A stretch of DNA of 64,000 nt, from assembly GCF_017726655.1 (NCBI RefSeq), contig NZ_CP072308.1:2802001-2866000 (forward strand), read 5' to 3'. Below, piece by piece: positions 1 to 64,000 of this stretch. The first letter of the stretch is position 1; the number at the start of each line of letters is the position of its first letter. The stretch comes from Agrobacterium tumefaciens (lineage in GTDB: Bacteria; Pseudomonadota; Alphaproteobacteria; Rhizobiales; Rhizobiaceae). Both the position numbers and the translations under genes were made by a program. Under the pieces are notes generated by a model. The model worked only from the letters and a program-made list of their open reading frames with translations, made no database searches and was not told where the DNA came from.

Positions 1-50
1 TCCCGCCCTACGGTGAAATCCTCGTAAGCATAGGTCACGACCGGCGCCAT
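1..50 (-). CDS. MaoC-like dehydratase, 5' end only (partial)
   Basis: Only the first 16 codons are in the window; the gene runs off the left edge. The start is ATG at 50 on the minus strand, preceded by a clear GGAGGAAACC ribosome binding site at 51-60. The peptide begins MAPVVTYAYEDFTVG, which resembles the N-terminus of small MaoC/hot-dog-fold enoyl-CoA hydratases often found beside ychF in Rhizobiaceae. The family call is inferred from this short stretch and from gene order; the catalytic hot-dog motif is outside the window. Confidence 0.5.
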   Translation of the reverse strand, partial: MAPVVTYAYEDFTVGR

Positions 51-164
51 GGTTTCCTCCCTTCGCACAGTCAAAGTCGACGCATCTAAGAGGATTTTTC
101 CCTTTACGTAAAGGTCAAATATGGGTGCGGGTAGCTTCTTTTGGGAGAGGCTGGAGCGGACGAA

Positions 165-300
165 TGCTACTTGTCGCCTTCTCCCCGAGGGGGAGAAGGT
201 CGCGGCAGCGGGATGAGGGGGGGTCATTATATCAGGAGAGCTTGTCCTCTCATCCGACCCTTGTGGCCCAGTATCTCTCCCCGGGGTAGAAGAGACAGGC
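165..300. repeat. Rhizobial palindromic intergenic element
   Basis: A 10-bp perfect inverted repeat (CCTTCTCCCC at 177-186, GGGGAGAAGG at 190-199) with a 3-nt loop is followed by GCGGCAGCGGGATGAGG and, about 50 bp later, by a weaker complementary part (CTCATCCGACCC, then CTCTCCCCGGGG). This is the look of the mosaic palindromic repeats scattered between genes in Agrobacterium and Rhizobium. It fills most of the 313 bp between the dehydratase start and the ychF stop; no gene is seen there. The far half is degraded, so the end point is approximate. Confidence 0.6.
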
Positions 301-363
301 GGCAATGTTACCGTTCTTTGGTACACCAGGGAGGCGACCGGCCTTTCCCGCGAAGAGGCCTGC

Positions 364-1467
364 TCAGGTGTTGAAGCGGAAGTGGATGACGTCGCCGTCC
401 TGAACCACATATTCCTTGCCTTCGTCACGGGCCTTGCCAGCTTCCTTCGCGCCGACTTCGCCCTTGAAGGCGACATAGTCGTTATAGGCGATGGTGTTGG
501 CGCGGATGAAGCCGCGTTCGAAATCGGAGTGGATGACACCGGCCGCCTGCGGGGCCTTGGTGCCGCGCTCGATGGTCCAGGCGCGGCATTCCTTCGGGCC
601 GACGGTGAAATAGGTGATGAGATCGAGCAGCTTGTAACCGGCACGGATCAGGCGGTCGAGGCCCGCTTCTTCGAGGCCAAGGGCGGAGAGGAATTCCTTC
701 GCCTCTTCGTCGGGAAGCTGTGCGACCTCGGATTCGATTGCAGCGGAGATGATGACGGTCTCGGCACCCTGGGCCTTGGCCATGTCTGCGACGGCGCGGG
801 TGTGCTCATTGCCATCGACTGCATCGCCTTCTGCGACGTTGCAGACATAGAGGACCGGGTGCGCCGTCAGGAGGTTGAGGCCCTGAAGGATGCGCAGCTC
901 TTCGGCATCGAGCGTGGAGAGCAGGGTGCGGACCGGCTTGCCTTCGTGGAGAAGCTTCAGCGATGCTTCCATCAGCGGCAGCTGCGCCAGCGATTCCTTA
1001 TCCTTCCCGGTGGCGCGCTTGCGGGTCTGTTCCGTGCGGCGCTCGAGGCTTTCGAGGTCGGAGAGCATCAGCTCGGTCTCGATCGTTTCGGCGTCGGCGA
1101 CCGGGTTGATGCGGCCTTCGACGTGCGTGATGTCATCATCCTCGAAGCAGCGCAGGACGTGCACGACGGCATCGACTTCGCGAATGTTGGCGAGAAACTG
1201 GTTGCCGAGGCCTTCACCCTTGGAGGCGCCGCGCACCAGGCCGGCGATATCGACGAAGGAGATGCGGGTGGGGATGATTTCCTTTGAGCCGGCGATGTCG
1301 GCAAGGATTTTCATGCGCGCATCCGGAACCGCCACTTCGCCCGTATTCGGCTCGATGGTGCAGAAGGGATAGTTGGCGGCCTGCGCCGCGGCTGTTTTTG
1401 TCAGCGCGTTGAAGAGAGTGGACTTGCCGACATTTGGCAATCCAACGATACCGCATTTGAAGCCCAT
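364..1467 (-). CDS. ychF: Redox-regulated ATPase YchF (Obg-like)
   Basis: A 367-residue P-loop NTPase of the Obg family, close to the usual YchF length of about 363. The P-loop GLPNVGKST lies at residues 8-16, and the base-specificity motif is NVAE rather than NKxD, which is why YchF proteins prefer ATP over GTP. The C-terminal TGS domain occupies roughly the last 85 residues (from about YFTVGPKE). The cytosolic protein binds ribosomes and modulates oxidative-stress responses and translation. I chose the ATG at 1467 (MGFKCGIVGLP), where homology begins, over an in-frame codon 69 bp upstream. It is transcribed on the minus strand behind pth and the GNAT gene, facing clpS. Confidence 0.95.
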   Translation of the reverse strand: MGFKCGIVGLPNVGKSTLFNALTKTAAAQAANYPFCTIEPNTGEVAVPDARMKILADIAGSKEIIPTRISFVDIAGLVRGASKGEGLGNQFLANIREVDAVVHVLRCFEDDDITHVEGRINPVADAETIETELMLSDLESLERRTEQTRKRATGKDKESLAQLPLMEASLKLLHEGKPVRTLLSTLDAEELRILQGLNLLTAHPVLYVCNVAEGDAVDGNEHTRAVADMAKAQGAETVIISAAIESEVAQLPDEEAKEFLSALGLEEAGLDRLIRAGYKLLDLITYFTVGPKECRAWTIERGTKAPQAAGVIHSDFERGFIRANTIAYNDYVAFKGEVGAKEAGKARDEGKEYVVQDGDVIHFRFNT

Positions 1468-1669
1468 GGCTTGAAACCTGTCCGTTTGAAAGAATTCGTT
1501 GAGGAGCCTTTTGCGGAAACGGCAGGGCAAGGTCAAGCCCGCGGGCCGATTTGTGCGGGCAAAGCCCCTTTAATGGCGCGGAATTTCGGGCAGGGTTGCC
1601 GATGCCGCGGTTGCGGCGCAATATGAGCGGGTCAAGCGATCGATCTTTCGTCATCAACGGGGTTTTCCC

Positions 1670-2020
1670 ATGAGCAACCGCGATGAACGGCAGGCACGAG
1701 CGGCCATGATGAGTGACAGTCCTGTCGATCTCAAACCAAAACCAAAGGTCAAGCCGAAGCTGGAGCGGCCAAAGCTCTATAAGGTCATTCTGCTGAACGA
1801 CGACTACACGCCGCGTGAATTCGTGACCGTCGTGCTGAAGGCCGTCTTCCGCATGAGCGAGGAGGCCGGTCACCGGGTGATGATGACGGCGCATCGCTTC
1901 GGCAGCGCGGTGGTTGTCGTCTGTGAGCGGGATATCGCCGAGACGAAAGCCAAGGAGGCGACCGACCTTGGCAAGGAGGCGGGATTTCCGCTGATGTTCA
2001 CCACCGAGCCGGAAGAGTGA
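1670..2020 (+). CDS. clpS: ATP-dependent Clp protease adaptor ClpS (ClpS2-like)
   Basis: A 116-residue adaptor that delivers N-degron substrates to ClpAP. The core LYKVILLNDDYTPREFV holds the conserved NDD/TP substrate-pocket residues, followed by the MMTAHRFGSAVV helix-strand segment. The basic, proline/lysine-rich N-terminal extension (residues 15-35) and the sequence resemble ClpS2, the second ClpS of Agrobacterium, rather than the housekeeping ClpS1 beside clpA; no clpA lies here. The start is uncertain: ATG at 1670 or ATG at 1706 (MMSDSPVDL); neither has a strong ribosome binding site. The gene is alone on the plus strand and ends 3 bp from the intended stop of the convergent GNAT gene. 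Confidence 0.9.
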   Translation: MSNRDERQARAAMMSDSPVDLKPKPKVKPKLERPKLYKVILLNDDYTPREFVTVVLKAVFRMSEEAGHRVMMTAHRFGSAVVVVCERDIAETKAKEATDLGKEAGFPLMFTTEPEE

Positions 2021-2023
2021 ACG

Positions 2024-2475
2024 TCACTCCTGCCGGATCTGAAACCCCGTCTTGTTCTGCACGAAGCCGCAGCTTTCGTAAAAGGCGTGAACCTCGGGAT
2101 CTGCCTGCCGGTGAGCAGCATGACCTTGTAGCAGTTCGCCGCAAAGGCCGCCTCGACGGCATGGCGCACGACTGCGCGCCCGTAACCTCGGCCGCGACGG
2201 TTTTCGCGCGTCACCACGTTTTCGGTAAGGGCATAGGGACGGGCGGCGCGCGTGAGGTTTGGAACGATCTGTAGCGTGGCCGTGGCGACCGCGTCCTCGC
2301 CGTCGGTCGCAAGAAAAATGGAGAGCCCCGGCTGGGCCAGGATGGCGGCGAACGCCGTATCCGCTTCTTCTGCCGACATGTCTCGGTCGGCCGGATTGAG
2401 CGTACGATAAAGTTCAAGCAATTCAGCGAGGTCGTCGCGCTCCGCCTCTCGCAAGACGACGGTGTCAGGTGACAT
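2024..2475 (-). pseudogene. GNAT N-acetyltransferase, frameshifted near the C-terminus
   Basis: Residues 1-125 read as a normal small GNAT enzyme, with the acetyl-CoA loop RRGRGYGRAVV. After LLTGR the frame changes. As written, the ORF continues antisense through clpS down to 1870 with non-GNAT sequence. Restoring one base at 2103-2106 gives DPEVHAFYESCGF followed by VQNKTGFQIRQE and a TGA at 2024-2026, a textbook GNAT ending that stops 3 bp from the clpS stop. So this is a 1-bp deletion, either a true mutation or a sequencing error. The gene starts 6 bp after the pth stop and is probably co-transcribed with pth. Substrate unknown. Confidence 0.75.
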
Positions 2476-2481
2476 TGATCC

Positions 2482-3198
2482 TCAATCCTTCTTGCCGAAC
2501 ATGCGCTTCAGCATCTCGGCCATCGGCCCGGTTTCCGGCAGCGTTTTCGGCTGGGCGCTGTTACGCGCCTGATGGATATGGGACTGCGCAGCGGGCCTGG
2601 CTGCCTTGGCCGGCTTCTCGGCTTCGGGCTTGCTGCCCGTGGCCAGCGCCAGCTTGTTCATCAGCTGGGAATCCTCAGCCTTCACCAGCATGGAGGCGTT
2701 GTCGGCGATCGCGTCGAGCAGCGGCTCCAGCCATGTCTTGTCGGCCTTGGCAAAATCGCCGAGCACATGGCCGTGCACCCGTTCCTTGTCGCCGGGATGT
2801 CCTATGCCGAGGCGCAGGCGGCGGTACTCCTTGCCGCAATGGGCGTCGAGGGATTTCAGGCCATTATGGCCGCCATGCCCGCCACCCGTCTTGATGCGGG
2901 CGCGGCCGGCCGGCAAGTCCAGTTCGTCATGGATGGCGATGATATCCGCGGGCGAAAGCTTGTAGAAGCGCATGGCTTCGCCAACCGATTCACCGGAAAG
3001 GTTCATGTAGGTCAGCGGCTTCATCAGCAGGATTTTTTCGCCGGCGATGTCGCCCTCGGAGATCTCCGCCTTGAATTTCCGAGACCAGGGCGCAAAGGAG
3101 GGCAGGCGCTGCAACGCATCGACAGCCATGAAGCCGATGTTATGACGGTTTCCGGCGTATTGCGCGCCGGGATTACCAAGTCCTGCGATGATCTTCAT
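2482..3198 (-). CDS. pth: Peptidyl-tRNA hydrolase
   Basis: A 238-residue enzyme that cleaves peptidyl-tRNA released from stalled ribosomes, an essential cytosolic recycling step. It begins [11 protein letters not shown] with the catalytic histidine in NRHNIGF (about residue 20) and the conserved motifs [14 protein letters not shown] and GGGHGGHNG. The C-terminus carries a 50-residue Ala/Lys/Pro-rich tail beyond the catalytic domain, as is common in rhizobia. I chose the ATG at 3198, where the conserved N-terminus begins. In relatives pth usually follows rplY directly; here two genes intervene. Confidence 0.95.
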
Positions 3199-3285
3199 GG
3201 GGCTTGTCCGCGTTTTGCCTGATGATGGTGTTGTCACCATCCCGAAAACCGCCGGCTGTCAATCTTTTTGTGCCTGCGAAAGGTA

Positions 3286-3999
3286 TCAGGGGCTGATGAG
3301 ATCGTAGCGGTCGAAGATTTTCTGCTGCGTTCCATCGGCGATCAACTGGTCTAGTCGCGTCTGCAATCTGGCAATGATCTCGTCCGGGACGCTCTTGTTG
3401 CAGGCGAGCCCGAGCTGTTGTCGCGCAAGCGTTATCACCTCGCTGAAGGTGTCGGCGGGCAGGCTTTTTAACGTGCTTTCAGACATGGGCATCAGATCGA
3501 TGCGGCCGGCTGCCAGCTTGTGGAAGGTGATTTCGAAATCCGCGCCGACATCCACCTGCGGGAAGCCGAGCTTTTGCAGAAGGGCTTCGGTGTAATCTCC
3601 ACGCTGGGTTCCGACGCGATATTTTTTCGCGTCCTCGAGAGTGGCAGCCTGGATGTTTGCCTTGCGGCGGGCGACAAGCACGTTGCGATCGGTGTGAATG
3701 GGGGCAACCCATTTGAACAGGTTTTCCCGTTCCGGCGTCCTTGCGGTGGCGAAAACGCAGTGCATCGGTTGGGTCGTTGCCAATGCGATGGCCCGCGCCC
3801 AAGGCATGACCGTAACCTCGTAATCCGTTTTTGTCTGCTCGAGCACGATCTTCAGCTGATCGAAATAGACGCCGCGCACACTGCCATCACTGGCCTGGAC
3901 ATTATAAGGCGGGTAGACCTCGGTTGTCAGAAACAGTTTGTCTGCGTTTGCCGGCGTGGTGAGAGCAAGAAAGATCAGGCAGGTGCGGATCAATCTCAT
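3286..3999 (-). CDS. Orphan periplasmic substrate-binding protein (SBP_bac_3 type)
   Basis: A 237-residue secreted protein with a signal peptide (residues 1-19, cleavage after ANA) and a type II periplasmic-binding-protein fold of the amino-acid-binding class. It shows the typical TEVYPPYN first strand and loop and a C-terminal helix ending FDRYDLISP. No ABC permease or ATPase gene is nearby. It starts 16 bp after the stop of the membrane GGDEF-EAL gene, so the two are almost certainly one transcript. ATG at 3999 has a GGGGA ribosome binding site. I infer a sensory rather than transport role: it may present a ligand to the periplasmic domain of its partner. The ligand is unknown. Confidence 0.8.
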   Translation of the reverse strand: MRLIRTCLIFLALTTPANADKLFLTTEVYPPYNVQASDGSVRGVYFDQLKIVLEQTKTDYEVTVMPWARAIALATTQPMHCVFATARTPERENLFKWVAPIHTDRNVLVARRKANIQAATLEDAKKYRVGTQRGDYTEALLQKLGFPQVDVGADFEITFHKLAAGRIDLMPMSESTLKSLPADTFSEVITLARQQLGLACNKSVPDEIIARLQTRLDQLIADGTQQKIFDRYDLISP

Positions 4000-4015
4000 G
4001 ACATTCCCCAATGTT

Positions 4016-6403
4016 TCAGGCTTGCCGGGCGGCAATGCGATTTTGATCGGTGATCTCACCCAGACCGGCGATCAGCTTATCGAGAGGCTGCGGCCGGGCG
4101 AAGAGGTAACCCTGGCCAAAATCCGCGCCAATCTCGGTCAGAAGTTGCTTCTGCTCCTCGGTTTCGATGCCCTCTGCGATGACGGTGCAGTTCATCTTGT
4201 GCGAGATGGCCGCGATACCTTCGACCAGCATGCGGCTGCGTTGCCGGATTTCCGGTCCGTCGTCGCAGATAGAACGGGTAAAGGATTGATCGATCTTGAC
4301 GATATCGACCGGGAAGCGGCTGAGATAGCTCAGCGACGAGTAACCCGTTCCGAAGTCGTCGAGCGCGATGCGGCAACCGAGCTGATGGATGGCATTGAGG
4401 ATCGCCCGGATCTGCGGATCGTTTTTCATGATGACCGCTTCGGTGATCTCGATCACAAGGCGGGCGGGAACGATGCCGTGGCGGTGAAGGACACCCGCGA
4501 TGCGTGTCGGTAGGCCCGGTTCGAATTGCAGCGGCGAAACATTGACGGCGACATAGGTCTGCTCCATGCCGGGCAGGTGCGAAAGCCTCGCGAGATTGGC
4601 GATCGCCTGATCGAGGATGACATTGCCGATACGCTGAATAGTGCCGTTTTCTTCTGCAAGACGGACGATGGTCGCCGGGGAAAGCAACCCTTTTTCCGGA
4701 TGATTGAGACGCAGCAGCGCCTCGAAACCTGTCGTGCGGCCAGTGCCAAGGTTCTGTATCGGCTGGAAATAAGCCTCGAACCAATCGTCGGACAGCGCCT
4801 GGGCAATATCGCGCTCCAACTCCGCATGTTCGCGGGCACGATCCATGATCGAGCTGTCGAAGACCTGCGAGCCGTTCTTGCCCATGCGTTTGCGGGTATA
4901 CATCGCCATATCGGCATTTTGGAGGAGTTCCGAGGCGCTTGACGCGTGCAACGGATAGACGGCCATGCCGATGCTGGCGCTGATGCGAATGCTGTTATTG
5001 TCGATCTCGAAGGGTGTATCGAGCATGGCGCCGATGCGTTCGCAGAACTGCCGCGCGCGCTCTTCCACCTTTTCGCCGGCGAGCAGTATAGCAAATTCGT
5101 CGCCGCCCAGACGCGATGCGCTGTCGAGCGGCGTCAAAAGTGGCTCCAGTTTTGCGGTGAACTGTTTGAGCACGGCATCACCGGCGGCATGGCCGAGATT
5201 GTCGTTGATGGCTTTGAAGCGGTCGAGATCGATGAACAGGCAGGCGAGTTCGCTGCCGTTTTGGTCCGCATCGCGGATTTGCAGATCGAGAATGCCCTCA
5301 AAGCCCTGTCGGTTGAACAGGCCGGTCAGATGGTCGGAAATCGCCTGCTGGCGGTTGCGCTTTTCCGACTGGCGCAATTCGGTGACGTCGGTCATGACGC
5401 AGAGACAGGTGCTCTGATGGGCCGCATCGCCGGAATGGAGGGCCTTTTCCAGGACAAGCGCGTCCATGACGCTGCCATCCATGCACCGAAAACGCACGGT
5501 AATGCCGTTGTGTGACGCATCGGGCAAGGGGTGCGCCGTCCTGCGCTGCTGGAACAGGAGCCGGTCATCGGGGTGGATAAGATCGGCAAAATTCAGGCCG
5601 AGTATCCGGCTGCGGTCGTAGCCCGTTGCCTGTATCCAATAATCACTGACGGCGGCGATGCGGTCATGACTATCCAGCGAGAACAGCATGGCCGGCGTAC
5701 GGTTGTAGATTTCCGTCTTGCGGGCGTGGGCATTCTTGATTTCCAGCTCTTCCTTTTCGAGCTGGGACTGCATTTCGTTGAAGCTTTTCGCGAGTCGGCC
5801 GATTTCGTCCTTCGAACGCCAGTCGACGTGATGGCGAGAACCCAGCCGCCGTGTCGCCTCTATCGCGGCCGCCAGCCGCATCAGCGGACGGATCACCATG
5901 AAGCGATTGCCGGCGATGGCTGCAATAACGATGGTGACGACGGCCACGATGAAAATCGTGATGAAAGCCAGTTCGGTGCGGCTCAGGGAGGTCAAAAGGC
6001 CGACGTCGTCGTAATAAACGGTCAGCAGCCCCACGGTAACGACGCCCTTGGTCGTCTTGTAGGTGACCTCACGGCTCGTCGAGGCGGCTTCCTGGATGAT
6101 GTCGCTGCCGGCGGTCTGGATGATGTCGAGCTGGCCGGACGTGTCCTTGACCTCGACCATGCGGATCATGGGGTCGGAAACGAGGGTGCCGGTAATCTGG
6201 TTGATGGTGTCGTCATCCAGATCCCACAGCGGCCGGGCAAGCGCCTGCGCATTGGTGGAGAGGAGGATTTCGAGATGGTTGCGCTGGCTGCGAATGGCTT
6301 CATGGTAGGAAAGCGTCAGCAAAAGCGTAAAGAGCGGTGCGACCACTGTGAGAAGTGCGCCGGAAACAATCGCGATAAAGCGGCTTTCGACGGAATGAGC
6401 CAT
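4016..6403 (-). CDS. Membrane HAMP-PAS-GGDEF-EAL c-di-GMP enzyme
   Basis: 795 residues: TM1 about 10-32, a periplasmic domain about 33-143, TM2 about 144-164, HAMP 165-220, PAS about 228-345, GGDEF about 350-515 and EAL about 530-780. The diguanylate cyclase signature RLGGDEF is intact at 431-437. The phosphodiesterase side keeps EALLRL (561-566), VNVSP, EITE and DDFGTGYSSL. Both activities are therefore possible. The small periplasmic domain is a likely site for an external signal, plausibly relayed by the binding protein encoded just downstream. The two genes lie between rplY and pth, a neighbourhood usually made of translation genes. Confidence 0.92.
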   Translation of the reverse strand: MAHSVESRFIAIVSGALLTVVAPLFTLLLTLSYHEAIRSQRNHLEILLSTNAQALARPLWDLDDDTINQITGTLVSDPMIRMVEVKDTSGQLDIIQTAGSDIIQEAASTSREVTYKTTKGVVTVGLLTVYYDDVGLLTSLSRTELAFITIFIVAVVTIVIAAIAGNRFMVIRPLMRLAAAIEATRRLGSRHHVDWRSKDEIGRLAKSFNEMQSQLEKEELEIKNAHARKTEIYNRTPAMLFSLDSHDRIAAVSDYWIQATGYDRSRILGLNFADLIHPDDRLLFQQRRTAHPLPDASHNGITVRFRCMDGSVMDALVLEKALHSGDAAHQSTCLCVMTDVTELRQSEKRNRQQAISDHLTGLFNRQGFEGILDLQIRDADQNGSELACLFIDLDRFKAINDNLGHAAGDAVLKQFTAKLEPLLTPLDSASRLGGDEFAILLAGEKVEERARQFCERIGAMLDTPFEIDNNSIRISASIGMAVYPLHASSASELLQNADMAMYTRKRMGKNGSQVFDSSIMDRAREHAELERDIAQALSDDWFEAYFQPIQNLGTGRTTGFEALLRLNHPEKGLLSPATIVRLAEENGTIQRIGNVILDQAIANLARLSHLPGMEQTYVAVNVSPLQFEPGLPTRIAGVLHRHGIVPARLVIEITEAVIMKNDPQIRAILNAIHQLGCRIALDDFGTGYSSLSYLSRFPVDIVKIDQSFTRSICDDGPEIRQRSRMLVEGIAAISHKMNCTVIAEGIETEEQKQLLTEIGADFGQGYLFARPQPLDKLIAGLGEITDQNRIAARQA

Positions 6404-6570
6404 GTTAAATCGCAGTTACCCCTTGCCCCAGACTTGCTGCGCCGCGTTTTCTTCCGTCTGGAGATTCCACGGCAGCGCAAGTGTATCGTTTCACGGAAGT
6501 GTTAATCGACGCTGAAACGGCCCGCCCATCATGGCTGGGCGGCAAGCTTTCTGGAATTAAAGTTCATAAA

Positions 6571-6604
6571 AACTAAAAGGCCCGTTCCGAAACCGGAACG
6601 GGCC
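6571..6604 (-). terminator. Rho-independent terminator of rplY
   Basis: An 11-bp perfect stem (GGCCCGTTCCG at 6579-6589 with CGGAACGGGCC at 6594-6604, loop AAAC). Read on the minus strand it is followed by TTTTAGTT. It sits 35 bp past the rplY stop and separates rplY from the GGDEF-EAL gene. Confidence 0.85.
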
Positions 6605-6638
6605 CAATCTTATAATCTGCAAGCCTTGCGGCCGCTGA

Positions 6639-7250
6639 TTATTCCTCGGAAGCTTCTTCAGCTGCGGCTTCTTCTTCAACGCCAGCTGCCGGAGCAACGA
6701 TCGTTGCGATCGTGAAGTCACGGTCAGCGATAACAGGCGTGATGTTCTTCGGCAGCTTGACGTTCGAGATGTGAACGCTGTCGCCGATCTTCAGGCCGGA
6801 GAGGTCAACCGTGATGGCTTCCGGAATGTCGTTGGCCGGGCAGTGGAACTCCACCGTGTGGCGAACGATGTTCAGAACGCCGCCGATCTTGATGTCCGAC
6901 TTTTCTTCGTTTTCGAAGTGAACCGGAATTTCGACGTTGACGAGCGTGTTGCCCGAGACGCGCAGGAAGTCGACATGCATGGTGAAGTCGCGGACCGGAT
7001 CAAGCTGGTAATCCTTCGGGAGAACCTTGATCTTCTTGCCGTCGACGTCGATCGTCGCAACCGTCGTCATGAAACCGCCAGCGTGGATACGCTTGGTGAC
7101 TTCGTTGGTCGAGAGCGCGATGGAAATGGGGGCCTGCTTGTCACCATAGATGACAGCGGGAATCAAACCGTTGCGGCGAAGTTCACGAGAGGACCCCTTA
7201 CCAACTCGTTCGCGCGCCTCGGCCTTGAGCTCATACGATTCTTTGCTCAT
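6639..7250 (-). CDS. rplY: 50S ribosomal protein L25, long Ctc form
   Basis: A 203-residue 5S-rRNA-binding ribosomal protein with the N-terminal L25 barrel (residues 1-95) and the C-terminal TL5/Ctc domain (to about 185). It ends in an alanine/glutamate-rich tail. The N-terminus [20 protein letters not shown] is the conserved L25 signature. ATG at 7250 follows AAAGGAATTGCC. It has its own promoter and terminator and so forms a single-gene unit here. Confidence 0.95.
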
Positions 7251-7364
7251 GGCAATTCCTTTCGAGGTTATATGGAGAGTTCATGCCCGCGGGCGCTGAA
7301 CTGGGGAGGCGCCAGGCACCATCCCACCCGCGTTGCCTCCAAGGGTGTCTACACGGGTGCGGGC

Positions 7365-7393
7365 GCTATAATACAAACGGCAGACAAAGACAA
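7365..7393 (-). promoter_or_regulatory. Probable sigma-70-type promoter for rplY
   Basis: On the minus strand TTGTCT (7388-7393) and TATAGC (7365-7370) are separated by exactly 17 bp. It lies about 115 bp upstream of the rplY start in the 297-bp gap between rplY and the divergent MHYT gene. Based on sequence match only. Confidence 0.4.
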
Positions 7394-7547
7394 GAGTGGC
7401 CGGGTTTTGGCTGCTGCCGCCTTGTAATTTTATTAGAATGATCTAATTCACTCGCTTGTTGCAACTTTTAATATGTGCTTATCCATGCACATAAACCGGG
7501 TGAAAACTTGGCAACTGATAAGGCTATGCGCAACTCCAATCGCGTAG

Positions 7548-9638
7548 ATGACAATGCTCAAAGTTCTCCAGTGCCTTACCGTCGATCACGACTACAGATA
7601 TACCGTTGCAGCGGTGGTTGTCTGCATGCTCGGAAGCTTCGTTTCGATGCGGCTTTTTTCGAGAGCGCGCCTGGCGACGGGGGTGCAGAAGGTCAACTGG
7701 CTGTTTCTGGCGGGCGTCAATGGCGGTGCGGCGATATGGACCACCCATTTCGTGGCGATGCTGGGCTATGTCGCGGCGGGCGAGGTGGGCTACGATCCTT
7801 ATCTCACGGGTCTTTCGCTTCTGATTGCCATCTCCACGACAACAGCGGGTTTCGGCATTTCCGCCTATGGCGGGCGTAGCGTGATGGTGGAGGCCGGTGG
7901 TGTTGTTCTTGGCCTCGGCATCGCGGCCATGCATTATACCGGCATGGCGGCCTATAATGTGCAGGGCATGATCTTCTGGGATCGGGCCTACGTCATCGCC
8001 TCGCTGGTGCTGGGGGCGGTGCTCGGCGCGCTCGCGGTCAATCGTATTGCCCGGCCACTCAACCGCTTCTGCCAATATGGCGGAGTGACATTTCTCATCC
8101 TGGCCATTGCCTCGATGCACTATACAGGCATGGCTTCCATGTCCTTCGCCTTTGACCCGCGCGTCGTCATTCCGGAAAATCTGCTGCCGCCGGCCATCAT
8201 GGGCGGGGGCGCAATCGCCGTGACGCTGCTGCTTCTGGCGCTCGGACTCTCGACCTATGTTATCGATGCCCAGTCCACGCAGCAGGCGGTTGCGCGCTAT
8301 CGCCACCTCTCCCTGCACGATCCGCTGACCGGTATCCCAAATCGTGCGGCTTTCATCGAACATCTCAACCGCCGCACCCGCCATATCTCGCTCGGCGCGC
8401 ATACGGCGCTTCTGTCCATCGATCTCAACCGCTTCAAGGAAATCAACGACGTGCATGGTCATGCGGCCGGTGACGCCGTGCTGCGCGCCATCGCCGACCG
8501 GGCGAGTTCCGTGTTGAAGGATGGCGAATTCCTGGCGCGCATGGGCGGCGATGAATTCGTGGCGATGACGCATTCCTATTATGTCAGGGCAGACGGTGCA
8601 GAATTCGCGCAACGGCTGATCGAGCAGATCAGCAGACCCGTGGAGTGGAACGGCCAGACATTTTCGGTTGGCGCAAGTGTGGGCATATCGGTGCGCAATT
8701 CCAGCTCCATCGATGCCGACACGCTGATGGCGCAGGCCGATGTTGCCATGTACCGGGCAAAAAGCGGCATCTCGGACACGATCTGCTTCTATGACAAATC
8801 CATGGACGAGGCTGCGCGGGAGCGGAATGCGCTAGCCGTCGCCATGCGCAGCGGTCTCGCCAATAACGAATTCGAGCTTTATTACCAGCAGCAGAACGAT
8901 ACCAGGAGTGGCAGCATCGTCGGTTTCGAGGCGCTCTTGCGCTGGAAACATCCGGAACGCGGCATGATTTCGCCGGTCGAGTTCATTCCCATTGCCGAAC
9001 AGACCGGCTTCATCGTTGAGTTGGGCGAGTGGGTTCTCAGAGAAGCCTGCGCGCAGGCTGCGCGGTGGAAAAAATCGCTCACCATCGCCGTTAACGTGGC
9101 GCCGCAGCAGCTCGCGGATAATGAGTTCCCCGACAAGGTCGAGAAAATCCTCGTCGAGACCGGGCTTGCGCCGGAACGGCTGGAGCTCGAAATCACGGAA
9201 GGCAGCATCATTGCCGACCATCGCCACGCCCTTGTTACCATTCGCAAGCTCAAGTCGCTCGGTGTCAAGATCGCCATGGATGACTATGGTACGGGCTACT
9301 CCTCACTTTCGACCCTGCAAAGCTTCCCGTTCGACAAGATCAAGATCGACCGCGCTTTCATCGATGGTCTCTCGACCAATGCGCAGTCCGAAGCGATCGT
9401 TCGCTCGACGCTCATTCTGGCGCATAGCCTCAATATTCCGGTGCTGGCGGAAGGGGTGGAGACGATGGCTCACGTTGAGTTTCTCCGGCGGGAGGGTTGC
9501 CTGCAGGTTCAGGGATTCTTCTTCGGCAAGCCCGGTCCGCTCACCTCCATCGCCAATCTCGTGGACGATACTTTCCTGTCTGCCGAGGACGAAACCGAAG
9601 CGGTCTCTGACCGGCGATATCTGAAGGCTGCACGATAA
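7548..9638 (+). CDS. MHYT-GGDEF-EAL c-di-GMP enzyme
   Basis: 696 residues. The N-terminal 235 residues form about seven membrane segments with two exact MHYT motifs (128-131 and 190-193, each continuing TGMA) and one degenerate copy THFVAM (66-71). MHYT domains are proposed copper-linked sensors of O2, CO or NO. The GGDEF domain has RMGGDEF at 331-337, and the EAL domain has EALLRW, VNVAP, EITE and DDYGTGYSSL, so both catalytic sites look intact. It stands alone, divergent from rplY. The start could also be the second ATG, two codons later. Confidence 0.92.
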   Translation: MTMLKVLQCLTVDHDYRYTVAAVVVCMLGSFVSMRLFSRARLATGVQKVNWLFLAGVNGGAAIWTTHFVAMLGYVAAGEVGYDPYLTGLSLLIAISTTTAGFGISAYGGRSVMVEAGGVVLGLGIAAMHYTGMAAYNVQGMIFWDRAYVIASLVLGAVLGALAVNRIARPLNRFCQYGGVTFLILAIASMHYTGMASMSFAFDPRVVIPENLLPPAIMGGGAIAVTLLLLALGLSTYVIDAQSTQQAVARYRHLSLHDPLTGIPNRAAFIEHLNRRTRHISLGAHTALLSIDLNRFKEINDVHGHAAGDAVLRAIADRASSVLKDGEFLARMGGDEFVAMTHSYYVRADGAEFAQRLIEQISRPVEWNGQTFSVGASVGISVRNSSSIDADTLMAQADVAMYRAKSGISDTICFYDKSMDEAARERNALAVAMRSGLANNEFELYYQQQNDTRSGSIVGFEALLRWKHPERGMISPVEFIPIAEQTGFIVELGEWVLREACAQAARWKKSLTIAVNVAPQQLADNEFPDKVEKILVETGLAPERLELEITEGSIIADHRHALVTIRKLKSLGVKIAMDDYGTGYSSLSTLQSFPFDKIKIDRAFIDGLSTNAQSEAIVRSTLILAHSLNIPVLAEGVETMAHVEFLRREGCLQVQGFFFGKPGPLTSIANLVDDTFLSAEDETEAVSDRRYLKAAR

Positions 9639-9741
9639 TCCCTTTCGCGCCCGCTCAGGTGCTGCGCACCGGCCGCAAAGTTTTTAGTTGAAACGTCGAC
9701 GCTTCCAGCGCACCATCGCACAAAAGCTTTGGGAGGAGCGC

Positions 9742-10701
9742 ATGCCGACAGACATCGCCCATGCGGAACGCGTGTATGAAACCGCACGCCATCGTTCCGC
9801 CGCCGCAAGTTCTCCGATTGTCGCCTCGTGGCGGCGTTGCATGGTCAAGCACCGGCTCGCGCCAGAGGAAAACCGCAAGCCGATTTTTTTGAGCGAGGCG
9901 GAATTTCGGCGTGCCCGTGAAAGCGCTGCCGGCCTGATTGCCGAAAGTACCGATGAGCTGGACCGGATTTTCCACAGTGTCGGCAAATCCGGCTGCTGCC
10001 TGCTTTTGACGGACGCGCAGGGCGTCGCGCTGGAGCGGCGTGGGGCCGCGGGAGACGATCGCGATTTCCGTTCGCTCGGCCTCTGGTCGGGAGCCGTGTG
10101 GAGCGAGGAGAGTGTCGGCACCAACGGTATCGGCACGGCCCTCGTCGACGAGCGTTCGGTTGTGGTCTATCGCGACCAGCATTTCTTCACCTCAAATACC
10201 GAACTCTGCTGCACCACCGCGCCCATTCGCGACCATACCGGCCGGGTGACGGGCGCGCTTGATATTTCCACCTGCCGCGACGACATCAACGAGATGACCT
10301 TCTCGTTCGTGACCCAGGCGGTGAAGGATGCGGCGCAACGCATCGAAGGCAATCTCTTCCGCCGTGCTTTTCCGGGTGCGCGCATCGTGGTCGTGCCGAG
10401 CGGCTTCGGAACGGCGCTTTCGCTGCTTGCCGTGGATCAGGACGATCTCGTGCTCGGCGCAACCCGCGCCGCACGCCTTGCGCTGAAGCTCGATGATATC
10501 AGGATCGCACAGGGTGTGCCGGCTGCGGATATTCTGCAGGAACAGCGCCATGACAGCGGTTCCGACCTTGCGGAAGCGGAACGCTCGGCGCTTCGCCGCG
10601 TGTTGTCGCGCACCAACGGCAATGTCACGCAGGCTGCCTCGCTGCTCGGCATCAGCCGCGCGACACTTCACCGCAAAATGAAGAAGTTCGACGTCCACTG
10701 A
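9742..10701 (+). CDS. GAF-Fis transcriptional regulator without AAA+ domain (AcoR-like)
   Basis: 319 residues. The N-terminal part (about 60-210) is a GAF sensory domain with the AcoR-type SVGTNGIGTAL motif. The C-terminus (about 275-319) is a Fis-type helix-turn-helix with NVTQAASLLGISRATLHRKM. The central sigma-54-interacting AAA+ ATPase of true AcoR proteins (GAFTGA, Walker A) is absent, so it should act on ordinary sigma-70 promoters. ATG at 9742 has the strong site GGGAGGAGCGC. It lies directly upstream of an aldehyde dehydrogenase, with a palindrome between them, and so probably controls that gene in response to alcohols or aldehydes (inference). Confidence 0.85.
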   Translation: MPTDIAHAERVYETARHRSAAASSPIVASWRRCMVKHRLAPEENRKPIFLSEAEFRRARESAAGLIAESTDELDRIFHSVGKSGCCLLLTDAQGVALERRGAAGDDRDFRSLGLWSGAVWSEESVGTNGIGTALVDERSVVVYRDQHFFTSNTELCCTTAPIRDHTGRVTGALDISTCRDDINEMTFSFVTQAVKDAAQRIEGNLFRRAFPGARIVVVPSGFGTALSLLAVDQDDLVLGATRAARLALKLDDIRIAQGVPAADILQEQRHDSGSDLAEAERSALRRVLSRTNGNVTQAASLLGISRATLHRKMKKFDVH

Positions 10702-10714
10702 GTTTTGCAGACCC

Positions 10715-10743
10715 CGTTCTCTGGCCGAATGTGCCAGAGAACG
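10715..10743 (+). terminator. Strong hairpin after the regulator gene
   Basis: A perfect 11-bp inverted repeat, CGTTCTCTGGC (10715-10725) and GCCAGAGAACG (10733-10743), with a 7-nt loop starts 13 bp past the stop. There is no T-run, so it may be a weak terminator or an RNA-stabilising hairpin. Confidence 0.5.
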
Positions 10744-10750
10744 GCGGCTC

Positions 10751-10768
10751 TGTCGCAGATGTGAGACA
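10751..10768. promoter_or_regulatory. Candidate operator of the AcoR-like regulator
   Basis: TGTCGCAGATGTGAGACA is an imperfect 18-bp palindrome (TGTC...GACA outer arms, two unpaired positions). It lies 108 bp upstream of the aldehyde dehydrogenase start. TGTC/GACA dyads of this kind are typical of Fis-type helix-turn-helix binding sites. Assignment is by position and symmetry. Confidence 0.45.
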
Positions 10769-10875
10769 ATGTGCGCTGCGGAACCGCGCCGCCCCTCTAC
10801 CGAACCGTATCATCTAGGCTCACCTTCCTCCCATGCGGTCCGCTCAGGATCGTTTTCATCAGGGAGGATGAAATC

Positions 10876-12393
10876 ATGAATATTCAGGTTCAGCAGAAAG
10901 CGGGCGAAGCGCCCTTCAAGCTGAAATACGGCAATTACATCGGCGGCAAATGGGTGGAGCCGAAATCCGGCCGCTACATGGATAACCTATCGCCGGTGAC
11001 CGGCCACAAGATTTGCGAAGTGCCGCGTTCGGATGCCGCCGACATCGAGTTCGCGCTGGACGCGGCCCATAAGGCCCGCGACAAATGGGGCAAGACCAGC
11101 ATAACCGAGCGTTCCAACATCCTGCTCAAGATCGCCCAGCGGATCGAAGACAATCTAGACCTCATCGCCCGGGCTGAAACCTGGGATAATGGCAAGCCGC
11201 TGCGTGAAACCACCAATGCGGATATTCCGCTTGCGATCGATCACTTCCGCTATTTCGCGGGCTGCATCCGCGCCCAGGAAGGCACGATCGGCGAAATCGA
11301 TAACGATACCGTCGCCTATCACTTCCATGAACCACTCGGTGTCGTCGGTCAGATCATCCCGTGGAACTTCCCGATCCTGATGGCCGCGTGGAAACTTGCA
11401 CCGGCGCTTGCTGCCGGCAATTGCGTCGTGTTGAAGCCGGCCGAACAGACCCCGGCCTCCATTCTCATCGTGATGGAGCTGATCGAAGATCTGCTGCCGC
11501 CCGGCGTCCTCAACATCGTCAACGGCACCGGCCTTGAAGCTGGCAAGCCGCTGGCCCAGAGCAACCGCATCGCCAAGATCGCCTTTACCGGCTCTACCTC
11601 GGTCGGCAAGGAAATCATGCGGTATGCGGCCGACAACGTGACCAACATCACGCTGGAGCTGGGCGGCAAATCGCCGAACATCTTCTTTGCCGATGTGATG
11701 AATGAGGACGATGCCTTCCTCGACAAGGCGCTCGAAGGTTTTGCCTTCTTCGCACTGAACCAGGGGGAGGTCTGCACCTGCCCATCCCGCGCGCTGGTGC
11801 ATGAATCGATCTATGACCGGTTCATGGAAAAGGCGATCAAGCGCGTGCAGGCCATCAGCCAGGACGATCCGCTCAACCCGTCGACGATGCTGGGCGCACA
11901 GGCCTCGCAGGAACAGTTCGACAAGATCATGAGCTATCTGGAGATCGGCAAGAAGGAAGGCGCAAAGGTTTTGACTGGCGGTGATCGCAAGACGCTGACG
12001 GGCGACCTGAAGGACGGTTACTATATTCAGCCAACCGTTTTTGAGGGCAACAACAAGATGCGGATTTTCCAGGAGGAAATCTTCGGTCCTGTCGTTTCTG
12101 TCACCACCTTCAAGACAGTGGAGGAAGCGCTCGAAATCGCCAATGACACGGTTTACGGTCTCGGCGCAGGCGTCTGGAGCCGTGACACCAATATCGCTTA
12201 CCGCGCCGGGCGGGGCATCGAAGCGGGTCGCGTGTGGACGAATTGCTATCACGTCTATCCGGCGGGTGCTGCGTTTGGTGGTTACAAGCAGTCCGGCATC
12301 GGTCGCGAGACCCACAAGATGATGCTCGATCATTACCAGCAGACCAAAAACCTGCTCGTCTCTTACAGCCCGAACAAGGTCGGCTTCTTCTGA
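10876..12393 (+). CDS. NAD-dependent aldehyde dehydrogenase (AldA/ExaC type)
   Basis: 505 residues, the normal size for the ALDH superfamily. It oxidises an aldehyde to the acid with NAD. Catalytic residues are in place: Glu261 in ELGGKSPN and Cys300 in NQGEVC; the cofactor-binding segment IIPWNFP is at 160-166 and GSTSVGKEI at 239-247. The closest class is the acetaldehyde/chloroacetaldehyde dehydrogenases that pair with AcoR-type regulators, which fits the gene just upstream. ATG at 10876 follows GGGAGGATGAAATC; the upstream in-frame extension is not protein-like. Likely role: detoxification or use of ethanol-derived acetaldehyde. Confidence 0.92.
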
Positions 12394-12440
12394 GGTCCTC
12401 CCCGGAAGCCGGCGAGGGTATGGTGCCAGGTCGCCGGCGT

Positions 12441-12524
12441 GTTCCCAGGGGCTTCTGCTCCTGGGAACCCGGATCGGAGTTAAGGCAAAGCAAAAGGCTG
12501 GAGGATTTCACCTCCGGCCTTTTG
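12441..12524 (+). terminator. Two successive hairpins ending the aldehyde dehydrogenase unit
   Basis: First hairpin: GTTCCCAGG (12441-12449) with CCTGGGAAC (12460-12468). Second, stronger hairpin: a 14-bp stem with one wobble pair between CAAAAGGCTGGAGG (12491-12504) and CCTCCGGCCTTTTG (12511-12524). The second is A-rich on its left arm and T-rich on its right, so it can stop transcripts from both sides, including the convergent chemoreceptor gene. Confidence 0.75.
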
Positions 12525-12531
12525 TTGCAGC

Positions 12532-14796
12532 TTATGCTGCGTAACGCTGGTCCTGCGGGCGGGTATGACCAACCGAGAATTGGGCAACCTGTTCGGTGAG
12601 GCCGTCAGCTTCACTTGCCAGCGAGAAGGCCGATGCCGTCGTTTCTTCCACCATCGCGGCATTCTGCTGCGTGACATGGTCAAGTTCGTTGACGGAGGCG
12701 TTGATCTCGCTGAGGCGGCCGGATTGTTCGCGCGATGCCGTGGCGATTTCCCCGATCTGGTCGTTGACCGACTGGATGCGCTTCTGGATTTGCTCGAGGC
12801 TTTCACCGGTCTTCAACACCAGCGCCACGCCGCTTTCCACATCGCCGGCGGAGGTGGCGATCAGCGTCGTGATGTCACGGGCGGCGGCTGCCGATTTCTG
12901 GGCCAGTTCGCGAACCTCCTGCGCCACGACCGCAAAGCCCTTTCCGGCTTCCCCGGCACGGGCGGCTTCCACGCCTGCATTCAGCGCCAAAAGGTTGGTC
13001 TGGAAGGCAATCTGGTCAATGACGTCGATGATCTGGCGGATTTTGGCCGACGAGGTCTCGATGCGCTCCATGGCGACGATCGCTTCTTTAACGACTGCCG
13101 TGGACTTGTGGGCGTCCTGCATCGTGCCCGCCGTGGCCTCGACGGCGACATTGCAGCGCGATAGCGAAACGTTGACAGCCTGTGTCATGTCAGCGAGCGC
13201 GGCGGCCGCTTCTTCAAGGGCCGCGGCCTGACGTTCGGTGCGCCGGGACAGGTCTTCCGATGCGCTCTTCAATTCGCCGGAGCCGGAACGGATGGCGTTC
13301 GCGCTTTCGCCGATATTGGCGATCGTCGCTTCCAGTCCGGCCATGGAATTGTTGAAGTCGATGCGCAGGTGATCGAGCGACGGCACGAAGGATTTCTCGA
13401 TGCGAAGATCGAGCCTGCCGGCGGCAAGATTGGCAAGACCGGTCGCCAGTGCATCGACCGCTTCTTCCAGTTCCTTTGCGCTTCGCGCCTTTTCCATTTC
13501 GCGCTGGGCGCGTTCCTCGTCCAGTTCTTCGCCCTTGCGATGGGCTTCTTCTTCCATACGCTGCTTGTCGAGAATGCCCTGGCGGAAGGATTCCAGCGCG
13601 CGCGCCATGGTGCCGATTTCATCGCCGCGGGAAACGGCCTTGATCTCGATGTTGTTCTCGCCGCCGTTGAGGCGTTCCATCAATCCGGCAAGCCCGGTCA
13701 ACGGTTTGGTGAGGCTGGCGGACACGAAAATGCCAATCAGCGTCATGATCGCCAGCACCGCCAGTGTTGCGGCGGTCGCCCAGAAAGCGAGATCATTGGC
13801 AGCTGCCAGAACCTTGCTCTCCTGCTGGCCGATCGCCAGAAGATGCTTCTGGCCAAAGACGGTGACGGGGCGGTAGGCATAGAAAATGTTGCCGGCAGAC
13901 GTCTTGGCCAGCACCATTCCGGCGTCGTTTGCGCCCGCCAGCGCCGCGAGATTTTTGGAAACGGCGGCGTCCGGGCCGCCGGACAGCACACCGGCGCGGC
14001 GTTTGCCTTCAGTGCTCAGAAGGACCGCGTCATCGATGGATTTTCCGGTCTCCTCTGGCGTGACGACGGCGCCGATACGATCCGCCGATATGCGCATGAC
14101 GACGGCGCCCTTGCGCTGCAACTGACCCCAGTTAGAGACGGCGAGCGGCATGCCGACCATGGCTGAATCATTCTCGCCGCCGCTGAAACCAGTGGTACTG
14201 ATGACGCCGTCCTTACCGGCTTCGATGCGCTGGAAAAGGTCCTTGAGGGCCGCGTTCTGCGGTTCCGCCACGTTGGTCAGGAAGTTCTTTCCCTTGGTCA
14301 CGGAGTAAATGATGAGGCCATTCTTGTCGATCACGTAGATGTCGCTGACGCGGGTGTTGCGCCAGACGCTGGCAATCGCGGCGTTGATGGTCGCGTGGCG
14401 AATGGCATAAAGCAGTCGCAGTCCCTCGCCATTGAAGGAGGCGCGTTCTTCCTCCGAAACACCGTCGCGGCGAAACGCTTCGATGATGGCGTCTTTTTCC
14501 GTCGGCACGACAGTCGTCATCGTTTCGAGCGCCTGCGCAATTGCGGCATTCTGCGACAGTTCGGAAATGCTCTGCTCGACGCGCAGCGTATAGGCGTCGA
14601 GTTGCTTGGACTGGTTTCCTGCAACCGTGTCGAGCCTGATTTCGCTGGCGTCGATCAGTCCTGATTTGCCCATCTCATAGGACAGCAGCCCCACGGACAG
14701 GCAGGAAACGAGCGTTGCGCCCGTTACAAGCGCTGCAAATTTTGCCTTGATGGACAATGATTTAGTTTTGACAGCAGTCGGATTCACACCCGGCAT
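12532..14796 (-). CDS. Methyl-accepting chemotaxis protein
   Basis: 754 residues: TM1 about 20-42, a periplasmic Cache-type sensor domain to about 300, TM2 about 305-328, HAMP about 330-385, a charged coiled-coil linker, and a cytoplasmic signalling domain. The signalling domain carries the invariant hairpin tip ([19 protein letters not shown]) and [13 protein letters not shown]. The C-terminus lacks the NWETF-type CheR/CheB tether. ATG at 14796 has a perfect GGAGGAAACAGG site. It stands alone; ligand unknown. It presumably signals to CheA/CheW encoded elsewhere. Confidence 0.92.
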   Translation of the reverse strand: MPGVNPTAVKTKSLSIKAKFAALVTGATLVSCLSVGLLSYEMGKSGLIDASEIRLDTVAGNQSKQLDAYTLRVEQSISELSQNAAIAQALETMTTVVPTEKDAIIEAFRRDGVSEEERASFNGEGLRLLYAIRHATINAAIASVWRNTRVSDIYVIDKNGLIIYSVTKGKNFLTNVAEPQNAALKDLFQRIEAGKDGVISTTGFSGGENDSAMVGMPLAVSNWGQLQRKGAVVMRISADRIGAVVTPEETGKSIDDAVLLSTEGKRRAGVLSGGPDAAVSKNLAALAGANDAGMVLAKTSAGNIFYAYRPVTVFGQKHLLAIGQQESKVLAAANDLAFWATAATLAVLAIMTLIGIFVSASLTKPLTGLAGLMERLNGGENNIEIKAVSRGDEIGTMARALESFRQGILDKQRMEEEAHRKGEELDEERAQREMEKARSAKELEEAVDALATGLANLAAGRLDLRIEKSFVPSLDHLRIDFNNSMAGLEATIANIGESANAIRSGSGELKSASEDLSRRTERQAAALEEAAAALADMTQAVNVSLSRCNVAVEATAGTMQDAHKSTAVVKEAIVAMERIETSSAKIRQIIDVIDQIAFQTNLLALNAGVEAARAGEAGKGFAVVAQEVRELAQKSAAAARDITTLIATSAGDVESGVALVLKTGESLEQIQKRIQSVNDQIGEIATASREQSGRLSEINASVNELDHVTQQNAAMVEETTASAFSLASEADGLTEQVAQFSVGHTRPQDQRYAA

Positions 14797-15073
14797 CCTG
14801 TTTCCTCCCCCCAAAAGAACATGCCCGTACCGTTGCAAGAATTGCTTACGGTCACGTTAAAAGCGTGGTGAATTGTACGATTATTTTCCCGTTACGCGTG
14901 AGGAAATAGCGCGCTGCCACCGAGCCGGCCTCGTTATAAAACTGCAATGGAACAGGCGCATATCGGAAGAAGTTCAACGGCTGTTCATATTCATGCAAGC
15001 TTTCCGCGCTCCTTTCCCCGCTATCAGCAATAATGTCTGCAGCGCCCATGCGGATGGATGTGACGGAGCCAGC

Positions 15074-15826
15074 GTGAAACCCATTCCGGATTTCGCCGTG
15101 ATCGTGCCCATGCACAACGAAGAAGCGAGTGTCGAGACGCTCGTCGGTGAGATCGTTGCCGCCTGCAGGCCCGTCGGCGATTTCGAAATTGTGGTCGTGG
15201 ACGATGCTTCCTCCGACGGCACGGTCGGAGCGGTGCTTTCGCTCGCAGATGATTACCCGATGTTGCGGCTGGTGCGGCATGACCGTCAGGGCGGCCAATC
15301 GGCGGCGATCCACAGTGGTGTTCAGGCAGCGCGAGCGCCGATCGTCTGCATGCTCGATGGCGACGGCCAGAACCCGCCCGACAATCTGCCAACACTTCTT
15401 GGGCCTCTTCTTTCAGCCACCGCACCGCAACGGCTGGGCCTTGTCGCCGGCCAACGCGTCGGCAGGCGGGATACGCTTGCAAAGCGGCTGTCCTCGCGCT
15501 TTGCAAATCAGCTGCGCGCCCGCATCCTGAAGGATGGCACGCGCGATACTGGCTGCGGCCTCAAAGCATTCCGGCGCGACGCCTATCTCGCCTTGCCCTA
15601 TTTCGATCATCACCACCGCTATTTCCCGGCACTCTTTAGCCGCGATGGCTGGCAGGTCGCCCATGTCGACGTCACGCATCGGCCGCGGCTGCACGGCAAC
15701 TCCCACTATACCAATATCGGCCGCGCGCTTGTCGGTATTTACGATCTCATCGGCGTGGCGTGGCTGCTGCGTCGGCGAAAGCGCTCGAATTGGGCGGAAA
15801 CCTTCATAACGGAGACGTCGCCGTGA
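15074..15826 (+). CDS. Family 2 glycosyltransferase (polyprenyl-phosphate sugar synthase type)
   Basis: 250 residues from the GTG at 15074 (GGAG 7 nt upstream; homology begins at once with FAVIVPMHNEE). The GT-A fold motifs are VVVDDASSDGT and the metal-binding MLDGDGQNPP. The C-terminal part RDTGCGLKAFRRD and HRPRLHGNSHY matches the ArnC/DPM1 class, which loads a sugar on a polyprenyl phosphate at the inner face of the cytoplasmic membrane. No C-terminal membrane pair follows. The gene overlaps the next by 4 bp (GTGA) and starts a four-gene operon ending in a GT39 transferase and a PAP2 phosphatase. The start could lie further upstream. Confidence 0.85.
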   Translation: MKPIPDFAVIVPMHNEEASVETLVGEIVAACRPVGDFEIVVVDDASSDGTVGAVLSLADDYPMLRLVRHDRQGGQSAAIHSGVQAARAPIVCMLDGDGQNPPDNLPTLLGPLLSATAPQRLGLVAGQRVGRRDTLAKRLSSRFANQLRARILKDGTRDTGCGLKAFRRDAYLALPYFDHHHRYFPALFSRDGWQVAHVDVTHRPRLHGNSHYTNIGRALVGIYDLIGVAWLLRRRKRSNWAETFITETSP

Positions 15827-16134
15827 ATGTACCGGCTTTATGGTCCATGCTGCATGTGAACAGCTGGGAGGAGTTTCTGTGGGTTTGCACGGGCTTCATG
15901 GGCCAGATGCTGTTCACCGCCCGCTTCCTGCTTCAGTGGATCTCCTCTGAGCGGGCAAATCGTTCGGTCATGCCCGTGGCCTTCTGGTATTTTTCCGTTC
16001 TTGGCGGTCTGGTGCTGTTGTCCTATGCCGTCTGGCGGCGCGACCCGGTCTTCGTCATCGGCCAGGCATCCGGCCTTCTCATCTATTTCAGAAATCTCTG
16101 GTTGATCCATGCAGAACGCCGCCAGCATGCATGA
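15823..16134 (+). CDS. LAB_N domain membrane protein
   Basis: 103 residues from the GTG at 15823, which overlaps the stop of the glycosyltransferase. Three hydrophobic segments carry the family pattern QWISSE...SVMPVAFWYFSVLGG...VIGQASGLLIYFRNL of the lipid-A-disaccharide-synthase N-terminal (LAB_N) family. Despite its name this domain has no known glycosyltransferase activity. It typically sits next to GT2 plus GT39 pairs and is thought to assist handling or flipping of polyprenyl-phosphate sugars. It was chosen over a longer frame because that frame lies inside the preceding gene. Confidence 0.85.
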   Translation: MNVPALWSMLHVNSWEEFLWVCTGFMGQMLFTARFLLQWISSERANRSVMPVAFWYFSVLGGLVLLSYAVWRRDPVFVIGQASGLLIYFRNLWLIHAERRQHA

Positions 16135-17617
16135 TGGCGTGGCTCTGCCTCATGTGCAGGCGAGCGAACAGCGCAGCTGGCTGACATTTGCAGTTACGGC
16201 GATCGTTGTCATAACGGCGCTGCGGCTCTTAGCGCTGGCCTTCAATCGGACGGATCTTTTCGTGGATGAGGCGCAATATTGGCTCTGGGGCCGGGAGATG
16301 GCGCTTGGCGCCTATTCAAAGCCGCCCCTGATCGGCTGGCTCATCCGTGCCGCAACGATATTGGGGGGCGGCGAGGGCACGTTCCAGGTGCGGTTGGCCG
16401 CCCCTGTCGTGCATGGTATTGCGGCTGCGGCCATTCTTGTGCTGGGCCGTATGATCTATGATGTCCGGCTGGCCTCGCTGGCTGCCATGATCTATCTGAC
16501 GCTGCCGGCCGTAACGCTCGGCAGTCTCCTGATCTCGACCGATACGCCGATGATGCTGTTCATCGTGCTGTCGATGATGGCGGTGCGCAATCTTGCGCTT
16601 GCCCGCAGCCAGGGCAGGTCGGGTCTCGCCTGGAGTATCGGTCTCGGCCTCTGTTTCGGCCTCGGACTCATGTCGAAATATGCGATGATCTATTTCCTTC
16701 CCTGCTTCATCGCAGCAGGCTGGCTTTGCGACGCCTGGCGCATCCGGCTGCGTGATGCGGCCCTTGCGGCACTGGTCTGTCTTGTCGTCATCGCACCTAA
16801 TCTGTGGTGGAACGCTGCACATGATTTTATGACCGCACGCCACACGGCCGACAATGCAAATTGGCACGGCCTCCAGCTTAAGGTCGGCTCGGCTCTGGAG
16901 TTCTTCTTCTCGCAGGCAGGCGTTGTCGGCCCCTTCGTTTTTGTCGGCATGATCGTCGCGACGATCCGCGCCAAGACGGCGGAAGCCCGCGCGCTGGTCG
17001 CTCTCTCGATGCCGATTGTGCTTCTCATTACGGCCCAGGGCCTGATGTCGCGCGCACTCGCCAACTGGGCGGTCGGGGCCTATGCGGCCGGCGTGCTGCT
17101 TGCGGTGCCGGTTCTGGCGTCACGGCGTTGGCTTATCGGTTCGACCCTAGTCCTCGGTAGCATTGTTGCGATTGCGTTGCCGCTGATGACCATCGCCGGA
17201 ACAGGATTGCGCCTGCCGAACGGTGAACTGGCGATGGCGCGGTATCTCGGTCGCTCCGAGCTGGTGTCGACCGGCCTGTCGCGGGCGCGCGAGGCGGGGG
17301 CGGATGCCATCGTCGCAAACGATCGCTCGATACTGGCCGAGCTTTTTTACCAGCTGCGGGAGGAGAAAAAGGTGCTGCCACGCGCCTTGCCCGAGACGGG
17401 CGTCCCTTCCAGCCACTATGCACTTCTTTATCCTCTCAAAGCCGGCGAGACGAAGAATCCGCTGTATCTGGCAATCGCCGACAGCCTGCCTGCATGTTTT
17501 GGCGGTGAGGCGCCGGTTGCGCGCTGGACCGCAGGGCCTGGCTTCGTCGAAGGCCGGGAGATTGGCCTCTGGCGGCTTCCGCTACAATGCATTCCGGGGA
17601 ATGCCAATGGACAATGA
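16109..17617 (+). CDS. GT39/ArnT-like membrane glycosyltransferase
   Basis: 502 residues with about 10-12 membrane segments and a soluble C-terminal tail. The first periplasmic loop contains LFVDEAQYWLWG, with the catalytic Asp-Glu of GT-C enzymes, followed by YSKPPLIGWL. Such enzymes transfer a sugar from a polyprenyl-phosphate donor to lipid A, LPS core or other lipids on the periplasmic side. In this operon the donor is probably made by the first gene. It overlaps the LAB_N gene by 26 bp; ATG at 16127 is an alternative start. Acceptor and sugar are unknown; galacturonosyltransferases of the Rgt type in Rhizobium have a similar layout (inference). Confidence 0.85.
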   Translation: MQNAASMHDGVALPHVQASEQRSWLTFAVTAIVVITALRLLALAFNRTDLFVDEAQYWLWGREMALGAYSKPPLIGWLIRAATILGGGEGTFQVRLAAPVVHGIAAAAILVLGRMIYDVRLASLAAMIYLTLPAVTLGSLLISTDTPMMLFIVLSMMAVRNLALARSQGRSGLAWSIGLGLCFGLGLMSKYAMIYFLPCFIAAGWLCDAWRIRLRDAALAALVCLVVIAPNLWWNAAHDFMTARHTADNANWHGLQLKVGSALEFFFSQAGVVGPFVFVGMIVATIRAKTAEARALVALSMPIVLLITAQGLMSRALANWAVGAYAAGVLLAVPVLASRRWLIGSTLVLGSIVAIALPLMTIAGTGLRLPNGELAMARYLGRSELVSTGLSRAREAGADAIVANDRSILAELFYQLREEKKVLPRALPETGVPSSHYALLYPLKAGETKNPLYLAIADSLPACFGGEAPVARWTAGPGFVEGREIGLWRLPLQCIPGNANGQ

Positions 17618-18455
17618 TCTCGCCCACATGCGCATTACCGTCTGGGTGACGCTCGTCGCGCTCGCGCTCGTCATTCTGTTTGCAACCTTTCCCTCCATTG
17701 ATCTTCGTTTTTCCGCCCTGTTCTTTTCGCCGGTGGGCCAGCCATGGCCCGGGCTGGAACCCGTACCAGACCGGATTCGCGACACGTTGCGCGAAGGTGT
17801 CGAGCTTGCGGCGTTTCTGGCCTTCGTGATGCTGGTCGGCAATCTGCGGCTCGCCGCCCTGCAGCGAACCGGCTGGCGGGTGTGGGCCTTCCTTTGTGGG
17901 CCGGTGATCCTTTGCGCCGGGCTCCTCGTCAACGGTGTTCTCAAGGCGATGATTGGCCGTGCGCGCCCATTCAGCGTGACCGAGTTTGGCGGACATCAGC
18001 TTTTCACGCCGCCCTTTCAGTTTAGTACGCAATGTTATTCGAACTGCTCTTTTTCGTCCGGTGAAACCGCGCTCATAGCCAGTTTCTTTCTGCCGCTCTG
18101 CGTGCTGCTCTGGCCGCGGTTAGAACGGCGCGGACGACTCGTGGCGGGAGGCCTTGCCGCCGCCATGATCGTCCTCATGTCCGGATTGCGCATTGCGGCG
18201 GGTGGGCATTTCCTCAGCGACGTGGTGATGTCCATCCTGTTTTCGGCGCTGACGACACTGTTCCTTTACCGAGCGCTGGCGATCAGCCGCCACCGTCACC
18301 TTTTCACCGGTGATGCTGTCTCTGCCGATGCAATGAGCCTCTGGCGCAATGGCCGCCATGCCGTGGTTGCGCGTCTCTTACGCTGGTGGCCGAAGATAAA
18401 GGCCAGAGCCTCTCGCCTGCAACGGCCACCGGATGCGGGCGCGGCGCCATCGTGA
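17607..18455 (+). CDS. PAP2-family lipid phosphatase
   Basis: 282 residues with about six membrane segments. Phosphatase motif 1 is KAMIGRARP (K-x6-RP) and motif 3 is RIAAGGHFLSD (R-x5-H-x3-D), but motif 2 reads SSGET instead of PSGH, so the second histidine is replaced by glutamate. The motif-3 nucleophile is intact, so activity is possible. Members include LpxE/LpxF lipid A phosphatases and undecaprenyl-pyrophosphatases. It overlaps the GT39 gene by 11 bp; ATG at 17607 has GGGGA at the right distance, and ATG at 17601 is an alternative. The context suggests lipid A or carrier-lipid dephosphorylation. The basic C-terminal 70 residues are probably cytoplasmic. Confidence 0.82.
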   Translation: MDNDLAHMRITVWVTLVALALVILFATFPSIDLRFSALFFSPVGQPWPGLEPVPDRIRDTLREGVELAAFLAFVMLVGNLRLAALQRTGWRVWAFLCGPVILCAGLLVNGVLKAMIGRARPFSVTEFGGHQLFTPPFQFSTQCYSNCSFSSGETALIASFFLPLCVLLWPRLERRGRLVAGGLAAAMIVLMSGLRIAAGGHFLSDVVMSILFSALTTLFLYRALAISRHRHLFTGDAVSADAMSLWRNGRHAVVARLLRWWPKIKARASRLQRPPDAGAAPS

Positions 18456-18591
18456 AGACGTGCAAGTTCCGCTTCAACAGGCAAGGTGAGAGTGAGATTT
18501 CATACAATCACGGTGCACTAAAAGGCCGCGCCCAGCAAATAAAGCCGGGCGATTACACAGAGTGAAGTAAGGGGCGTATCTGCCGCGTTCG

Positions 18592-19524
18592 TCAGTCGAA
18601 CAGGCCGGAAACCGACTGTTCCTGCGCGGTGCGGTTGATCGCTTCGCCAAGCAGGCCGGCGGTGCTGACCACGCGGATATTGTGCGCGGATTGCACGCCT
18701 GTGGTCGGCTGAATGCTGTCGGTGATGACGAGTTCGCGCAGCTTCGAGGAAGCGACGCGCGCGACCGCGCCGCCCGAGAGCACGCCGTGGGTGATATAGG
18801 CGGTAACGCTGGTCGCACCTTTTTTCAGCAGCGCTTCGGCGGCGTTGCAGAGAGTGCCGCCGGAATCGACGATATCGTCGATGAGGATGCAATCCTTGCC
18901 CGAGACGTCACCGATGACGTTCATGACTTCGGATTCGCCGGGACGGTCACGACGCTTGTCAACGATGGCGAGAAGACAGTCGAGGCGCTTGGCGAGCGCG
19001 CGGGCGCGAACCACACCGCCGACGTCAGGGGAAACAACCATGACATTGTTGGTGTCATAATGGTCCTTCACGTCGCGGGCGAGAATGGGCGCTGCAAAGA
19101 GATTGTCGGTGGGGATATCGAAGAAGCCCTGGATCTGGCCGGCATGAAGATCGAGGGTCAGGACGCGGTCGGCGCCGGCTTCGGTAATGAGATTGGCAAC
19201 GAGTTTGGCGGAAATCGGGGTGCGGGGCCCTGCTTTGCGGTCCTGGCGGGCGTAACCGAAATAGGGAAGCACCGCCGTAATTCGTTTGGCCGAGGACCGG
19301 CGCATGGCATCGATCATGATGAGAAGCTCCATCAGATGATCGTTTGCCGGGAAGGAAGTGGACTGGACGATAAAGACGTCCTCGCCGCGCACGTTCTCGC
19401 TGATTTCTACGAATATTTCCTGGTCAGCAAACCGCTTTACAGTGGCATTTCCGAGAGGAACATTAAGATACTTGCAGATCGCTTCGGCAAGGTGCCGGTT
19501 CGAATTGCCTGCGAAAACCTTCAT
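18592..19524 (-). CDS. prs: Ribose-phosphate pyrophosphokinase
   Basis: 310 residues; makes PRPP from ribose-5-phosphate and ATP for nucleotide, histidine and NAD synthesis. It starts [16 protein letters not shown] and shows the flexible-loop motif [12 protein letters not shown], the [11 protein letters not shown] loop, and the PRPP-binding signature [18 protein letters not shown] at 19524 was chosen at the conserved N-terminus; an in-frame ATG 24 bp upstream also exists. It is a single-gene unit on the minus strand. Confidence 0.95.
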
Positions 19525-19742
19525 TGCGGCCGCCTGTTTCCATGCCATCGCCTTGCGCCACGGGGCTCAATCCACCGTAACCAAGCGTCGTTCAAGGGGA
19601 GGAACATCCGGCCGAAAAGCCTTGCCGGATACGCCTTGTTGCCATGCGCGCCTTAATAGCGCTGTTGCTTCCGATTGCAAGAGGACTCCACGCTTTCGCA
19701 ATGATTTTCCTGAAATCTCTGTGACTTCTCCCGTGTTTTACC

Positions 19743-20492
19743 TCATCCCCGTTGTGTCTGCTTCCACGACGTGTAGTCGTTGAGCGTCTTGGCGGCGATA
19801 TCCTGCATGACCCTGTCGGTGACTGCAGCCCAGGGGTCGCTGCCTTTCGCCGCAATGCTTTCCTGCCCCTGAAGGCGGTGGAGGCGCACGCCATTGGCGT
19901 CGAGAACGTCCCAGACGTAAACGATATTGACCTTGCCGCCATCGGCGAAGGCGGAGAAGTATCCCTTCAGGATGTTCTCGGCCGAATTGTCATTGGAGGC
20001 GCGGATCGTCAGCCCTTTGGCCCGCGCTTCAGCCCCGAGCTGGCGCGACAGCGGTGTGACGGCTTGCACGGGTGCGCCGATGATCGGCAGAAAGCGGATA
20101 GAGTTTGTCGGCAAGGCGGGCGCGAGCGACGCCGTTTCCTGGTTTTGTCCTGATTGAGCAGGGGCAGCGGGCAGGGCAGCGGCCTGGCTCTCGCGGAGCG
20201 GCTCGCCGTACTGGTTGCCGTTTGAGATCGCCTGTGCCTGCGCCTGCAACGAGTTCTGCGGCGCATAGGCGGGTACGGAACTTCCGATAGCAGGCGCGCC
20301 GGTGGGCGCGCGGTCCGCGGCGGCGGCCATCTGGTCGAGATCGCCCTGCGTCACCGGCGTCGATTGCGAGGCGTTGTGGCCAACATCCACCTGCGGCGTC
20401 AGCGCCTCGGTCGTGTTGCAGCCGGACAGGATCAGCACCAGCGCTGGAACAATGATGGCCGGGAAAAGGGAGGTGGCTCCCGTCCGGCTCAT
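19743..20492 (-). CDS. Putative lipoprotein of unknown function
   Basis: 249 residues. The N-terminus has a signal peptide with the lipobox LSGC at residues 22-25, so it should be lipidated. Residues 30-130 are a low-complexity Ala/Gln/Pro/Ser region. The C-terminal 120 residues look folded, with LTIRASNDNSAENILKGYFSAF and VNIVYVWDVLDANGVRLHR. I do not recognise a family with certainty; it is conserved-looking rhizobial sequence. ATG at 20492 follows GAGAGGG. It lies 90 bp after the M24-fold gene and may be co-transcribed with it. Confidence 0.75.
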   Translation of the reverse strand: MSRTGATSLFPAIIVPALVLILSGCNTTEALTPQVDVGHNASQSTPVTQGDLDQMAAAADRAPTGAPAIGSSVPAYAPQNSLQAQAQAISNGNQYGEPLRESQAAALPAAPAQSGQNQETASLAPALPTNSIRFLPIIGAPVQAVTPLSRQLGAEARAKGLTIRASNDNSAENILKGYFSAFADGGKVNIVYVWDVLDANGVRLHRLQGQESIAAKGSDPWAAVTDRVMQDIAAKTLNDYTSWKQTQRG

Positions 20493-20581
20493 GCGATTTT
20501 CCCTCTCATGTTCCGCTCCTTCGTCCCCAAGGTGGCGCAATGTAAGGGCGGTTTTCCCGGTCTGTCAAACCCGGTGGCGAT

Positions 20582-21733
20582 TTAAGCTGTGAGAAGATCG
20601 AGGTTATGGCGCGAGAGGGGTTCGGGAGCACCTTCGGTCGTCAGATAGGTCTGGCCGAGGGTCATGGCCGTGCCGGAATCGGAATCCATCACGATCATAT
20701 GCACGAAGAGTGTCATGTCGGGCGTGATCTCCTGCGGATTGCCGGCGTGAAACATCTGGTGCTCCATCCAGGAGGGCGAAAAACGCGCGCCGAGCGAATA
20801 CCCGCAGGAGTTTAGCCGGTGGCGGGTCAAGCCACGCTCGTCCATCACGCGGGCATGCACGTCAAAGAAGTCTCCGAACGTATACCCGGGGCGCAGCACC
20901 TCCTCAATCGCGGTCAGGTTTTGCAGGCAGGCGCTGTAGAGTTCCTTTTGGCGGAAATCCTGTTCGCCGATCACCACCGTACGCATCATGGCGGCGTGAT
21001 AATGGGCGCTGACGCCAGCCCATTCCAGTGTCAGCTGATCCTTCGTGTCGAGCTTGCGGCGTCCGGCCTTGTAACGGCACAGCAGCGCATCGGCCCCGGA
21101 ACCGATGATGAATTCATTGGCGGGATAGTCCCCGCCGCCGGCCAGAACCGCGCCCTGCATCGCCGCAAGAATGGCAGCTTCGTCCGCGCCGGGCTTGATG
21201 AGCGGCAGTGCAGCATCCAGAGCCTCATCGGCCAGTTGGCCGGCCTTGCGGGCATAGGCGATTTCGGCGGGACTTTTGACGAGCCTGAGGGTGCTGACGA
21301 GATAGGATGCATCAACCATCTGGCCGAAGCTGGCAAGCTGGTTGTCCAGCAGGCGGGCGACCCGGCCGGTCATGCCGTGGGTGTCGTATTCCACGCCGAT
21401 CTTGGCACCCAGAAGGTCGAGGTCGCTCAGCAGGTTCTTGAGATCGAGGGTGGGGTCGGCGTTCGGCCGGTCGACCCATAAAAGGATGTTTTCGATGATG
21501 GAGGTGTTGCGGGCCTGACGCAGATCCGCCGAGCGTGTCAGCAGCGTCATGGAGCCATCCGATTTCACCACCAGCGTCTGGAAGAAGCAGTAACCGAACG
21601 TGTCGTAGCCGGTCAGCCAGTACATGCTTTCCTGCGCAAACAGGAGAACGGCATCCAGCTTCTCCTCGGCCATTTTTGCCAGCAACCGCTCGCGACGGGC
21701 ATCGAATTCCGAAAGCTCGAAGTGCAGGGCCAT
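20582..21733 (-). CDS. Creatinase/aminopeptidase-fold (M24) hydrolase without metal ligands
   Basis: 383 residues: a creatinase-type N-terminal domain (1-150) and a pita-bread C-terminal domain (155-380). The five residues that hold two metals in true Xaa-Pro peptidases are not conserved. The Asp-Asp positions read E238 and A248, the usual GHGIG reads GYSLG, and the two Glu positions are changed. This matches the metal-free branch that includes creatinase and ectoine hydrolase. The substrate is probably a small amide rather than a peptide (inference). ATG at 21733 follows GGAGGACTAAG and begins 1 bp after the pgeF stop codon, so the two are translationally coupled. Confidence 0.8.
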   Translation of the reverse strand: MALHFELSEFDARRERLLAKMAEEKLDAVLLFAQESMYWLTGYDTFGYCFFQTLVVKSDGSMTLLTRSADLRQARNTSIIENILLWVDRPNADPTLDLKNLLSDLDLLGAKIGVEYDTHGMTGRVARLLDNQLASFGQMVDASYLVSTLRLVKSPAEIAYARKAGQLADEALDAALPLIKPGADEAAILAAMQGAVLAGGGDYPANEFIIGSGADALLCRYKAGRRKLDTKDQLTLEWAGVSAHYHAAMMRTVVIGEQDFRQKELYSACLQNLTAIEEVLRPGYTFGDFFDVHARVMDERGLTRHRLNSCGYSLGARFSPSWMEHQMFHAGNPQEITPDMTLFVHMIVMDSDSGTAMTLGQTYLTTEGAPEPLSRHNLDLLTA

Positions 21734-21734
21734 C

Positions 21735-22529
21735 TTAGTCCTCCAGAATTGCAATTGCAGAAATCTGCCGTCCGTAATCGGGTTCGGCGCGGTGGGTGGT
21801 GCGGCGGTAGGAGTAGAACCGCTCTTCGTCTGGATAGGTGCAATGGCCGAGATTCTCCGCCTTCACGCCTGCCTTGGTCAGACGGTCGACGGTGAATTGC
21901 TTGAGATCGAAGAGCGCGTGTCCCTGTTTTTCCGTCCCGGCGAAATAATCCGCATAGGCCGGATCGATATCCACGAACCGCGCCACATATTCCGGACCGA
22001 CCTCATAATTGTTCTGACTGATCGACGGGCCGAGCGAGGCGGCGATGCGCTCCCGGCTGGCGCCGAGCTTTACCATCGCTTCGATGGTGTTTTCGAGCAC
22101 GCCAAAGAGGGCGCCCTTCCAGCCGGCATGGGCAGCGCCCACCACGCCCGCCTGCGCATCCGCAAACAGGATAGGACCGCAATCGGCGCTCAGGACGCCA
22201 AGCACGAAGCCTGGTGTTGCCGTGACCATCGCGTCCGCCTGCGGGCGGCTGCCATCATAATTGGCGTCGATGATGACGACATCGGGCGAGTGGACCTGAT
22301 GCACGGTTGCGAGACGATCGGCGGGAAGGCCGAACCATTCCGTCACACGCCGGCGGTTTTCGGTGACCCTTTCCGGTTCGTCGTGCGAGCCGAGGCCGAC
22401 GTTGAGCCCTTGGTAAAGTCCCTCCGACACGCCGCCCTGACGGGTGAAAAAACCATGGCGGACGCGATTTTGCCCTGACGCGGCGAGCAGCGGAGACTGG
22501 AGCGGGAGCGGCAGCGTATCGTTCGGCAT
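21735..22529 (-). CDS. pgeF: Peptidoglycan editing factor / purine nucleoside phosphorylase (YfiH/laccase domain)
   Basis: 264 residues of the DUF152/YfiH family. The metal-binding signature is visible: HQVHS, SADCGPILFAD and AAHAGWKG, containing the zinc-binding Cys and His residues. Family members act as purine nucleoside phosphorylases/adenosine deaminases, and in E. coli correct peptidoglycan precursors. ATG at 22529 (MPNDTLPLP) was chosen, with AAGGA upstream; an upstream in-frame extension of 40 residues is unlike protein. It is part of the minus-strand series lgt - methyltransferase - pgeF - M24, though 150 bp separates it from the methyltransferase gene. Confidence 0.9.
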   Translation of the reverse strand: MPNDTLPLPLQSPLLAASGQNRVRHGFFTRQGGVSEGLYQGLNVGLGSHDEPERVTENRRRVTEWFGLPADRLATVHQVHSPDVVIIDANYDGSRPQADAMVTATPGFVLGVLSADCGPILFADAQAGVVGAAHAGWKGALFGVLENTIEAMVKLGASRERIAASLGPSISQNNYEVGPEYVARFVDIDPAYADYFAGTEKQGHALFDLKQFTVDRLTKAGVKAENLGHCTYPDEERFYSYRRTTHRAEPDYGRQISAIAILED

Positions 22530-22679
22530 TGGGTGGGAATTCCTTGGAGAATATCGCTGTTGGCCAGTGAGATAGGGTTGAGCGAGATGTTTCCGGTTGC
22601 CGCGGCGTTGCGCGGCGGTGTGATGCAGTGTGCCTGCGTCGTGTGTCACGGCGATGTTGGCCCAGAGCCTGTTGCGCTG

Positions 22680-23780
22680 TCAATCCACCGGACGAAACGG
22701 CAGGAGATGGATCGCGGGACTTGAAACGGCAACGACCTTGAAAAGTTCCCCCATCTTGCCGGCCCCTTCGCCGGCGAGGCGGTTCACGGCTTCGGCAATC
22801 GCAAGTGTCTGGTCCGGTGTCGCCTTGGCGGCGAGCGCGCCGGCCCTTTCCTTGAGGCCAAGGCCATAGAGGAAGTCGCCCTGCCTCAATGTTCCGTTGA
22901 CGTGCACGCCAGTCGCCTGCGCCGTCTTCACAAGGCTTTCGAAATCGACGTGGCTGGTGAGGTCCGCCTCGCCGGGATGGGCGAGCGGCGGATCGAAGGC
23001 GTGGTTACGCATGGCCTGCAGAGTATCGCCATAACCGGCGACGAGGTGGCCGTAATCGATGGCGAGCGCGGTGCCGCCATGGGCAGACAGGCGCTGGCAG
23101 ATGGCGGTCATCACAGCTTCGCGGGCAGGAGAAATCTCGAATATGGTGCCAAGGGGCTGCCGGTCGGGCTGCGGCGGCAGCAGGCTGGGATCAATGCCTG
23201 CAAGGCCGGTTGAAAAGACGAGGTCGTCATTCGCATCTAGGCTGACGACCCTTTCGCGGAACCCCTGTGGGGTCTTCACGAATTGCCGGATTGGGATCGC
23301 GTCGAAGAGTTCGTTCGCCACCAGCAGCAGAAAACCGGCGGGCACATCGTCGAAACTATCGTGCCACGTCAGCTTATCCGCATGTGCCCGCAACGTTTCT
23401 TTCTGTGCCTCGGTAAGGCGCGGGCTCGTCTCGACCAGACGGACCTGCATTGTCTCATAAAGCGGTGGCGCGATGCGGCGGATCACCCGCAGCATGTCCG
23501 ACATCATGGTGCCACGGCCGGGTCCGATTTCCACCAGCTGTGCTTGCGCCGGTGCGCCATGCCGCTGCCATGCGTGGACCACGAAGACGCCGAGCATTTC
23601 GCCGAAAAGCTGGCTGACTTCGGGCGCGGTTATGAAGTCACCCGAACGGCCGAAGGGTTCGCGGCTTTTGTAATAACCGTGTTCGGGATCGGCGAGACAC
23701 AGCGAGAAGTAATCCGTGACGCTGAGCGGACCATTAAGCCGGATAAGGGATTTGACGCGGTGCGCGAGCGGTGTGGTCAT
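22680..23780 (-). CDS. Class I SAM-dependent methyltransferase, NDUFAF7/MidA family
   Basis: 366 residues of the DUF185 family. The SAM-binding motif VEIGPGRGTMMSDML is near residue 85, and GYYKSREPFGRSGDFITAPE is the family signature near residue 40. The mitochondrial homologue NDUFAF7 methylates an arginine of a complex I subunit, so the bacterial protein probably serves NADH dehydrogenase assembly. ATG at 23780 lies 15 bp downstream of the lgt stop; a TTG start abutting lgt is also possible. The gene order lgt, methyltransferase, pgeF is common in alphaproteobacteria. Confidence 0.9.
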   Translation of the reverse strand: MTTPLAHRVKSLIRLNGPLSVTDYFSLCLADPEHGYYKSREPFGRSGDFITAPEVSQLFGEMLGVFVVHAWQRHGAPAQAQLVEIGPGRGTMMSDMLRVIRRIAPPLYETMQVRLVETSPRLTEAQKETLRAHADKLTWHDSFDDVPAGFLLLVANELFDAIPIRQFVKTPQGFRERVVSLDANDDLVFSTGLAGIDPSLLPPQPDRQPLGTIFEISPAREAVMTAICQRLSAHGGTALAIDYGHLVAGYGDTLQAMRNHAFDPPLAHPGEADLTSHVDFESLVKTAQATGVHVNGTLRQGDFLYGLGLKERAGALAAKATPDQTLAIAEAVNRLAGEGAGKMGELFKVVAVSSPAIHLLPFRPVD

Positions 23781-23795
23781 GGCTGGCCATACCAA

Positions 23796-24608
23796 TCAGG
23801 CAGTTTTTGCGGCGCTGCGCGCCCGCAGGATCGCCCAGAGACCCAAAAGGAACATCGGCGTGGACAGCACCATGCCCATCGTCAGCCAGTTGCCGGCGAG
23901 ATAACCGATCTGGGCATCCGGTTCGCGGAAGAATTCCACGAAGATACGCGACAGCGCGTAGCCGCAGACGAAGATGCCCGTGACGGTGCCCGGCTTTTTC
24001 AGCGACTTGAAGGCATAGATGGCAATGGCCAGAAGAATGACCAGCACGAGCCCTTCGAGGCCGGCTTCATAAAGCTGGCTGGGATGGCGCGCAAAGGGCC
24101 CGCCCGTTGGAAACACGACGGCCCACGGTACGTCGGCAATGCGGCCCCACAGCTCGCCGTTGATAAAATTGGCGATGCGGCCGAACAGCAGACCGATCGG
24201 CGCGACGGCGGCGACGATGTCGAACATGCTCCAGACCGGGATGCCGCTTCTGCGGGCGAAAAGGATCATGGCGATCGTCGTGCCGATCAGGCCACCATGG
24301 AACGACATGCCGCCGTTCCAGATTTCGATGGCCCGGATGGGATTAGCGGCAACGGCCGCCAGATCGTAAAACAGGATGTAACCGATGCGCCCGCCGAGCA
24401 CGATGCCGCCGGCTGCCCAGAGAATGAAATCGTCAAGATGCTGGGCCGAGATGGGTGAGACGTCGTTCGGCCACAGGCGATCCGTGCGGGCGAGGCGCCG
24501 CGCGTAAAGCCAGCCGAGCATGATGCCCGCGACATAGGCAATGCCGTACCAGTGTATCGCCAGAGGCCCGATGGACAGCGCTATCGGATCGATATTCGGG
24601 AATGGCAT
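23796..24608 (-). CDS. lgt: Prolipoprotein diacylglyceryl transferase
   Basis: 270 residues from the ATG at 24608; a TTG 30 bp upstream is an alternative. Lgt moves diacylglycerol from phosphatidylglycerol to the lipobox cysteine of prolipoproteins in the inner membrane. Seven hydrophobic segments are visible. The essential HGG loop occurs as [11 protein letters not shown], the signature [13 protein letters not shown] holds the conserved Arg/Asn/Glu, and [13 protein letters not shown] carries the second catalytic region. It is first in the minus-strand operon, divergent from the UbiK-like gene. Confidence 0.95.
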
Positions 24609-24917
24609 GATGGCGAGAGAGGTGGGAGCGGCTATCAATCCGTATATATTCCGTCATCGTTGCTGGGCGGACAACGGATCGATCCGTTGTCGCAAAGGGC
24701 CGGGCGATGATGCTCACCGGCCCCCTGACGCCATGGAAAATGGCGATTGCTGTCGCGGCGGTCAAGGTGATTCTTTAAGCTTTGGCTTAACCTGCCGCAG
24801 GCGGCGCAAGCTCCCGGGAATTTTCGATTTTGCTTGCAAGGTGGCGGTGGAGTGCCTACCTGAATGCTATCAACAGCGGGCAAGACGATGCCCCTGAACC
24901 GACGAAGGACAAGCGCC
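24609..24917. other. Intergenic region, divergent promoters
   Basis: 309 bp between the divergent lgt and UbiK-like genes. It should hold both promoters. I see no convincing hairpin, repeat or additional gene. Confidence 0.5.
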
Positions 24918-25181
24918 ATGAGCACGACAGGCACCAATCGTTTTCTGGATGAATTCGCCAAGCTGATGACCGATGCGGCAGGTGCCGCGCAGGGTGTGCG
25001 CAAGGAAGCGGAAGCGGCGTTTCATGCGCAGGCGGATCGCTGGCTGAACAGTCTGGATGTCGTGCGCCGCGAGGAATTCGACGCGGTTCGCGAGATGGCC
25101 ATTCAGGCCCGGGATGAAAATGACGCGCTGCGCGCCCGCATAGAGGCTCTCGAAGCAAGGCTCTCGGCCGCGAAAGACTGA
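24918..25181 (+). CDS. UbiK/BMFP-family accessory factor
   Basis: 87 residues. The N-terminal helix (NRFLDEFAKLMTDAAGAAQG) is amphipathic and the C-terminal half (VVRREEFDAVREMAIQ, then ENDALRARIEALEARL) is a coiled coil, the pattern of the DUF526/BMFP family. In E. coli UbiK trimerises, binds membranes and assists the ubiquinone-synthesis complex. ATG at 24918 follows GAAGGAC. It is a single gene with a strong terminator. Confidence 0.85.
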   Translation: MSTTGTNRFLDEFAKLMTDAAGAAQGVRKEAEAAFHAQADRWLNSLDVVRREEFDAVREMAIQARDENDALRARIEALEARLSAAKD

Positions 25182-25202
25182 TTTTTTCCGCTTTTCCTCA
25201 GA

Positions 25203-25241
25203 AGCCCCGGATCGCAGGCGATTCCGGGGCTTTTCGTTTTT
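25203..25241 (+). terminator. Rho-independent terminator of the UbiK-like gene
   Basis: AGCCCCGG (25203-25210) pairs with CCGGGGCT (25224-25231), with a 13-nt loop. It is followed by TTTCGTTTTT. Confidence 0.85.
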
Positions 25242-25607
25242 CAGGCCGCTCCCGGCAACGTGACCTTCGGTTGCCGAAAATTGCCTTTTGACGCGAATTT
25301 TTTGTGCCTGTGGACACTTCCAAAAAACGCAATCGGCAGAGTCGCTTAAGACTCTCGCCTGAGGTGATGGGCAAGAAGATATCCACTGTTCAAAAGGTAA
25401 AAATGGCGGGCGAGGGGTGGCAGCGGGACTCGGCCATTATACACTGATTTTAAATGATGATTCGAAAAGACCGGTAAGCTCCAGACAGGGTGAATGCGTA
25501 ATTCTGGTGGTGTCGGGCAATCGTCTCAAATGTTTATCCCGGTTGGTATGTGCGTTTTGTGCCCGGCGTTCAAAACACGACATTCCGATCGGCTGAGAAG
25601 GTGCCGC
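25242..25607. other. Intergenic region upstream of the YbjN gene
   Basis: 366 bp. AT-rich patches near 25300-25330 and 25430-25460 could hold a promoter for the YbjN-proC-csaA unit. I find no gene, tRNA-like fold or strong repeat. Confidence 0.4.
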
Positions 25608-26108
25608 ATGAGTCTGATAGAATTTGAAATTGAGCGTCAGTCCAATCCCGTCGATATGATCGAGATTGTCGCTGCCTCGAATGACTGGTCGTTCGAGCGT
25701 TCGGGCGAGGACGAGATCGCCATGACTGTGGCGGGCCACTGGGCCGATTATCACGTTTCATTTGCATGGATGGAAGATTTCGAAGCGCTACATCTTGCCT
25801 GCGCCTTCGACATCAAGGTGCCGGACCACCGTGTCAACGAAGTCATTTGCCTGCTGTCGCAGGTCAACGGTCAGGTGCTGATGGGTCATTTCGACCTGTG
25901 GCGTCAGGAAGACGTCGTGATCTTCCGCCAGTCGCTGCTTCTCTCCGGTGGTGCCGAGCCGAACAACCAGCAGGTGGAAGTTCTGCTTTCGAGCGCGCTG
26001 GAAGCCTGCGAGCAATATTATCAGGCTTTCCAGTTCGTCGTCTGGTCGGGGCTGGATGCGAAAAGTGCAATCGAAGCGGTCATGTTCGAGACCGTTGGAG
26101 AAGCGTAA
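25608..26108 (+). CDS. YbjN domain-containing protein
   Basis: 166 residues of the YbjN/DUF1790 family, whose fold resembles type III secretion chaperones. The segment WADYHVSFAWMEDFEALHLACAFD and the WRQEDVVIFRQSLLL strand are typical. E. coli YbjN affects motility and stress, but the molecular role is unknown. ATG at 25608 follows GAGAAGGTG. It lies 1 bp before proC, an arrangement common in rhizobia, and is probably co-transcribed with proC and csaA. Confidence 0.88.
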   Translation: MSLIEFEIERQSNPVDMIEIVAASNDWSFERSGEDEIAMTVAGHWADYHVSFAWMEDFEALHLACAFDIKVPDHRVNEVICLLSQVNGQVLMGHFDLWRQEDVVIFRQSLLLSGGAEPNNQQVEVLLSSALEACEQYYQAFQFVVWSGLDAKSAIEAVMFETVGEA

Positions 26109-26109
26109 C

Positions 26110-26928
26110 ATGGTGTACAAGGCTTCCGGGCCACTCGTTCTGGTGGGCGCCGGCAATATGGGCGGCGCCATGCTGTCCGGCTGGCTGAAAAAGGGTGTGC
26201 CGGGATCAAAGGTCATCGTCATTGATCCGCGCCCTTCCGACGCCATGCGCACAACGATTGCGGAGGCCGGCGCGTCACACAGTGAAACCGTTCCCCATGG
26301 GGTGAAGGCCGGCGTTCTTTTCGTGGCGGTGAAGCCGCAGATGATGGATGCCGTGCTGCCATCGCTAAAGCCCCTGCTGGGGCCGGAAACCGTCCTCGTT
26401 TCCATTGCCGCCGGCACGACGATCGCGACTTTCGTTTCGCATTTCGGTGAGGTTGCCGCGGTCCGGGCGATGCCCAACACGCCGGCGATGGTCGGCCGCG
26501 GTGTCACCGGCGCTTATGCCAACGCTCTCGTCACTGGCGAGCTGAAAAGCGTCGTGGACGGGCTGCTGAAGGTGAGCGGCCCGGTCGAATGGGTCGACGC
26601 CGAAAGCGATATCGATGCGGTGACTGCGGTTTCGGGAAGCGGACCGGCTTATGTCTTCTATTTGGTGGAATGCATGGCGGAAGCCGGTCGCAAGGCGGGG
26701 CTTCCGGCCGACATTGCCATGCGTCTCGCGCGTGAAACCGTCGCCGGTGCCGGCGAACTCCTGCATCAATCCGCCGATGAGGCATCGCGCCTGCGCCAGA
26801 ATGTGACCTCGCCCGGCGGCACCACGGCTGCCGCGCTTGCCGTGCTGATGGCGGATGATGGTATGCAGCCATTGTTCGACAGGGCCGTCGCTGCTGCTAA
26901 AACCCGCGCTGAAGAACTGGCGGGCTGA
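26110..26928 (+). CDS. proC: Pyrroline-5-carboxylate reductase
   Basis: 272 residues; last step of proline synthesis, NAD(P)H-dependent. The dinucleotide motif [11 protein letters not shown] is at residues 10-20. The C-terminal signature runs from [13 protein letters not shown] to the TVAGAGEL and [10 protein letters not shown] segments. ATG at 26110 has GGAGAAGCGTAAC in front, overlapping the end of the YbjN gene. Confidence 0.95.
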
Positions 26929-26939
26929 AGGGAAAGGCC

Positions 26940-27281
26940 ATGAGCGAGCAGATTTCCTATGCTGATTTCGAGAGGGTCGATATCCGCGTCGGCACCATTG
27001 TCGAAGCTGAACCTTTTCCCGAAGCGCGCAAGCCGGCAATCAAGGTAAAGATCGATTTCGGACCCGACATCGGCATCAGGAAATCCTCGGCGCAGATCAC
27101 GGTGCATTATACGCCGGAAAGTCTCGTAGGCCGCCAGGTGCTGGGCGTGGTGAATTTTCCGCCGCGCCAGATCGGCCCTTTCCGGTCCGAAGTTCTCACG
27201 CTTGGTTTTGCAGATGCGAACGGCGATATCGTGCTGGCCGCGGTTGAGCGCCCGGTGCCGAACGGCGAAAAAATGTGCTGA
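26940..27281 (+). CDS. csaA: tRNA-binding chaperone CsaA
   Basis: 113 residues forming a single OB-fold EMAP/tRNA-binding domain. [20 protein letters not shown] opens the domain, followed by [15 protein letters not shown] and the family-specific [21 protein letters not shown]. CsaA proteins are dimers that bind tRNA and assist protein export. It starts 11 bp after proC with GGGAAAGGCC in front and faces the histidine kinase gene, 21 bp away. Confidence 0.92.
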
Positions 27282-27302
27282 CGCGAATACGCTGTTGAGG
27301 CG

Positions 27303-28682
27303 TCACGCCGGAATTTTGACGATAACTCTCAAGCCGCCCAACGGGCTGTCATCCAGCGTCACATCGCCGCCGTGGCTGCGGGCGATATCGCGCACGATGG
27401 AAAGGCCAAGGCCCGTTCCGGAAGCATTGAGGTTGCGCGCCTCGTCCAGCCGGAAGAACGGCTTGAACACATCTTCGCGTGAGATTTCAGGGATGCCGGG
27501 ACCATCGTCGTCAAAGGTCATGATGATGGAACGTGGCGCCTTGCGGATATCGACGTGGAGATTGCTGGCGTAACGCCGCGCATTTTCAGCCAGATTCGCA
27601 ACGAGACGCGACAGGGCGTTCGGACGGGCGATGATCCTCTCGATATTATAAAGCTCGTAGCTGAACTTCTTGCCGTGCAGTTCGAAATCATGGCCAATTT
27701 TTTCGAGAAGTGCCGGAAGTTCCAGCGTGCCGACATCCTCTTCGACATCGGTGCGGGCGAAGGTCAGATAGGCCTCCAGCATGGACTGCATGTCCTCGAC
27801 ATCCTTATCCAGCCCTTCGAGGTCGGGATTGTCGCCGGCGAGCGCCAGTTGCAGCTTGAAGCGGGTGAGGATGGTGCGCAGGTCGTGGCTGACGCCGTTC
27901 AGCATGGCGGTGCGCTGCTCCATCTGCCGCTCGATTCGCTCGCGCATGAGGATGAAGGCCAGGCCGGCGCGCCGCACCTCGTCTGCGCCGCGCGGGGAGT
28001 AGCCGCTCATCTTCTGGCCCTTACCGAAGTTTTCGGCCGCCTTTGCCAGCGCCTCGATGGGCTTGATCTGGCCGCGCAGGAAAAGGATGGAAATAGCGAT
28101 CAACACCAGCGAAGCGCCGACCATCCAGACCAGAAAGATATGCGTGTTGGAGGCATAGGCCGAACTGCGGCTGGTAAAGACACGGAGTGTCTTGTTTTCC
28201 AACTGCACGCGGATTTCGACAAGCGAGCCGTTGCCATAGGTGTCGATCCAGAACGGCCGGCCGATCTGCTGTTGCAACTGATCTGCAAGGATCCTGTCGA
28301 GGATCGAAAACAACGGCTCTGGCTTTGGTGCGGGCAGCTCTGTCTTGGGCTCGATATAGACACTGAGATCGAGCTTCTCGCGGGCGATGCGGATGACGCG
28401 CTGATAATCGTCCTCCTCCGGGTCCGTCTGTAGCAAGGCGATGATTGCCGAGATATCGCGCGTGACCGCTGCCGAAAGGCGTTCCGTCACCAGCTGCCAG
28501 TGGCGCTCCATGAAAACGGCCGCGACAACGGCCTGAAGCAGGATCATCGGCAGGATGATGATGAGCAGCGAGCGGGTGTAAAGACCTGTCGGCAGCCAGT
28601 GGCGCAGCCATCTGCCGAAGGAGCGCCAGGCCTTTGCCACGGGACTCTTTTTGAACGTGTCGAGAAAATCGAGGCTCGCCAT
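27303..28682 (-). CDS. Sensor histidine kinase (EnvZ-like)
   Basis: 459 residues: TM1 about 37-58, a periplasmic domain about 59-180 with the LSVYIEPKTELP region of the RisS/EnvZ class, TM2 about 182-203, HAMP 204-256, and a dimerisation domain with phospho-acceptor His266 in NGVSHDLRT. The ATPase domain carries NLAENARRY (N box), DDDGPGIP (G1) and GTGLGLSI (G2). It lies 31 bp downstream of the response regulator gene; MarR, regulator and kinase form one operon. Signal unknown. Confidence 0.92.
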   Translation of the reverse strand: MASLDFLDTFKKSPVAKAWRSFGRWLRHWLPTGLYTRSLLIIILPMILLQAVVAAVFMERHWQLVTERLSAAVTRDISAIIALLQTDPEEDDYQRVIRIAREKLDLSVYIEPKTELPAPKPEPLFSILDRILADQLQQQIGRPFWIDTYGNGSLVEIRVQLENKTLRVFTSRSSAYASNTHIFLVWMVGASLVLIAISILFLRGQIKPIEALAKAAENFGKGQKMSGYSPRGADEVRRAGLAFILMRERIERQMEQRTAMLNGVSHDLRTILTRFKLQLALAGDNPDLEGLDKDVEDMQSMLEAYLTFARTDVEEDVGTLELPALLEKIGHDFELHGKKFSYELYNIERIIARPNALSRLVANLAENARRYASNLHVDIRKAPRSIIMTFDDDGPGIPEISREDVFKPFFRLDEARNLNASGTGLGLSIVRDIARSHGGDVTLDDSPLGGLRVIVKIPA

Positions 28683-28713
28683 GGTCGTGCGTTCGCCCTT
28701 CCTTGGGTGCTCG

Positions 28714-29427
28714 TCAGTCCACGCTCAGGCGGTAACCGATGCCGCGCACCGTTTGCAGATAAACAGGATTGGCAGGGTCGTCCTCGATCTTGCGACGAAG
28801 ACGGTTGATCTGCACGTCGATGGTTCTCTCGCCCACGTCCGATTCCGCTTCGACCAGTTCATGTCGGGGAATCGTGTCGCCGGCGCGCAGCGCAAACAGC
28901 AGCATGATCTCCTGTTCGCGGTCCGTCAGCCGGATTGTTTCCGGACCGCGTCGCAATTCCTTCTTCGGGATGGAGAAGCTGTAGGGGCCGAACATGATCT
29001 GTTCGATCTTCGGCGTATCGGGCGAGGTGTTGCGCCGCAGGATATTGTTGATACGCAGTACGAGTTCGCGCGGATCAAACGGCTTGGCGAGATAGTCATC
29101 AGCCCCCGCTTCAAGGCCGGCTATGCGCGAATCCGCTTCCGACCGGGCGGTCAGCAGAATGACCGGCACGGATTTGTTTTCGTTGAGCGAGCGAGTGAGC
29201 GACAACCCGTTCTCGCCGGGCATCATCACATCGAGGATAAGAAGATCGAAGCGGATGCCGACCATCTTGCGCCGCGCCTCGGCGGCATCGGCAGCGACAG
29301 AGATGCGATATCCCTTATCGCCAAGGAAGCGTTGCAGGAGATCGCGAATACGCGCGTCGTCGTCAACGATCAGGAGATGGGCCGCGTCGTCATCGGCCGG
29401 TAGACGTTTTGCCGGAGCCTGCGCCAT
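28714..29427 (-). CDS. OmpR-family response regulator (PetR-like)
   Basis: 237 residues from the ATG at 29427. The receiver domain has phospho-acceptor Asp66 in LLILDVMMP, acidic pocket DDD 22-24, and Lys in YLAKPFDP. The C-terminal winged helix shows LTDREQEIMLL and GERTIDVQINRLRRKIEDDP. A MarR gene directly before an OmpR-type regulator is the layout of petP-petR in Rhodobacter, where PetR is needed for cytochrome bc1 formation. Orthology here is an inference. The GGAGG site lies within the end of the MarR gene. Confidence 0.92.
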   Translation of the reverse strand: MAQAPAKRLPADDDAAHLLIVDDDARIRDLLQRFLGDKGYRISVAADAAEARRKMVGIRFDLLILDVMMPGENGLSLTRSLNENKSVPVILLTARSEADSRIAGLEAGADDYLAKPFDPRELVLRINNILRRNTSPDTPKIEQIMFGPYSFSIPKKELRRGPETIRLTDREQEIMLLFALRAGDTIPRHELVEAESDVGERTIDVQINRLRRKIEDDPANPVYLQTVRGIGYRLSVD

Positions 29428-29429
29428 GG

Positions 29430-29990
29430 TCACTCGTCCTCCGCGCTCGCCGTCGTCGCGGCGGGGCTGCGCATCTGTGCAAGGAACTGCCGCACGCAGG
29501 CCCGCGCGTCCGGTCCCAGACCTTCGAGCGCGCGGTCGATGCGGCGCGATTGTGGCTCGCTGAGCGCCAGCGCCAGTTCGCGGCCCGTGAGCGTGGGGTA
29601 AAGCCTGCGCTGGCGGCGATCTTCGGGACCTGCCATCTGCCTGATGTAGCCGTCGTCTATCAGCTGTTTGAGCACGCGGGCGAGGCTCTGCTTGGTGATG
29701 CCAAGCGTGTCCAGCAAATCCGCCACCGTCATGCCCGGCTGCCGGCTGACGAAATAGACAACACGGTGGTGGGCGCGTCCGTAATCCAGTTTCGACAGGA
29801 TGACATCGGGATCGGAGACAAAGTCGCGATATGCGAAAAACAGCGACTCGATCGTGTCGAAATCGATCTTGCCGTCATCAACCTTCGGGAGTGCCGGTGT
29901 CTGCCTTGCGGCGGCGGATTTTAGCGATTGCGGTGGCACTGCGGTTCCTTCATATCCTGCGGCTGTCTGATCATAGCTGACAGGCGTCAA
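29430..29990 (-). CDS. MarR-family regulator (PetP-like)
   Basis: About 186 residues with a MarR winged helix-turn-helix: VADLLDTLGITKQSLARVLKQLIDDGYI is the recognition region, followed by the wing GPEDRRQRRLYPTLTG. The start is uncertain. The only in-frame upstream ATG (30122) lies inside the terminator of the SH3 gene and would add non-protein-like sequence, so I place the start at the TTG at 29990 (LTPVSYDQ). It ends 2 bp before the ATG of the response regulator and is probably translationally coupled to it. By analogy with PetP it may regulate the operon. Confidence 0.8.
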   Translation of the reverse strand: MTPVSYDQTAAGYEGTAVPPQSLKSAAARQTPALPKVDDGKIDFDTIESLFFAYRDFVSDPDVILSKLDYGRAHHRVVYFVSRQPGMTVADLLDTLGITKQSLARVLKQLIDDGYIRQMAGPEDRRQRRLYPTLTGRELALALSEPQSRRIDRALEGLGPDARACVRQFLAQMRSPAATTASAEDE

Positions 29991-30120
29991 TGCGCCAATA
30001 TTCTGTAAACATAGCCGAAAATGCGTCCACTCGGGAGAATGCCGCCAATCATTTTCTGTTGCGGTGGATAATATGGCGCGGGTGCGGGTGCAACTGGAAT
30101 CAGGAAAGCCGATGCCTGAC

Positions 30121-30150
30121 ATGAAAAAGAGCGCGGTCAGACCGCGCTCT
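30121..30150 (-). terminator. Rho-independent terminator of the SH3-domain gene
   Basis: AGAGCGCGGT (30128-30137) pairs perfectly with ACCGCGCTCT (30141-30150), with a 3-nt loop. On the minus strand it is followed by TTTTT. It separates the SH3 gene from the MarR operon. Confidence 0.8.
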
Positions 30151-30179
30151 TCATATCAACGAATGCTGATAAACCGGAT

Positions 30180-30779
30180 TTACTGGTAGACGTAAACGAT
30201 CCGGCGGGTCGAGGGTTCGACGAGAACCGGAACGTCGTTCACGCGGACGTAGCGGTACTGATAGTCCGGGACCTCAACCAGACGGGTATCGGCCGGCAGG
30301 ACGCTCCCAACGGCGATGTCGCCATCATAGGTGACGGTGTCTGCGGGGTGCTCATCAATATAGGTGATGACCGACTGCGGCGGATCGACTTCGCCCACGC
30401 GGCCGAGATTCGGGTCGCCCGGGTTCGGCTCGGACTGTACGCTCGCGGTTTTCTCATAGGTCACAACGGGAACGCTGAGTTCCGTGCGGCGCTCCTTGAG
30501 GATCACAGGCGAGCCTTCGTACATCACGTTCAGGTAATCGGCATGGGCCCAACCGCGCAGGCCGTTCACCTCAATGCGGCACCAGCTGCTACCCTCCATG
30601 CAGCCATCCAGCACGGCGTTGCTGCCACGGGTGGCAAGGCCGAGCTCCGGATAGTCCTCGCCCGGGCCGGAACGGACCGAAATATCCGATGCGGTGGTTG
30701 CGACCATGGCGGCATTTGCATAGCCTGCCATCAAGGCAAAGGCGCCACCAGCGACCAGCATTTTAAGCTTCTTGTCCAT
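30180..30779 (-). CDS. Exported SH3 / DUF1236 protein
   Basis: 199 residues with a signal peptide (1-23, ending YANA). Next comes a bacterial SH3 domain (about 28-90) with SVRSGPGEDYPELG and GWAHADYL, then a DUF1236-type C-terminus (SVITYIDEHPADTVTY... VNDVPVLVEPSTRRIVYVY). Such proteins are periplasmic or surface-exposed in rhizobia and may bind cell-wall material; the role is not established. ATG at 30779 follows AAGGAGTGAGACAC. Confidence 0.88.
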   Translation of the reverse strand: MDKKLKMLVAGGAFALMAGYANAAMVATTASDISVRSGPGEDYPELGLATRGSNAVLDGCMEGSSWCRIEVNGLRGWAHADYLNVMYEGSPVILKERRTELSVPVVTYEKTASVQSEPNPGDPNLGRVGEVDPPQSVITYIDEHPADTVTYDGDIAVGSVLPADTRLVEVPDYQYRYVRVNDVPVLVEPSTRRIVYVYQ

Positions 30780-31000
30780 GTGTCTCACTCCTTTCAAGAC
30801 TGGTGCTACAACGTCGCAACCATCAGGGCGTTCCACATTTTTCAGGGATATCAGGCCCTCCTTCCTATTATGTGCCTGTAAAAAATAGCGATTTTCTTTG
30901 CGCCTGCGCGGCCTGAAAAAGCGGGGAACGGTCGTCGGCATTGTGCCTTCCTCCCCCGCGGGCTATAGGACACATCAGCTTTCAGACAGGAGAACAGGAT

Positions 31001-31645
31001 ATGGGTAAATTGCAGGCGGGCATTATTCCGGTAACGCCATTCGAGCAGAATTGCACCATCCTGTTCGATCAGGACACCAAGGAAGGTGTCGTTGTCGACC
31101 CCGGCGGGGATGTGGATGTCATTCTTCAGGTCGTTGCGGAAAACGGGATTACGCTCAAGGAAATCTGGCTGACGCACGGTCATCTCGACCACGCCGGCGG
31201 TGCCGATGAATTGAGGGGCAAGCTTTCGCTCCCTGTGATCGGGCCGCATGAGGACGATCGGCCCTTGCTGGAGAGGATCGAAGTGCAGGCGGAGAAATAC
31301 GGCATCACCGGTCTCAAGAATGTGACGCCCGATACGTGGCTGAAGGATGGCGACACGGTTTCCTTCGGGGGGCACATTTTCGAAGTCTATCACTGCCCTG
31401 GCCACGCGCCCGGTCACGTGGTCTATTACAACCGAGACCAGAACTTCGCTCATGTGGGTGATGTGCTGTTTTCGGGGTCGGTGGGGCGCACGGATTTGCC
31501 GGGCGGAAACCACGAGCAGTTGATGGCGTCCATTCGCGACAAGCTCCTGCCGCTGGGAGACGACGTGGGCTTCATCTGCGGCCATGGCCCCGGTGGGCGG
31601 CTCGGCGAAGAGCGGCTCAACAATCCCTATCTGAAGGGGCTCTGA
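31001..31645 (+). CDS. MBL-fold metallo-hydrolase (glyoxalase II-like)
   Basis: 214 residues. The metal-binding motif THGHLDHAGG is at residues 57-66, the further ligands are in HCPGHAPGHV and HVGDVLFSGSVGRTD, and the last histidine is in CGHGPGG. This is the short GloB-like group (YcbL class), which hydrolyses S-lactoylglutathione or related thioesters. ATG at 31001 follows CAGGAGAACAGGAT. It is a single gene, convergent with cspA. Confidence 0.9.
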   Translation: MGKLQAGIIPVTPFEQNCTILFDQDTKEGVVVDPGGDVDVILQVVAENGITLKEIWLTHGHLDHAGGADELRGKLSLPVIGPHEDDRPLLERIEVQAEKYGITGLKNVTPDTWLKDGDTVSFGGHIFEVYHCPGHAPGHVVYYNRDQNFAHVGDVLFSGSVGRTDLPGGNHEQLMASIRDKLLPLGDDVGFICGHGPGGRLGEERLNNPYLKGL

Positions 31646-31673
31646 CGGCCGGTGACGGCAGGCCCGCGGCTGT

Positions 31674-31701
31674 GCATAAAAAAACCCGGCATTCCTGCCG
31701 G
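31674..31701 (-). terminator. Rho-independent terminator of cspA
   Basis: CCCGGCA (31684-31690) and TGCCGGG (31695-31701) form a 7-bp stem with a TTCC loop. The minus-strand tail is seven uridines. It lies in the gap between two convergent genes. Confidence 0.8.
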
Positions 31702-31732
31702 GCTTCAACTAGAAGAGAAAGCCGTTTTAGGG

Positions 31733-31948
31733 TCAGCCAGCAATCTGCAGATTGACTGCCTTCGGCCCCTTGCCGCGACGATCCGGTTCCGTGTCGAAGC
31801 TCACTTTCTGATTTTCTGAAAGTCCGGACAGGCCGGAAGCCTGTACGGCAGAGATGTGAACAAAGATATCAGCGCCACCATTGTCTGGCTTGATGAAGCC
31901 GAAGCCTTTGTCGGTATTGAAGAATTTTACGGTGCCAGTTTCGGCCAT
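31733..31948 (-). CDS. cspA: Cold-shock protein, CspA family
   Basis: 71 residues forming a single cold-shock domain with both RNA-binding motifs, RNP1 KGFGFIKP and RNP2 DIFVHISAV. It binds single-stranded RNA/DNA as an RNA chaperone. ATG at 31948 follows AAGGACCTGATGC. A 445-bp gene-free region lies upstream; csp genes typically have long structured leaders that give temperature control. The symbol is a family label, since rhizobia carry several csp genes. Confidence 0.93.
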   Translation of the reverse strand: MAETGTVKFFNTDKGFGFIKPDNGGADIFVHISAVQASGLSGLSENQKVSFDTEPDRRGKGPKAVNLQIAG

Positions 31949-32393
31949 GCATCAGGTCCTTTTCGCTCTGCCCGCGTTCAGCTACAGGCAGCATTACAGT
32001 TTTGCCCCGCGTGGGCGTTGGCAGGCAGTTCTTGACTAGTGAGAAAATGGACCTTCGCAGCGGGAAGTAATGGCGTTCTCATCCAACGTTTTTCGTCCCA
32101 CCGCCCGAGGTTTATAGCGTCCCCGGTGCGCAAATTTATAGGCCTTCCCATGCTCGCAAATTGCCCGAACCGCAACAGATTGCTGCGTTTATCTAAAATT
32201 GGCAAGCAAAAGTTTTCACGGGCTTTTTGTCAGATAAAAAACCTGCAGTAGAACTGCATCGAGGAAACGCACATTTTTTCCGCATAAGGTATATCTGCCG
32301 AAATAATTGCCGTTTCCGTCAGCCTTTGGGGCAAAATTTTGGATGTAAAGCGGCGGATTCCTGCGAAAAGCAGAAAAATCAGTTTTGACGGCG
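31949..32393. other. Long intergenic region upstream of cspA
   Basis: 445 bp without a convincing gene. The cspA-proximal 100-150 bp is probably the mRNA leader. The part near 32150-32390 is AT-rich and holds the start region for cspA transcription and the end of the EamA gene. Short open frames occur but none has a good ribosome binding site. Confidence 0.45.
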
Positions 32394-33296
32394 TCAGGTC
32401 GGTTCGGTCAGGGGGTTGGGGCGTTTACGGGTCAATTCGGGCACCAGTTCAACCATGAGGATGGCGGCGAAAATGATGAGGCATCCGACGTAGCCTGCAC
32501 CCGAAATGGTTTCTTTCAGGAAGACCGAGGCCAGCAACGCGCCGAAAAGCGCCTCCGAAGACAGGAAGATCGCGGCCTGCGGGGCAGTGGTGTAACGCTG
32601 GCCGATGACCTGCAGGACGAAAGCGAGCCCGGAGGACACGAGGCCGACATAGAGGATTTCTGCCAGCGACGCCTCGATCGCGGCAAAGCTCAGCGGTTCG
32701 AACACAGCGCCGATCATGCAACTCAGAAGGGAGCAAACGGCGAACTGTGTGCACGAAAGCGCGAGCGGCCTTCCGCTTTCGGAAACGAAGCGGCCAGCAA
32801 GCGTAATCTGGATCGCCCAGAAGAAGGCGCAGACGATACTGAGAAAATCGCCTTTCGTCAGCGTTTCGAAAGCGCCGCCGGAGAGCAGGAAGATGCCGCC
32901 GAGCATCATCAGCGCGCATGGCCAGACGATCCAGTGGGGATGCCGACGGTAAAGAATGACGGCGATGACGGGCACGAAGATGACGTAAAGCCCGGTCAGG
33001 AAACTGGAATTGGTGACGGTTGTTGTCAGCAGCCCGACCTGCTGCGTGGTTGCGCCGGCAAACAGGGCGAGACCGACGAACATGAAGTTGCCGATTTCGC
33101 GCCGGCGTGGCGGCGATTTCCGCGACCGCGTTTCCATGAGTGCAAAGGGCAGCACGGCAATGGCGGCGATCGCGAAGCGAAGGCCGACGAACCAGAACGG
33201 GCCGATCGACGCCATGGCGGAGGACTGTGCGACGAACCCGCCACCCCAGATCGCGGCGGCGAGCAGAAGCAGCATATTGGCCTGGAGACGAGTCAT
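32394..33296 (-). CDS. EamA/DMT-superfamily transporter
   Basis: 300 residues with ten membrane segments in two EamA repeats. The first repeat starts LLLLAAAIWGGGFVAQSSAM; the second ends with the typical EALFGALLASVFLKE. These are drug/metabolite exporters of the inner membrane; substrate cannot be inferred. ATG at 33296 was chosen; a GTG 9 bp upstream is in frame. Confidence 0.9.
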   Translation of the reverse strand: MTRLQANMLLLLAAAIWGGGFVAQSSAMASIGPFWFVGLRFAIAAIAVLPFALMETRSRKSPPRRREIGNFMFVGLALFAGATTQQVGLLTTTVTNSSFLTGLYVIFVPVIAVILYRRHPHWIVWPCALMMLGGIFLLSGGAFETLTKGDFLSIVCAFFWAIQITLAGRFVSESGRPLALSCTQFAVCSLLSCMIGAVFEPLSFAAIEASLAEILYVGLVSSGLAFVLQVIGQRYTTAPQAAIFLSSEALFGALLASVFLKETISGAGYVGCLIIFAAILMVELVPELTRKRPNPLTEPT

Positions 33297-33445
33297 TCTT
33301 TGCACCGCACAGCAGGGCCGGGCGATCTTTCAGTCACGGCCGTGGAAACAGGAATTTTTTGAAATGCCGAACCGGCGATGCGGACGACTGGTTCCCGGGT
33401 GCTTTAGCAGCAACATGCCAATGCCGCAAGCAAAGGCAGGTGGCC

Positions 33446-33757
33446 CTACCTGAAGCGGCGCGCCTCGTCCTTCAGGCTTCGCCGGGTGAGCGTCAGGCCG
33501 CCAATCGCAAGGCCGATGAAGGCGACGGCGGAGAGACCGATGAGCAGGAGATGCGGGCCGGCCTTCGTCGTTGCCGCAACCTGGGGAATGGCCGCTGTGT
33601 GCAGCGTGTCCACGGCCTGTGTGGCAGCATTGGCCGAGGTTGCGATGCCCGCGGCCATGGTGACGATGACAAGAAAAGCGGCAACGGCCATCCAGAGGGA
33701 AAACAGGGTTCTCTGCGCCCTTAACCTTTCAACGGAACTCCGGTCGTTGGTAAACAT
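33446..33757 (-). CDS. Small membrane protein of unknown function
   Basis: 103 residues with two hydrophobic segments (about 21-43 and 70-90), a short loop rich in Ala/Thr between them, and a basic C-terminus (TRRSLKDEARRFR). No family recognised. The codon pattern and a GAGGCGAC site before the ATG support a real gene. Confidence 0.6.
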   Translation of the reverse strand: MFTNDRSSVERLRAQRTLFSLWMAVAAFLVIVTMAAGIATSANAATQAVDTLHTAAIPQVAATTKAGPHLLLIGLSAVAFIGLAIGGLTLTRRSLKDEARRFR

Positions 33758-33903
33758 GGCTGTCGCCTCTTGCCCCTGTTCTTGAAGGATAAAAGAGGCT
33801 TCGAAATGGACGGCTTGGAGACCGAATTCTGGCGTTCCGCGGCATTTATTGCGGCCATATTGTGGCAGAGGGGTTTGCGGTAGCTTTTTTGATGCGTTTG
33901 CCC

Positions 33904-34818
33904 TTAAAGCCCCCGTTTCCCGAATGTTCGGGTCTGGCGCGCGGGATGCGGCTCTTCTCTGAAAAATCCCAGTGGCGCACCGCTTTTTTCCGGCCGCGAT
34001 GGTGAGAAATAGGTGCTGCCGAGTTCAGGGAAACGCGTGTCGAACGTCGTCGGCGCAAGTTCGGGCCGTGCCAGAATGTAACCCTGCATCAGGACGACGC
34101 CGAGGTCCTCGCACAAGCCCACCTGCCAGCTCGCCTCCAGACCTTCGAAGACCGGCTCGATGCCGTCTTCCCGGAACTGACGGACGATGACACGCAGAAG
34201 GGCGGCGCCCGCCGAATTCTGCATGAAATCCCGCACCCAGCCTGCTTCAAATTTCACGTAGTCAGGCTTGATGAGCTTGACCCTTTCAATATCGGAATCG
34301 CCGGCACCGTAATCGTCGAGCGCCACGCGAAAACCGATATCGTGCATGTGATAGGCGAAGTCGGCGACCATCTGCGTGTCGGAGGCCTTTTTCTCTGAAA
34401 TTTCGCACACGATGCGATCGGCCGTCAGGCCCGCCTCGTGGGCCGCAAGGCGCATGCGTTCCACTTCCTGCCGCATCTTGGCCGGGGTCTGGAACAGGCC
34501 AGGGTGAAAGTTGACGAAAATGCGGGCGCGGGCGCGGTTTAGCCGGCCAGTGTTGAGGATGTGGACCGTGCGCAGGATGCTGTCGATGTTCTCGATGTCG
34601 CCGGGCGCGACCAGCGAGAAAAATTCGCCCGGCGTCACTGGCTCGCCATTGCGATGAGGCCGCACCAGACCCTCGAATGAATCGATGTCGAGCGCGCCAT
34701 TTGCCGTTCTTCGGAAAATGGGCTGCAGCGCCGATTTGAGGTTGAACATGTGATAGGCCGTGGACCATGTGCCATCGACCTCTCGGACAAGACTGGAAAA
34801 GATGCTTTTGGGCGCCAT
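33904..34818 (-). CDS. EAL-domain protein (c-di-GMP phosphodiesterase candidate)
   Basis: 304 residues, a stand-alone cytosolic EAL domain (about 25-265) with a short N-terminal part and a basic C-terminal tail. The name motif reads EGL at 49-51 (FEGLVRPH) instead of EAL. Other active-site groups remain: VNFHP, CEISE, LDDYGAGDS and VKFE. Ala-to-Gly at the second position leaves the catalytic Glu, so activity is possible. There is no GGDEF or sensor domain. It is a single gene, divergent from aatA. Confidence 0.88.
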   Translation of the reverse strand: MAPKSIFSSLVREVDGTWSTAYHMFNLKSALQPIFRRTANGALDIDSFEGLVRPHRNGEPVTPGEFFSLVAPGDIENIDSILRTVHILNTGRLNRARARIFVNFHPGLFQTPAKMRQEVERMRLAAHEAGLTADRIVCEISEKKASDTQMVADFAYHMHDIGFRVALDDYGAGDSDIERVKLIKPDYVKFEAGWVRDFMQNSAGAALLRVIVRQFREDGIEPVFEGLEASWQVGLCEDLGVVLMQGYILARPELAPTTFDTRFPELGSTYFSPSRPEKSGAPLGFFREEPHPARQTRTFGKRGL

Positions 34819-35017
34819 TTTTCCACCAGCTACAGAGACACGACCCCTATTGCCGTCAATGTATCACGACAAGCGTTACTTCCGGGTTAAGAAAGGCTTA
34901 AATTGTCCCCCAACGCCAGATTGGCCGGCTTTTGGCCTTGAAACTGGTCCCGTCTTTCGACATAGAAATTGCCGCAGCAGACGAGATTTCCAAGCTCTGC
35001 GATGTCAACCCCAATAG

Positions 35018-36232
<1,215 letters not shown>

Positions 36233-36257
36233 TTGGCCAACGATCGTGAATGAAATT

Positions 36258-36284
36258 AGCCCGGCAGTGATGTCGGGCTTTTTG
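36258..36284 (+). terminator. Rho-independent terminator of aatA
   Basis: AGCCCGGCA (36258-36266) pairs with TGTCGGGCT (36271-36279), with one wobble pair and a GTGA loop. It is followed by TTTTGTTTT. Confidence 0.85.
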
Positions 36285-36327
36285 TTTTCAAGTCACAAGC
36301 CTTTCCATGCCGCGTTTTTCGTTTCGG

Positions 36328-37443
36328 TCAGAGCCCCAGAAACAGCAGCATGATGAAGGTGGCGAAGAGAATGAAATGCGTCATGCCCTCGATAGCATTC
36401 GTCTCGCCGTCATTCAGATTTATCGCAGCGGCGATGAGCGTAATGAAGACCATAACTGTCTGAACTGGTGTCATCGCCATGATGAAGGGCTGGCCGGTGT
36501 AAAGCGCGATACCCTCCATGACAGGCACGGTCAGGATGACCGTCGAGAGCGAAGCGCCCATGGCGATGTTGACCACCGCCTGCATGCGGTCGCGAAGGGC
36601 GGAGCGGAGCGCAGTCAGGATTTCAGGCGAGGCCGAGATCGTCGCAACCACGACCGCCATCAGGGCAGGCGGTGCGCTGGTTCCTTCAAGGCTTTCGCTG
36701 AGGAAGGCGGACATGAACTCCGCCAGCACGCCGATCAACACCACGCCGGCGATGATGAGGCCGATGGAAAGCGGCACGCTGCCTTCGTCGTCGTCTCCCG
36801 CATGGCTGCCTGACGCCTGCCCCGACTGGCCGGCCGGACGGGGCTTCTTTGGGTAGGTGTAGCTGAAGAAATAGCTGTGCGGACCGACCTGCATTTTGAG
36901 GAAGAGCGCATAAAGCGCAATCATCGCGAATATCGTGAAGACAGAGTAGATGTGCCAGCTCTGTTCAGGGATGAATTCCGGCACAATCATCGATATGCCC
37001 ATGGCGGTCAGTATCATCACGCCATAGGTCTTGCCGGAATCGTCATTGTAAGGCTGCTCGCCGTGGCGAAGGCCGCCGAGGAGGGCCGCGAGGCCCAGAA
37101 TGCCGTTAATGTCGATCATGACGGCGGAATAGATCGTGTCTCGCACCAGTGTCGGCGAACTGGACTCGCTCATGATGATCGCGAGGATCAGCACCTCGAC
37201 GGCGACCGCCGACAGCGTCAGGATCATCGTCCCGTAGGGATCGCCGACCTTTGCAGCAAGAATTTCAGCGTGATGGGCAACCCGCATCGAAACCAGAACG
37301 ATGAGGCCGATGAGGACGACGGCGGCAATCAGCGCTGCCGTCTTTCCCGCTTCGAATATCGTGTGCTCGGCTAAATAGGCGATGATTGCCGCCGGTATTG
37401 CCAGCAGCAGCATCCGCTCCTGCTTGATGATAGATCCCACCAT
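36328..37443 (-). CDS. chaA: Calcium/proton (sodium) antiporter ChaA
   Basis: 371 residues with about 11 membrane segments in two Na/Ca-exchanger repeats. The repeats' acidic helices are AVEVLILAIIMSE...VMIDINGILG and ATISASPEILTALRSAL. A central hydrophilic linker (about 205-225) is rich in Asp/Glu/Gly. ChaA-type proteins expel Ca2+ or Na+/K+ in exchange for protons, mainly at alkaline pH. ATG at 37443 follows GGAAGGGAAATTC. It is a single gene. Confidence 0.9.
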   Translation of the reverse strand: MVGSIIKQERMLLLAIPAAIIAYLAEHTIFEAGKTAALIAAVVLIGLIVLVSMRVAHHAEILAAKVGDPYGTMILTLSAVAVEVLILAIIMSESSSPTLVRDTIYSAVMIDINGILGLAALLGGLRHGEQPYNDDSGKTYGVMILTAMGISMIVPEFIPEQSWHIYSVFTIFAMIALYALFLKMQVGPHSYFFSYTYPKKPRPAGQSGQASGSHAGDDDEGSVPLSIGLIIAGVVLIGVLAEFMSAFLSESLEGTSAPPALMAVVVATISASPEILTALRSALRDRMQAVVNIAMGASLSTVILTVPVMEGIALYTGQPFIMAMTPVQTVMVFITLIAAAINLNDGETNAIEGMTHFILFATFIMLLFLGL

Positions 37444-37636
37444 GAATTTCCCTTCCCCATGTCGTCGCAGGCTGTAGCCTATCGTCCCTCAGATCAAGCA
37501 GCATTTGCGCTTGAATGCTTTTGGTAGGATAGTGATGTTGCAGGACATGCAGATCACGCCGCGCTGTCCCATCGGGTGCAATGCTTGAAGCGCGGTTGTG
37601 GTTGCCATGTTGCCGACTGAGACAGGAGGACCATGC

Positions 37637-37894
37637 ATGACCAAAGTGGTGTACGAGATCGTCGAACACGACGGAGGCTTCGCTTATCGTATGAACGGCG
37701 CTTATTCCGAGACCTTTCCCACCTATGACGACGCCCGCGCCGCTGCGCGCATTGTAGCAGCCGAACAGCAGGTGGGCGGCGATGACGAAGAAATCAGCTA
37801 TCAGGACGAGCGCGGCAAATGGCATGAGGAACATAGCCAGGGCGGCGACCGGCCGGAAGCAGAGGTTGTCGACAAGACCTCGCCACCGGCCTGA
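37637..37894 (+). CDS. DUF2188 small protein
   Basis: 85 residues. YEIVEHDGGFAYRMNGAYSETFPTYDDARAAA is the DUF2188 repeat-like fold, in which a short antiparallel sheet is followed by a helix. The C-terminus is acidic and probably disordered. Function unknown; the family is often stress-linked in rhizobia. ATG at 37637 has AGGAGGACC in front. It is a single gene. Confidence 0.85.
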   Translation: MTKVVYEIVEHDGGFAYRMNGAYSETFPTYDDARAAARIVAAEQQVGGDDEEISYQDERGKWHEEHSQGGDRPEAEVVDKTSPPA

Positions 37895-37996
37895 TTGAGC
37901 CGGGCCGGGTCGTGCCGGTCCGTCGACTATTTCAATATGCCTTCGACGGGTCTGGCGCTCATGCGGCGTTGAGGAACTTAGGCTGCCGCCGCTGCC

Positions 37997-38941
37997 CTAG
38001 CGCTTCTTGGGCGGCGCTCCCGGATCGGTTTCCTTCAGATGACCTTTGAGACCGTCGACCAGCGCGCTGAAAACCGCGCGGCACCGCGGTGAGGTCTTGA
38101 GGTTTTCGTGCATCGCGACCCAGGTATGGAGCGGGATGTCAATATTCGGGAGAACCTGGACCAGCCGCGGGTCTTTCCGCGCCAGGCCGATTTGGCAGAC
38201 GCCTATCCCGGCGCTCGCGCGGATCATGGCGAGTTGCGCCAGATTGCTGTCGGCGCGGATTTCGAAGGAGATTTCCTCGATATCGGGAAGATCGGGCTGA
38301 AGAGAGCGCATCCGATGAATGGCCGCGCGAATGAAGGGCGTTTTGCGGTCGAAACCGACCATGCGATGATGGTTGAGATCTTCGGTGCTTTTCGGCACGC
38401 CCGCTTTTGCCAGGTAGTCGCGCGTCGCATGAAAACCCAGGCGGAAATTGCCGATGTAGCGCATGACGATCGCATCCTGCATCGGTTCGGTCATGCGAAT
38501 GGCAATGTCGGCTTCGCGCCTTAACAGGTCTTCCAGCGTGTCGGAAAGGGAGAGTTCGATTTCAAGCCTCGGGTGGGTCTCCTGCATGGCCGTGATGATC
38601 GGCGGCAGCATTTCGACGCCGATGATATCTGACGCGCTGATACGCACCGTGCCTTCGATCTTGCCGACCTCCCCGGAGGCCGCGCGCATCAGGGCTGCTG
38701 TCGTTGCCGCCAGATTTTCCGCGTATGGTCGAAGCGCCAGCGCCGCCTCCGTCGGCATCAGGCCATGAGGCGAGCGGATGAACAGCGGAAAACCGACGGC
38801 CTCCTCGAGAGCTCCGATGTGTCGCCCCGCCGTTGGCTGGGTGATCCCAAGTTCGCGGGCGGCGGCAGAGAGCGAACCGTCACTCAGCACGCTCAGGAAG
38901 GTGCGGTAGAAATCCCAGCTGATATCACGGTTTTTCGTCAT
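37997..38941 (-). CDS. LysR-family transcriptional regulator
   Basis: 314 residues: an N-terminal winged helix (SAAARELGITQPTAGRHIGALE) and a type II periplasmic-binding-like effector domain. It is transcribed divergently from the SDR gene, 88 bp apart, so it probably controls that gene and itself. ATG at 38941 (MTKNRDISWDFYRTF) gives the usual LysR N-terminus; ATG at 38968 is an alternative. The intergenic region is AT-rich and contains TTCGTATATCGTA, a possible LysR-type half-site pair. Confidence 0.88.
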   Translation of the reverse strand: MTKNRDISWDFYRTFLSVLSDGSLSAAARELGITQPTAGRHIGALEEAVGFPLFIRSPHGLMPTEAALALRPYAENLAATTAALMRAASGEVGKIEGTVRISASDIIGVEMLPPIITAMQETHPRLEIELSLSDTLEDLLRREADIAIRMTEPMQDAIVMRYIGNFRLGFHATRDYLAKAGVPKSTEDLNHHRMVGFDRKTPFIRAAIHRMRSLQPDLPDIEEISFEIRADSNLAQLAMIRASAGIGVCQIGLARKDPRLVQVLPNIDIPLHTWVAMHENLKTSPRCRAVFSALVDGLKGHLKETDPGAPPKKR

Positions 38942-39029
38942 AATATTTTGTATAGCCGCTCCACTCATTTCGACAATTTCGTATATCGTAGATCGCGCCG
39001 ATACTCCAGACACACAAAGGAGTACGGCG

Positions 39030-40067
39030 ATGTCTATTGGAAATAACGGGAGTGCGGCGAAGGACGAACGGCCCCTGGCGCTGGTGCTGGGTGTGAATGG
39101 GGGCGTTGGCGGCCAGGTTTCACGCATGTTGCTGCAAAGGGGCTGGCGATTGAGGGCGATGACACGCCGGAAGCCGGCAGCCGAGGCCGCTGGCGACATC
39201 GAATTCGTCACAGGCGACGCCATGAACCGGCAGGACGTTTTGAGGGCGGCGCAAGGTGCCCGGCTGATCGTGCACGCGGTCAATCCTCCCGGCTACAGCG
39301 ATTGGGAGAAGCAGGTCGTGCCGATGCTGGACAACACGATCGCCGCCGCCGAAAGCTGCGGTGCAAGGATAGTCTTTCCCGGCACGGTCTATAATTTTGG
39401 TTCAGACGCCTTTCCGCTGCTGACCGAAGAGAGCCCGCAGCAGCCGTTTACGCGCAAGGGCGCGTTGCGTGCGGAGATGGAACGACGGCTGAAAATGGCT
39501 TCCATGCGTGGCGTGCCCGTGCTGATCGTTCGTGCCGGAGATTTCTTTGGGCCGGATGCGAAAAATAACTGGTTCTCGCAGATGCTGGTAAAGCCGGGAC
39601 GACCCGTCCGCAGCGTCCGAAACCCCGCAGCGCCCCATGCGGGACATCAATGGGCCTATCTGCCGGACGTGGCGGAGACAATCGGACGGCTGTTGGATCG
39701 CGCCGCTGACCTGCCAGCTTTCGCCGTCTTCCATATGGAAGGTTTCTGGGACTTCGATGGGCTGCAACTGGTTGCCGCCATCGAACGGGTCGTGGGACAT
39801 CCGGTCAAACAGCGCCGGCTCTCCTGGACCGGCATTCGATTGGCAGCGCCCTTCGTTCCCCTGTTCCGCGAAGTTCTGGAGATGCGCTATCTCTGGCAGA
39901 TGTCGATCCGGATGAGCAATCGCAAGCTGACAGCGTTTCTGGGGGGCGAGCCCAGAACGCCCATCGATGTCGCGGTATCGACCACGCTGGCGAGCCTTGG
40001 ATGCCTGGAGCAGAACCAACCGCCCGTAAGCCTCGCTCAGCCTGTCGACGCGAAGGGCGAAGTCTGA
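39030..40067 (+). CDS. NAD(P)-dependent epimerase/SDR-type oxidoreductase
   Basis: 345 residues of the extended/atypical SDR group. The Rossmann motif is VLGVNGGVGG (residues 19-28) and the DAMNRQDV loop follows strand 3. FPGTVYNFGS holds the tyrosine, but the classical YxxxK catalytic lysine is not obvious. The substrate is unknown. ATG at 39030 follows AAAGGAGTACGGCG. It forms a two-gene unit with the next gene (TGATG overlap) and is divergent from LysR. Confidence 0.85.
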   Translation: MSIGNNGSAAKDERPLALVLGVNGGVGGQVSRMLLQRGWRLRAMTRRKPAAEAAGDIEFVTGDAMNRQDVLRAAQGARLIVHAVNPPGYSDWEKQVVPMLDNTIAAAESCGARIVFPGTVYNFGSDAFPLLTEESPQQPFTRKGALRAEMERRLKMASMRGVPVLIVRAGDFFGPDAKNNWFSQMLVKPGRPVRSVRNPAAPHAGHQWAYLPDVAETIGRLLDRAADLPAFAVFHMEGFWDFDGLQLVAAIERVVGHPVKQRRLSWTGIRLAAPFVPLFREVLEMRYLWQMSIRMSNRKLTAFLGGEPRTPIDVAVSTTLASLGCLEQNQPPVSLAQPVDAKGEV

Positions 40068-40456
40068 TGGCGGGGGGCGTCACTGGGGTTCCGGCTCGGT
40101 ATCGCCTGTTTGCCGTCATTTCGGCAAGCGTGCCATTGCTGATCTTCGCACAGGTACTGCTGGCAGGGCTGTCGATATATTTCGACGGATCGCTGATTTC
40201 GCTTCACAAGGGCCTTGGCATGCTGGTCGCCCTGCCGATCCTGTCGCTGGCGGTCCTCGCTTTGCGATATGATGAATTGCGGCCGAACCTTGCGCGCACA
40301 TTAGGTTTGCTCAGCCTTTATTGCCTGCAGGTGGCGCTGATGAGCATCGGCCGTGAGACGGGCAATGGTTTGCTGCAGGCGCTGCACCTGCCCAATGCCT
40401 TCATCATCGGTGCGTTTTCAGATTATGCCGCACGTCAGGCGCGACGCCCTCTTTAA
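40067..40456 (+). CDS. Small four-helix membrane protein (DUF6220-like)
   Basis: 129 residues with four hydrophobic segments (about 13-35, 45-68, 77-95 and 103-120) and a basic end. The pattern LLIFAQVLLAGLSIYFDG...LHKGLGMLVALP resembles DUF6220 membrane proteins. Its ATG overlaps the stop of the SDR gene by 1 bp, so translation is coupled. Function unknown; perhaps a membrane partner of that oxidoreductase. Confidence 0.8.
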   Translation: MAGGVTGVPARYRLFAVISASVPLLIFAQVLLAGLSIYFDGSLISLHKGLGMLVALPILSLAVLALRYDELRPNLARTLGLLSLYCLQVALMSIGRETGNGLLQALHLPNAFIIGAFSDYAARQARRPL

Positions 40457-40492
40457 AAAAAAGGCCGCATCGCAGTCGTGCGATGCGGCCTT
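40455..40492. terminator. Bidirectional terminator
   Basis: A perfect 14-bp stem (AAGGCCGCATCGCA at 40461-40474 with TGCGATGCGGCCTT at 40479-40492, GTCG loop). An A-run on the left serves the minus-strand oxidoreductase gene and a short T-run on the right serves the plus-strand membrane gene. Confidence 0.9.
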
Positions 40493-40508
40493 TCCATGTG
40501 TGGGTATA

Positions 40509-41621
40509 TCAGGCAAGCGCCGGATAGTCGGTGTAGCCTTCGGCCCCGCCGCCATAGAAGGTCGGCTGGTTCGGTTCATTCAAGGGCGCGTTGTCCTTGA
40601 GGCGGCGCACTAGATCCGGGTTGGCAATGAAGGCCTTGCCGAAGGCAACGGCATCGACCTTGCCGCTCTCGACAGCTTCGATGGCGCTCTCACGGTCGTA
40701 GCCGTTATTGGCGATCCACAGGCCCTTGCCACCGGCATTGCGGTAAGCGGCCTTGAAGGCGGCATAATCGAACGGCTTGTCCCCCTGCTTGAAATCGCGC
40801 GGGCCACCCGTTGCGCCTTCGACGACATGGATGAAGGCGAGATTACGCTTGCCAAGCTGTTCCACGACGTAGTTGTACAGCGGCTGTGGGTCAGCCTCGA
40901 AGATATCGTTAGCAGGCGTGACGGGAGAGAGGCGAATGCCGGTGCGGCCTGCACCAATCTCACCTGCAACCGCATCAACGACTTCCAGCAGGAAGCGGGC
41001 GCGGTTTTCAATCGAGCCGCCATACTCATCCGTGCGTTCGTTGGTGCTGGATTTCAGGAACTGCTCGATCAGGTAGCCATTGGCCGCGTGGATTTCGACG
41101 CCGTCGAAACCGGCCTCCAGTGCCGCGCGTGCACCGCTGCGATAGTCCTCCAGGATGAGGCCGATATCGTCGATGGTAAGCGCACGCGGCTCCGACGTTT
41201 CGGCAAAGCCGCCGGTGCCGTCATCATTGATGATATAGGTCTTGGATTTGGCGGTGATGGCAGACGGGGCAACCGGCTGGCCACCATGGGGTTGCAACGA
41301 GGTATGGGAGATGCGGCCCACGTGCCAGATTTGGGCGACGATCTTGCCGCCGGCCGAATGCACACCCTGGGTGACCTGTTTCCAGCCCTCGATTGCTTCC
41401 CGCTTGTAAAGGCCGGGAACGTCGGCGTAACCCTGACCCTGCTGGGAGATCGGTGTGCCTTCGGTGACGATCAGGCCCGCACTGGCGCGCTGTTCGTAAT
41501 AAGTGGCATTGAGATTGTTGGGAATGGCACCCGGGGAACGGTTGCGAGTGAGGGGTGCCATGACGATACGGTTGGCGAGTGCGATATCGCCGGCCTGTGC
41601 CGGTTCGAAAAGACTGGTCAT
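40509..41621 (-). CDS. Old Yellow Enzyme, alkene/nitrate-ester reductase (NemA/NerA-like)
   Basis: 370 residues, an FMN-binding TIM barrel. MAPLTRNRSPGAIPN is the N-terminal FMN site, the substrate pair is in FDGVEIHAANGYLIEQFL, and the C-terminal FMN-phosphate site is AFGKAFIANPDL. It matches the class of E. coli NemA and A. radiobacter NerA (glycerol trinitrate reductase), which reduce activated alkenes, N-ethylmaleimide and nitrate esters with NAD(P)H. It lies 122 bp downstream of an ArsR-type regulator on the same strand, suggesting inducible control by electrophiles. Confidence 0.93.
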   Translation of the reverse strand: MTSLFEPAQAGDIALANRIVMAPLTRNRSPGAIPNNLNATYYEQRASAGLIVTEGTPISQQGQGYADVPGLYKREAIEGWKQVTQGVHSAGGKIVAQIWHVGRISHTSLQPHGGQPVAPSAITAKSKTYIINDDGTGGFAETSEPRALTIDDIGLILEDYRSGARAALEAGFDGVEIHAANGYLIEQFLKSSTNERTDEYGGSIENRARFLLEVVDAVAGEIGAGRTGIRLSPVTPANDIFEADPQPLYNYVVEQLGKRNLAFIHVVEGATGGPRDFKQGDKPFDYAAFKAAYRNAGGKGLWIANNGYDRESAIEAVESGKVDAVAFGKAFIANPDLVRRLKDNAPLNEPNQPTFYGGGAEGYTDYPALA

Positions 41622-41743
41622 GCGACTACACTTTCTGGTCGGTTGGCGTAATTGCGCGGCAGGCGCGCTATCCTGATGGGATGCCGGATCGAGTCCCCAT
41701 TGTGGTTTCGGTCCGGCACCCCGAGGCTCAAAGCTTGGGAGGC

Positions 41744-42058
41744 TCAGAGATTTGTCTGCAGATAATTGCGAAAAGCGTCGATGGTTTCCTCGTTCCGTTC
41801 AAAAAATACCCATTGCCCCACCTTTTTCGAACGGATGAGGCCAGCTGACTGCAACACCGCGAGATGTGACGAGACGGTGGACTGCGACAGGCCGCTGATC
41901 TGGAACTGGTTGGCGCACACGCCCATGCTGAAAGGGTGGTCTTGACAAAAGTGGCTCTCCGGCCGCTTCAGCCATTCCAGAAACTTCAGCCTTGCAGGGT
42001 GCGAAAGGGCTTTGAGGATTTCCTCCGGGTTCATCTGGACGTTTTCAATATCTGACAT
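41744..42058 (-). CDS. ArsR-family transcriptional regulator
   Basis: 104 residues with a winged helix: SHPARLKFLEWLKRPE, QISGLSQSTVSSHLAVLQSAGLI (recognition helix) and the wing KKVGQWVFFERNEE. Cysteines in HFCQDHPFSMGVC could sense metal or thiol-reactive compounds. It is upstream of the Old Yellow Enzyme gene and probably controls it. Palindromes cover its own promoter. The predicted transcription start falls almost at the ATG (42058) and no ribosome binding site is seen, so the message may be leaderless, or translation may start at ATG 42034. Confidence 0.85.
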   Translation of the reverse strand: MSDIENVQMNPEEILKALSHPARLKFLEWLKRPESHFCQDHPFSMGVCANQFQISGLSQSTVSSHLAVLQSAGLIRSKKVGQWVFFERNEETIDAFRNYLQTNL

Positions 42059-42060
42059 GG

Positions 42061-42093
42061 TCGATATATATATCGATAATTTTCGATATACAA
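42061..42093 (-). promoter_or_regulatory. Promoter and palindromic operator of the ArsR gene
   Basis: On the minus strand TTGTAT (42088-42093) and TATATA (42065-42070) are 17 bp apart. A perfect 16-bp palindrome TCGATATATATATCGA (42061-42076) covers the -10 box, and a second near-palindrome ATCGATAATTTTCGAT (42072-42087) fills the spacer. This is a classic autorepression layout. Confidence 0.65.
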
Positions 42094-42133
42094 GTCACGT
42101 CTCTGTGAGAAGGATTGCCGACCATGTCCCTCC

Positions 42134-42237
42134 AAAAAAGAAGGCCGCTGGATATTTCCGCGGCCTGATAAGTTTGAAGGTCAAAACCTCCAGAGGGGAA
42201 CAGCTGTCGCGTGCCTGAGCGAGCGTGACAGCCAACT
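42134..42237 (-). ncRNA. AbcR-type (alpha-r15) small RNA, distal copy
   Basis: About 104 nt on the minus strand. The 5' hairpin pairs GCTGTC with GACAGC. Next comes the unpaired conserved core TTCCCCTCTGGAGG and GACCTTC, then a terminator stem AGGCCGC/GCGGCCT followed by TTCTTTTTT (T-run 42134-42139). The core is nearly identical to the second copy 200 bp upstream. Two tandem sRNAs beside lsrB is the known arrangement of AbcR1/AbcR2 in Agrobacterium and relatives, which silence ABC-transporter mRNAs through Hfq. I cannot tell which copy is AbcR1. Ends are inferred from promoter and terminator. Confidence 0.85.
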
Positions 42238-42239
42238 AA

Positions 42240-42268
42240 GATATGGTGGGAGCGAGAATGCAAAACAA
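42240..42268 (-). promoter_or_regulatory. Promoter of the distal AbcR-type sRNA
   Basis: On the minus strand TTGTTT (42263-42268), 17 bp, then CATATC (42240-42245). The geometry and the -10 box are identical to those of the proximal copy. Confidence 0.65.
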
Positions 42269-42316
42269 GGTTGCATCATCCGATATCTCGCCGATTTGGA
42301 GAAAATTCTTGCGGGT

Positions 42317-42437
42317 AAAAAAAGAGGGCCGCCGGATAGATCCAGGGCCCTTTAAGTGTGAAGGTCAAAAACCTCCAGAGGGGAACAGCTGATGCGGTGG
42401 AACTGGGAGGAAAAGCCACCGTGTGCATCAGCTGAGT
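42317..42437 (-). ncRNA. AbcR-type (alpha-r15) small RNA, proximal copy
   Basis: About 121 nt on the minus strand. The 5' hairpin is strong: CAGCTGATGC pairs with GCATCAGCTG, extended by GGTGG/CCACC, with a 15-nt loop CTTTTCCTCCCAGTT that presents the anti-Shine-Dalgarno sequence CCUCCC. It is followed by the shared core TTCCCCTCTGGAGG and by a terminator stem with GGGCC/GGCCC arms (42325-42352) and a run of seven uridines (42317-42323). It lies about 190 bp downstream of lsrB. Known alpha-r15 family members bind ribosome binding sites of transporter mRNAs. Confidence 0.88.
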
Positions 42438-42439
42438 GC

Positions 42440-42482
42440 GATATGGTGCTTTTTTGTGCATGGAGCAACTCTTTTTTGTGCA
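42440..42482 (-). promoter_or_regulatory. Promoter and direct repeats of the proximal AbcR-type sRNA
   Basis: On the minus strand TTGCTC (42463-42468), 17 bp, CATATC (42440-42445). Two exact 12-bp direct repeats TGCACAAAAAAG lie at 42449-42460 (in the spacer) and 42471-42482 (just upstream of -35), 22 bp apart. They may be sites for a LysR-type activator such as the neighbouring LsrB/VtlR, or for another regulator. Confidence 0.6.
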
Positions 42483-42630
42483 GGTCAGGCATGCGCACCG
42501 TGCAGCCCTCGATATTTCTGGTATAATTTATGTGCAAAGCTAAAGAAGGGCGCTCGCGCACCCCTCTCACTTTTGACGTCATAAGGCTATGAATCTTATA
42601 GACTATCCTCTAACGGCGATTATTTTTCCG

Positions 42631-43533
42631 TCAGAAGTTCCAGTTCCTGGCCTTGGCAACGATGAAATCACGGAAGGCCTTCAGCTTTGCAGCGTTTTTC
42701 ATCTCGTCGGGATAGCAGAAATACGTATCGAATGACGGGATGTCGGCCGCGAGCGAAAGCTGGATGAGGCCGGGATCGCGGCCAACGATATAATCCGGCA
42801 GGCAGGCAATACCGATTCCCAGCAGGCAGGCCCGCTTGATCGAGGTCTGGCTGTTGATCTGCAGGTGCGGCGTGCGCGTATTGTCGGAGGAGCGTCCGGC
42901 ATTTTCCAGCCAGTTGACATCAAGCAGGTAGTTTGGCGCCGGTTCACCGAAGGAAATGATGCGGTGATTATCGAGGTCTTCGATCGACTGTGGTTCGCCA
43001 TATCTGTTGATATAGGACGGCGCGGCATAGACGTGCATGTGTACGGTGAACAGCTTGCGCTGAATGAGGTCCGACTGCTGTGGCTGGCGCAGGCGGATCG
43101 CGCAATCGGCGTGACGCATGTTCACGTCCAGCTCCTCATTGTCGAGGATGAGCTGGATCGACATTTCCGGATAGAGCTGAAGAAACTCCTGCACCTTGTC
43201 CGTCAGCCACCCCTGGCCGAGGCCGACGGTCGTCGTGACGCGCAGCTTGCCGCTCGGCTTCTCCGTCGTTTCGGTGAGCTGCATCTTGACGGTTTCAAGT
43301 TTCAGCAACACGTCGTGAGCGGTGCGGTAGAGCAACTCACCCTGTTCGGTGAGGATGAGGCCGCGGGCATGGCGATGGAACAGCTTGACGCCGACGTCCT
43401 GCTCCAGCGCGCTGACCTGACGGCTGATGGCCGACTGGGACAAGTGCAGCTTGTCAGCAGCATGGGTGAACGACCCTGCTTCGGCTGCGGCATGAAAAAT
43501 GCGCAGTTTATCCCAGTCCAATGGCATTGCCAT
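42631..43533 (-). CDS. lsrB: LysR-family regulator LsrB/VtlR
   Basis: 300 residues. DNA-binding domain 1-65 with FTHAADKLHLSQSAISRQVSALE; effector domain about 95-295. Cysteines at 144, 236, 244 and 273 are notable because rhizobial LsrB proteins sense oxidation through cysteines. In Agrobacterium and Sinorhizobium the gene controls LPS, oxidative-stress and symbiosis/virulence traits, and the Brucella orthologue VtlR activates an AbcR sRNA. It starts 18 bp after trxB in one transcript, and the AbcR-type sRNAs follow. The identification rests on sequence plus this diagnostic neighbourhood. Confidence 0.9.
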   Translation of the reverse strand: MAMPLDWDKLRIFHAAAEAGSFTHAADKLHLSQSAISRQVSALEQDVGVKLFHRHARGLILTEQGELLYRTAHDVLLKLETVKMQLTETTEKPSGKLRVTTTVGLGQGWLTDKVQEFLQLYPEMSIQLILDNEELDVNMRHADCAIRLRQPQQSDLIQRKLFTVHMHVYAAPSYINRYGEPQSIEDLDNHRIISFGEPAPNYLLDVNWLENAGRSSDNTRTPHLQINSQTSIKRACLLGIGIACLPDYIVGRDPGLIQLSLAADIPSFDTYFCYPDEMKNAAKLKAFRDFIVAKARNWNF

Positions 43534-43551
43534 GCCTATCCTGCCTTTCGG

Positions 43552-44526
43552 TTATTCCGCTGCAACTGCAAGCGGTTGATGCGCGGTGAGGTAACGTTCC
43601 GCTTCCAGCGCCGCCATGCAGCCCATCCCGGCGGCAGTGATCGCCTGACGATAGATGTCGTCGGTGACGTCGCCGGCGGCAAAGATGCCTTCCACGTCGG
43701 TGGCGGTGGAATCGGGGGCCGTCCACATATAGCCATTGTCCTTCAGCTTCACCTTGCCCTTGAAGAGTTCGACCGCGGGGGCGTGGCCGATGGCGACGAA
43801 GACGCCATCAACAGGCATGTCGTTGATCGCGCCCGTCCTGGTGTCACGCAGCTTCACGCCGGAAACGGAAGGTGGCATTGGCGGCTTTGCCGGCGCACCG
43901 GTAATTTCAGCGACTTCCGTGTTCCAGAGGATGTTGACGTTTTCCTTGGCGAACAAGCGCTCCTGCAGGATTTTTTCCGAACGGAAGCTGTCGCGACGGT
44001 GCACGACCGTCACGGATTTGGCGATATGGGCGAGATAGAGCGCCTCTTCCACGGCGGAATTGCCGCCGCCGACCACGATCACATCCTTGTTGCGATAGAA
44101 GAAGCCATCGCAGGTGGCGCAGGCGGAAACGCCAAAACCCTGGAAATGCTGCTCGCTCTCAATGCCGAGCCACTTGGCCTTGGCGCCGGTGGCGATGATC
44201 AGCGTATCGGCGGTCCAGACCTGACCGGAATCGGTTTTGACCACGAACGGCCGCACGTTGGTTTCGACTTCGGTCACGAGGTCGCTGACGATTTCCGCGC
44301 CCACATGGGTTGCCTGCTTCAGCATCTGGTCCATCAGCCAGGGACCCTGGATGGGATCGGCAAAGCCCGGATAGTTCTCGACATCGGTGGTGATCATCAA
44401 CTGACCGCCCTGTTCCATGCCGGCAATCAGCACGGGTTTCAGCATGGCGCGGGCGGCGTAGATCGCTGCCGTGTATCCGGCGGGACCGGAGCCAATGATC
44501 AATACCTTCGTGTGGCGGGCAGTCAT
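43552..44526 (-). CDS. trxB: Thioredoxin reductase
   Basis: 324 residues, an FAD/NADPH enzyme. FAD motif GSGPAGYTAAIYAARA at the start, redox-active CATC in SACATCDGFF, NADPH motif VVGGGNSAVEEALYL and C-terminal GIFAAGDVTD. It keeps thioredoxin reduced in the cytosol. ATG at 44526 follows GAGAAGGAAGG; an in-frame extension of six codons upstream is not conserved. It is the first gene of the trxB-lsrB unit and is divergent from the Lrp gene. Confidence 0.95.
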   Translation of the reverse strand: MTARHTKVLIIGSGPAGYTAAIYAARAMLKPVLIAGMEQGGQLMITTDVENYPGFADPIQGPWLMDQMLKQATHVGAEIVSDLVTEVETNVRPFVVKTDSGQVWTADTLIIATGAKAKWLGIESEQHFQGFGVSACATCDGFFYRNKDVIVVGGGNSAVEEALYLAHIAKSVTVVHRRDSFRSEKILQERLFAKENVNILWNTEVAEITGAPAKPPMPPSVSGVKLRDTRTGAINDMPVDGVFVAIGHAPAVELFKGKVKLKDNGYMWTAPDSTATDVEGIFAAGDVTDDIYRQAITAAGMGCMAALEAERYLTAHQPLAVAAE

Positions 44527-44774
44527 GGAAACCTTCCTTCTCAATAACGGGCCTTTGCGCCATGCACTCCAGCCGCAGGACGGCGGACGGGCCGCAACCC
44601 CTTCGTTGCCCGGTATTTAAGGTTGTCTAGTGTCTTTATTCAAGGGCAGCCTTGCGTTACCAACAAGGCAGTTGTGGATGTCTGCGCAATTTTGTGACCG
44701 GACAGCGTCATAATGTTGCGAATCCCGCGCCGGATAGTACAAGGAAGTTCTCCACCTTAACGAGGTACTCTTTC

Positions 44775-45242
44775 GTGACCAGCGTCGAACTCGATGCCAT
44801 CGATCTGAAAATCCTGCGCGAATTGCAGCGCGACGGGCGCATGACCAATGTGGAACTCGCCGAGCGGGTCGGCATCTCCGCTCCCCCGTGCCTGAGACGC
44901 GTTCGCAAGCTGGAAGAGGCGGGCGTGATCGAGGGATATCACGCCATGTTGAATGCCCCGAAGCTCGGTTTCGATCTTGTCGCCTTCTGCATGATCGGCC
45001 TCAAGCGACAGTCGGACAGCAATCTGAAGGCTTTCGCGGCGGCAACCGCCGGCTGGTCACTGGTGCGGCAGGCCTGGATGGTCTCAGGCGAAAGCGACTT
45101 CCTGCTGCATTGCGTGGCAAAAAACCTGACGGAGTTTCAGGATTTCGTCATCGAGGTCCTGACCGCGGATGAGAACGTCGACACGGTGCGCACGATGCTG
45201 ACCATCCGTCAGGTCAAGCGCGTCGGCCTCGTGGAAATCTGA
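44775..45242 (+). CDS. Lrp/AsnC-family transcriptional regulator
   Basis: 155 residues from the GTG at 44775, whose sequence VTSVELDAIDLKILRELQRDGRM is the normal start of Lrp-type proteins. Helix-turn-helix: NVELAERVGISAPPCLRRVRKLEEAGVI. The C-terminal RAM ligand domain (AWMVSGESDFLLH) senses an amino acid. The 248-bp space to trxB holds both promoters. The target is probably amino-acid metabolism; no partner gene is adjacent. Confidence 0.9.
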   Translation: MTSVELDAIDLKILRELQRDGRMTNVELAERVGISAPPCLRRVRKLEEAGVIEGYHAMLNAPKLGFDLVAFCMIGLKRQSDSNLKAFAAATAGWSLVRQAWMVSGESDFLLHCVAKNLTEFQDFVIEVLTADENVDTVRTMLTIRQVKRVGLVEI

Positions 45243-45275
45243 TCCGAACCTGTCGCAGTTGACGCGCTGGCCGCG

Positions 45276-46331
45276 TCACGCACGCCGTAGGGCGTCGTAG
45301 ACGTCGCCCAGGCTGGCCGCTTCTTTTTCAAGCGGAAAAGCCCTGCGGACATGGGCGAGCCCGGCGCTGCCATGAGCCTTTGCGCGATCGGGATCGGCGA
45401 GATAGGGCTTTATCGCATCGCGGAGTGCTGGGTAATCTCCCGCCGCGACAACGGCGCCGGTCTGGCCCTCAACAATCATTTCTTCATAGGCGCCGGCATT
45501 GCTCGCAACCACGGCTGTCTGCGAGGCCATGGCTTCGAGCGGCGTGAGACCGAAACCTTCGTTGCGCGATGGCGCCACGTAAAGGCTCAAGCGCCGGTAC
45601 CACGGCTTGATGTCGTCAACCTCGCCCTGAAAGACGATACGCTCCGCCAGGCCGGCCGCTTCGACATCGGCGACGAGCTTGTCGCCAAAATCCGTGTGTT
45701 CCTTCGTCACCCGCCCGGAAACAACCGCCGTCCACTCAGGGTAATGCGGCAACAGTTCGATCATCGCACGCACGAACAGGTCCGTGCCCTTCTGATGGCG
45801 CACGCGTCCGAAGCAGCCGATGAGATAGTGTCCGGGCAGGCCCGCTGCTGCCATCGTGTCGTCCGGACCCGCTGGGGGATGGAAGAGATCGGTATCGACG
45901 CCGTGCATGACGACTCGATGCGGCACTTCCAGAAACGAGCCGGAACGGCCGTTGGTGGCAACAACGGCATCCATCTTCGAAATCAGGAAGCGCGTATAGG
46001 CGGAATGACGCCTCTGCGCCGCTGAGGTAAAGAGCAGCTTCACCTTCATGCGCAGCACATCCCGCATGATGATGCCGGGCAGCATTTCCAGGTTACGGCG
46101 TGCATGCCATACGCGCGGGCCGCCAAACGGGCCATTTCGCCATAGCTGCCAAAGGTCGCGAAAGCGAACATGCGGCAGATGCGGCGGCAGACCGGGGCCG
46201 ATGACGGCGACCTTCTGCCCCAGCCGGTTCTGCACCGGTATCAGTTGAACGATGGTGGAGGTTACGCCGGAGAGCCTGCGCTTGAAATTTGGCGCAAGCA
46301 CCTGCACATCTTTCAGACTGACGTTGGACAA
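45276..46331 (-). CDS. lpcC: LPS core mannosyltransferase LpcC-like (GT4)
   Basis: 351 residues of GT-B fold, family 4. The N-terminus VLAPNFKRRLSGVTST matches LpcC of Rhizobium leguminosarum. The donor-binding half contains CFGRVRHQKGTDLFVRA and the retaining GT4 E-x7-E motif in SRNEGFGLTPLEAM. LpcC adds mannose from GDP-mannose to the inner Kdo of the LPS core at the cytoplasmic membrane. It is placed next to greA as in other Rhizobiaceae. I infer LpcC from this similarity. Confidence 0.85.
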   Translation of the reverse strand: MSNVSLKDVQVLAPNFKRRLSGVTSTIVQLIPVQNRLGQKVAVIGPGLPPHLPHVRFRDLWQLWRNGPFGGPRVWHARRNLEMLPGIIMRDVLRMKVKLLFTSAAQRRHSAYTRFLISKMDAVVATNGRSGSFLEVPHRVVMHGVDTDLFHPPAGPDDTMAAAGLPGHYLIGCFGRVRHQKGTDLFVRAMIELLPHYPEWTAVVSGRVTKEHTDFGDKLVADVEAAGLAERIVFQGEVDDIKPWYRRLSLYVAPSRNEGFGLTPLEAMASQTAVVASNAGAYEEMIVEGQTGAVVAAGDYPALRDAIKPYLADPDRAKAHGSAGLAHVRRAFPLEKEAASLGDVYDALRRA

Positions 46332-46372
46332 GCTCGGCTTCCGTCTCTGCGGCTGATTTTAGAAATCTGTGG

Positions 46373-46405
46373 CGCTAAAAAACAATGCGCCCGGATGGGC
46401 GCATT
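46373..46405 (-). terminator. Rho-independent terminator of greA
   Basis: AATGCGCCC (46384-46392) pairs with GGGCGCATT (46397-46405), with a 4-nt loop. The minus-strand tail is GTTTTTTAGC. It lies just past the greA stop and before the lpcC start, so lpcC has its own promoter. Confidence 0.85.
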
Positions 46406-46417
46406 GCATGGGGCTGA

Positions 46418-46894
46418 TCAGCCCCACTGAACCGCGAGAATTTCGTAGCCCTTGGCGCCGCCAGGCGCGTTGACTTCGATGCTGTCGCCGACTTCCTTGC
46501 CGATCAGGGCGCGGGCGATGGGGGAAGAGATGGAGATGCGGCCGGCCTTCACGTCGGCCTCCTGATCGCCGACGATCTGGTAGGTCTTTTCCTCATCGCT
46601 GTCTTCGTCAACCAGCTTGACCGTGGCGCCGAACTTGATCTTCGAGCCCGACATTTTCGACAGGTCGATGACTTCGGCGCGCGCCGTCAGGTCCTCGAGT
46701 TCGGTGATGCGGCCTTCATTGTGGCTCTGGGCTTCCTTGGCAGCATGGTACTCGGCATTTTCCGAAAGGTCGCCGTGAGCGCGCGCTTCCGCAATCGCCT
46801 CGATGATACGGGGGCGTTCCTCCTGCTGACGCCAGCGAAGCTCCTCCTGAAGCTTGACGAATCCACCCTGAGTCATCGGTACTTTTTCTACCAT
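46418..46894 (-). CDS. greA: Transcription elongation factor GreA
   Basis: 158 residues: an N-terminal coiled coil (1-75) with the tip [15 protein letters not shown], whose acidic residues stimulate RNA cleavage in backtracked RNA polymerase, and a C-terminal FKBP-like domain ending [19 protein letters not shown] at 46894 follows GAAGGATAAAAAA. Upstream in-frame codons are not conserved. Confidence 0.95.
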
Positions 46895-47094
46895 TTTTTT
46901 ATCCTTCGCATTCCGGTCGCTATACTTGCAGACACAAAAAGAAACAGGTTCCGGAGAGGAACTCCGGAACCATGCCAAAATCAAATCTGAGCCGACTATA
47001 TCAGAAGACGACCGCGAAAGGCCAGCAAATTTCAGGCGTGATTATTCCATAATATTATCAATATCTTGTTCCCCAAGATTGACAATCTTCAATA

Positions 47095-47109
47095 GAACAT
47101 ATAGAGAAC
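47095..47109. promoter_or_regulatory. LexA (SOS) box
   Basis: GAACATATAGAGAAC fits the alphaproteobacterial LexA site GTTC-N7-GTTC exactly, read on the minus strand. It sits 6 bp before the ATG of the radical SAM gene, in an AT-rich promoter region, a position where bound LexA would block transcription or its early steps. Confidence 0.75.
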
Positions 47110-47115
47110 ATACCC

Positions 47116-48348
47116 ATGAAGAAGTCGATCAGGCAACGGCTGGCCATTCTCTCCGACGCGGCGAAGTACGACGCGTCCTGCGCATCGAGTGGCACGACCA
47201 AACGAAACTCTGCAGCATCAGGCGGTTTGGGTTCCACGGAAGGGTCGGGCATTTGCCATGCTTACGCTCCCGATGGACGCTGCATTTCGCTCCTGAAGAT
47301 CTTGCTCACCAATTTCTGCATTTATGATTGTGCCTATTGCATCAACCGGTCGTCCAGCAATGTGGAGCGGGCGCGCTTCACGCCGGAAGAAGTGGTCTGG
47401 CTTACGCTCGAGTTCTACCGGCGCAACTACATTGAGGGGCTTTTCCTGTCGTCGGGCATCATCCGGTCGTCAGATCATACGATGGAAGAGATGGTTCGCG
47501 TTGCTCGCGAGTTGCGCGTGACGCATGGTTTTCGCGGTTACATCCATCTGAAATCCATTCCGGAAGCATCGCCCAAACTCATCGAGGAGGCTGGGCTTTA
47601 TGCGGACCGCCTTTCGATCAATATCGAATTGCCAACCGACAGCGGTATTGGCCGGTTCGCACCGGAGAAGCAGCCGGCCAACATCCGCCGCTCGATGGCT
47701 GATATCCGGTTGAAGATAGAGGAGGCGGGGGAGCCAACTGTCAGGACGAGAAAGATCAAGCGTTTTGCCCCGGCCGGGCAGAGCACGCAGATGATCGTGG
47801 GTGCCGATGGGGCTGACGACAGCACCATTCTCTCCACTAGCGCCCGGCTCTATGGCAGCTACGGCTTGCGACGCGTCTATTATTCGGCCTTCAGCCCCAT
47901 TCCGGACTCATCGAAAAACCTGCCGCTCATCAAGCCGCCGCTGATGCGGGAGCACAGGCTTTACCAGGCCGATTGGCTTTATCGTTTTTACGGTTTCGAT
48001 ATCGGCGAAATCACGGCGATCGGCGGAGACGGCATGCTGGATCTCGATATTGATCCGAAGCTTGCCTGGGCGTTGAAACATCGTGAGCGGTTTCCCGTGG
48101 ATATCAACGTTGCAGATCGTGAAATCCTCCTGCGTGTCCCTGGTTTCGGCACGAAGACGGTCGCGTCCATCCTGTCTTCGCGGCGCTTCCGGCGGTTAAG
48201 GCTGGAGGATGTCGCCCGCTTTGGCGTTTCTCTCAAGAAGGTGAAGGCTTTTATCGTTGCGGAGGGCTGGACGCCGGGCAAGCTGACCGAGCGGCCGGAT
48301 CTGCGCGCCATGTTTGCGCCGCAGCCTGAACAATTGTCGCTTCTGTGA
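47116..48348 (+). CDS. Radical SAM protein of the putative DNA modification/repair family
   Basis: 410 residues. The iron-sulphur motif C-x3-C-x2-C is at Cys68, 72, 75 (NFCIYDCAYCINR). The radical SAM barrel spans about 45-310, and a helix-hairpin-helix DNA-binding motif lies near 330-380 (VADREILLRVPGFGTKTVASIL). This is the family annotated as putative DNA modification/repair radical SAM protein, nearly always next to a UdgX-type uracil-DNA glycosylase as here. The reaction is unknown. A LexA box precedes the ATG, linking the pair to the SOS response. Its stop overlaps the next start (TGATG). Confidence 0.9.
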   Translation: MKKSIRQRLAILSDAAKYDASCASSGTTKRNSAASGGLGSTEGSGICHAYAPDGRCISLLKILLTNFCIYDCAYCINRSSSNVERARFTPEEVVWLTLEFYRRNYIEGLFLSSGIIRSSDHTMEEMVRVARELRVTHGFRGYIHLKSIPEASPKLIEEAGLYADRLSINIELPTDSGIGRFAPEKQPANIRRSMADIRLKIEEAGEPTVRTRKIKRFAPAGQSTQMIVGADGADDSTILSTSARLYGSYGLRRVYYSAFSPIPDSSKNLPLIKPPLMREHRLYQADWLYRFYGFDIGEITAIGGDGMLDLDIDPKLAWALKHRERFPVDINVADREILLRVPGFGTKTVASILSSRRFRRLRLEDVARFGVSLKKVKAFIVAEGWTPGKLTERPDLRAMFAPQPEQLSLL

Positions 48349-49796
48349 TGTATGGGCCGATCCTTGAAGGGCGGGGCGAGTTTGGCGAGTGGCGGGACGC
48401 TGCCCGGGCGGCACTTGCCGGGGATATCCCACCCGAGCGGATCGACTGGCGGTTACGCGGGGACATGGCCGGGTTGCTGGACTTTGCCGGCGATCCTCTC
48501 CCTCCGTTCAAGCCGGGCACTGCCGAGATTTCCGTGCCGGCTTCGTTTGTTGCGCTTGCGCAGGCGGTCATCTGCCACAGCGATCCCGGGCGGTTTGCTC
48601 TGCTTTACAGGCTGTTGTGGCGGCTGAGGCAGGATCGCGCCCTGTTGCAGTTCAAGTCGGACCCAGATGTCGCCGAGGCGCGGCTACTGGAGAAATCGGT
48701 GCGCCGCGACTGTCACAAGATGACGGCTTTCGTTCGTTTCAAGGAGTTGCCTCTGCCGCAAGGGCAGGGTGGGCGGCGGCGGTTTATAGCCTGGTTTGAG
48801 CCGGACCATTTCATCGTGGAGCGGACAGCGCCGTTTTTTCAGCGCCGATTTACCGACATGGACTGGCTGATCGCCACGCCGCACGGGTCTGCGCGTTGGG
48901 ATGGGACCGCGCTTCAGACGTCGCGGCAGCCAGCCGAGAAGCCCGATCTCACCGATGAGACGGATGAACTATGGCGGACCTATTACGCCAATATATTCAA
49001 TCCGGCGCGTCTCAAAATCAAAGCCATGACGGCGGAAATGCCGAAAAAATACTGGAAGAACCTGCCCGAGGCCGATCTCATTCCCGACCTTATTCTCGGC
49101 GCGGAGGCGCGGGTGCTGGAGATGGCTGCCAAGGCGGCAAGCCAGCCACAGCCGTTTCACCATAGGCTGCAGGCGGCAGCGGCTGCGCGTGAGATGCCGC
49201 AACCGATGCCTGATGGCACGCTCACCTCGCTGGCGCGGGAGGCAAGTCATTGCACGCGCTGCCCGTTGCATTGCAATGCCACTCAGACGGTATTCGGCGC
49301 CGGTCCTGAAAACGCAAAGATCATGATCGTTGGCGAGCAACCCGGTGATCACGAGGATCTTGCAGGCAAACCCTTTGTCGGTCCCGCTGGCCAGCTTTTT
49401 GATCGCACGCTTGCCGAGGTCGGCATCGAGCGCAACAGCCTTTACGTCACCAATGCCGTCAAACACTTCAAATATGAATCCCGCGGCAAACGGCGCATTC
49501 ACCAGCGGCCGAATGCCGGTGAAGTTGAGCAGTGCCGTTGGTGGCTCAATCAGGAAATCGCGCTCGTGCGGCCGAAGCTCATCGTCGCCATGGGTGCGAC
49601 GGCGCATTACGCACTGACCGGCAGCAAGGAGAAAGTCACGGAGTTGCGCGGTCGTCCGCTGCCGATGGACGAGGGCAGGACGCTTTTTATCACCGTGCAC
49701 CCTTCCTATCTTCTTCGCATCCCCGATGCACAGCGAAAAGATATGGAAATGACGAAATTCAAGAATGATATGCGTTATGTAAGTAAATTCGAATAA
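48348..49796 (+). CDS. udgX: UdgX-type uracil-DNA glycosylase with N-terminal DUF4130 domain
   Basis: 482 residues, a fusion of two domains. Residues 1-250 are the DUF4130/TIGR03915 type (WRLRQDRALLQFKSDPDV, FVRFKE, FFQRRFTDMDW). Residues about 285-482 are the uracil-DNA glycosylase fold with FeS cysteines (HCTRCPLHC), active-site GEQPGDHEDLAGKPFVGPAG and the UdgX-specific loop KRRIHQRP. In known UdgX proteins that histidine forms a covalent bond with the sugar after uracil removal, giving a suicide complex. The ATG at 48348 overlaps the stop of the radical SAM gene. It is probably co-induced with it by DNA damage. Confidence 0.93.
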   Translation: MYGPILEGRGEFGEWRDAARAALAGDIPPERIDWRLRGDMAGLLDFAGDPLPPFKPGTAEISVPASFVALAQAVICHSDPGRFALLYRLLWRLRQDRALLQFKSDPDVAEARLLEKSVRRDCHKMTAFVRFKELPLPQGQGGRRRFIAWFEPDHFIVERTAPFFQRRFTDMDWLIATPHGSARWDGTALQTSRQPAEKPDLTDETDELWRTYYANIFNPARLKIKAMTAEMPKKYWKNLPEADLIPDLILGAEARVLEMAAKAASQPQPFHHRLQAAAAAREMPQPMPDGTLTSLAREASHCTRCPLHCNATQTVFGAGPENAKIMIVGEQPGDHEDLAGKPFVGPAGQLFDRTLAEVGIERNSLYVTNAVKHFKYESRGKRRIHQRPNAGEVEQCRWWLNQEIALVRPKLIVAMGATAHYALTGSKEKVTELRGRPLPMDEGRTLFITVHPSYLLRIPDAQRKDMEMTKFKNDMRYVSKFE

Positions 49797-49933
49797 ATTT
49801 ACGTTCTGGATTGCCTTTATTCATGACAGAACCCGCGGCGCGTGTTTTTACGTGTCGTTAAGTTTTCGTTTTAATTGAAACTTATGCGATTCATTTTATA
49901 TGTCCCGTCAAAATATTTACAGATGGACATATT

Positions 49934-51073
49934 ATGCTTGGCGAACTTGACCTTGCAACAGTCATTTTGATGCAGAAATGCTCCTATATCGTGGGCCTGT
50001 TGAGTTTCATCTATTTGATGCTGACCAACAGGGGGCTGCGTGGCCCCATTACGCTGGCGGCGGGTTTTGCGGCAATGACGGTGGGCTCCACGCTTGCCGG
50101 CTATGGCGAGTGGAAAATCGTGCCGCCCGCCGTGTGGCAGCTCGGCAGCGTCATCTTCGGCATCGCGGGTTACATGCTGATCTGGCTCGGCCTGAAGACA
50201 CTGAGCGATGGGCGAAGGGTGACGCGCAAGACCTTGATGATGACCTGTCTCGTCGCCGTGATCGGCATCATCATTGCCTTCCAGGTGGCGGAGAACAATG
50301 CGTTGCGCGCGATGCTCTTCAACGCATGCGCGGCGCTGGCCTATCTTAGTGCAGCATGGGTGCTGCTTATCGGTTGGCAGAAGGAGCCGCTGCTTTCGCG
50401 TGTTGCTCTTGGTGTCATCACCGGTCTTTCCGGGCTGATTTCGCTTTCAGTGGTCAAAGGCCTGCTTTCGCCCTCCCTCGCCTCCATCAACATCGTCAAT
50501 GCGTTTTTCCTCATCATCATGCTGAATTTTGCGATCGCTCTCTTCGTGATGATGCTGGTTGCGGAACGCTCCGAACGAAAACTCCTGGTGCTTGCCAATA
50601 CCGATCCGCTCACGGGCGTGAAGAACAGGCGCTATTTCTTCCAGACGATGCCGGCAAAGCCTGAACCGACAGACGCGGCGATGCTGCTGGATATCGATCA
50701 CTTCAAGTCCATCAACGATCGTTTCGGCCATGCGGTCGGAGATAGCGTGCTGCAGGAAGTGGCGAAGCGCATTGGCGGCAGTATCAGGGGAGGGGACGTG
50801 CTCGCCCGATATGGCGGCGAAGAGTTTATCATTTTTCTTCCCAGCGCAGGCAGCGAACGGGCCACGATGATCGGAGAGCGCATTCGCAACGCGGTCGCTT
50901 TAAACGAAGTGGATTGTGGCGGGTTGCGGATCGCCGTGACCATCAGCATCGGCGTCGCCACGGGCGGCGAGACGGATTGCGATCTCCAGGCACTGGCCGA
51001 GATGGCTGACCGCGCGCTCTATCGGGCCAAGAGCGAAGGCCGAAACTGTGTGCGCGAAGCGCTGGCCGCCTGA
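49934..51073 (+). CDS. Membrane diguanylate cyclase (GGDEF only)
   Basis: 379 residues. Residues 1-205 form about seven membrane segments (a sensor domain without a named family, rich in Leu/Ile), and residues 210-375 form the GGDEF domain with the active-site variant YGGEEF, which is fully catalytic in other proteins. The RxxD inhibitory site four residues before the GGEEF motif is not evident, so product inhibition may be absent. No EAL domain is present. The single gene has an AT-rich promoter region in front (49797-49933). Confidence 0.9.
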   Translation: MLGELDLATVILMQKCSYIVGLLSFIYLMLTNRGLRGPITLAAGFAAMTVGSTLAGYGEWKIVPPAVWQLGSVIFGIAGYMLIWLGLKTLSDGRRVTRKTLMMTCLVAVIGIIIAFQVAENNALRAMLFNACAALAYLSAAWVLLIGWQKEPLLSRVALGVITGLSGLISLSVVKGLLSPSLASINIVNAFFLIIMLNFAIALFVMMLVAERSERKLLVLANTDPLTGVKNRRYFFQTMPAKPEPTDAAMLLDIDHFKSINDRFGHAVGDSVLQEVAKRIGGSIRGGDVLARYGGEEFIIFLPSAGSERATMIGERIRNAVALNEVDCGGLRIAVTISIGVATGGETDCDLQALAEMADRALYRAKSEGRNCVREALAA

Positions 51074-51124
51074 AGAACTCCAGTGCAGACATGGTCATGC
51101 ATCAGTATGTTCTCGTCGCGGCGG

Positions 51125-51313
51125 CTACGACCCGTCGTCGCTCTTGCCCAGCACGCCCCGCCGGGAGAGCGCTTCGCGCAGCAGGATTTCGATCTGAGCG
51201 TTGACGCTCCGCAAGTCTGAACTTGCAGAGCGTTTGACCGCTTCGAGAATTTTAGGTTCGATCCGGAGCGGAAATGCTGTTCGCTCGGGACCGGGCGGGC
51301 GCCCTGCCATCAT
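51125..51313 (-). CDS. Arc-type ribbon-helix-helix DNA-binding protein
   Basis: 62 residues. FPLRIEPKILEAVKRSASSDLRSVNAQIEILLREAL is a complete ribbon-helix-helix fold with the beta-strand FPLRI that contacts DNA. It is encoded 2 bp after the SPFH gene (TAAAAATG) in the same operon. A perfect 16-bp palindrome lies over the operon promoter and suggests autorepression. Not a toxin-antitoxin pair as far as I can see, since the partner is an SPFH membrane protein. Confidence 0.85.
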   Translation of the reverse strand: MMAGRPPGPERTAFPLRIEPKILEAVKRSASSDLRSVNAQIEILLREALSRRGVLGKSDDGS

Positions 51314-51315
51314 TT

Positions 51316-52233
51316 TTATCCGTACAATGTTCCGGCGTTGATAACCGGCGTTGCGTCCTTTTCGCCGACGAGGACGACAAGCATGTTGGAGACCATGGCG
51401 GCCTGACGTTCGTGGTCGATTTCGATGTTCTTCTCTTTCAAGCCCATAAGCGCTTCCTTTACAAGCTCAACGGCACCCTTGACGATCGTGCGTCGCGCCG
51501 CGATGACCGCCGCCGCCTGCTGGCGTCGCAGCATGGAGCTTGCGATTTCCGGTGCGTAGGCAAGGTGCGTGATGCGCGCGTCGGTGACCTCGATGCCCGC
51601 GGCGGCGACCCGATTGCGCAGTTCAGCAACGAGGTTGACGGTTATATCTTCCCCGCCATCGCGCAGCGAAACGATAGCCTGAGCGCCAGATCCCTCGTCA
51701 CCTCCTGACCAGTTGTCATAAGGGTGCTGGCTGGCGATTTTGCGAAGGGCGGTTTCTGCCTGCATGGCGACGAAATTCTTGAAATCGTCGACTTCCAGAA
51801 GCGCCTTTGCGCAATCTCCGACATGCCAAACAAGCGCGGCTCCGATCTCGATGGGATTGCCCGCCGCATCATTGACCTTGATCGATTCAATGTGGTGGGT
51901 CTGGAGACGACGGGAGATACGCTGAATGCTGAAGAAGGGATTCATCCAGCGAAGCCCGGCCGACTGATCGGTGCCCTGATATTTGCCGAAGAGGGTAAAG
52001 ACCGCGCTTTCGTTCGGCTGGATCATGAAGACGCCGAAGCCGATGAAGACCGCGACGCCAATCAGCAGGGCCGAGACCAGCAGTGGCAGGAAGGAAAACG
52101 CGCCGAACGACTGCCAGATATGGATCTGATAAGCGAGCATGCCGATGGCAATGGCGATCGCCGCAATGATGAGACTGACGGCAACATAGCCGTGGTGGGT
52201 GGAAACCGGTTTATCTGTAATAGAAGACGACAT
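51316..52233 (-). CDS. SPFH/prohibitin-domain membrane protein
   Basis: 305 residues: two hydrophobic segments near the N-terminus (18-36 and 45-72) and an SPFH/band 7 domain (about 75-255) with VFMIQPNESAVFTLFGKYQGT, then a coiled-coil region (ASSMLRRQQAAAVIAARRTIVKGAVEL). Such proteins form membrane rings that organise lipid domains or protect proteases such as FtsH. It is the first gene of a two-gene operon with a ribbon-helix-helix regulator. Its specific role is unknown. Confidence 0.88.
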   Translation of the reverse strand: MSSSITDKPVSTHHGYVAVSLIIAAIAIAIGMLAYQIHIWQSFGAFSFLPLLVSALLIGVAVFIGFGVFMIQPNESAVFTLFGKYQGTDQSAGLRWMNPFFSIQRISRRLQTHHIESIKVNDAAGNPIEIGAALVWHVGDCAKALLEVDDFKNFVAMQAETALRKIASQHPYDNWSGGDEGSGAQAIVSLRDGGEDITVNLVAELRNRVAAAGIEVTDARITHLAYAPEIASSMLRRQQAAAVIAARRTIVKGAVELVKEALMGLKEKNIEIDHERQAAMVSNMLVVLVGEKDATPVINAGTLYG

Positions 52234-52257
52234 GAAAACCTCATAAAAAATGATGTA

Positions 52258-52288
52258 TTTATGATATCATAAATTGGTGTCGTATCAA
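52258..52288 (-). promoter_or_regulatory. Promoter with palindromic operator for the SPFH/RHH operon
   Basis: On the minus strand TTGATA (52283-52288), 16 bp, TATCAT (52261-52266). The perfect palindrome TTTATGATATCATAAA (52258-52273) lies across the -10 box. It has TGAT-ATCA symmetry typical of ribbon-helix-helix sites. Confidence 0.6.
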
Positions 52289-52464
52289 GACGGTTGTTGA
52301 GGCTGATTGCTTTTGAAGGGCCTAGCGCGTCAACATTGCCGCTGACGCATGGTCGGTTCATTTAAAGGAACCGCGTTATCCGGTCTTGCAGACCTCACTG
52401 CCGGCGATGCGCGGGGATCGCGGTCTTGATACCGCTGCCGGATGACCGCTGGATTACGCAATGG

Positions 52465-52498
52465 AAAACGCCGCGAGCCCGGTGGCTCGCGGCGTTTT
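52465..52498. terminator. Terminator of carB, bidirectional
   Basis: A perfect 15-bp stem (AAAACGCCGCGAGCC at 52465-52479 with GGCTCGCGGCGTTTT at 52484-52498, CGGT loop) with A/T-rich ends on both sides, 23 bp past the carB stop. Confidence 0.9.
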
Positions 52499-52521
52499 AT
52501 AGAGGGCTGAACTCTGACTAC

Positions 52522-56010
<3,489 letters not shown>

Positions 56011-56388
56011 GGGCTCTCTCGTTCCGCTTTTCGGTTGCGCAAAACACCGGCCAGGGTGGAAGATCACCGGCCGGGGAGCGCAATTCAAATGTTTTCAGGC
56101 TAGAAGCGGCTTATAGGCAAATGTTTTTGAGAACGGAACCCCATAAATTCCGGAATCGACAGAAACTCTTAACGGGCAGGGGCAAGCGCGGCAAAACGGG
56201 CCTGTACCGCCGAGGTGTAAGGGCGACTGACGATGACACTTCTCGTGTTCCTGGTGTTGCCCAGCCAAAGAAAACGACGGCCGGGCCTTTAACCAATCCG
56301 CTTCCGCATCGACCATGTTCTTCCGGAACAAACTTGATTAGACTGCTGTTATACGGTGTCTTTTGAGGCAATTTTCGGGGAGACTATC
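56011..56388. other. Intergenic region between carB and the zinc metallopeptidase gene
   Basis: 378 bp between divergent genes, presumably holding both promoters and the carB leader. It contains a 10-bp palindrome ATTCCGGAAT (56147-56156). Short frames are present but none looks coding. No pyrimidine- or arginine-specific riboswitch was recognised. Confidence 0.45.
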
Positions 56389-57297
56389 ATGGAATGGAGA
56401 GGGCGCCGCCAGTCGGACAATATCGAGGATCGTCGTGGAATGTCCGCGGGTCCCGGTGGGGATCCGTTTTCGCGTGGCGGCATGCGTATACCCATCGGCC
56501 GTCGTGGCGGCGGCATCGGCATCGGCGGCCTTCTGGTCATCCTTCTGATCAGCTGGGTTCTCGGCATCAACCCGCTGACACTGCTGACCGGCGGTGATCT
56601 TTCCATGGATGGTGGTGGTACCACGCAGCAGTCCGGCACCCGTCCGCAGGGCCAATCGTCAGATGAGACGACAGCTTTCGTACGCACGGTGCTCGCTGAG
56701 ACGGAAGACACCTGGAGCGGCATCTTCCAGTCTGCTGGCGAGACCTACCAGAAACCCACGCTCGTGCTCTTTTCAGGCCGGGTCGCTTCGGCTTGCGGCT
56801 CTGCGTCGGCGGCGAGCGGCCCGTTCTATTGCCCGAACGACCGCAAGGTCTATCTCGACACCAGCTTCTTTAATGAACTGGACAAGCGTTTCGGCGCCTC
56901 AGGCGATTTTGCGCAGGCCTACGTCATCGCCCATGAGGTTGGCCACCATGTCCAGAACCTGACGGGCGTCCTGCCGGAGTTCAACCGCCGCCGCCAGTCG
57001 ATGAGCGAGACGGATGCGAACAAGATGTCGGTGCGCGTGGAGCTTCAGGCAGATTGCTACGCCGGCATCTGGGGCAAGTTCACCGAGCAAAAAGGCATTC
57101 TTGAAACCGGCGATCTCGAAGAGGCCCTGAACGCCGCTCACCAGATCGGCGACGACACGTTGCAGAAGCAGACGCAGGGTTACGTGGTGCCGGACAGTTT
57201 CAACCACGGCACCTCGGCGCAGCGCGTTGAATGGTTCAAGCGCGGTTTCCAGAGCGGTCGTGTCGAGGACTGCGATACGTTCTCGGCTAATATCTGA
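56389..57297 (+). CDS. ypfJ: Neutral zinc metallopeptidase (YpfJ family)
   Basis: 302 residues: a Gly/Arg-rich N-terminal cytoplasmic stretch, one membrane segment (about 44-62) and an extracytoplasmic zinc peptidase domain with the HExxH site in IAHEVGHHVQNL and the downstream VELQADCYAGIWG that supplies the third ligand. Members are membrane-anchored, and their substrate is unknown. ATG at 56389 follows CGGGGAGACTATC. It is a single gene with a terminator. Confidence 0.9.
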   Translation: MEWRGRRQSDNIEDRRGMSAGPGGDPFSRGGMRIPIGRRGGGIGIGGLLVILLISWVLGINPLTLLTGGDLSMDGGGTTQQSGTRPQGQSSDETTAFVRTVLAETEDTWSGIFQSAGETYQKPTLVLFSGRVASACGSASAASGPFYCPNDRKVYLDTSFFNELDKRFGASGDFAQAYVIAHEVGHHVQNLTGVLPEFNRRRQSMSETDANKMSVRVELQADCYAGIWGKFTEQKGILETGDLEEALNAAHQIGDDTLQKQTQGYVVPDSFNHGTSAQRVEWFKRGFQSGRVEDCDTFSANI

Positions 57298-57308
57298 GAA
57301 TAGCACTG

Positions 57309-57338
57309 AAAAAGGGGGGCGATGAGCCCCCTTTTTTC
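57309..57338. terminator. Bidirectional terminator
   Basis: A-rich/G-rich arm AAAAAGGGGGGC pairs with GCCCCCTTTTTT around a GATGA loop. It sits between the converging peptidase and DUF2938 genes and can serve both. Confidence 0.85.
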
Positions 57339-57339
57339 A

Positions 57340-57819
57340 TCAACGCATCAGGAGTGCGACGGCATACATGCCGAGCGCAAAAACCGTGTGGGCGACAAGG
57401 TTCATGATGCGAACCTTTGTGGGGTTCGGCGTCTTCGCTGCCGCCCAGCCGATACCCAGCCCCGGTTGCAGCAGAAACCAGCCCGCGCCGACGGTAACGA
57501 TGCCGACGATCCACGGCTCGATGAAGGACGGATTGGCAAACCATGCGGTTGGGACGACCAGCGCGAGAACGATGCCGTAAAGGATGCCGACCGCGTAGTG
57601 CGAGATCCAGCCGAGCGCCAGTTCGTGCTCATAAGGTTCCGCCGTGGCGATGCTGTCGTGAAATATCCGGCCCTTCGGCACATGCCAGAACCAGCGGCCA
57701 ACCGGTGCCCAGTTGGGCGCGGACTGGCCAAAGAACCGGTGCAATACGATTGCCCATATATCCATAAATACGGTGCCGCCAATACCCATGGCAATGCCGC
57801 GCCACATCAGTTCCAGCAT
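57340..57819 (-). CDS. DUF2938 membrane protein
   Basis: 159 residues with four hydrophobic segments. WRGIAMGIGGTVFMDIWAIVLHR and NWAPVGRWFWHVPKGRIFHDSIA are typical of the DUF2938 family. Function unknown. ATG at 57819 follows GGGGAGGAATCT. Confidence 0.88.
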   Translation of the reverse strand: MLELMWRGIAMGIGGTVFMDIWAIVLHRFFGQSAPNWAPVGRWFWHVPKGRIFHDSIATAEPYEHELALGWISHYAVGILYGIVLALVVPTAWFANPSFIEPWIVGIVTVGAGWFLLQPGLGIGWAAAKTPNPTKVRIMNLVAHTVFALGMYAVALLMR

Positions 57820-57961
57820 AGATTCCTCCCCATGATGATGATCGATCAAGCTCTAGCGGATCGGGTCGATGGCGGAAATGGTCTATTGCCGGAGGTGGCG
57901 AAGAAAAATGGCCGGATTGTCCCGGCCATGAGATTCGTGAGAAGCAGGCTGGAACCTCTCC

Positions 57962-58056
57962 TCCGTCATGCTCGGGCTTGTCCCGAGCATCTGCAACCTA
58001 TTTTTTATACGAGATGTGGTTGGATCCTCGGGACAAGCCCGAGGATGACGTCGAGA
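57962..58056. repeat. Rhizobial palindromic element (two inverted hairpins)
   Basis: ATGCTCGGG/CCCGAGCAT (57968-57990, loop CTTGT) and ATCCTCGGG/CCCGAGGAT (58024-58046, loop ACAAG). The two hairpins are inverted copies of each other, with extended flanks CGTCATG and GATGACG. This is the form of the large palindromic elements spread in rhizobial genomes. It fills most of the gap between DUF2938 and the chemoreceptor stop. Confidence 0.75.
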
Positions 58057-58115
58057 GTGGGTGACGGTTGGCCATGATCCGGTGCTATAATGACCGGGCC
58101 AATATCGTTTTCCCT

Positions 58116-60185
58116 CTAGGCAGCACGCCCATATTCCGCCTGCCGCCGCGAGGCCGTGGCGAGCTGGAACTGCGCAAGCAGCTCGTTGAGCGCCGCCGCT
58201 TCCGAAGCGAGGCCATGGCTTGCTGCCGTCTGCTCCTCGACCATGGCGGCGTTCTGCTGCGTGCCCTGATCGATGGTGTTGATGGCGGTGTTGATTTCCT
58301 GAAGGCCGGTCGACTGTTCGCGCGATGCGGTGACGATCGCATCGATGTGGCGGTTGATCTCCTGCACTTCGCGGACGATGGTTTCCAGCGCCTTGCCGGC
58401 ATTGCCGACAAGTTCGACGCCGGACTGCACCTGCGAGGTGGAGGCATTGATCAGCGTCTTGATCTCCTTTGCAGCATTGGCGGAGCGCTGAGCAAGCTCG
58501 CGGACTTCCTGCGCAACAACGGCAAATCCTTTGCCGGCTTCACCGGCGCGGGCGGCTTCGACACCGGCGTTGAGCGCGAGCAGGTTCGTCTGGAACGCGA
58601 TTTCATCGATGACGCCGATGATGTTGCTGATCTCGGACGATGATTTCTCGATGCCTTCCATGGCGCGGACGGCATCTTCCACGATGACGCCCGACTGCTC
58701 GGCATTGCTGCGCGCGCGATCAACCAGACGGCCGACTTCTTCGGCGCGGCGCGCGGAATCCTTGACCGTGGTCGTGATCTCCTCAAGAGCCGCCGCTGTT
58801 TCCTCAACTGAAGCCGCCTGCTGTTCGGTGCGGCGGGCCAGATCGTCGGCCGACTGGCGGATTTCACCGGCGCCGGCATCGATCGCAAGCGCATTCTGCC
58901 CGACGGTGCTGAGCGCAGCGTTCAGCTTGGCGACGGAATTGTTGAAATCGTCGCGCAGGCGGTCGATGCGGGACACGAACGGCGTATCGATACGGTAATT
59001 GAGATCGCCGTTAGAGAGATGAGCAAGGCCCTTCGCCAGCGAATCGACGGCGAACTGAATATCGGCCGCGTCCTTGGCTGCCAGTCGTTCCCGCTCATTG
59101 CGCTCCTGTTCTGAAAGCGTGCGGTTTTCTTCGGCATCTCCTTCAAGCCGCAGGCGCTCCATGGCGTTCGAGCGGAACACGGCAACGGCCGCAGCCATGG
59201 AGCCGATCTGGTCGGTGCGTTCCTGGCCGGGAATGGCGACAGCGAGGTTGCCGGCAGCCAGGCCTTCCATGGCAGATGTCATCTGCGTCACCGGGCGAAC
59301 GATGAAGCGAGACAGAACTGTGGCGAGAAGGCCGATCATGATAGCTGCCGCGAGAATAGTGGCGATGGTCGCGGCCATGCGGAACTGTCCGATGGCGCCA
59401 TAGGCAACATCCGAATCGACGACGAAGCCGAGATACCAGTCGACCGAAGGCAGGCCCGCAACCGGAATGAAGCTCGTGATCTTGCCCTTGCCGTCGATTT
59501 CGGTCTGCGAAATGGCGGAGGAAATTGCCGGCGTATTAACCTTGAAGAGATCGGTCAGCGGCTTGTCGACGAATTTTGCATCGGGGTGGATGAGGATCTT
59601 GCCGTCCTTGCTGACGAGGAAGGCATATCCGTCCTTGCCGGCATCCACGGACGTGATCATCTTGACCAGGGAGTCGAGCGAGAAATCGCTGCCTGTCACC
59701 CCGGCGAGCTTGCCGTTGACGGAGACCGGAATAGCGGCCGTGATGATGAGCCCGCCGGTCGAGGCGTCATTATAGGGCTCGGTGAGAACAGTTTTGCCAG
59801 CCTTCACAGCATCCAGATACCATGGGCGTTTGCGCGGATCGTAACCCTCCGGCAGCGGTGTCTTGGGGAAGGTGGTGAAGGTGCCGGTCTCGGCATTGCC
59901 GAAATAGGTCGACATGAACTGCGCTGTCAGCACGTCGTTTTCCAGGAACGCCAGCTTGGCACCGTCTTCCGGAAGCTTGGCAAGGGTCTTTGCCACTGTC
60001 TCCGTCAGCATGATGCGGCCGTTCAACCAGTTGGCGATGCTTTGCGCTGCCTGCTTGCCGGAGGAATCAATATTGTCCGCCACGGCTTCGGTTGTTACCC
60101 GATGCTGCAGACTGTCGATATAATATGAGAAGCCCGCAAAGGCAGCGACGACGAGAGATGACGCGGCAACAAGAATGCGCGTCAT
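58116..60185 (-). CDS. Methyl-accepting chemotaxis protein with dCache domain
   Basis: 689 residues: TM1 about 4-24, periplasmic double-Cache domain about 30-270 ([22 protein letters not shown] and [20 protein letters not shown] are typical), TM2 about 280-302, HAMP, then the signalling domain with [21 protein letters not shown] and [12 protein letters not shown]. No C-terminal CheR pentapeptide. dCache domains often bind amino or organic acids; the ligand here is unknown. ATG at 60185 was chosen; an in-frame upstream ATG at 60245 would add a non-membrane leader. Confidence 0.9.
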
Positions 60186-60535
60186 GAGATTTGTTTTCTT
60201 CGGCAAGCTACAGATCCTTGAAGCCGGATGTACCGATAAGGTCATCATGAACAGTGGTTGGGAAAACATGCCTCAAAGGCGGGAATATTCTGCGTCATGC
60301 AGCTTATGATTTTAAAAGCACTCTCAGATGTTCTCACGAATAATGATGAATGGTAAAATTCGACTAAACTTATGTTTAGATGGTGCGTCTTTTCCGACCT
60401 TGCGGTAACGCGTCGTTGCTGCTTAATTTTTAACCATCCACTGCTGCCGGTTGCGTGGAGGCAGCGATTATTTTATTCATCTCGAGCTGCCGTTGCGCAA
60501 ATCGCGGGCAACGGCCAATGTTCGGGTGAAATACA
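60186..60535. other. Intergenic region between the chemoreceptor and MATE genes
   Basis: 350 bp between divergent genes, notably AT-rich at 60300-60440. It should hold both promoters. No gene, strong hairpin or repeat is apparent. Confidence 0.45.
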
Positions 60536-61933
60536 ATGTCTTCGTCGGTTGTTGCTGGAACCGTTCCGTCCGGATCGGGGTCGTGGTTTTCGCATTTCAA
60601 GGCTACGCTTGTTCTCGGAATTCCTCTTATTGGCGCGCAGCTCGCGCAACTTGGCATCCATACCACCGATATGGTGATCGTCGGTCAGCTGGGGGCTGAG
60701 AAGCTCGCGGCGATGGTGCTGGCCGGGCAGTTCTTTTTTGTCGTCTTTATTTTTGGTACGGGCTTCTCTGTCGCCGTTGTGCCCATGGTGGCGCAGGCTT
60801 ACGGACAAGGCGATGCAACATCTGCGCGCCGCTCGCTGCGCATGGGCATGTGGGTGGCGATCGCATACTGGCTTCTGACGCTGCCGATCTTCATGAATGC
60901 CGAGCGGATTCTGGTTGCGCTCGGGCAGAACCCGGCTGTGGCGTCGCTGACGGGCCATTATCTTGCCATCGCCAAGTTCGGCCTGCTGCCGGGACTGCTG
61001 TTTTATGTGCTGCGCGGCCTTGTCAGCGCCATCGGCCGGGCAGGCATTATTCTTTATGCCACCATCATTATGCTGGTGATGAATGGTATACTGGCTTATG
61101 CGCTGGTTTTTGGCCATTTCGGCCTACCCGCCATGGGCATGAATGGCGCGGCCGTCGTTGCTGTCATCGTCAACGCCTTCAGCTTCATCTTCATCGTCGC
61201 TTATGTGCAGACGCGGGAGGAAACGAAGAAATACGAGCTCTTCGTGCGCTTCTGGCGGCCGGACTGGCATGCGCTGTTTGAAGTGCTCCGTCTCGGCCTG
61301 CCGATCAGCATCACCATTCTTGCGGAGGTGACCCTGTTTGCGGCTGCCTCGATCCTGATGGGGCAGATCGGCACGGTGCAGCTTGCGGCCCACGGTATTG
61401 CCCTGCAGCTCGCCTCCATCGCCTTCATGATTCCGCTCGGTCTGTCTCAGGCGGCAACGGTTCGTGTGGGCGTAGCGCGGGGGCAGGGGGATTTCAGGAA
61501 TCTCATCCGTGCCTCGATCATGATCTACGCCATTGCCTGCGGCATCGCCATCTGCGGCGGCATCCTGTTTGCGGCGGTGCCGGAATTCCTGGCGAAGTGG
61601 TTCCTCGATCCGAAATTGCCGGAAGCCGCGGAAGTTCTCGCTTATGCCAGCAGCCTCGTGGTGATTGCCGGCATCTTCCAGCTCGTCGATGGCATTCAGG
61701 CGGTCACGGCAGGCTTGCTGCGCGGGTTGAAGGATGCGCGCATACCAGCAATGCTGGCGCTCATTTCCTATTGGCCGATCGGGCTGGCGCTTGCCTGGAC
61801 CATGGCCTTTCCGCTCGGCTTTGGCGGACGCGGCGTATGGTTCGGCTTCGTGATCGGTCTTTCGACAGCCGCGGTTCTTCTCACCATCCGCTTTGTGCTC
61901 TTGGTGAAGCGTGAAATGAAAACGGCCCGCTGA
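60536..61933 (+). CDS. MATE-family efflux transporter (NorM-like)
   Basis: 465 residues with 12 membrane segments in two bundles. Typical of NorM: IPLIGAQLAQLGIHTTDMVIVGQLGAEKLAA in TM1-2 and LGLSQAATVRVGVARGQGD in the second half. MATE proteins export cationic drugs or metabolites in exchange for Na+ or H+. Substrate unknown. It is a single gene; its stop lies inside a hairpin. Confidence 0.92.
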   Translation: MSSSVVAGTVPSGSGSWFSHFKATLVLGIPLIGAQLAQLGIHTTDMVIVGQLGAEKLAAMVLAGQFFFVVFIFGTGFSVAVVPMVAQAYGQGDATSARRSLRMGMWVAIAYWLLTLPIFMNAERILVALGQNPAVASLTGHYLAIAKFGLLPGLLFYVLRGLVSAIGRAGIILYATIIMLVMNGILAYALVFGHFGLPAMGMNGAAVVAVIVNAFSFIFIVAYVQTREETKKYELFVRFWRPDWHALFEVLRLGLPISITILAEVTLFAAASILMGQIGTVQLAAHGIALQLASIAFMIPLGLSQAATVRVGVARGQGDFRNLIRASIMIYAIACGIAICGGILFAAVPEFLAKWFLDPKLPEAAEVLAYASSLVVIAGIFQLVDGIQAVTAGLLRGLKDARIPAMLALISYWPIGLALAWTMAFPLGFGGRGVWFGFVIGLSTAAVLLTIRFVLLVKREMKTAR

Positions 61934-61944
61934 GAAGCGGGCCG
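61923..61944 (+). terminator. Hairpin overlapping the MATE stop codon
   Basis: CGGCCCGCT (61923-61931) pairs with AGCGGGCCG (61936-61944) around a GAGA tetraloop. There is no T-run, so it is probably a stabilising or weak terminating structure in the gap with carA. Confidence 0.5.
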
Positions 61945-61970
61945 CATGTAATGTCTGGATTGGAAAAGTA

Positions 61971-63176
61971 TCAGCGTTCGGCGAGCGCTGCCTCACCCTT
62001 CTTTTCACGCAGCAGGTTGACGAAGCGGCGGAAGAGATAGTGGCTGTCCTGCGGACCCGGCGATGCTTCCGGGTGATGCTGGACGGAGAAGACCGGCTTG
62101 CCGGTGATGCGCAGCCCGCAATTGGTGCCGTCGAACAGCGAGATATGGGTCTCTTCGACGCCTTCGGGCAACGACTTGGTGTCGACCGCAAAGCCGTGGT
62201 TCATCGAGACGATTTCAACCTTGCCGGTCGTGAAGTCTTTGACCGGATGGTTCGCGCCGTGATGGCCCTGATGCATCTTTTCGGTCTTGGCGCCGACCGC
62301 AAGGCCGAGCATCTGGTGTCCGAGGCAGATGCCGAAGATCGGCAGGTCGGTCTTGATGAGGTTCTGGATGACGGGAACGGCATACTCGCCCGTTGCGGCC
62401 GGGTCTCCGGGGCCGTTGGACAGGAACACGCCATCCGGCTTCAGCGCCATGATGTCTTCAGCCGAGGTCTGTGCCGGAACGACCGTGACCTTGCAATCGA
62501 GACCGGTAAACAGGCGCAGGATGTTGCGCTTGACGCCGAAATCGACGCAGACAACATGATATTTCGCATCGGCTTCGCCGAGCGTGCCATAGCCCTTGTT
62601 CCAGACCCACGGCGTTTCGGCCCAGGTGGAGGACTGGCCGGAGGTGGCTTCGATGGCGAGATCAAGGCCCACAAGGCCGCTCCACGCCTTGGCTTCCGCT
62701 TTCAGCGCTTCGACATCGAAGACACCGTTCGGATCATGGGCGATAACGGCGTTCGGCGCACCGTTTTCGCGGATCCATGCCGTCAGGGCGCGGGTGTCGA
62801 TGCCGCAGAGGCCGATGACGCCGCGGGCCTTCAGCCAGGCATCCAGATGCTTGACGGCACGGAAGTTCGAGGGGTCGGTGATGTCAGCCTTGAAGATGAC
62901 GCCGACAGCACCACGGCGGGCGGCGGGCGTCAGGTCTTCAATGTCTTCCTCATTGGTGCCGACATTTCCGATATGCGGAAAGGTGAAGGTGACGATCTGG
63001 CCGAGATAGGAGGGGTCGGTCAGGATTTCCTCGTAACCTGTCAGCGCCGTGTTGAAGCAGACCTCGGCCTGAACCTTGCCGGTTGCGCCGATGCCCGTTC
63101 CTTCAATCACCGTGCCATCGGCAAGAACAAGCATTGCAGTCGGTTTGCGGGTAGTCCAGGGCGCTGTCTCGGTCAT
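61971..63176 (-). CDS. carA: Carbamoyl-phosphate synthase small subunit
   Basis: 401 residues: an N-terminal CPSase domain (FNTALTGYEEILTDPSY) and a C-terminal class I glutamine amidotransferase domain. The nucleophile is in GICLGHQM and the catalytic His/Glu in HHPEASPG. It supplies ammonia to CarB. ATG at 63176 (MTETAPWTTRKPTAML) follows AACGGAACGAG; the in-frame upstream extension is not conserved. It is divergent from yqeY. Confidence 0.96.
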   Translation of the reverse strand: MTETAPWTTRKPTAMLVLADGTVIEGTGIGATGKVQAEVCFNTALTGYEEILTDPSYLGQIVTFTFPHIGNVGTNEEDIEDLTPAARRGAVGVIFKADITDPSNFRAVKHLDAWLKARGVIGLCGIDTRALTAWIRENGAPNAVIAHDPNGVFDVEALKAEAKAWSGLVGLDLAIEATSGQSSTWAETPWVWNKGYGTLGEADAKYHVVCVDFGVKRNILRLFTGLDCKVTVVPAQTSAEDIMALKPDGVFLSNGPGDPAATGEYAVPVIQNLIKTDLPIFGICLGHQMLGLAVGAKTEKMHQGHHGANHPVKDFTTGKVEIVSMNHGFAVDTKSLPEGVEETHISLFDGTNCGLRITGKPVFSVQHHPEASPGPQDSHYLFRRFVNLLREKKGEAALAER

Positions 63177-63511
63177 CTCGTTCCGTTTCTGCCGCTTCGC
63201 ACCCCGCCTCTTGAAAGGCAGGGGGTAAGGGGCCATTTTTGTCGCAGGCTTCGTGACATAAAGGGGCGCGCGATAAAGCTCGCGTTCCGACCCTTCGTTA
63301 AAATCTCGTGCAGGTGCCGGAAAATAACGAAAGCAGCCCAAGCGGTCAACCGCAGGGCCAAGATTTACGCGGATTTAAGCTGCCGTAGATTCAAGGGCTT
63401 ATGCAATTGATTTGCTTGAGCGTGTTTGCTCGTTTATGTCGTTGCGAAAAATAAGGCGGAAAGTTTCCGTATCAGGAAGCTTGATAGCGGGCTTTCCCAA
63501 GGAGAAGAAAA
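63177..63511. other. Intergenic region, divergent promoters of carA and yqeY
   Basis: 335 bp. It is AT-rich near 63400-63450 (likely promoters). I see no attenuator-like hairpin with a T-run on the carA side and no further gene. Confidence 0.45.
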
Positions 63512-63964
63512 ATGCTGCGCGACGTGTTCGCTAATAGTTTGAAGGATGCGCTGAAGGCTCGTGACGCCAGACGCACATCGACCGTGCGTCTCATCCAGAC
63601 GGCCATCAAGGATCGCGATATCGCCAATCGCGGCGTGGGCAAGGACCCCGTCAGCGACGAGGACATCATGCAGATCCTGACAAAGATGGTCAAACAGCGC
63701 GAGGAATCCGCTGCCATCTACGAGGGCGCCGGCCGTCCCGAGCTTGCCGCTCAGGAGCGCGAGGAAATCGTCATCATCAAGGAATTCATGCCGGAAGAAA
63801 TCCCGGCCGAAAAGGTGCGCGAACTCTGCCAGGCAGTCATTACTGAGACCGGTGCTTCCGGCCTGCGTGACATGGGCAAGTGCATGAACACGCTGAAAGA
63901 GCGCTATCCCGGCCAGATCGACTTTGCGAAAGCCTCGGGCGTCGTGAAGGAACTGCTGAAGTAA
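63512..63964 (+). CDS. yqeY: GatB/YqeY domain-containing protein
   Basis: 150 residues, all of it the YqeY domain: LKDALKARDARRTSTVRLIQTAIKDRDI at the start, EIVIIKEFMPEEI in the centre and SGLRDMGKCMNTLKERYPGQIDFAKAS at the end. This is the tail domain of GatB that contacts tRNA in the amidotransferase; stand-alone YqeY has no established activity. ATG at 63512 follows CAAGGAGAAGAAAA. In alphaproteobacteria it commonly lies opposite carA and upstream of dnaG. Confidence 0.92.
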   Translation: MLRDVFANSLKDALKARDARRTSTVRLIQTAIKDRDIANRGVGKDPVSDEDIMQILTKMVKQREESAAIYEGAGRPELAAQEREEIVIIKEFMPEEIPAEKVRELCQAVITETGASGLRDMGKCMNTLKERYPGQIDFAKASGVVKELLK

Positions 63965-64000
63965 GTTCGGCATTGGCGGAAAATGTAAAGGCAGGGCAGA

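Follow-up and report, generated by a model that had tools for sequence, protein, structure and literature searches.

What would a LexA-type operator control when it stands directly before a radical SAM gene and a uracil-DNA glycosylase gene, and what might the two products do together? This question is raised by a locus in a 64,000-nucleotide stretch of the Agrobacterium tumefaciens genome (the window). The original prediction described a perfect alphaproteobacterial LexA box before a translationally coupled pair, a radical SAM/helix-hairpin-helix (HhH) protein and a UdgX fused to DUF4130, and proposed that UdgX holds a uracil-derived or crosslinked lesion for the radical SAM enzyme to act on. 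Our analysis confirmed the observation and partly supported the interpretation. With a probability of about 0.7, we read the locus as a LexA-repressed, damage-induced operon for a clamp-tethered pair that would process DNA lesions, a reading derived from sequence comparison.

The first ORF (ORF1, 47116..48348, forward strand) encodes 410 amino acids from the ATG at 47116. It scores 567.2 bits against TIGR03916 (rSAM_link_UDG, cut-off 343.5) over residues 5-398, and is also matched by PF04055. The adjacent ORF2 (48348..49796, forward strand, 482 amino acids) starts at the ATG at 48348 within TGATG, so that its start overlaps the ORF1 stop; the ORF list places this start 3 bases earlier, at GTG 48345. 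ORF2 matches TIGR03915 and DUF4130 (215.5 and 134.6 bits; TIGR03915 cut-off 112.25) at 48372..49073 (+) and TIGR03914, UdgX (348.5 bits, cut-off 190), at 49077..49781 (+). Its motifs are GEQPG, TNAV, KRRIHQRP and HPSYLLR. Based on sequence and alignment, they include the features that define UdgX, namely motif A (GEQPG), the KRRIH R-loop with its histidine, and motif B (HPS..LR), where both the defining motifs and the role of the loop histidine are taken from PMC10359453. The loop KRRIHQRP lies at 49488..49511 (+), and its His codon (49500-49502) is the counterpart of H109 of the Mycobacterium smegmatis enzyme, from which the present UdgX differs in being fused to DUF4130 and encoded beside a radical SAM gene under SOS control. 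The gene order and tight coupling match those of relatives. Thus, the profile scores, the TGATG overlap and the trapping loop bear out the gene pair as originally described.

We take COG4277 to be the radical SAM/HhH partner in operons of this kind. The predicted SOS network of Bacteroidetes includes a COG1573-COG4277 operon of two genes that encodes a uracil-DNA glycosylase (PMC8565304, 2021). The same paper cites earlier reports of SOS regulation of such a system, in Verrucomicrobia (its ref. 7) and, from the 2008 work on the Caulobacter SOS regulon (its ref. 65), in Alphaproteobacteria. DUF4130, SplB-like radical SAM proteins and uracil-DNA glycosylases were linked in 2013 (PMC3765255). The operon and its SOS control are therefore already reported, and the claim that LexA control was undescribed was wrong. 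With ORFs far above the cut-offs, the same order and close coupling, the locus shows no visible difference in gene content from the TIGR03916/TIGR03915/TIGR03914 pair (the COG4277-COG1573 operon), for which SOS control is reported or predicted in several phyla (PMC8565304).

The operator, GAACATATAGAGAAC, lies at 47095-47109 on the forward strand, 6 bp before the ATG and exactly as predicted. The pattern GAAC-N7-GAAC occurs twice in the window against 1.9 expected, and 152 times genome-wide against 109 for a reversed control pattern. Because the box itself is found at about chance frequency in the window, our argument is built on position and conservation. The narrower pattern GAACAWAWNNNGAAC has 9 matches in this genome and 0 for its reversed control, and the neighbours of these sites include ssb/uvrA and imuA (identified by inspection, ImuA additionally through a sub-cut-off profile match). 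A lexA gene is present (180 bits). The same box type precedes lexA (63 bp before its ORF), ssb/uvrA and imuA, and recA has a box with one mismatch.

A scan of homologous operons for GAAC-N7-GAAC had been suggested as a check. We scanned 105 loci: that of the window itself, 24 found among 385 genomes drawn across the class, and 80 that were chosen as closest relatives and are hence not random. Five of 110 loci (L058-L062) were excluded for want of a tblastn match at 1e-20, and L057, on a cut-off contig, was used for the box count but not for C-termini. In 101 of the 105 loci, counting the window's own, an exact forward box stands no farther than 60 bp before the start, against an expectation of 0.1 from shuffled sequence. 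When similar upstreams were removed, 84 of 87 loci kept it. Half-sites with other spacers, from 3 to 12, were absent in forward orientation from the 60-bp stretch of the 105 loci. The four exceptions are two loci whose box has one mismatch (L094, L096), one in which it is reversed (L050) and one without an exact box (L056). In a second, phylum-wide draw, all 26 fetched alphaproteobacterial loci, part of 36 such places above the cut-off and including 7 genomes counted earlier, had the box within 250 bp (20 forward, 6 reversed only).

Outside the Alphaproteobacteria, the operator changes. The beta/gamma LexA box is CTGT-N8-ACAG (PMC4151985), and with starts set from a conserved anchor it was found exactly in 12 of 17 other proteobacterial loci above the cut-off (0.04 expected). 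Allowing at most one mismatch the count is 15, leaving two loci with none, and all 17 lack GAAC-N7-GAAC near the start. This switching of the operator with the repressor of the lineage is strong evidence for LexA control. Against it, among six distant loci from annotated records, Caballeronia alone had a LexA-type pattern of those tried; Acinetobacter, Spirosoma, Phocaeicola, Gemmatirosa and a gut contig had none. A GAAC-N7-GAAC near the start that is conserved in orthologs, the mark of an alphaproteobacterial LexA-regulon member, is found at this operon, and based on these comparisons we regard it as almost certainly under LexA control.

The box also holds a -10-like TATAGA (47100-47105, +), and a candidate -35 element, TTGACA (47079..47084, +), can be picked out 15 bp before it. 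This spacing is outside the 16-18 bp required by the sigma-70 scan, which found no forward promoter in 46900-50000; the promoter reading is thus based on inspection of the sequence. A preference for T and TG recurs about 16-18 bp before the box in 84 aligned upstreams. The arrangement suggests that the operator overlaps the promoter and abuts the ATG, which would give a leaderless mRNA. Shine-Dalgarno-like 4-mers occur at 4 of 85 loci with the box at most 7 nt from the start, at 4 of 16 with the box farther away and before 12 of 99 partner ORFs, counts that lack a good ordinary-gene control and are thus only a hint of leaderless translation.

The C-terminus of the radical SAM protein offers a clue to where it may work. 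Its last five residues, QLSLL (406-410; 48331..48345, +), are a candidate beta-clamp-binding motif, based on conservation and on a match to the consensus, which is a short sequence. The sequence satisfies the clamp-client consensus Q-phi-x-[LM]-[FL] or Q-phi-x-[LM]-x-[FL] (PMC13254535), scored here with Met also accepted as phi, and both QLxLF and C-terminal placing of the motif are found in PMC4549789. Across 141 aligned homologs, a set that includes near-duplicates and some genomes twice, the motif Gln is invariant (141/141), position 2 is Leu or Met in 139, and position 4 is Leu in 135 and Phe in 6, while the surrounding tail is otherwise variable. The non-redundant sets hold 93, 45 and 20 sequences. 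In the 20 that are <70% identical, the Gln is present in all, and the median majority of the preceding tail is 0.40.

Database homologs from three queries, each represented by its best 120 of thousands, match the strict consensus in 326 of 358 cases. By query, the counts are 117 of 118 full-tail homologs for the alphaproteobacterial protein (2 of the 120 lack a full tail), 120 of 120 for Bacteroidota and 89 of 120 for the gut (Clostridia-type) protein. The 31 Clostridia-type failures, as far as listed, mostly read QLSFF, and in this group the motif mostly stands away from the very C-terminal end. By comparison, the motif was found in 32 of 1379 other ORFs (spurious frames included) and is expected in 18 of 360 shuffled tails. 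The TIGR03916 profile extends as far as the motif in two homologs; the AF2 model has low confidence for the tail. This genome encodes three IMS_C proteins, of which the DinB-like L207 has QLDLAL at its end, and L208 and ImuB have no such C-terminal motif. From these patterns, the radical SAM tail probably docks on the beta clamp. Among the papers listed in searches of the open-licence PMC literature, we found no radical SAM protein described with a clamp motif, and the presence of the motif at or near the C-terminus of this predicted clamp client is new here.

The radical SAM cluster motif, C68-x3-C72-x2-C75 (47317..47340, +), is present in all 141 aligned homologs. A second conserved set, C22/C47-H48/C56 (47179..47283, +), is present in 140 of them and is a candidate second Fe-S site. 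The first regular expression for this set matched 119 of 120 and 116 of 120 homologs in the two non-Bacteroidota query sets and missed 29 of 120 of the Bacteroidota type, with shorter spacing among those listed; a looser pattern recovered 120 of 120 (each set again the best 120 of thousands). At even odds, the set may bind a second cluster. Together, the clamp motif and this N-terminal set appear to be features of the whole family, beyond this locus alone. The Cys set is also new here, as are the overlap of operator and promoter abutting the ATG and the divergent imuA arrangement described below. Toward the C-terminus, a putative HhH segment (residues about 328-359; 48097..48192, +) is matched below threshold by PF12836 and PF14520; in a profile comparison it matches a ComEA-type chain, and PF12836 is above its cut-off in a Spirosoma homolog.

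Spore photoproduct lyase (SplB) has the cluster motif CX3CX2C. The protein encoded here is likewise a DNA-repair-linked radical SAM protein with CX3CX2C, but it is set apart from SplB by the HhH segment, the clamp motif, three additional conserved Cys and its pairing with DUF4130. In a direct reversal of the SplB kind, the radical SAM enzyme would split a pyrimidine dimer, and DUF4130 and UdgX would handle the released bases. The HhH segment and SOS control are compatible with a lesion reverser; against it, HydE and lipoyl synthase head the lists of solved folds, and the NCBIfam and Pfam listings, which extend to E 10, include no SplB profile, an absence that is weak evidence. We consider direct reversal doubtful. 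The statement in the original prediction that the radical SAM reaction was undescribed agrees with our search, as no paper giving a reaction for the TIGR03916 family was found in the open-licence PMC literature.

The neighbourhood of the operon connects it with mutasome genes in part of its range. In four of the five genomes having the gene in the draw from one family, which belongs to the same taxonomic order as this genome, the operon is divergent from imuA, and the sole exact box found within 250 bp of the operon start faces imuA. ImuA was identified by a sub-cut-off profile match, a BLAST match (6e-18) to the ImuA of this genome and its position, and imuB and dnaE2 by tblastn with the genes of this genome, dnaE2 being named by eye. 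Complete imuA-imuB-dnaE2 cassettes are found in three long regions from the genomes with this divergent arrangement (L210-L212), and the region from the fifth genome (L213) is without an imu match. Three further genomes (L046/L165, L160 and L074) have Imu genes close to the operon. The mutasome, which like the operon has a LexA-type box in this genome, is thus its direct neighbour in one alphaproteobacterial family, although ImuA-ImuB-DnaE2 is a polymerase system without radical chemistry.

It could be argued from this arrangement that the pair is a mutagenesis accessory that edits template bases for the ImuB-DnaE2 mutasome and does not repair lesions. Such a role would fit the SOS control, the clamp motif, the divergent operons of the four genomes and the description of DUF4130 as a predicted mutagenesis-related enzyme (PMC3765255). 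Against it stands the rarity of the association: a neighbouring Imu gene was found in 7 genomes, or 9 of 134 loci, whose flanks reach at most 1.5 or 5 kb, and in 3 of the 4 longer regions that were chosen by family. We hold the accessory role to be unlikely.

The partner gene distinguishes a constant domain from a variable one. Of 143 loci, some from genomes counted twice, 135 gave a tblastn match to the window's own DUF4130 domain and 108 to its UdgX domain. Among the eight that gave no DUF4130 match, L145 and L148 show only TIGR03915 by profile, L057 is on a cut contig and L186 at a contig end; none was seen in the short flanks of L170, L173 and L185, and L146 is a divergent homolog under the family cut-off whose next gene encodes a histidine kinase. 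DUF4130 is found in all 80 closest-relative loci, with UdgX also present in 67; the other 13 consist of 12 DUF4130-only ORFs and L075, cut by a contig end. TIGR03915 is likewise the only partner in Acinetobacter, Spirosoma, Phocaeicola and a gut contig. Fourteen of 105 loci retain GEQPG but lack the strict UdgX loop pattern, and in those listed the loop His is kept and the flanks differ. Matches listed from fold searches with the DUF4130-UdgX model cover mainly the UdgX part.

These distributions can be compared with the mechanism in the original prediction, in which a uracil-derived lesion is trapped by UdgX and, held or crosslinked, becomes the target of the radical SAM enzyme. UdgX does form a covalent adduct (PMC10359453), and both domains stand beside the radical SAM gene in most of the closest-relative loci. 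The M. smegmatis enzyme, however, itself excises uracil and bonds to abasic DNA (PMC10359453). Based on neighbourhood only, the radical SAM enzyme is often kept without UdgX, which argues against a UdgX-held lesion as the general mechanism; as the core of the pathway it is unsupported, and we consider it improbable. The best account, from gene content, is that the apparent core is the radical SAM protein with DUF4130 and that UdgX is a frequent added module.

The family is widespread but patchy: TIGR03916 is above its cut-off in 53 of 299 genomes of the phylum-wide draw, and the operon is found in about 25 of 385 genomes of the class-wide draw. That the pair is a phage-defence or DNA-modification system incidentally bearing a LexA box would suit the 158 plasmid records that hold a relative of the radical SAM gene, but with no match in a PADLOC defence-system search, few relatives on viral contigs (2, in a pattern-limited scan) or in a phage collection (10, 8 of them on unannotated gut contigs), and the clamp motif and lineage-matched SOS operators pointing elsewhere, a phage or defence origin is unsupported and this reading is very improbable.

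Returning to the LexA-repressed, clamp-tethered pair, we propose the following order of events. LexA bound at 47095-47109 would cover the -10 region and block transcription, as the conservation of the site suggests, and RecA-stimulated cleavage of LexA would free the operator. The transcript would probably start at or a few bases from the ATG, giving a leaderless or near-leaderless mRNA. The radical SAM protein would then dock on the beta sliding clamp through its strongly conserved QLSLL and contact DNA through the HhH segment. Together with DUF4130, its constant partner, it may subject a damaged base to a radical reaction at replication sites that are stalled or gapped, and the conserved C/CH/C set near its N-terminus may bind a second Fe-S cluster for this step. 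Where present, the optional UdgX domain would, by homology, remove uracil, remain covalently bound through the loop His and cap the abasic site. Our best guess for the substrate, held at low probability, is a pyrimidine lesion that gives rise to uracil when it is processed or deaminated.

Extended to the family, the proposal is that TIGR03916 enzymes are SOS-induced, clamp-docked and two-clustered, that with DUF4130 they apply radical chemistry to template lesions at stalled forks or gaps beside ImuB-DnaE2, and that the optional UdgX domain caps the resulting abasic sites. We place this fuller version somewhat below even odds. To our knowledge, TIGR03916 would be the first radical SAM enzyme to ride the replication sliding clamp. 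The conserved clamp motif would give the family a cellular place, the replication or repair fork, and, if the reading is true, would tie a radical SAM enzyme to the replisome. The division into a radical SAM-DUF4130 core and an optional UdgX would redirect the search for the substrate.

Further LexA-type boxes (GAAC-N7-GAAC) are present in the A. tumefaciens genome from which the window is taken, and are cited here by its sequence labels, C1 and C2, and by fetched locus (L). One, at C2:331082-331096 (L183), lies upstream of a DNA alkylation repair gene (PF08713), and another, at C2:1830870 (L184), adjoins a UvrD/Rep-like helicase ORF, recognised by eye; others are at C1:878759 (L030), C1:337851 (L006) and C1:507695 (L015). 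Within 54 bp at C1:821123-821176 (L025-L027) the motif occurs three times, with two copies overlapping. Upstream of recA, at C1:222638 (L205), we found GAACAAATAGAGTAC, which has one mismatch relative to the box. A weak second LexA-family match (C1:1662823-1663173, L032; 29.9 bits, below the cut-off) is perhaps a phage-type repressor.

On a gut contig (L148), two imperfect LexA-box copies, seen by eye upstream of position 4001, precede the radical SAM gene; we take these to be of the Gram-positive type (CGAAC-N4-GTTCG-like). The divergent TIGR03916 relative on a Gemmatirosa plasmid (L146) has no DUF4130 partner that we could see and lacks the N-terminal Cys set, and carries QLSLW close to its C-terminus.

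At two loci a hemerythrin-domain gene (PF01814) lies directly 3' of the radical SAM gene (L043, 925-1401, minus strand; L185, 6294-6779, plus strand), and in L043 it is followed by a DUF4130 ORF. The hemerythrin-domain protein might protect an oxygen-sensitive enzyme.
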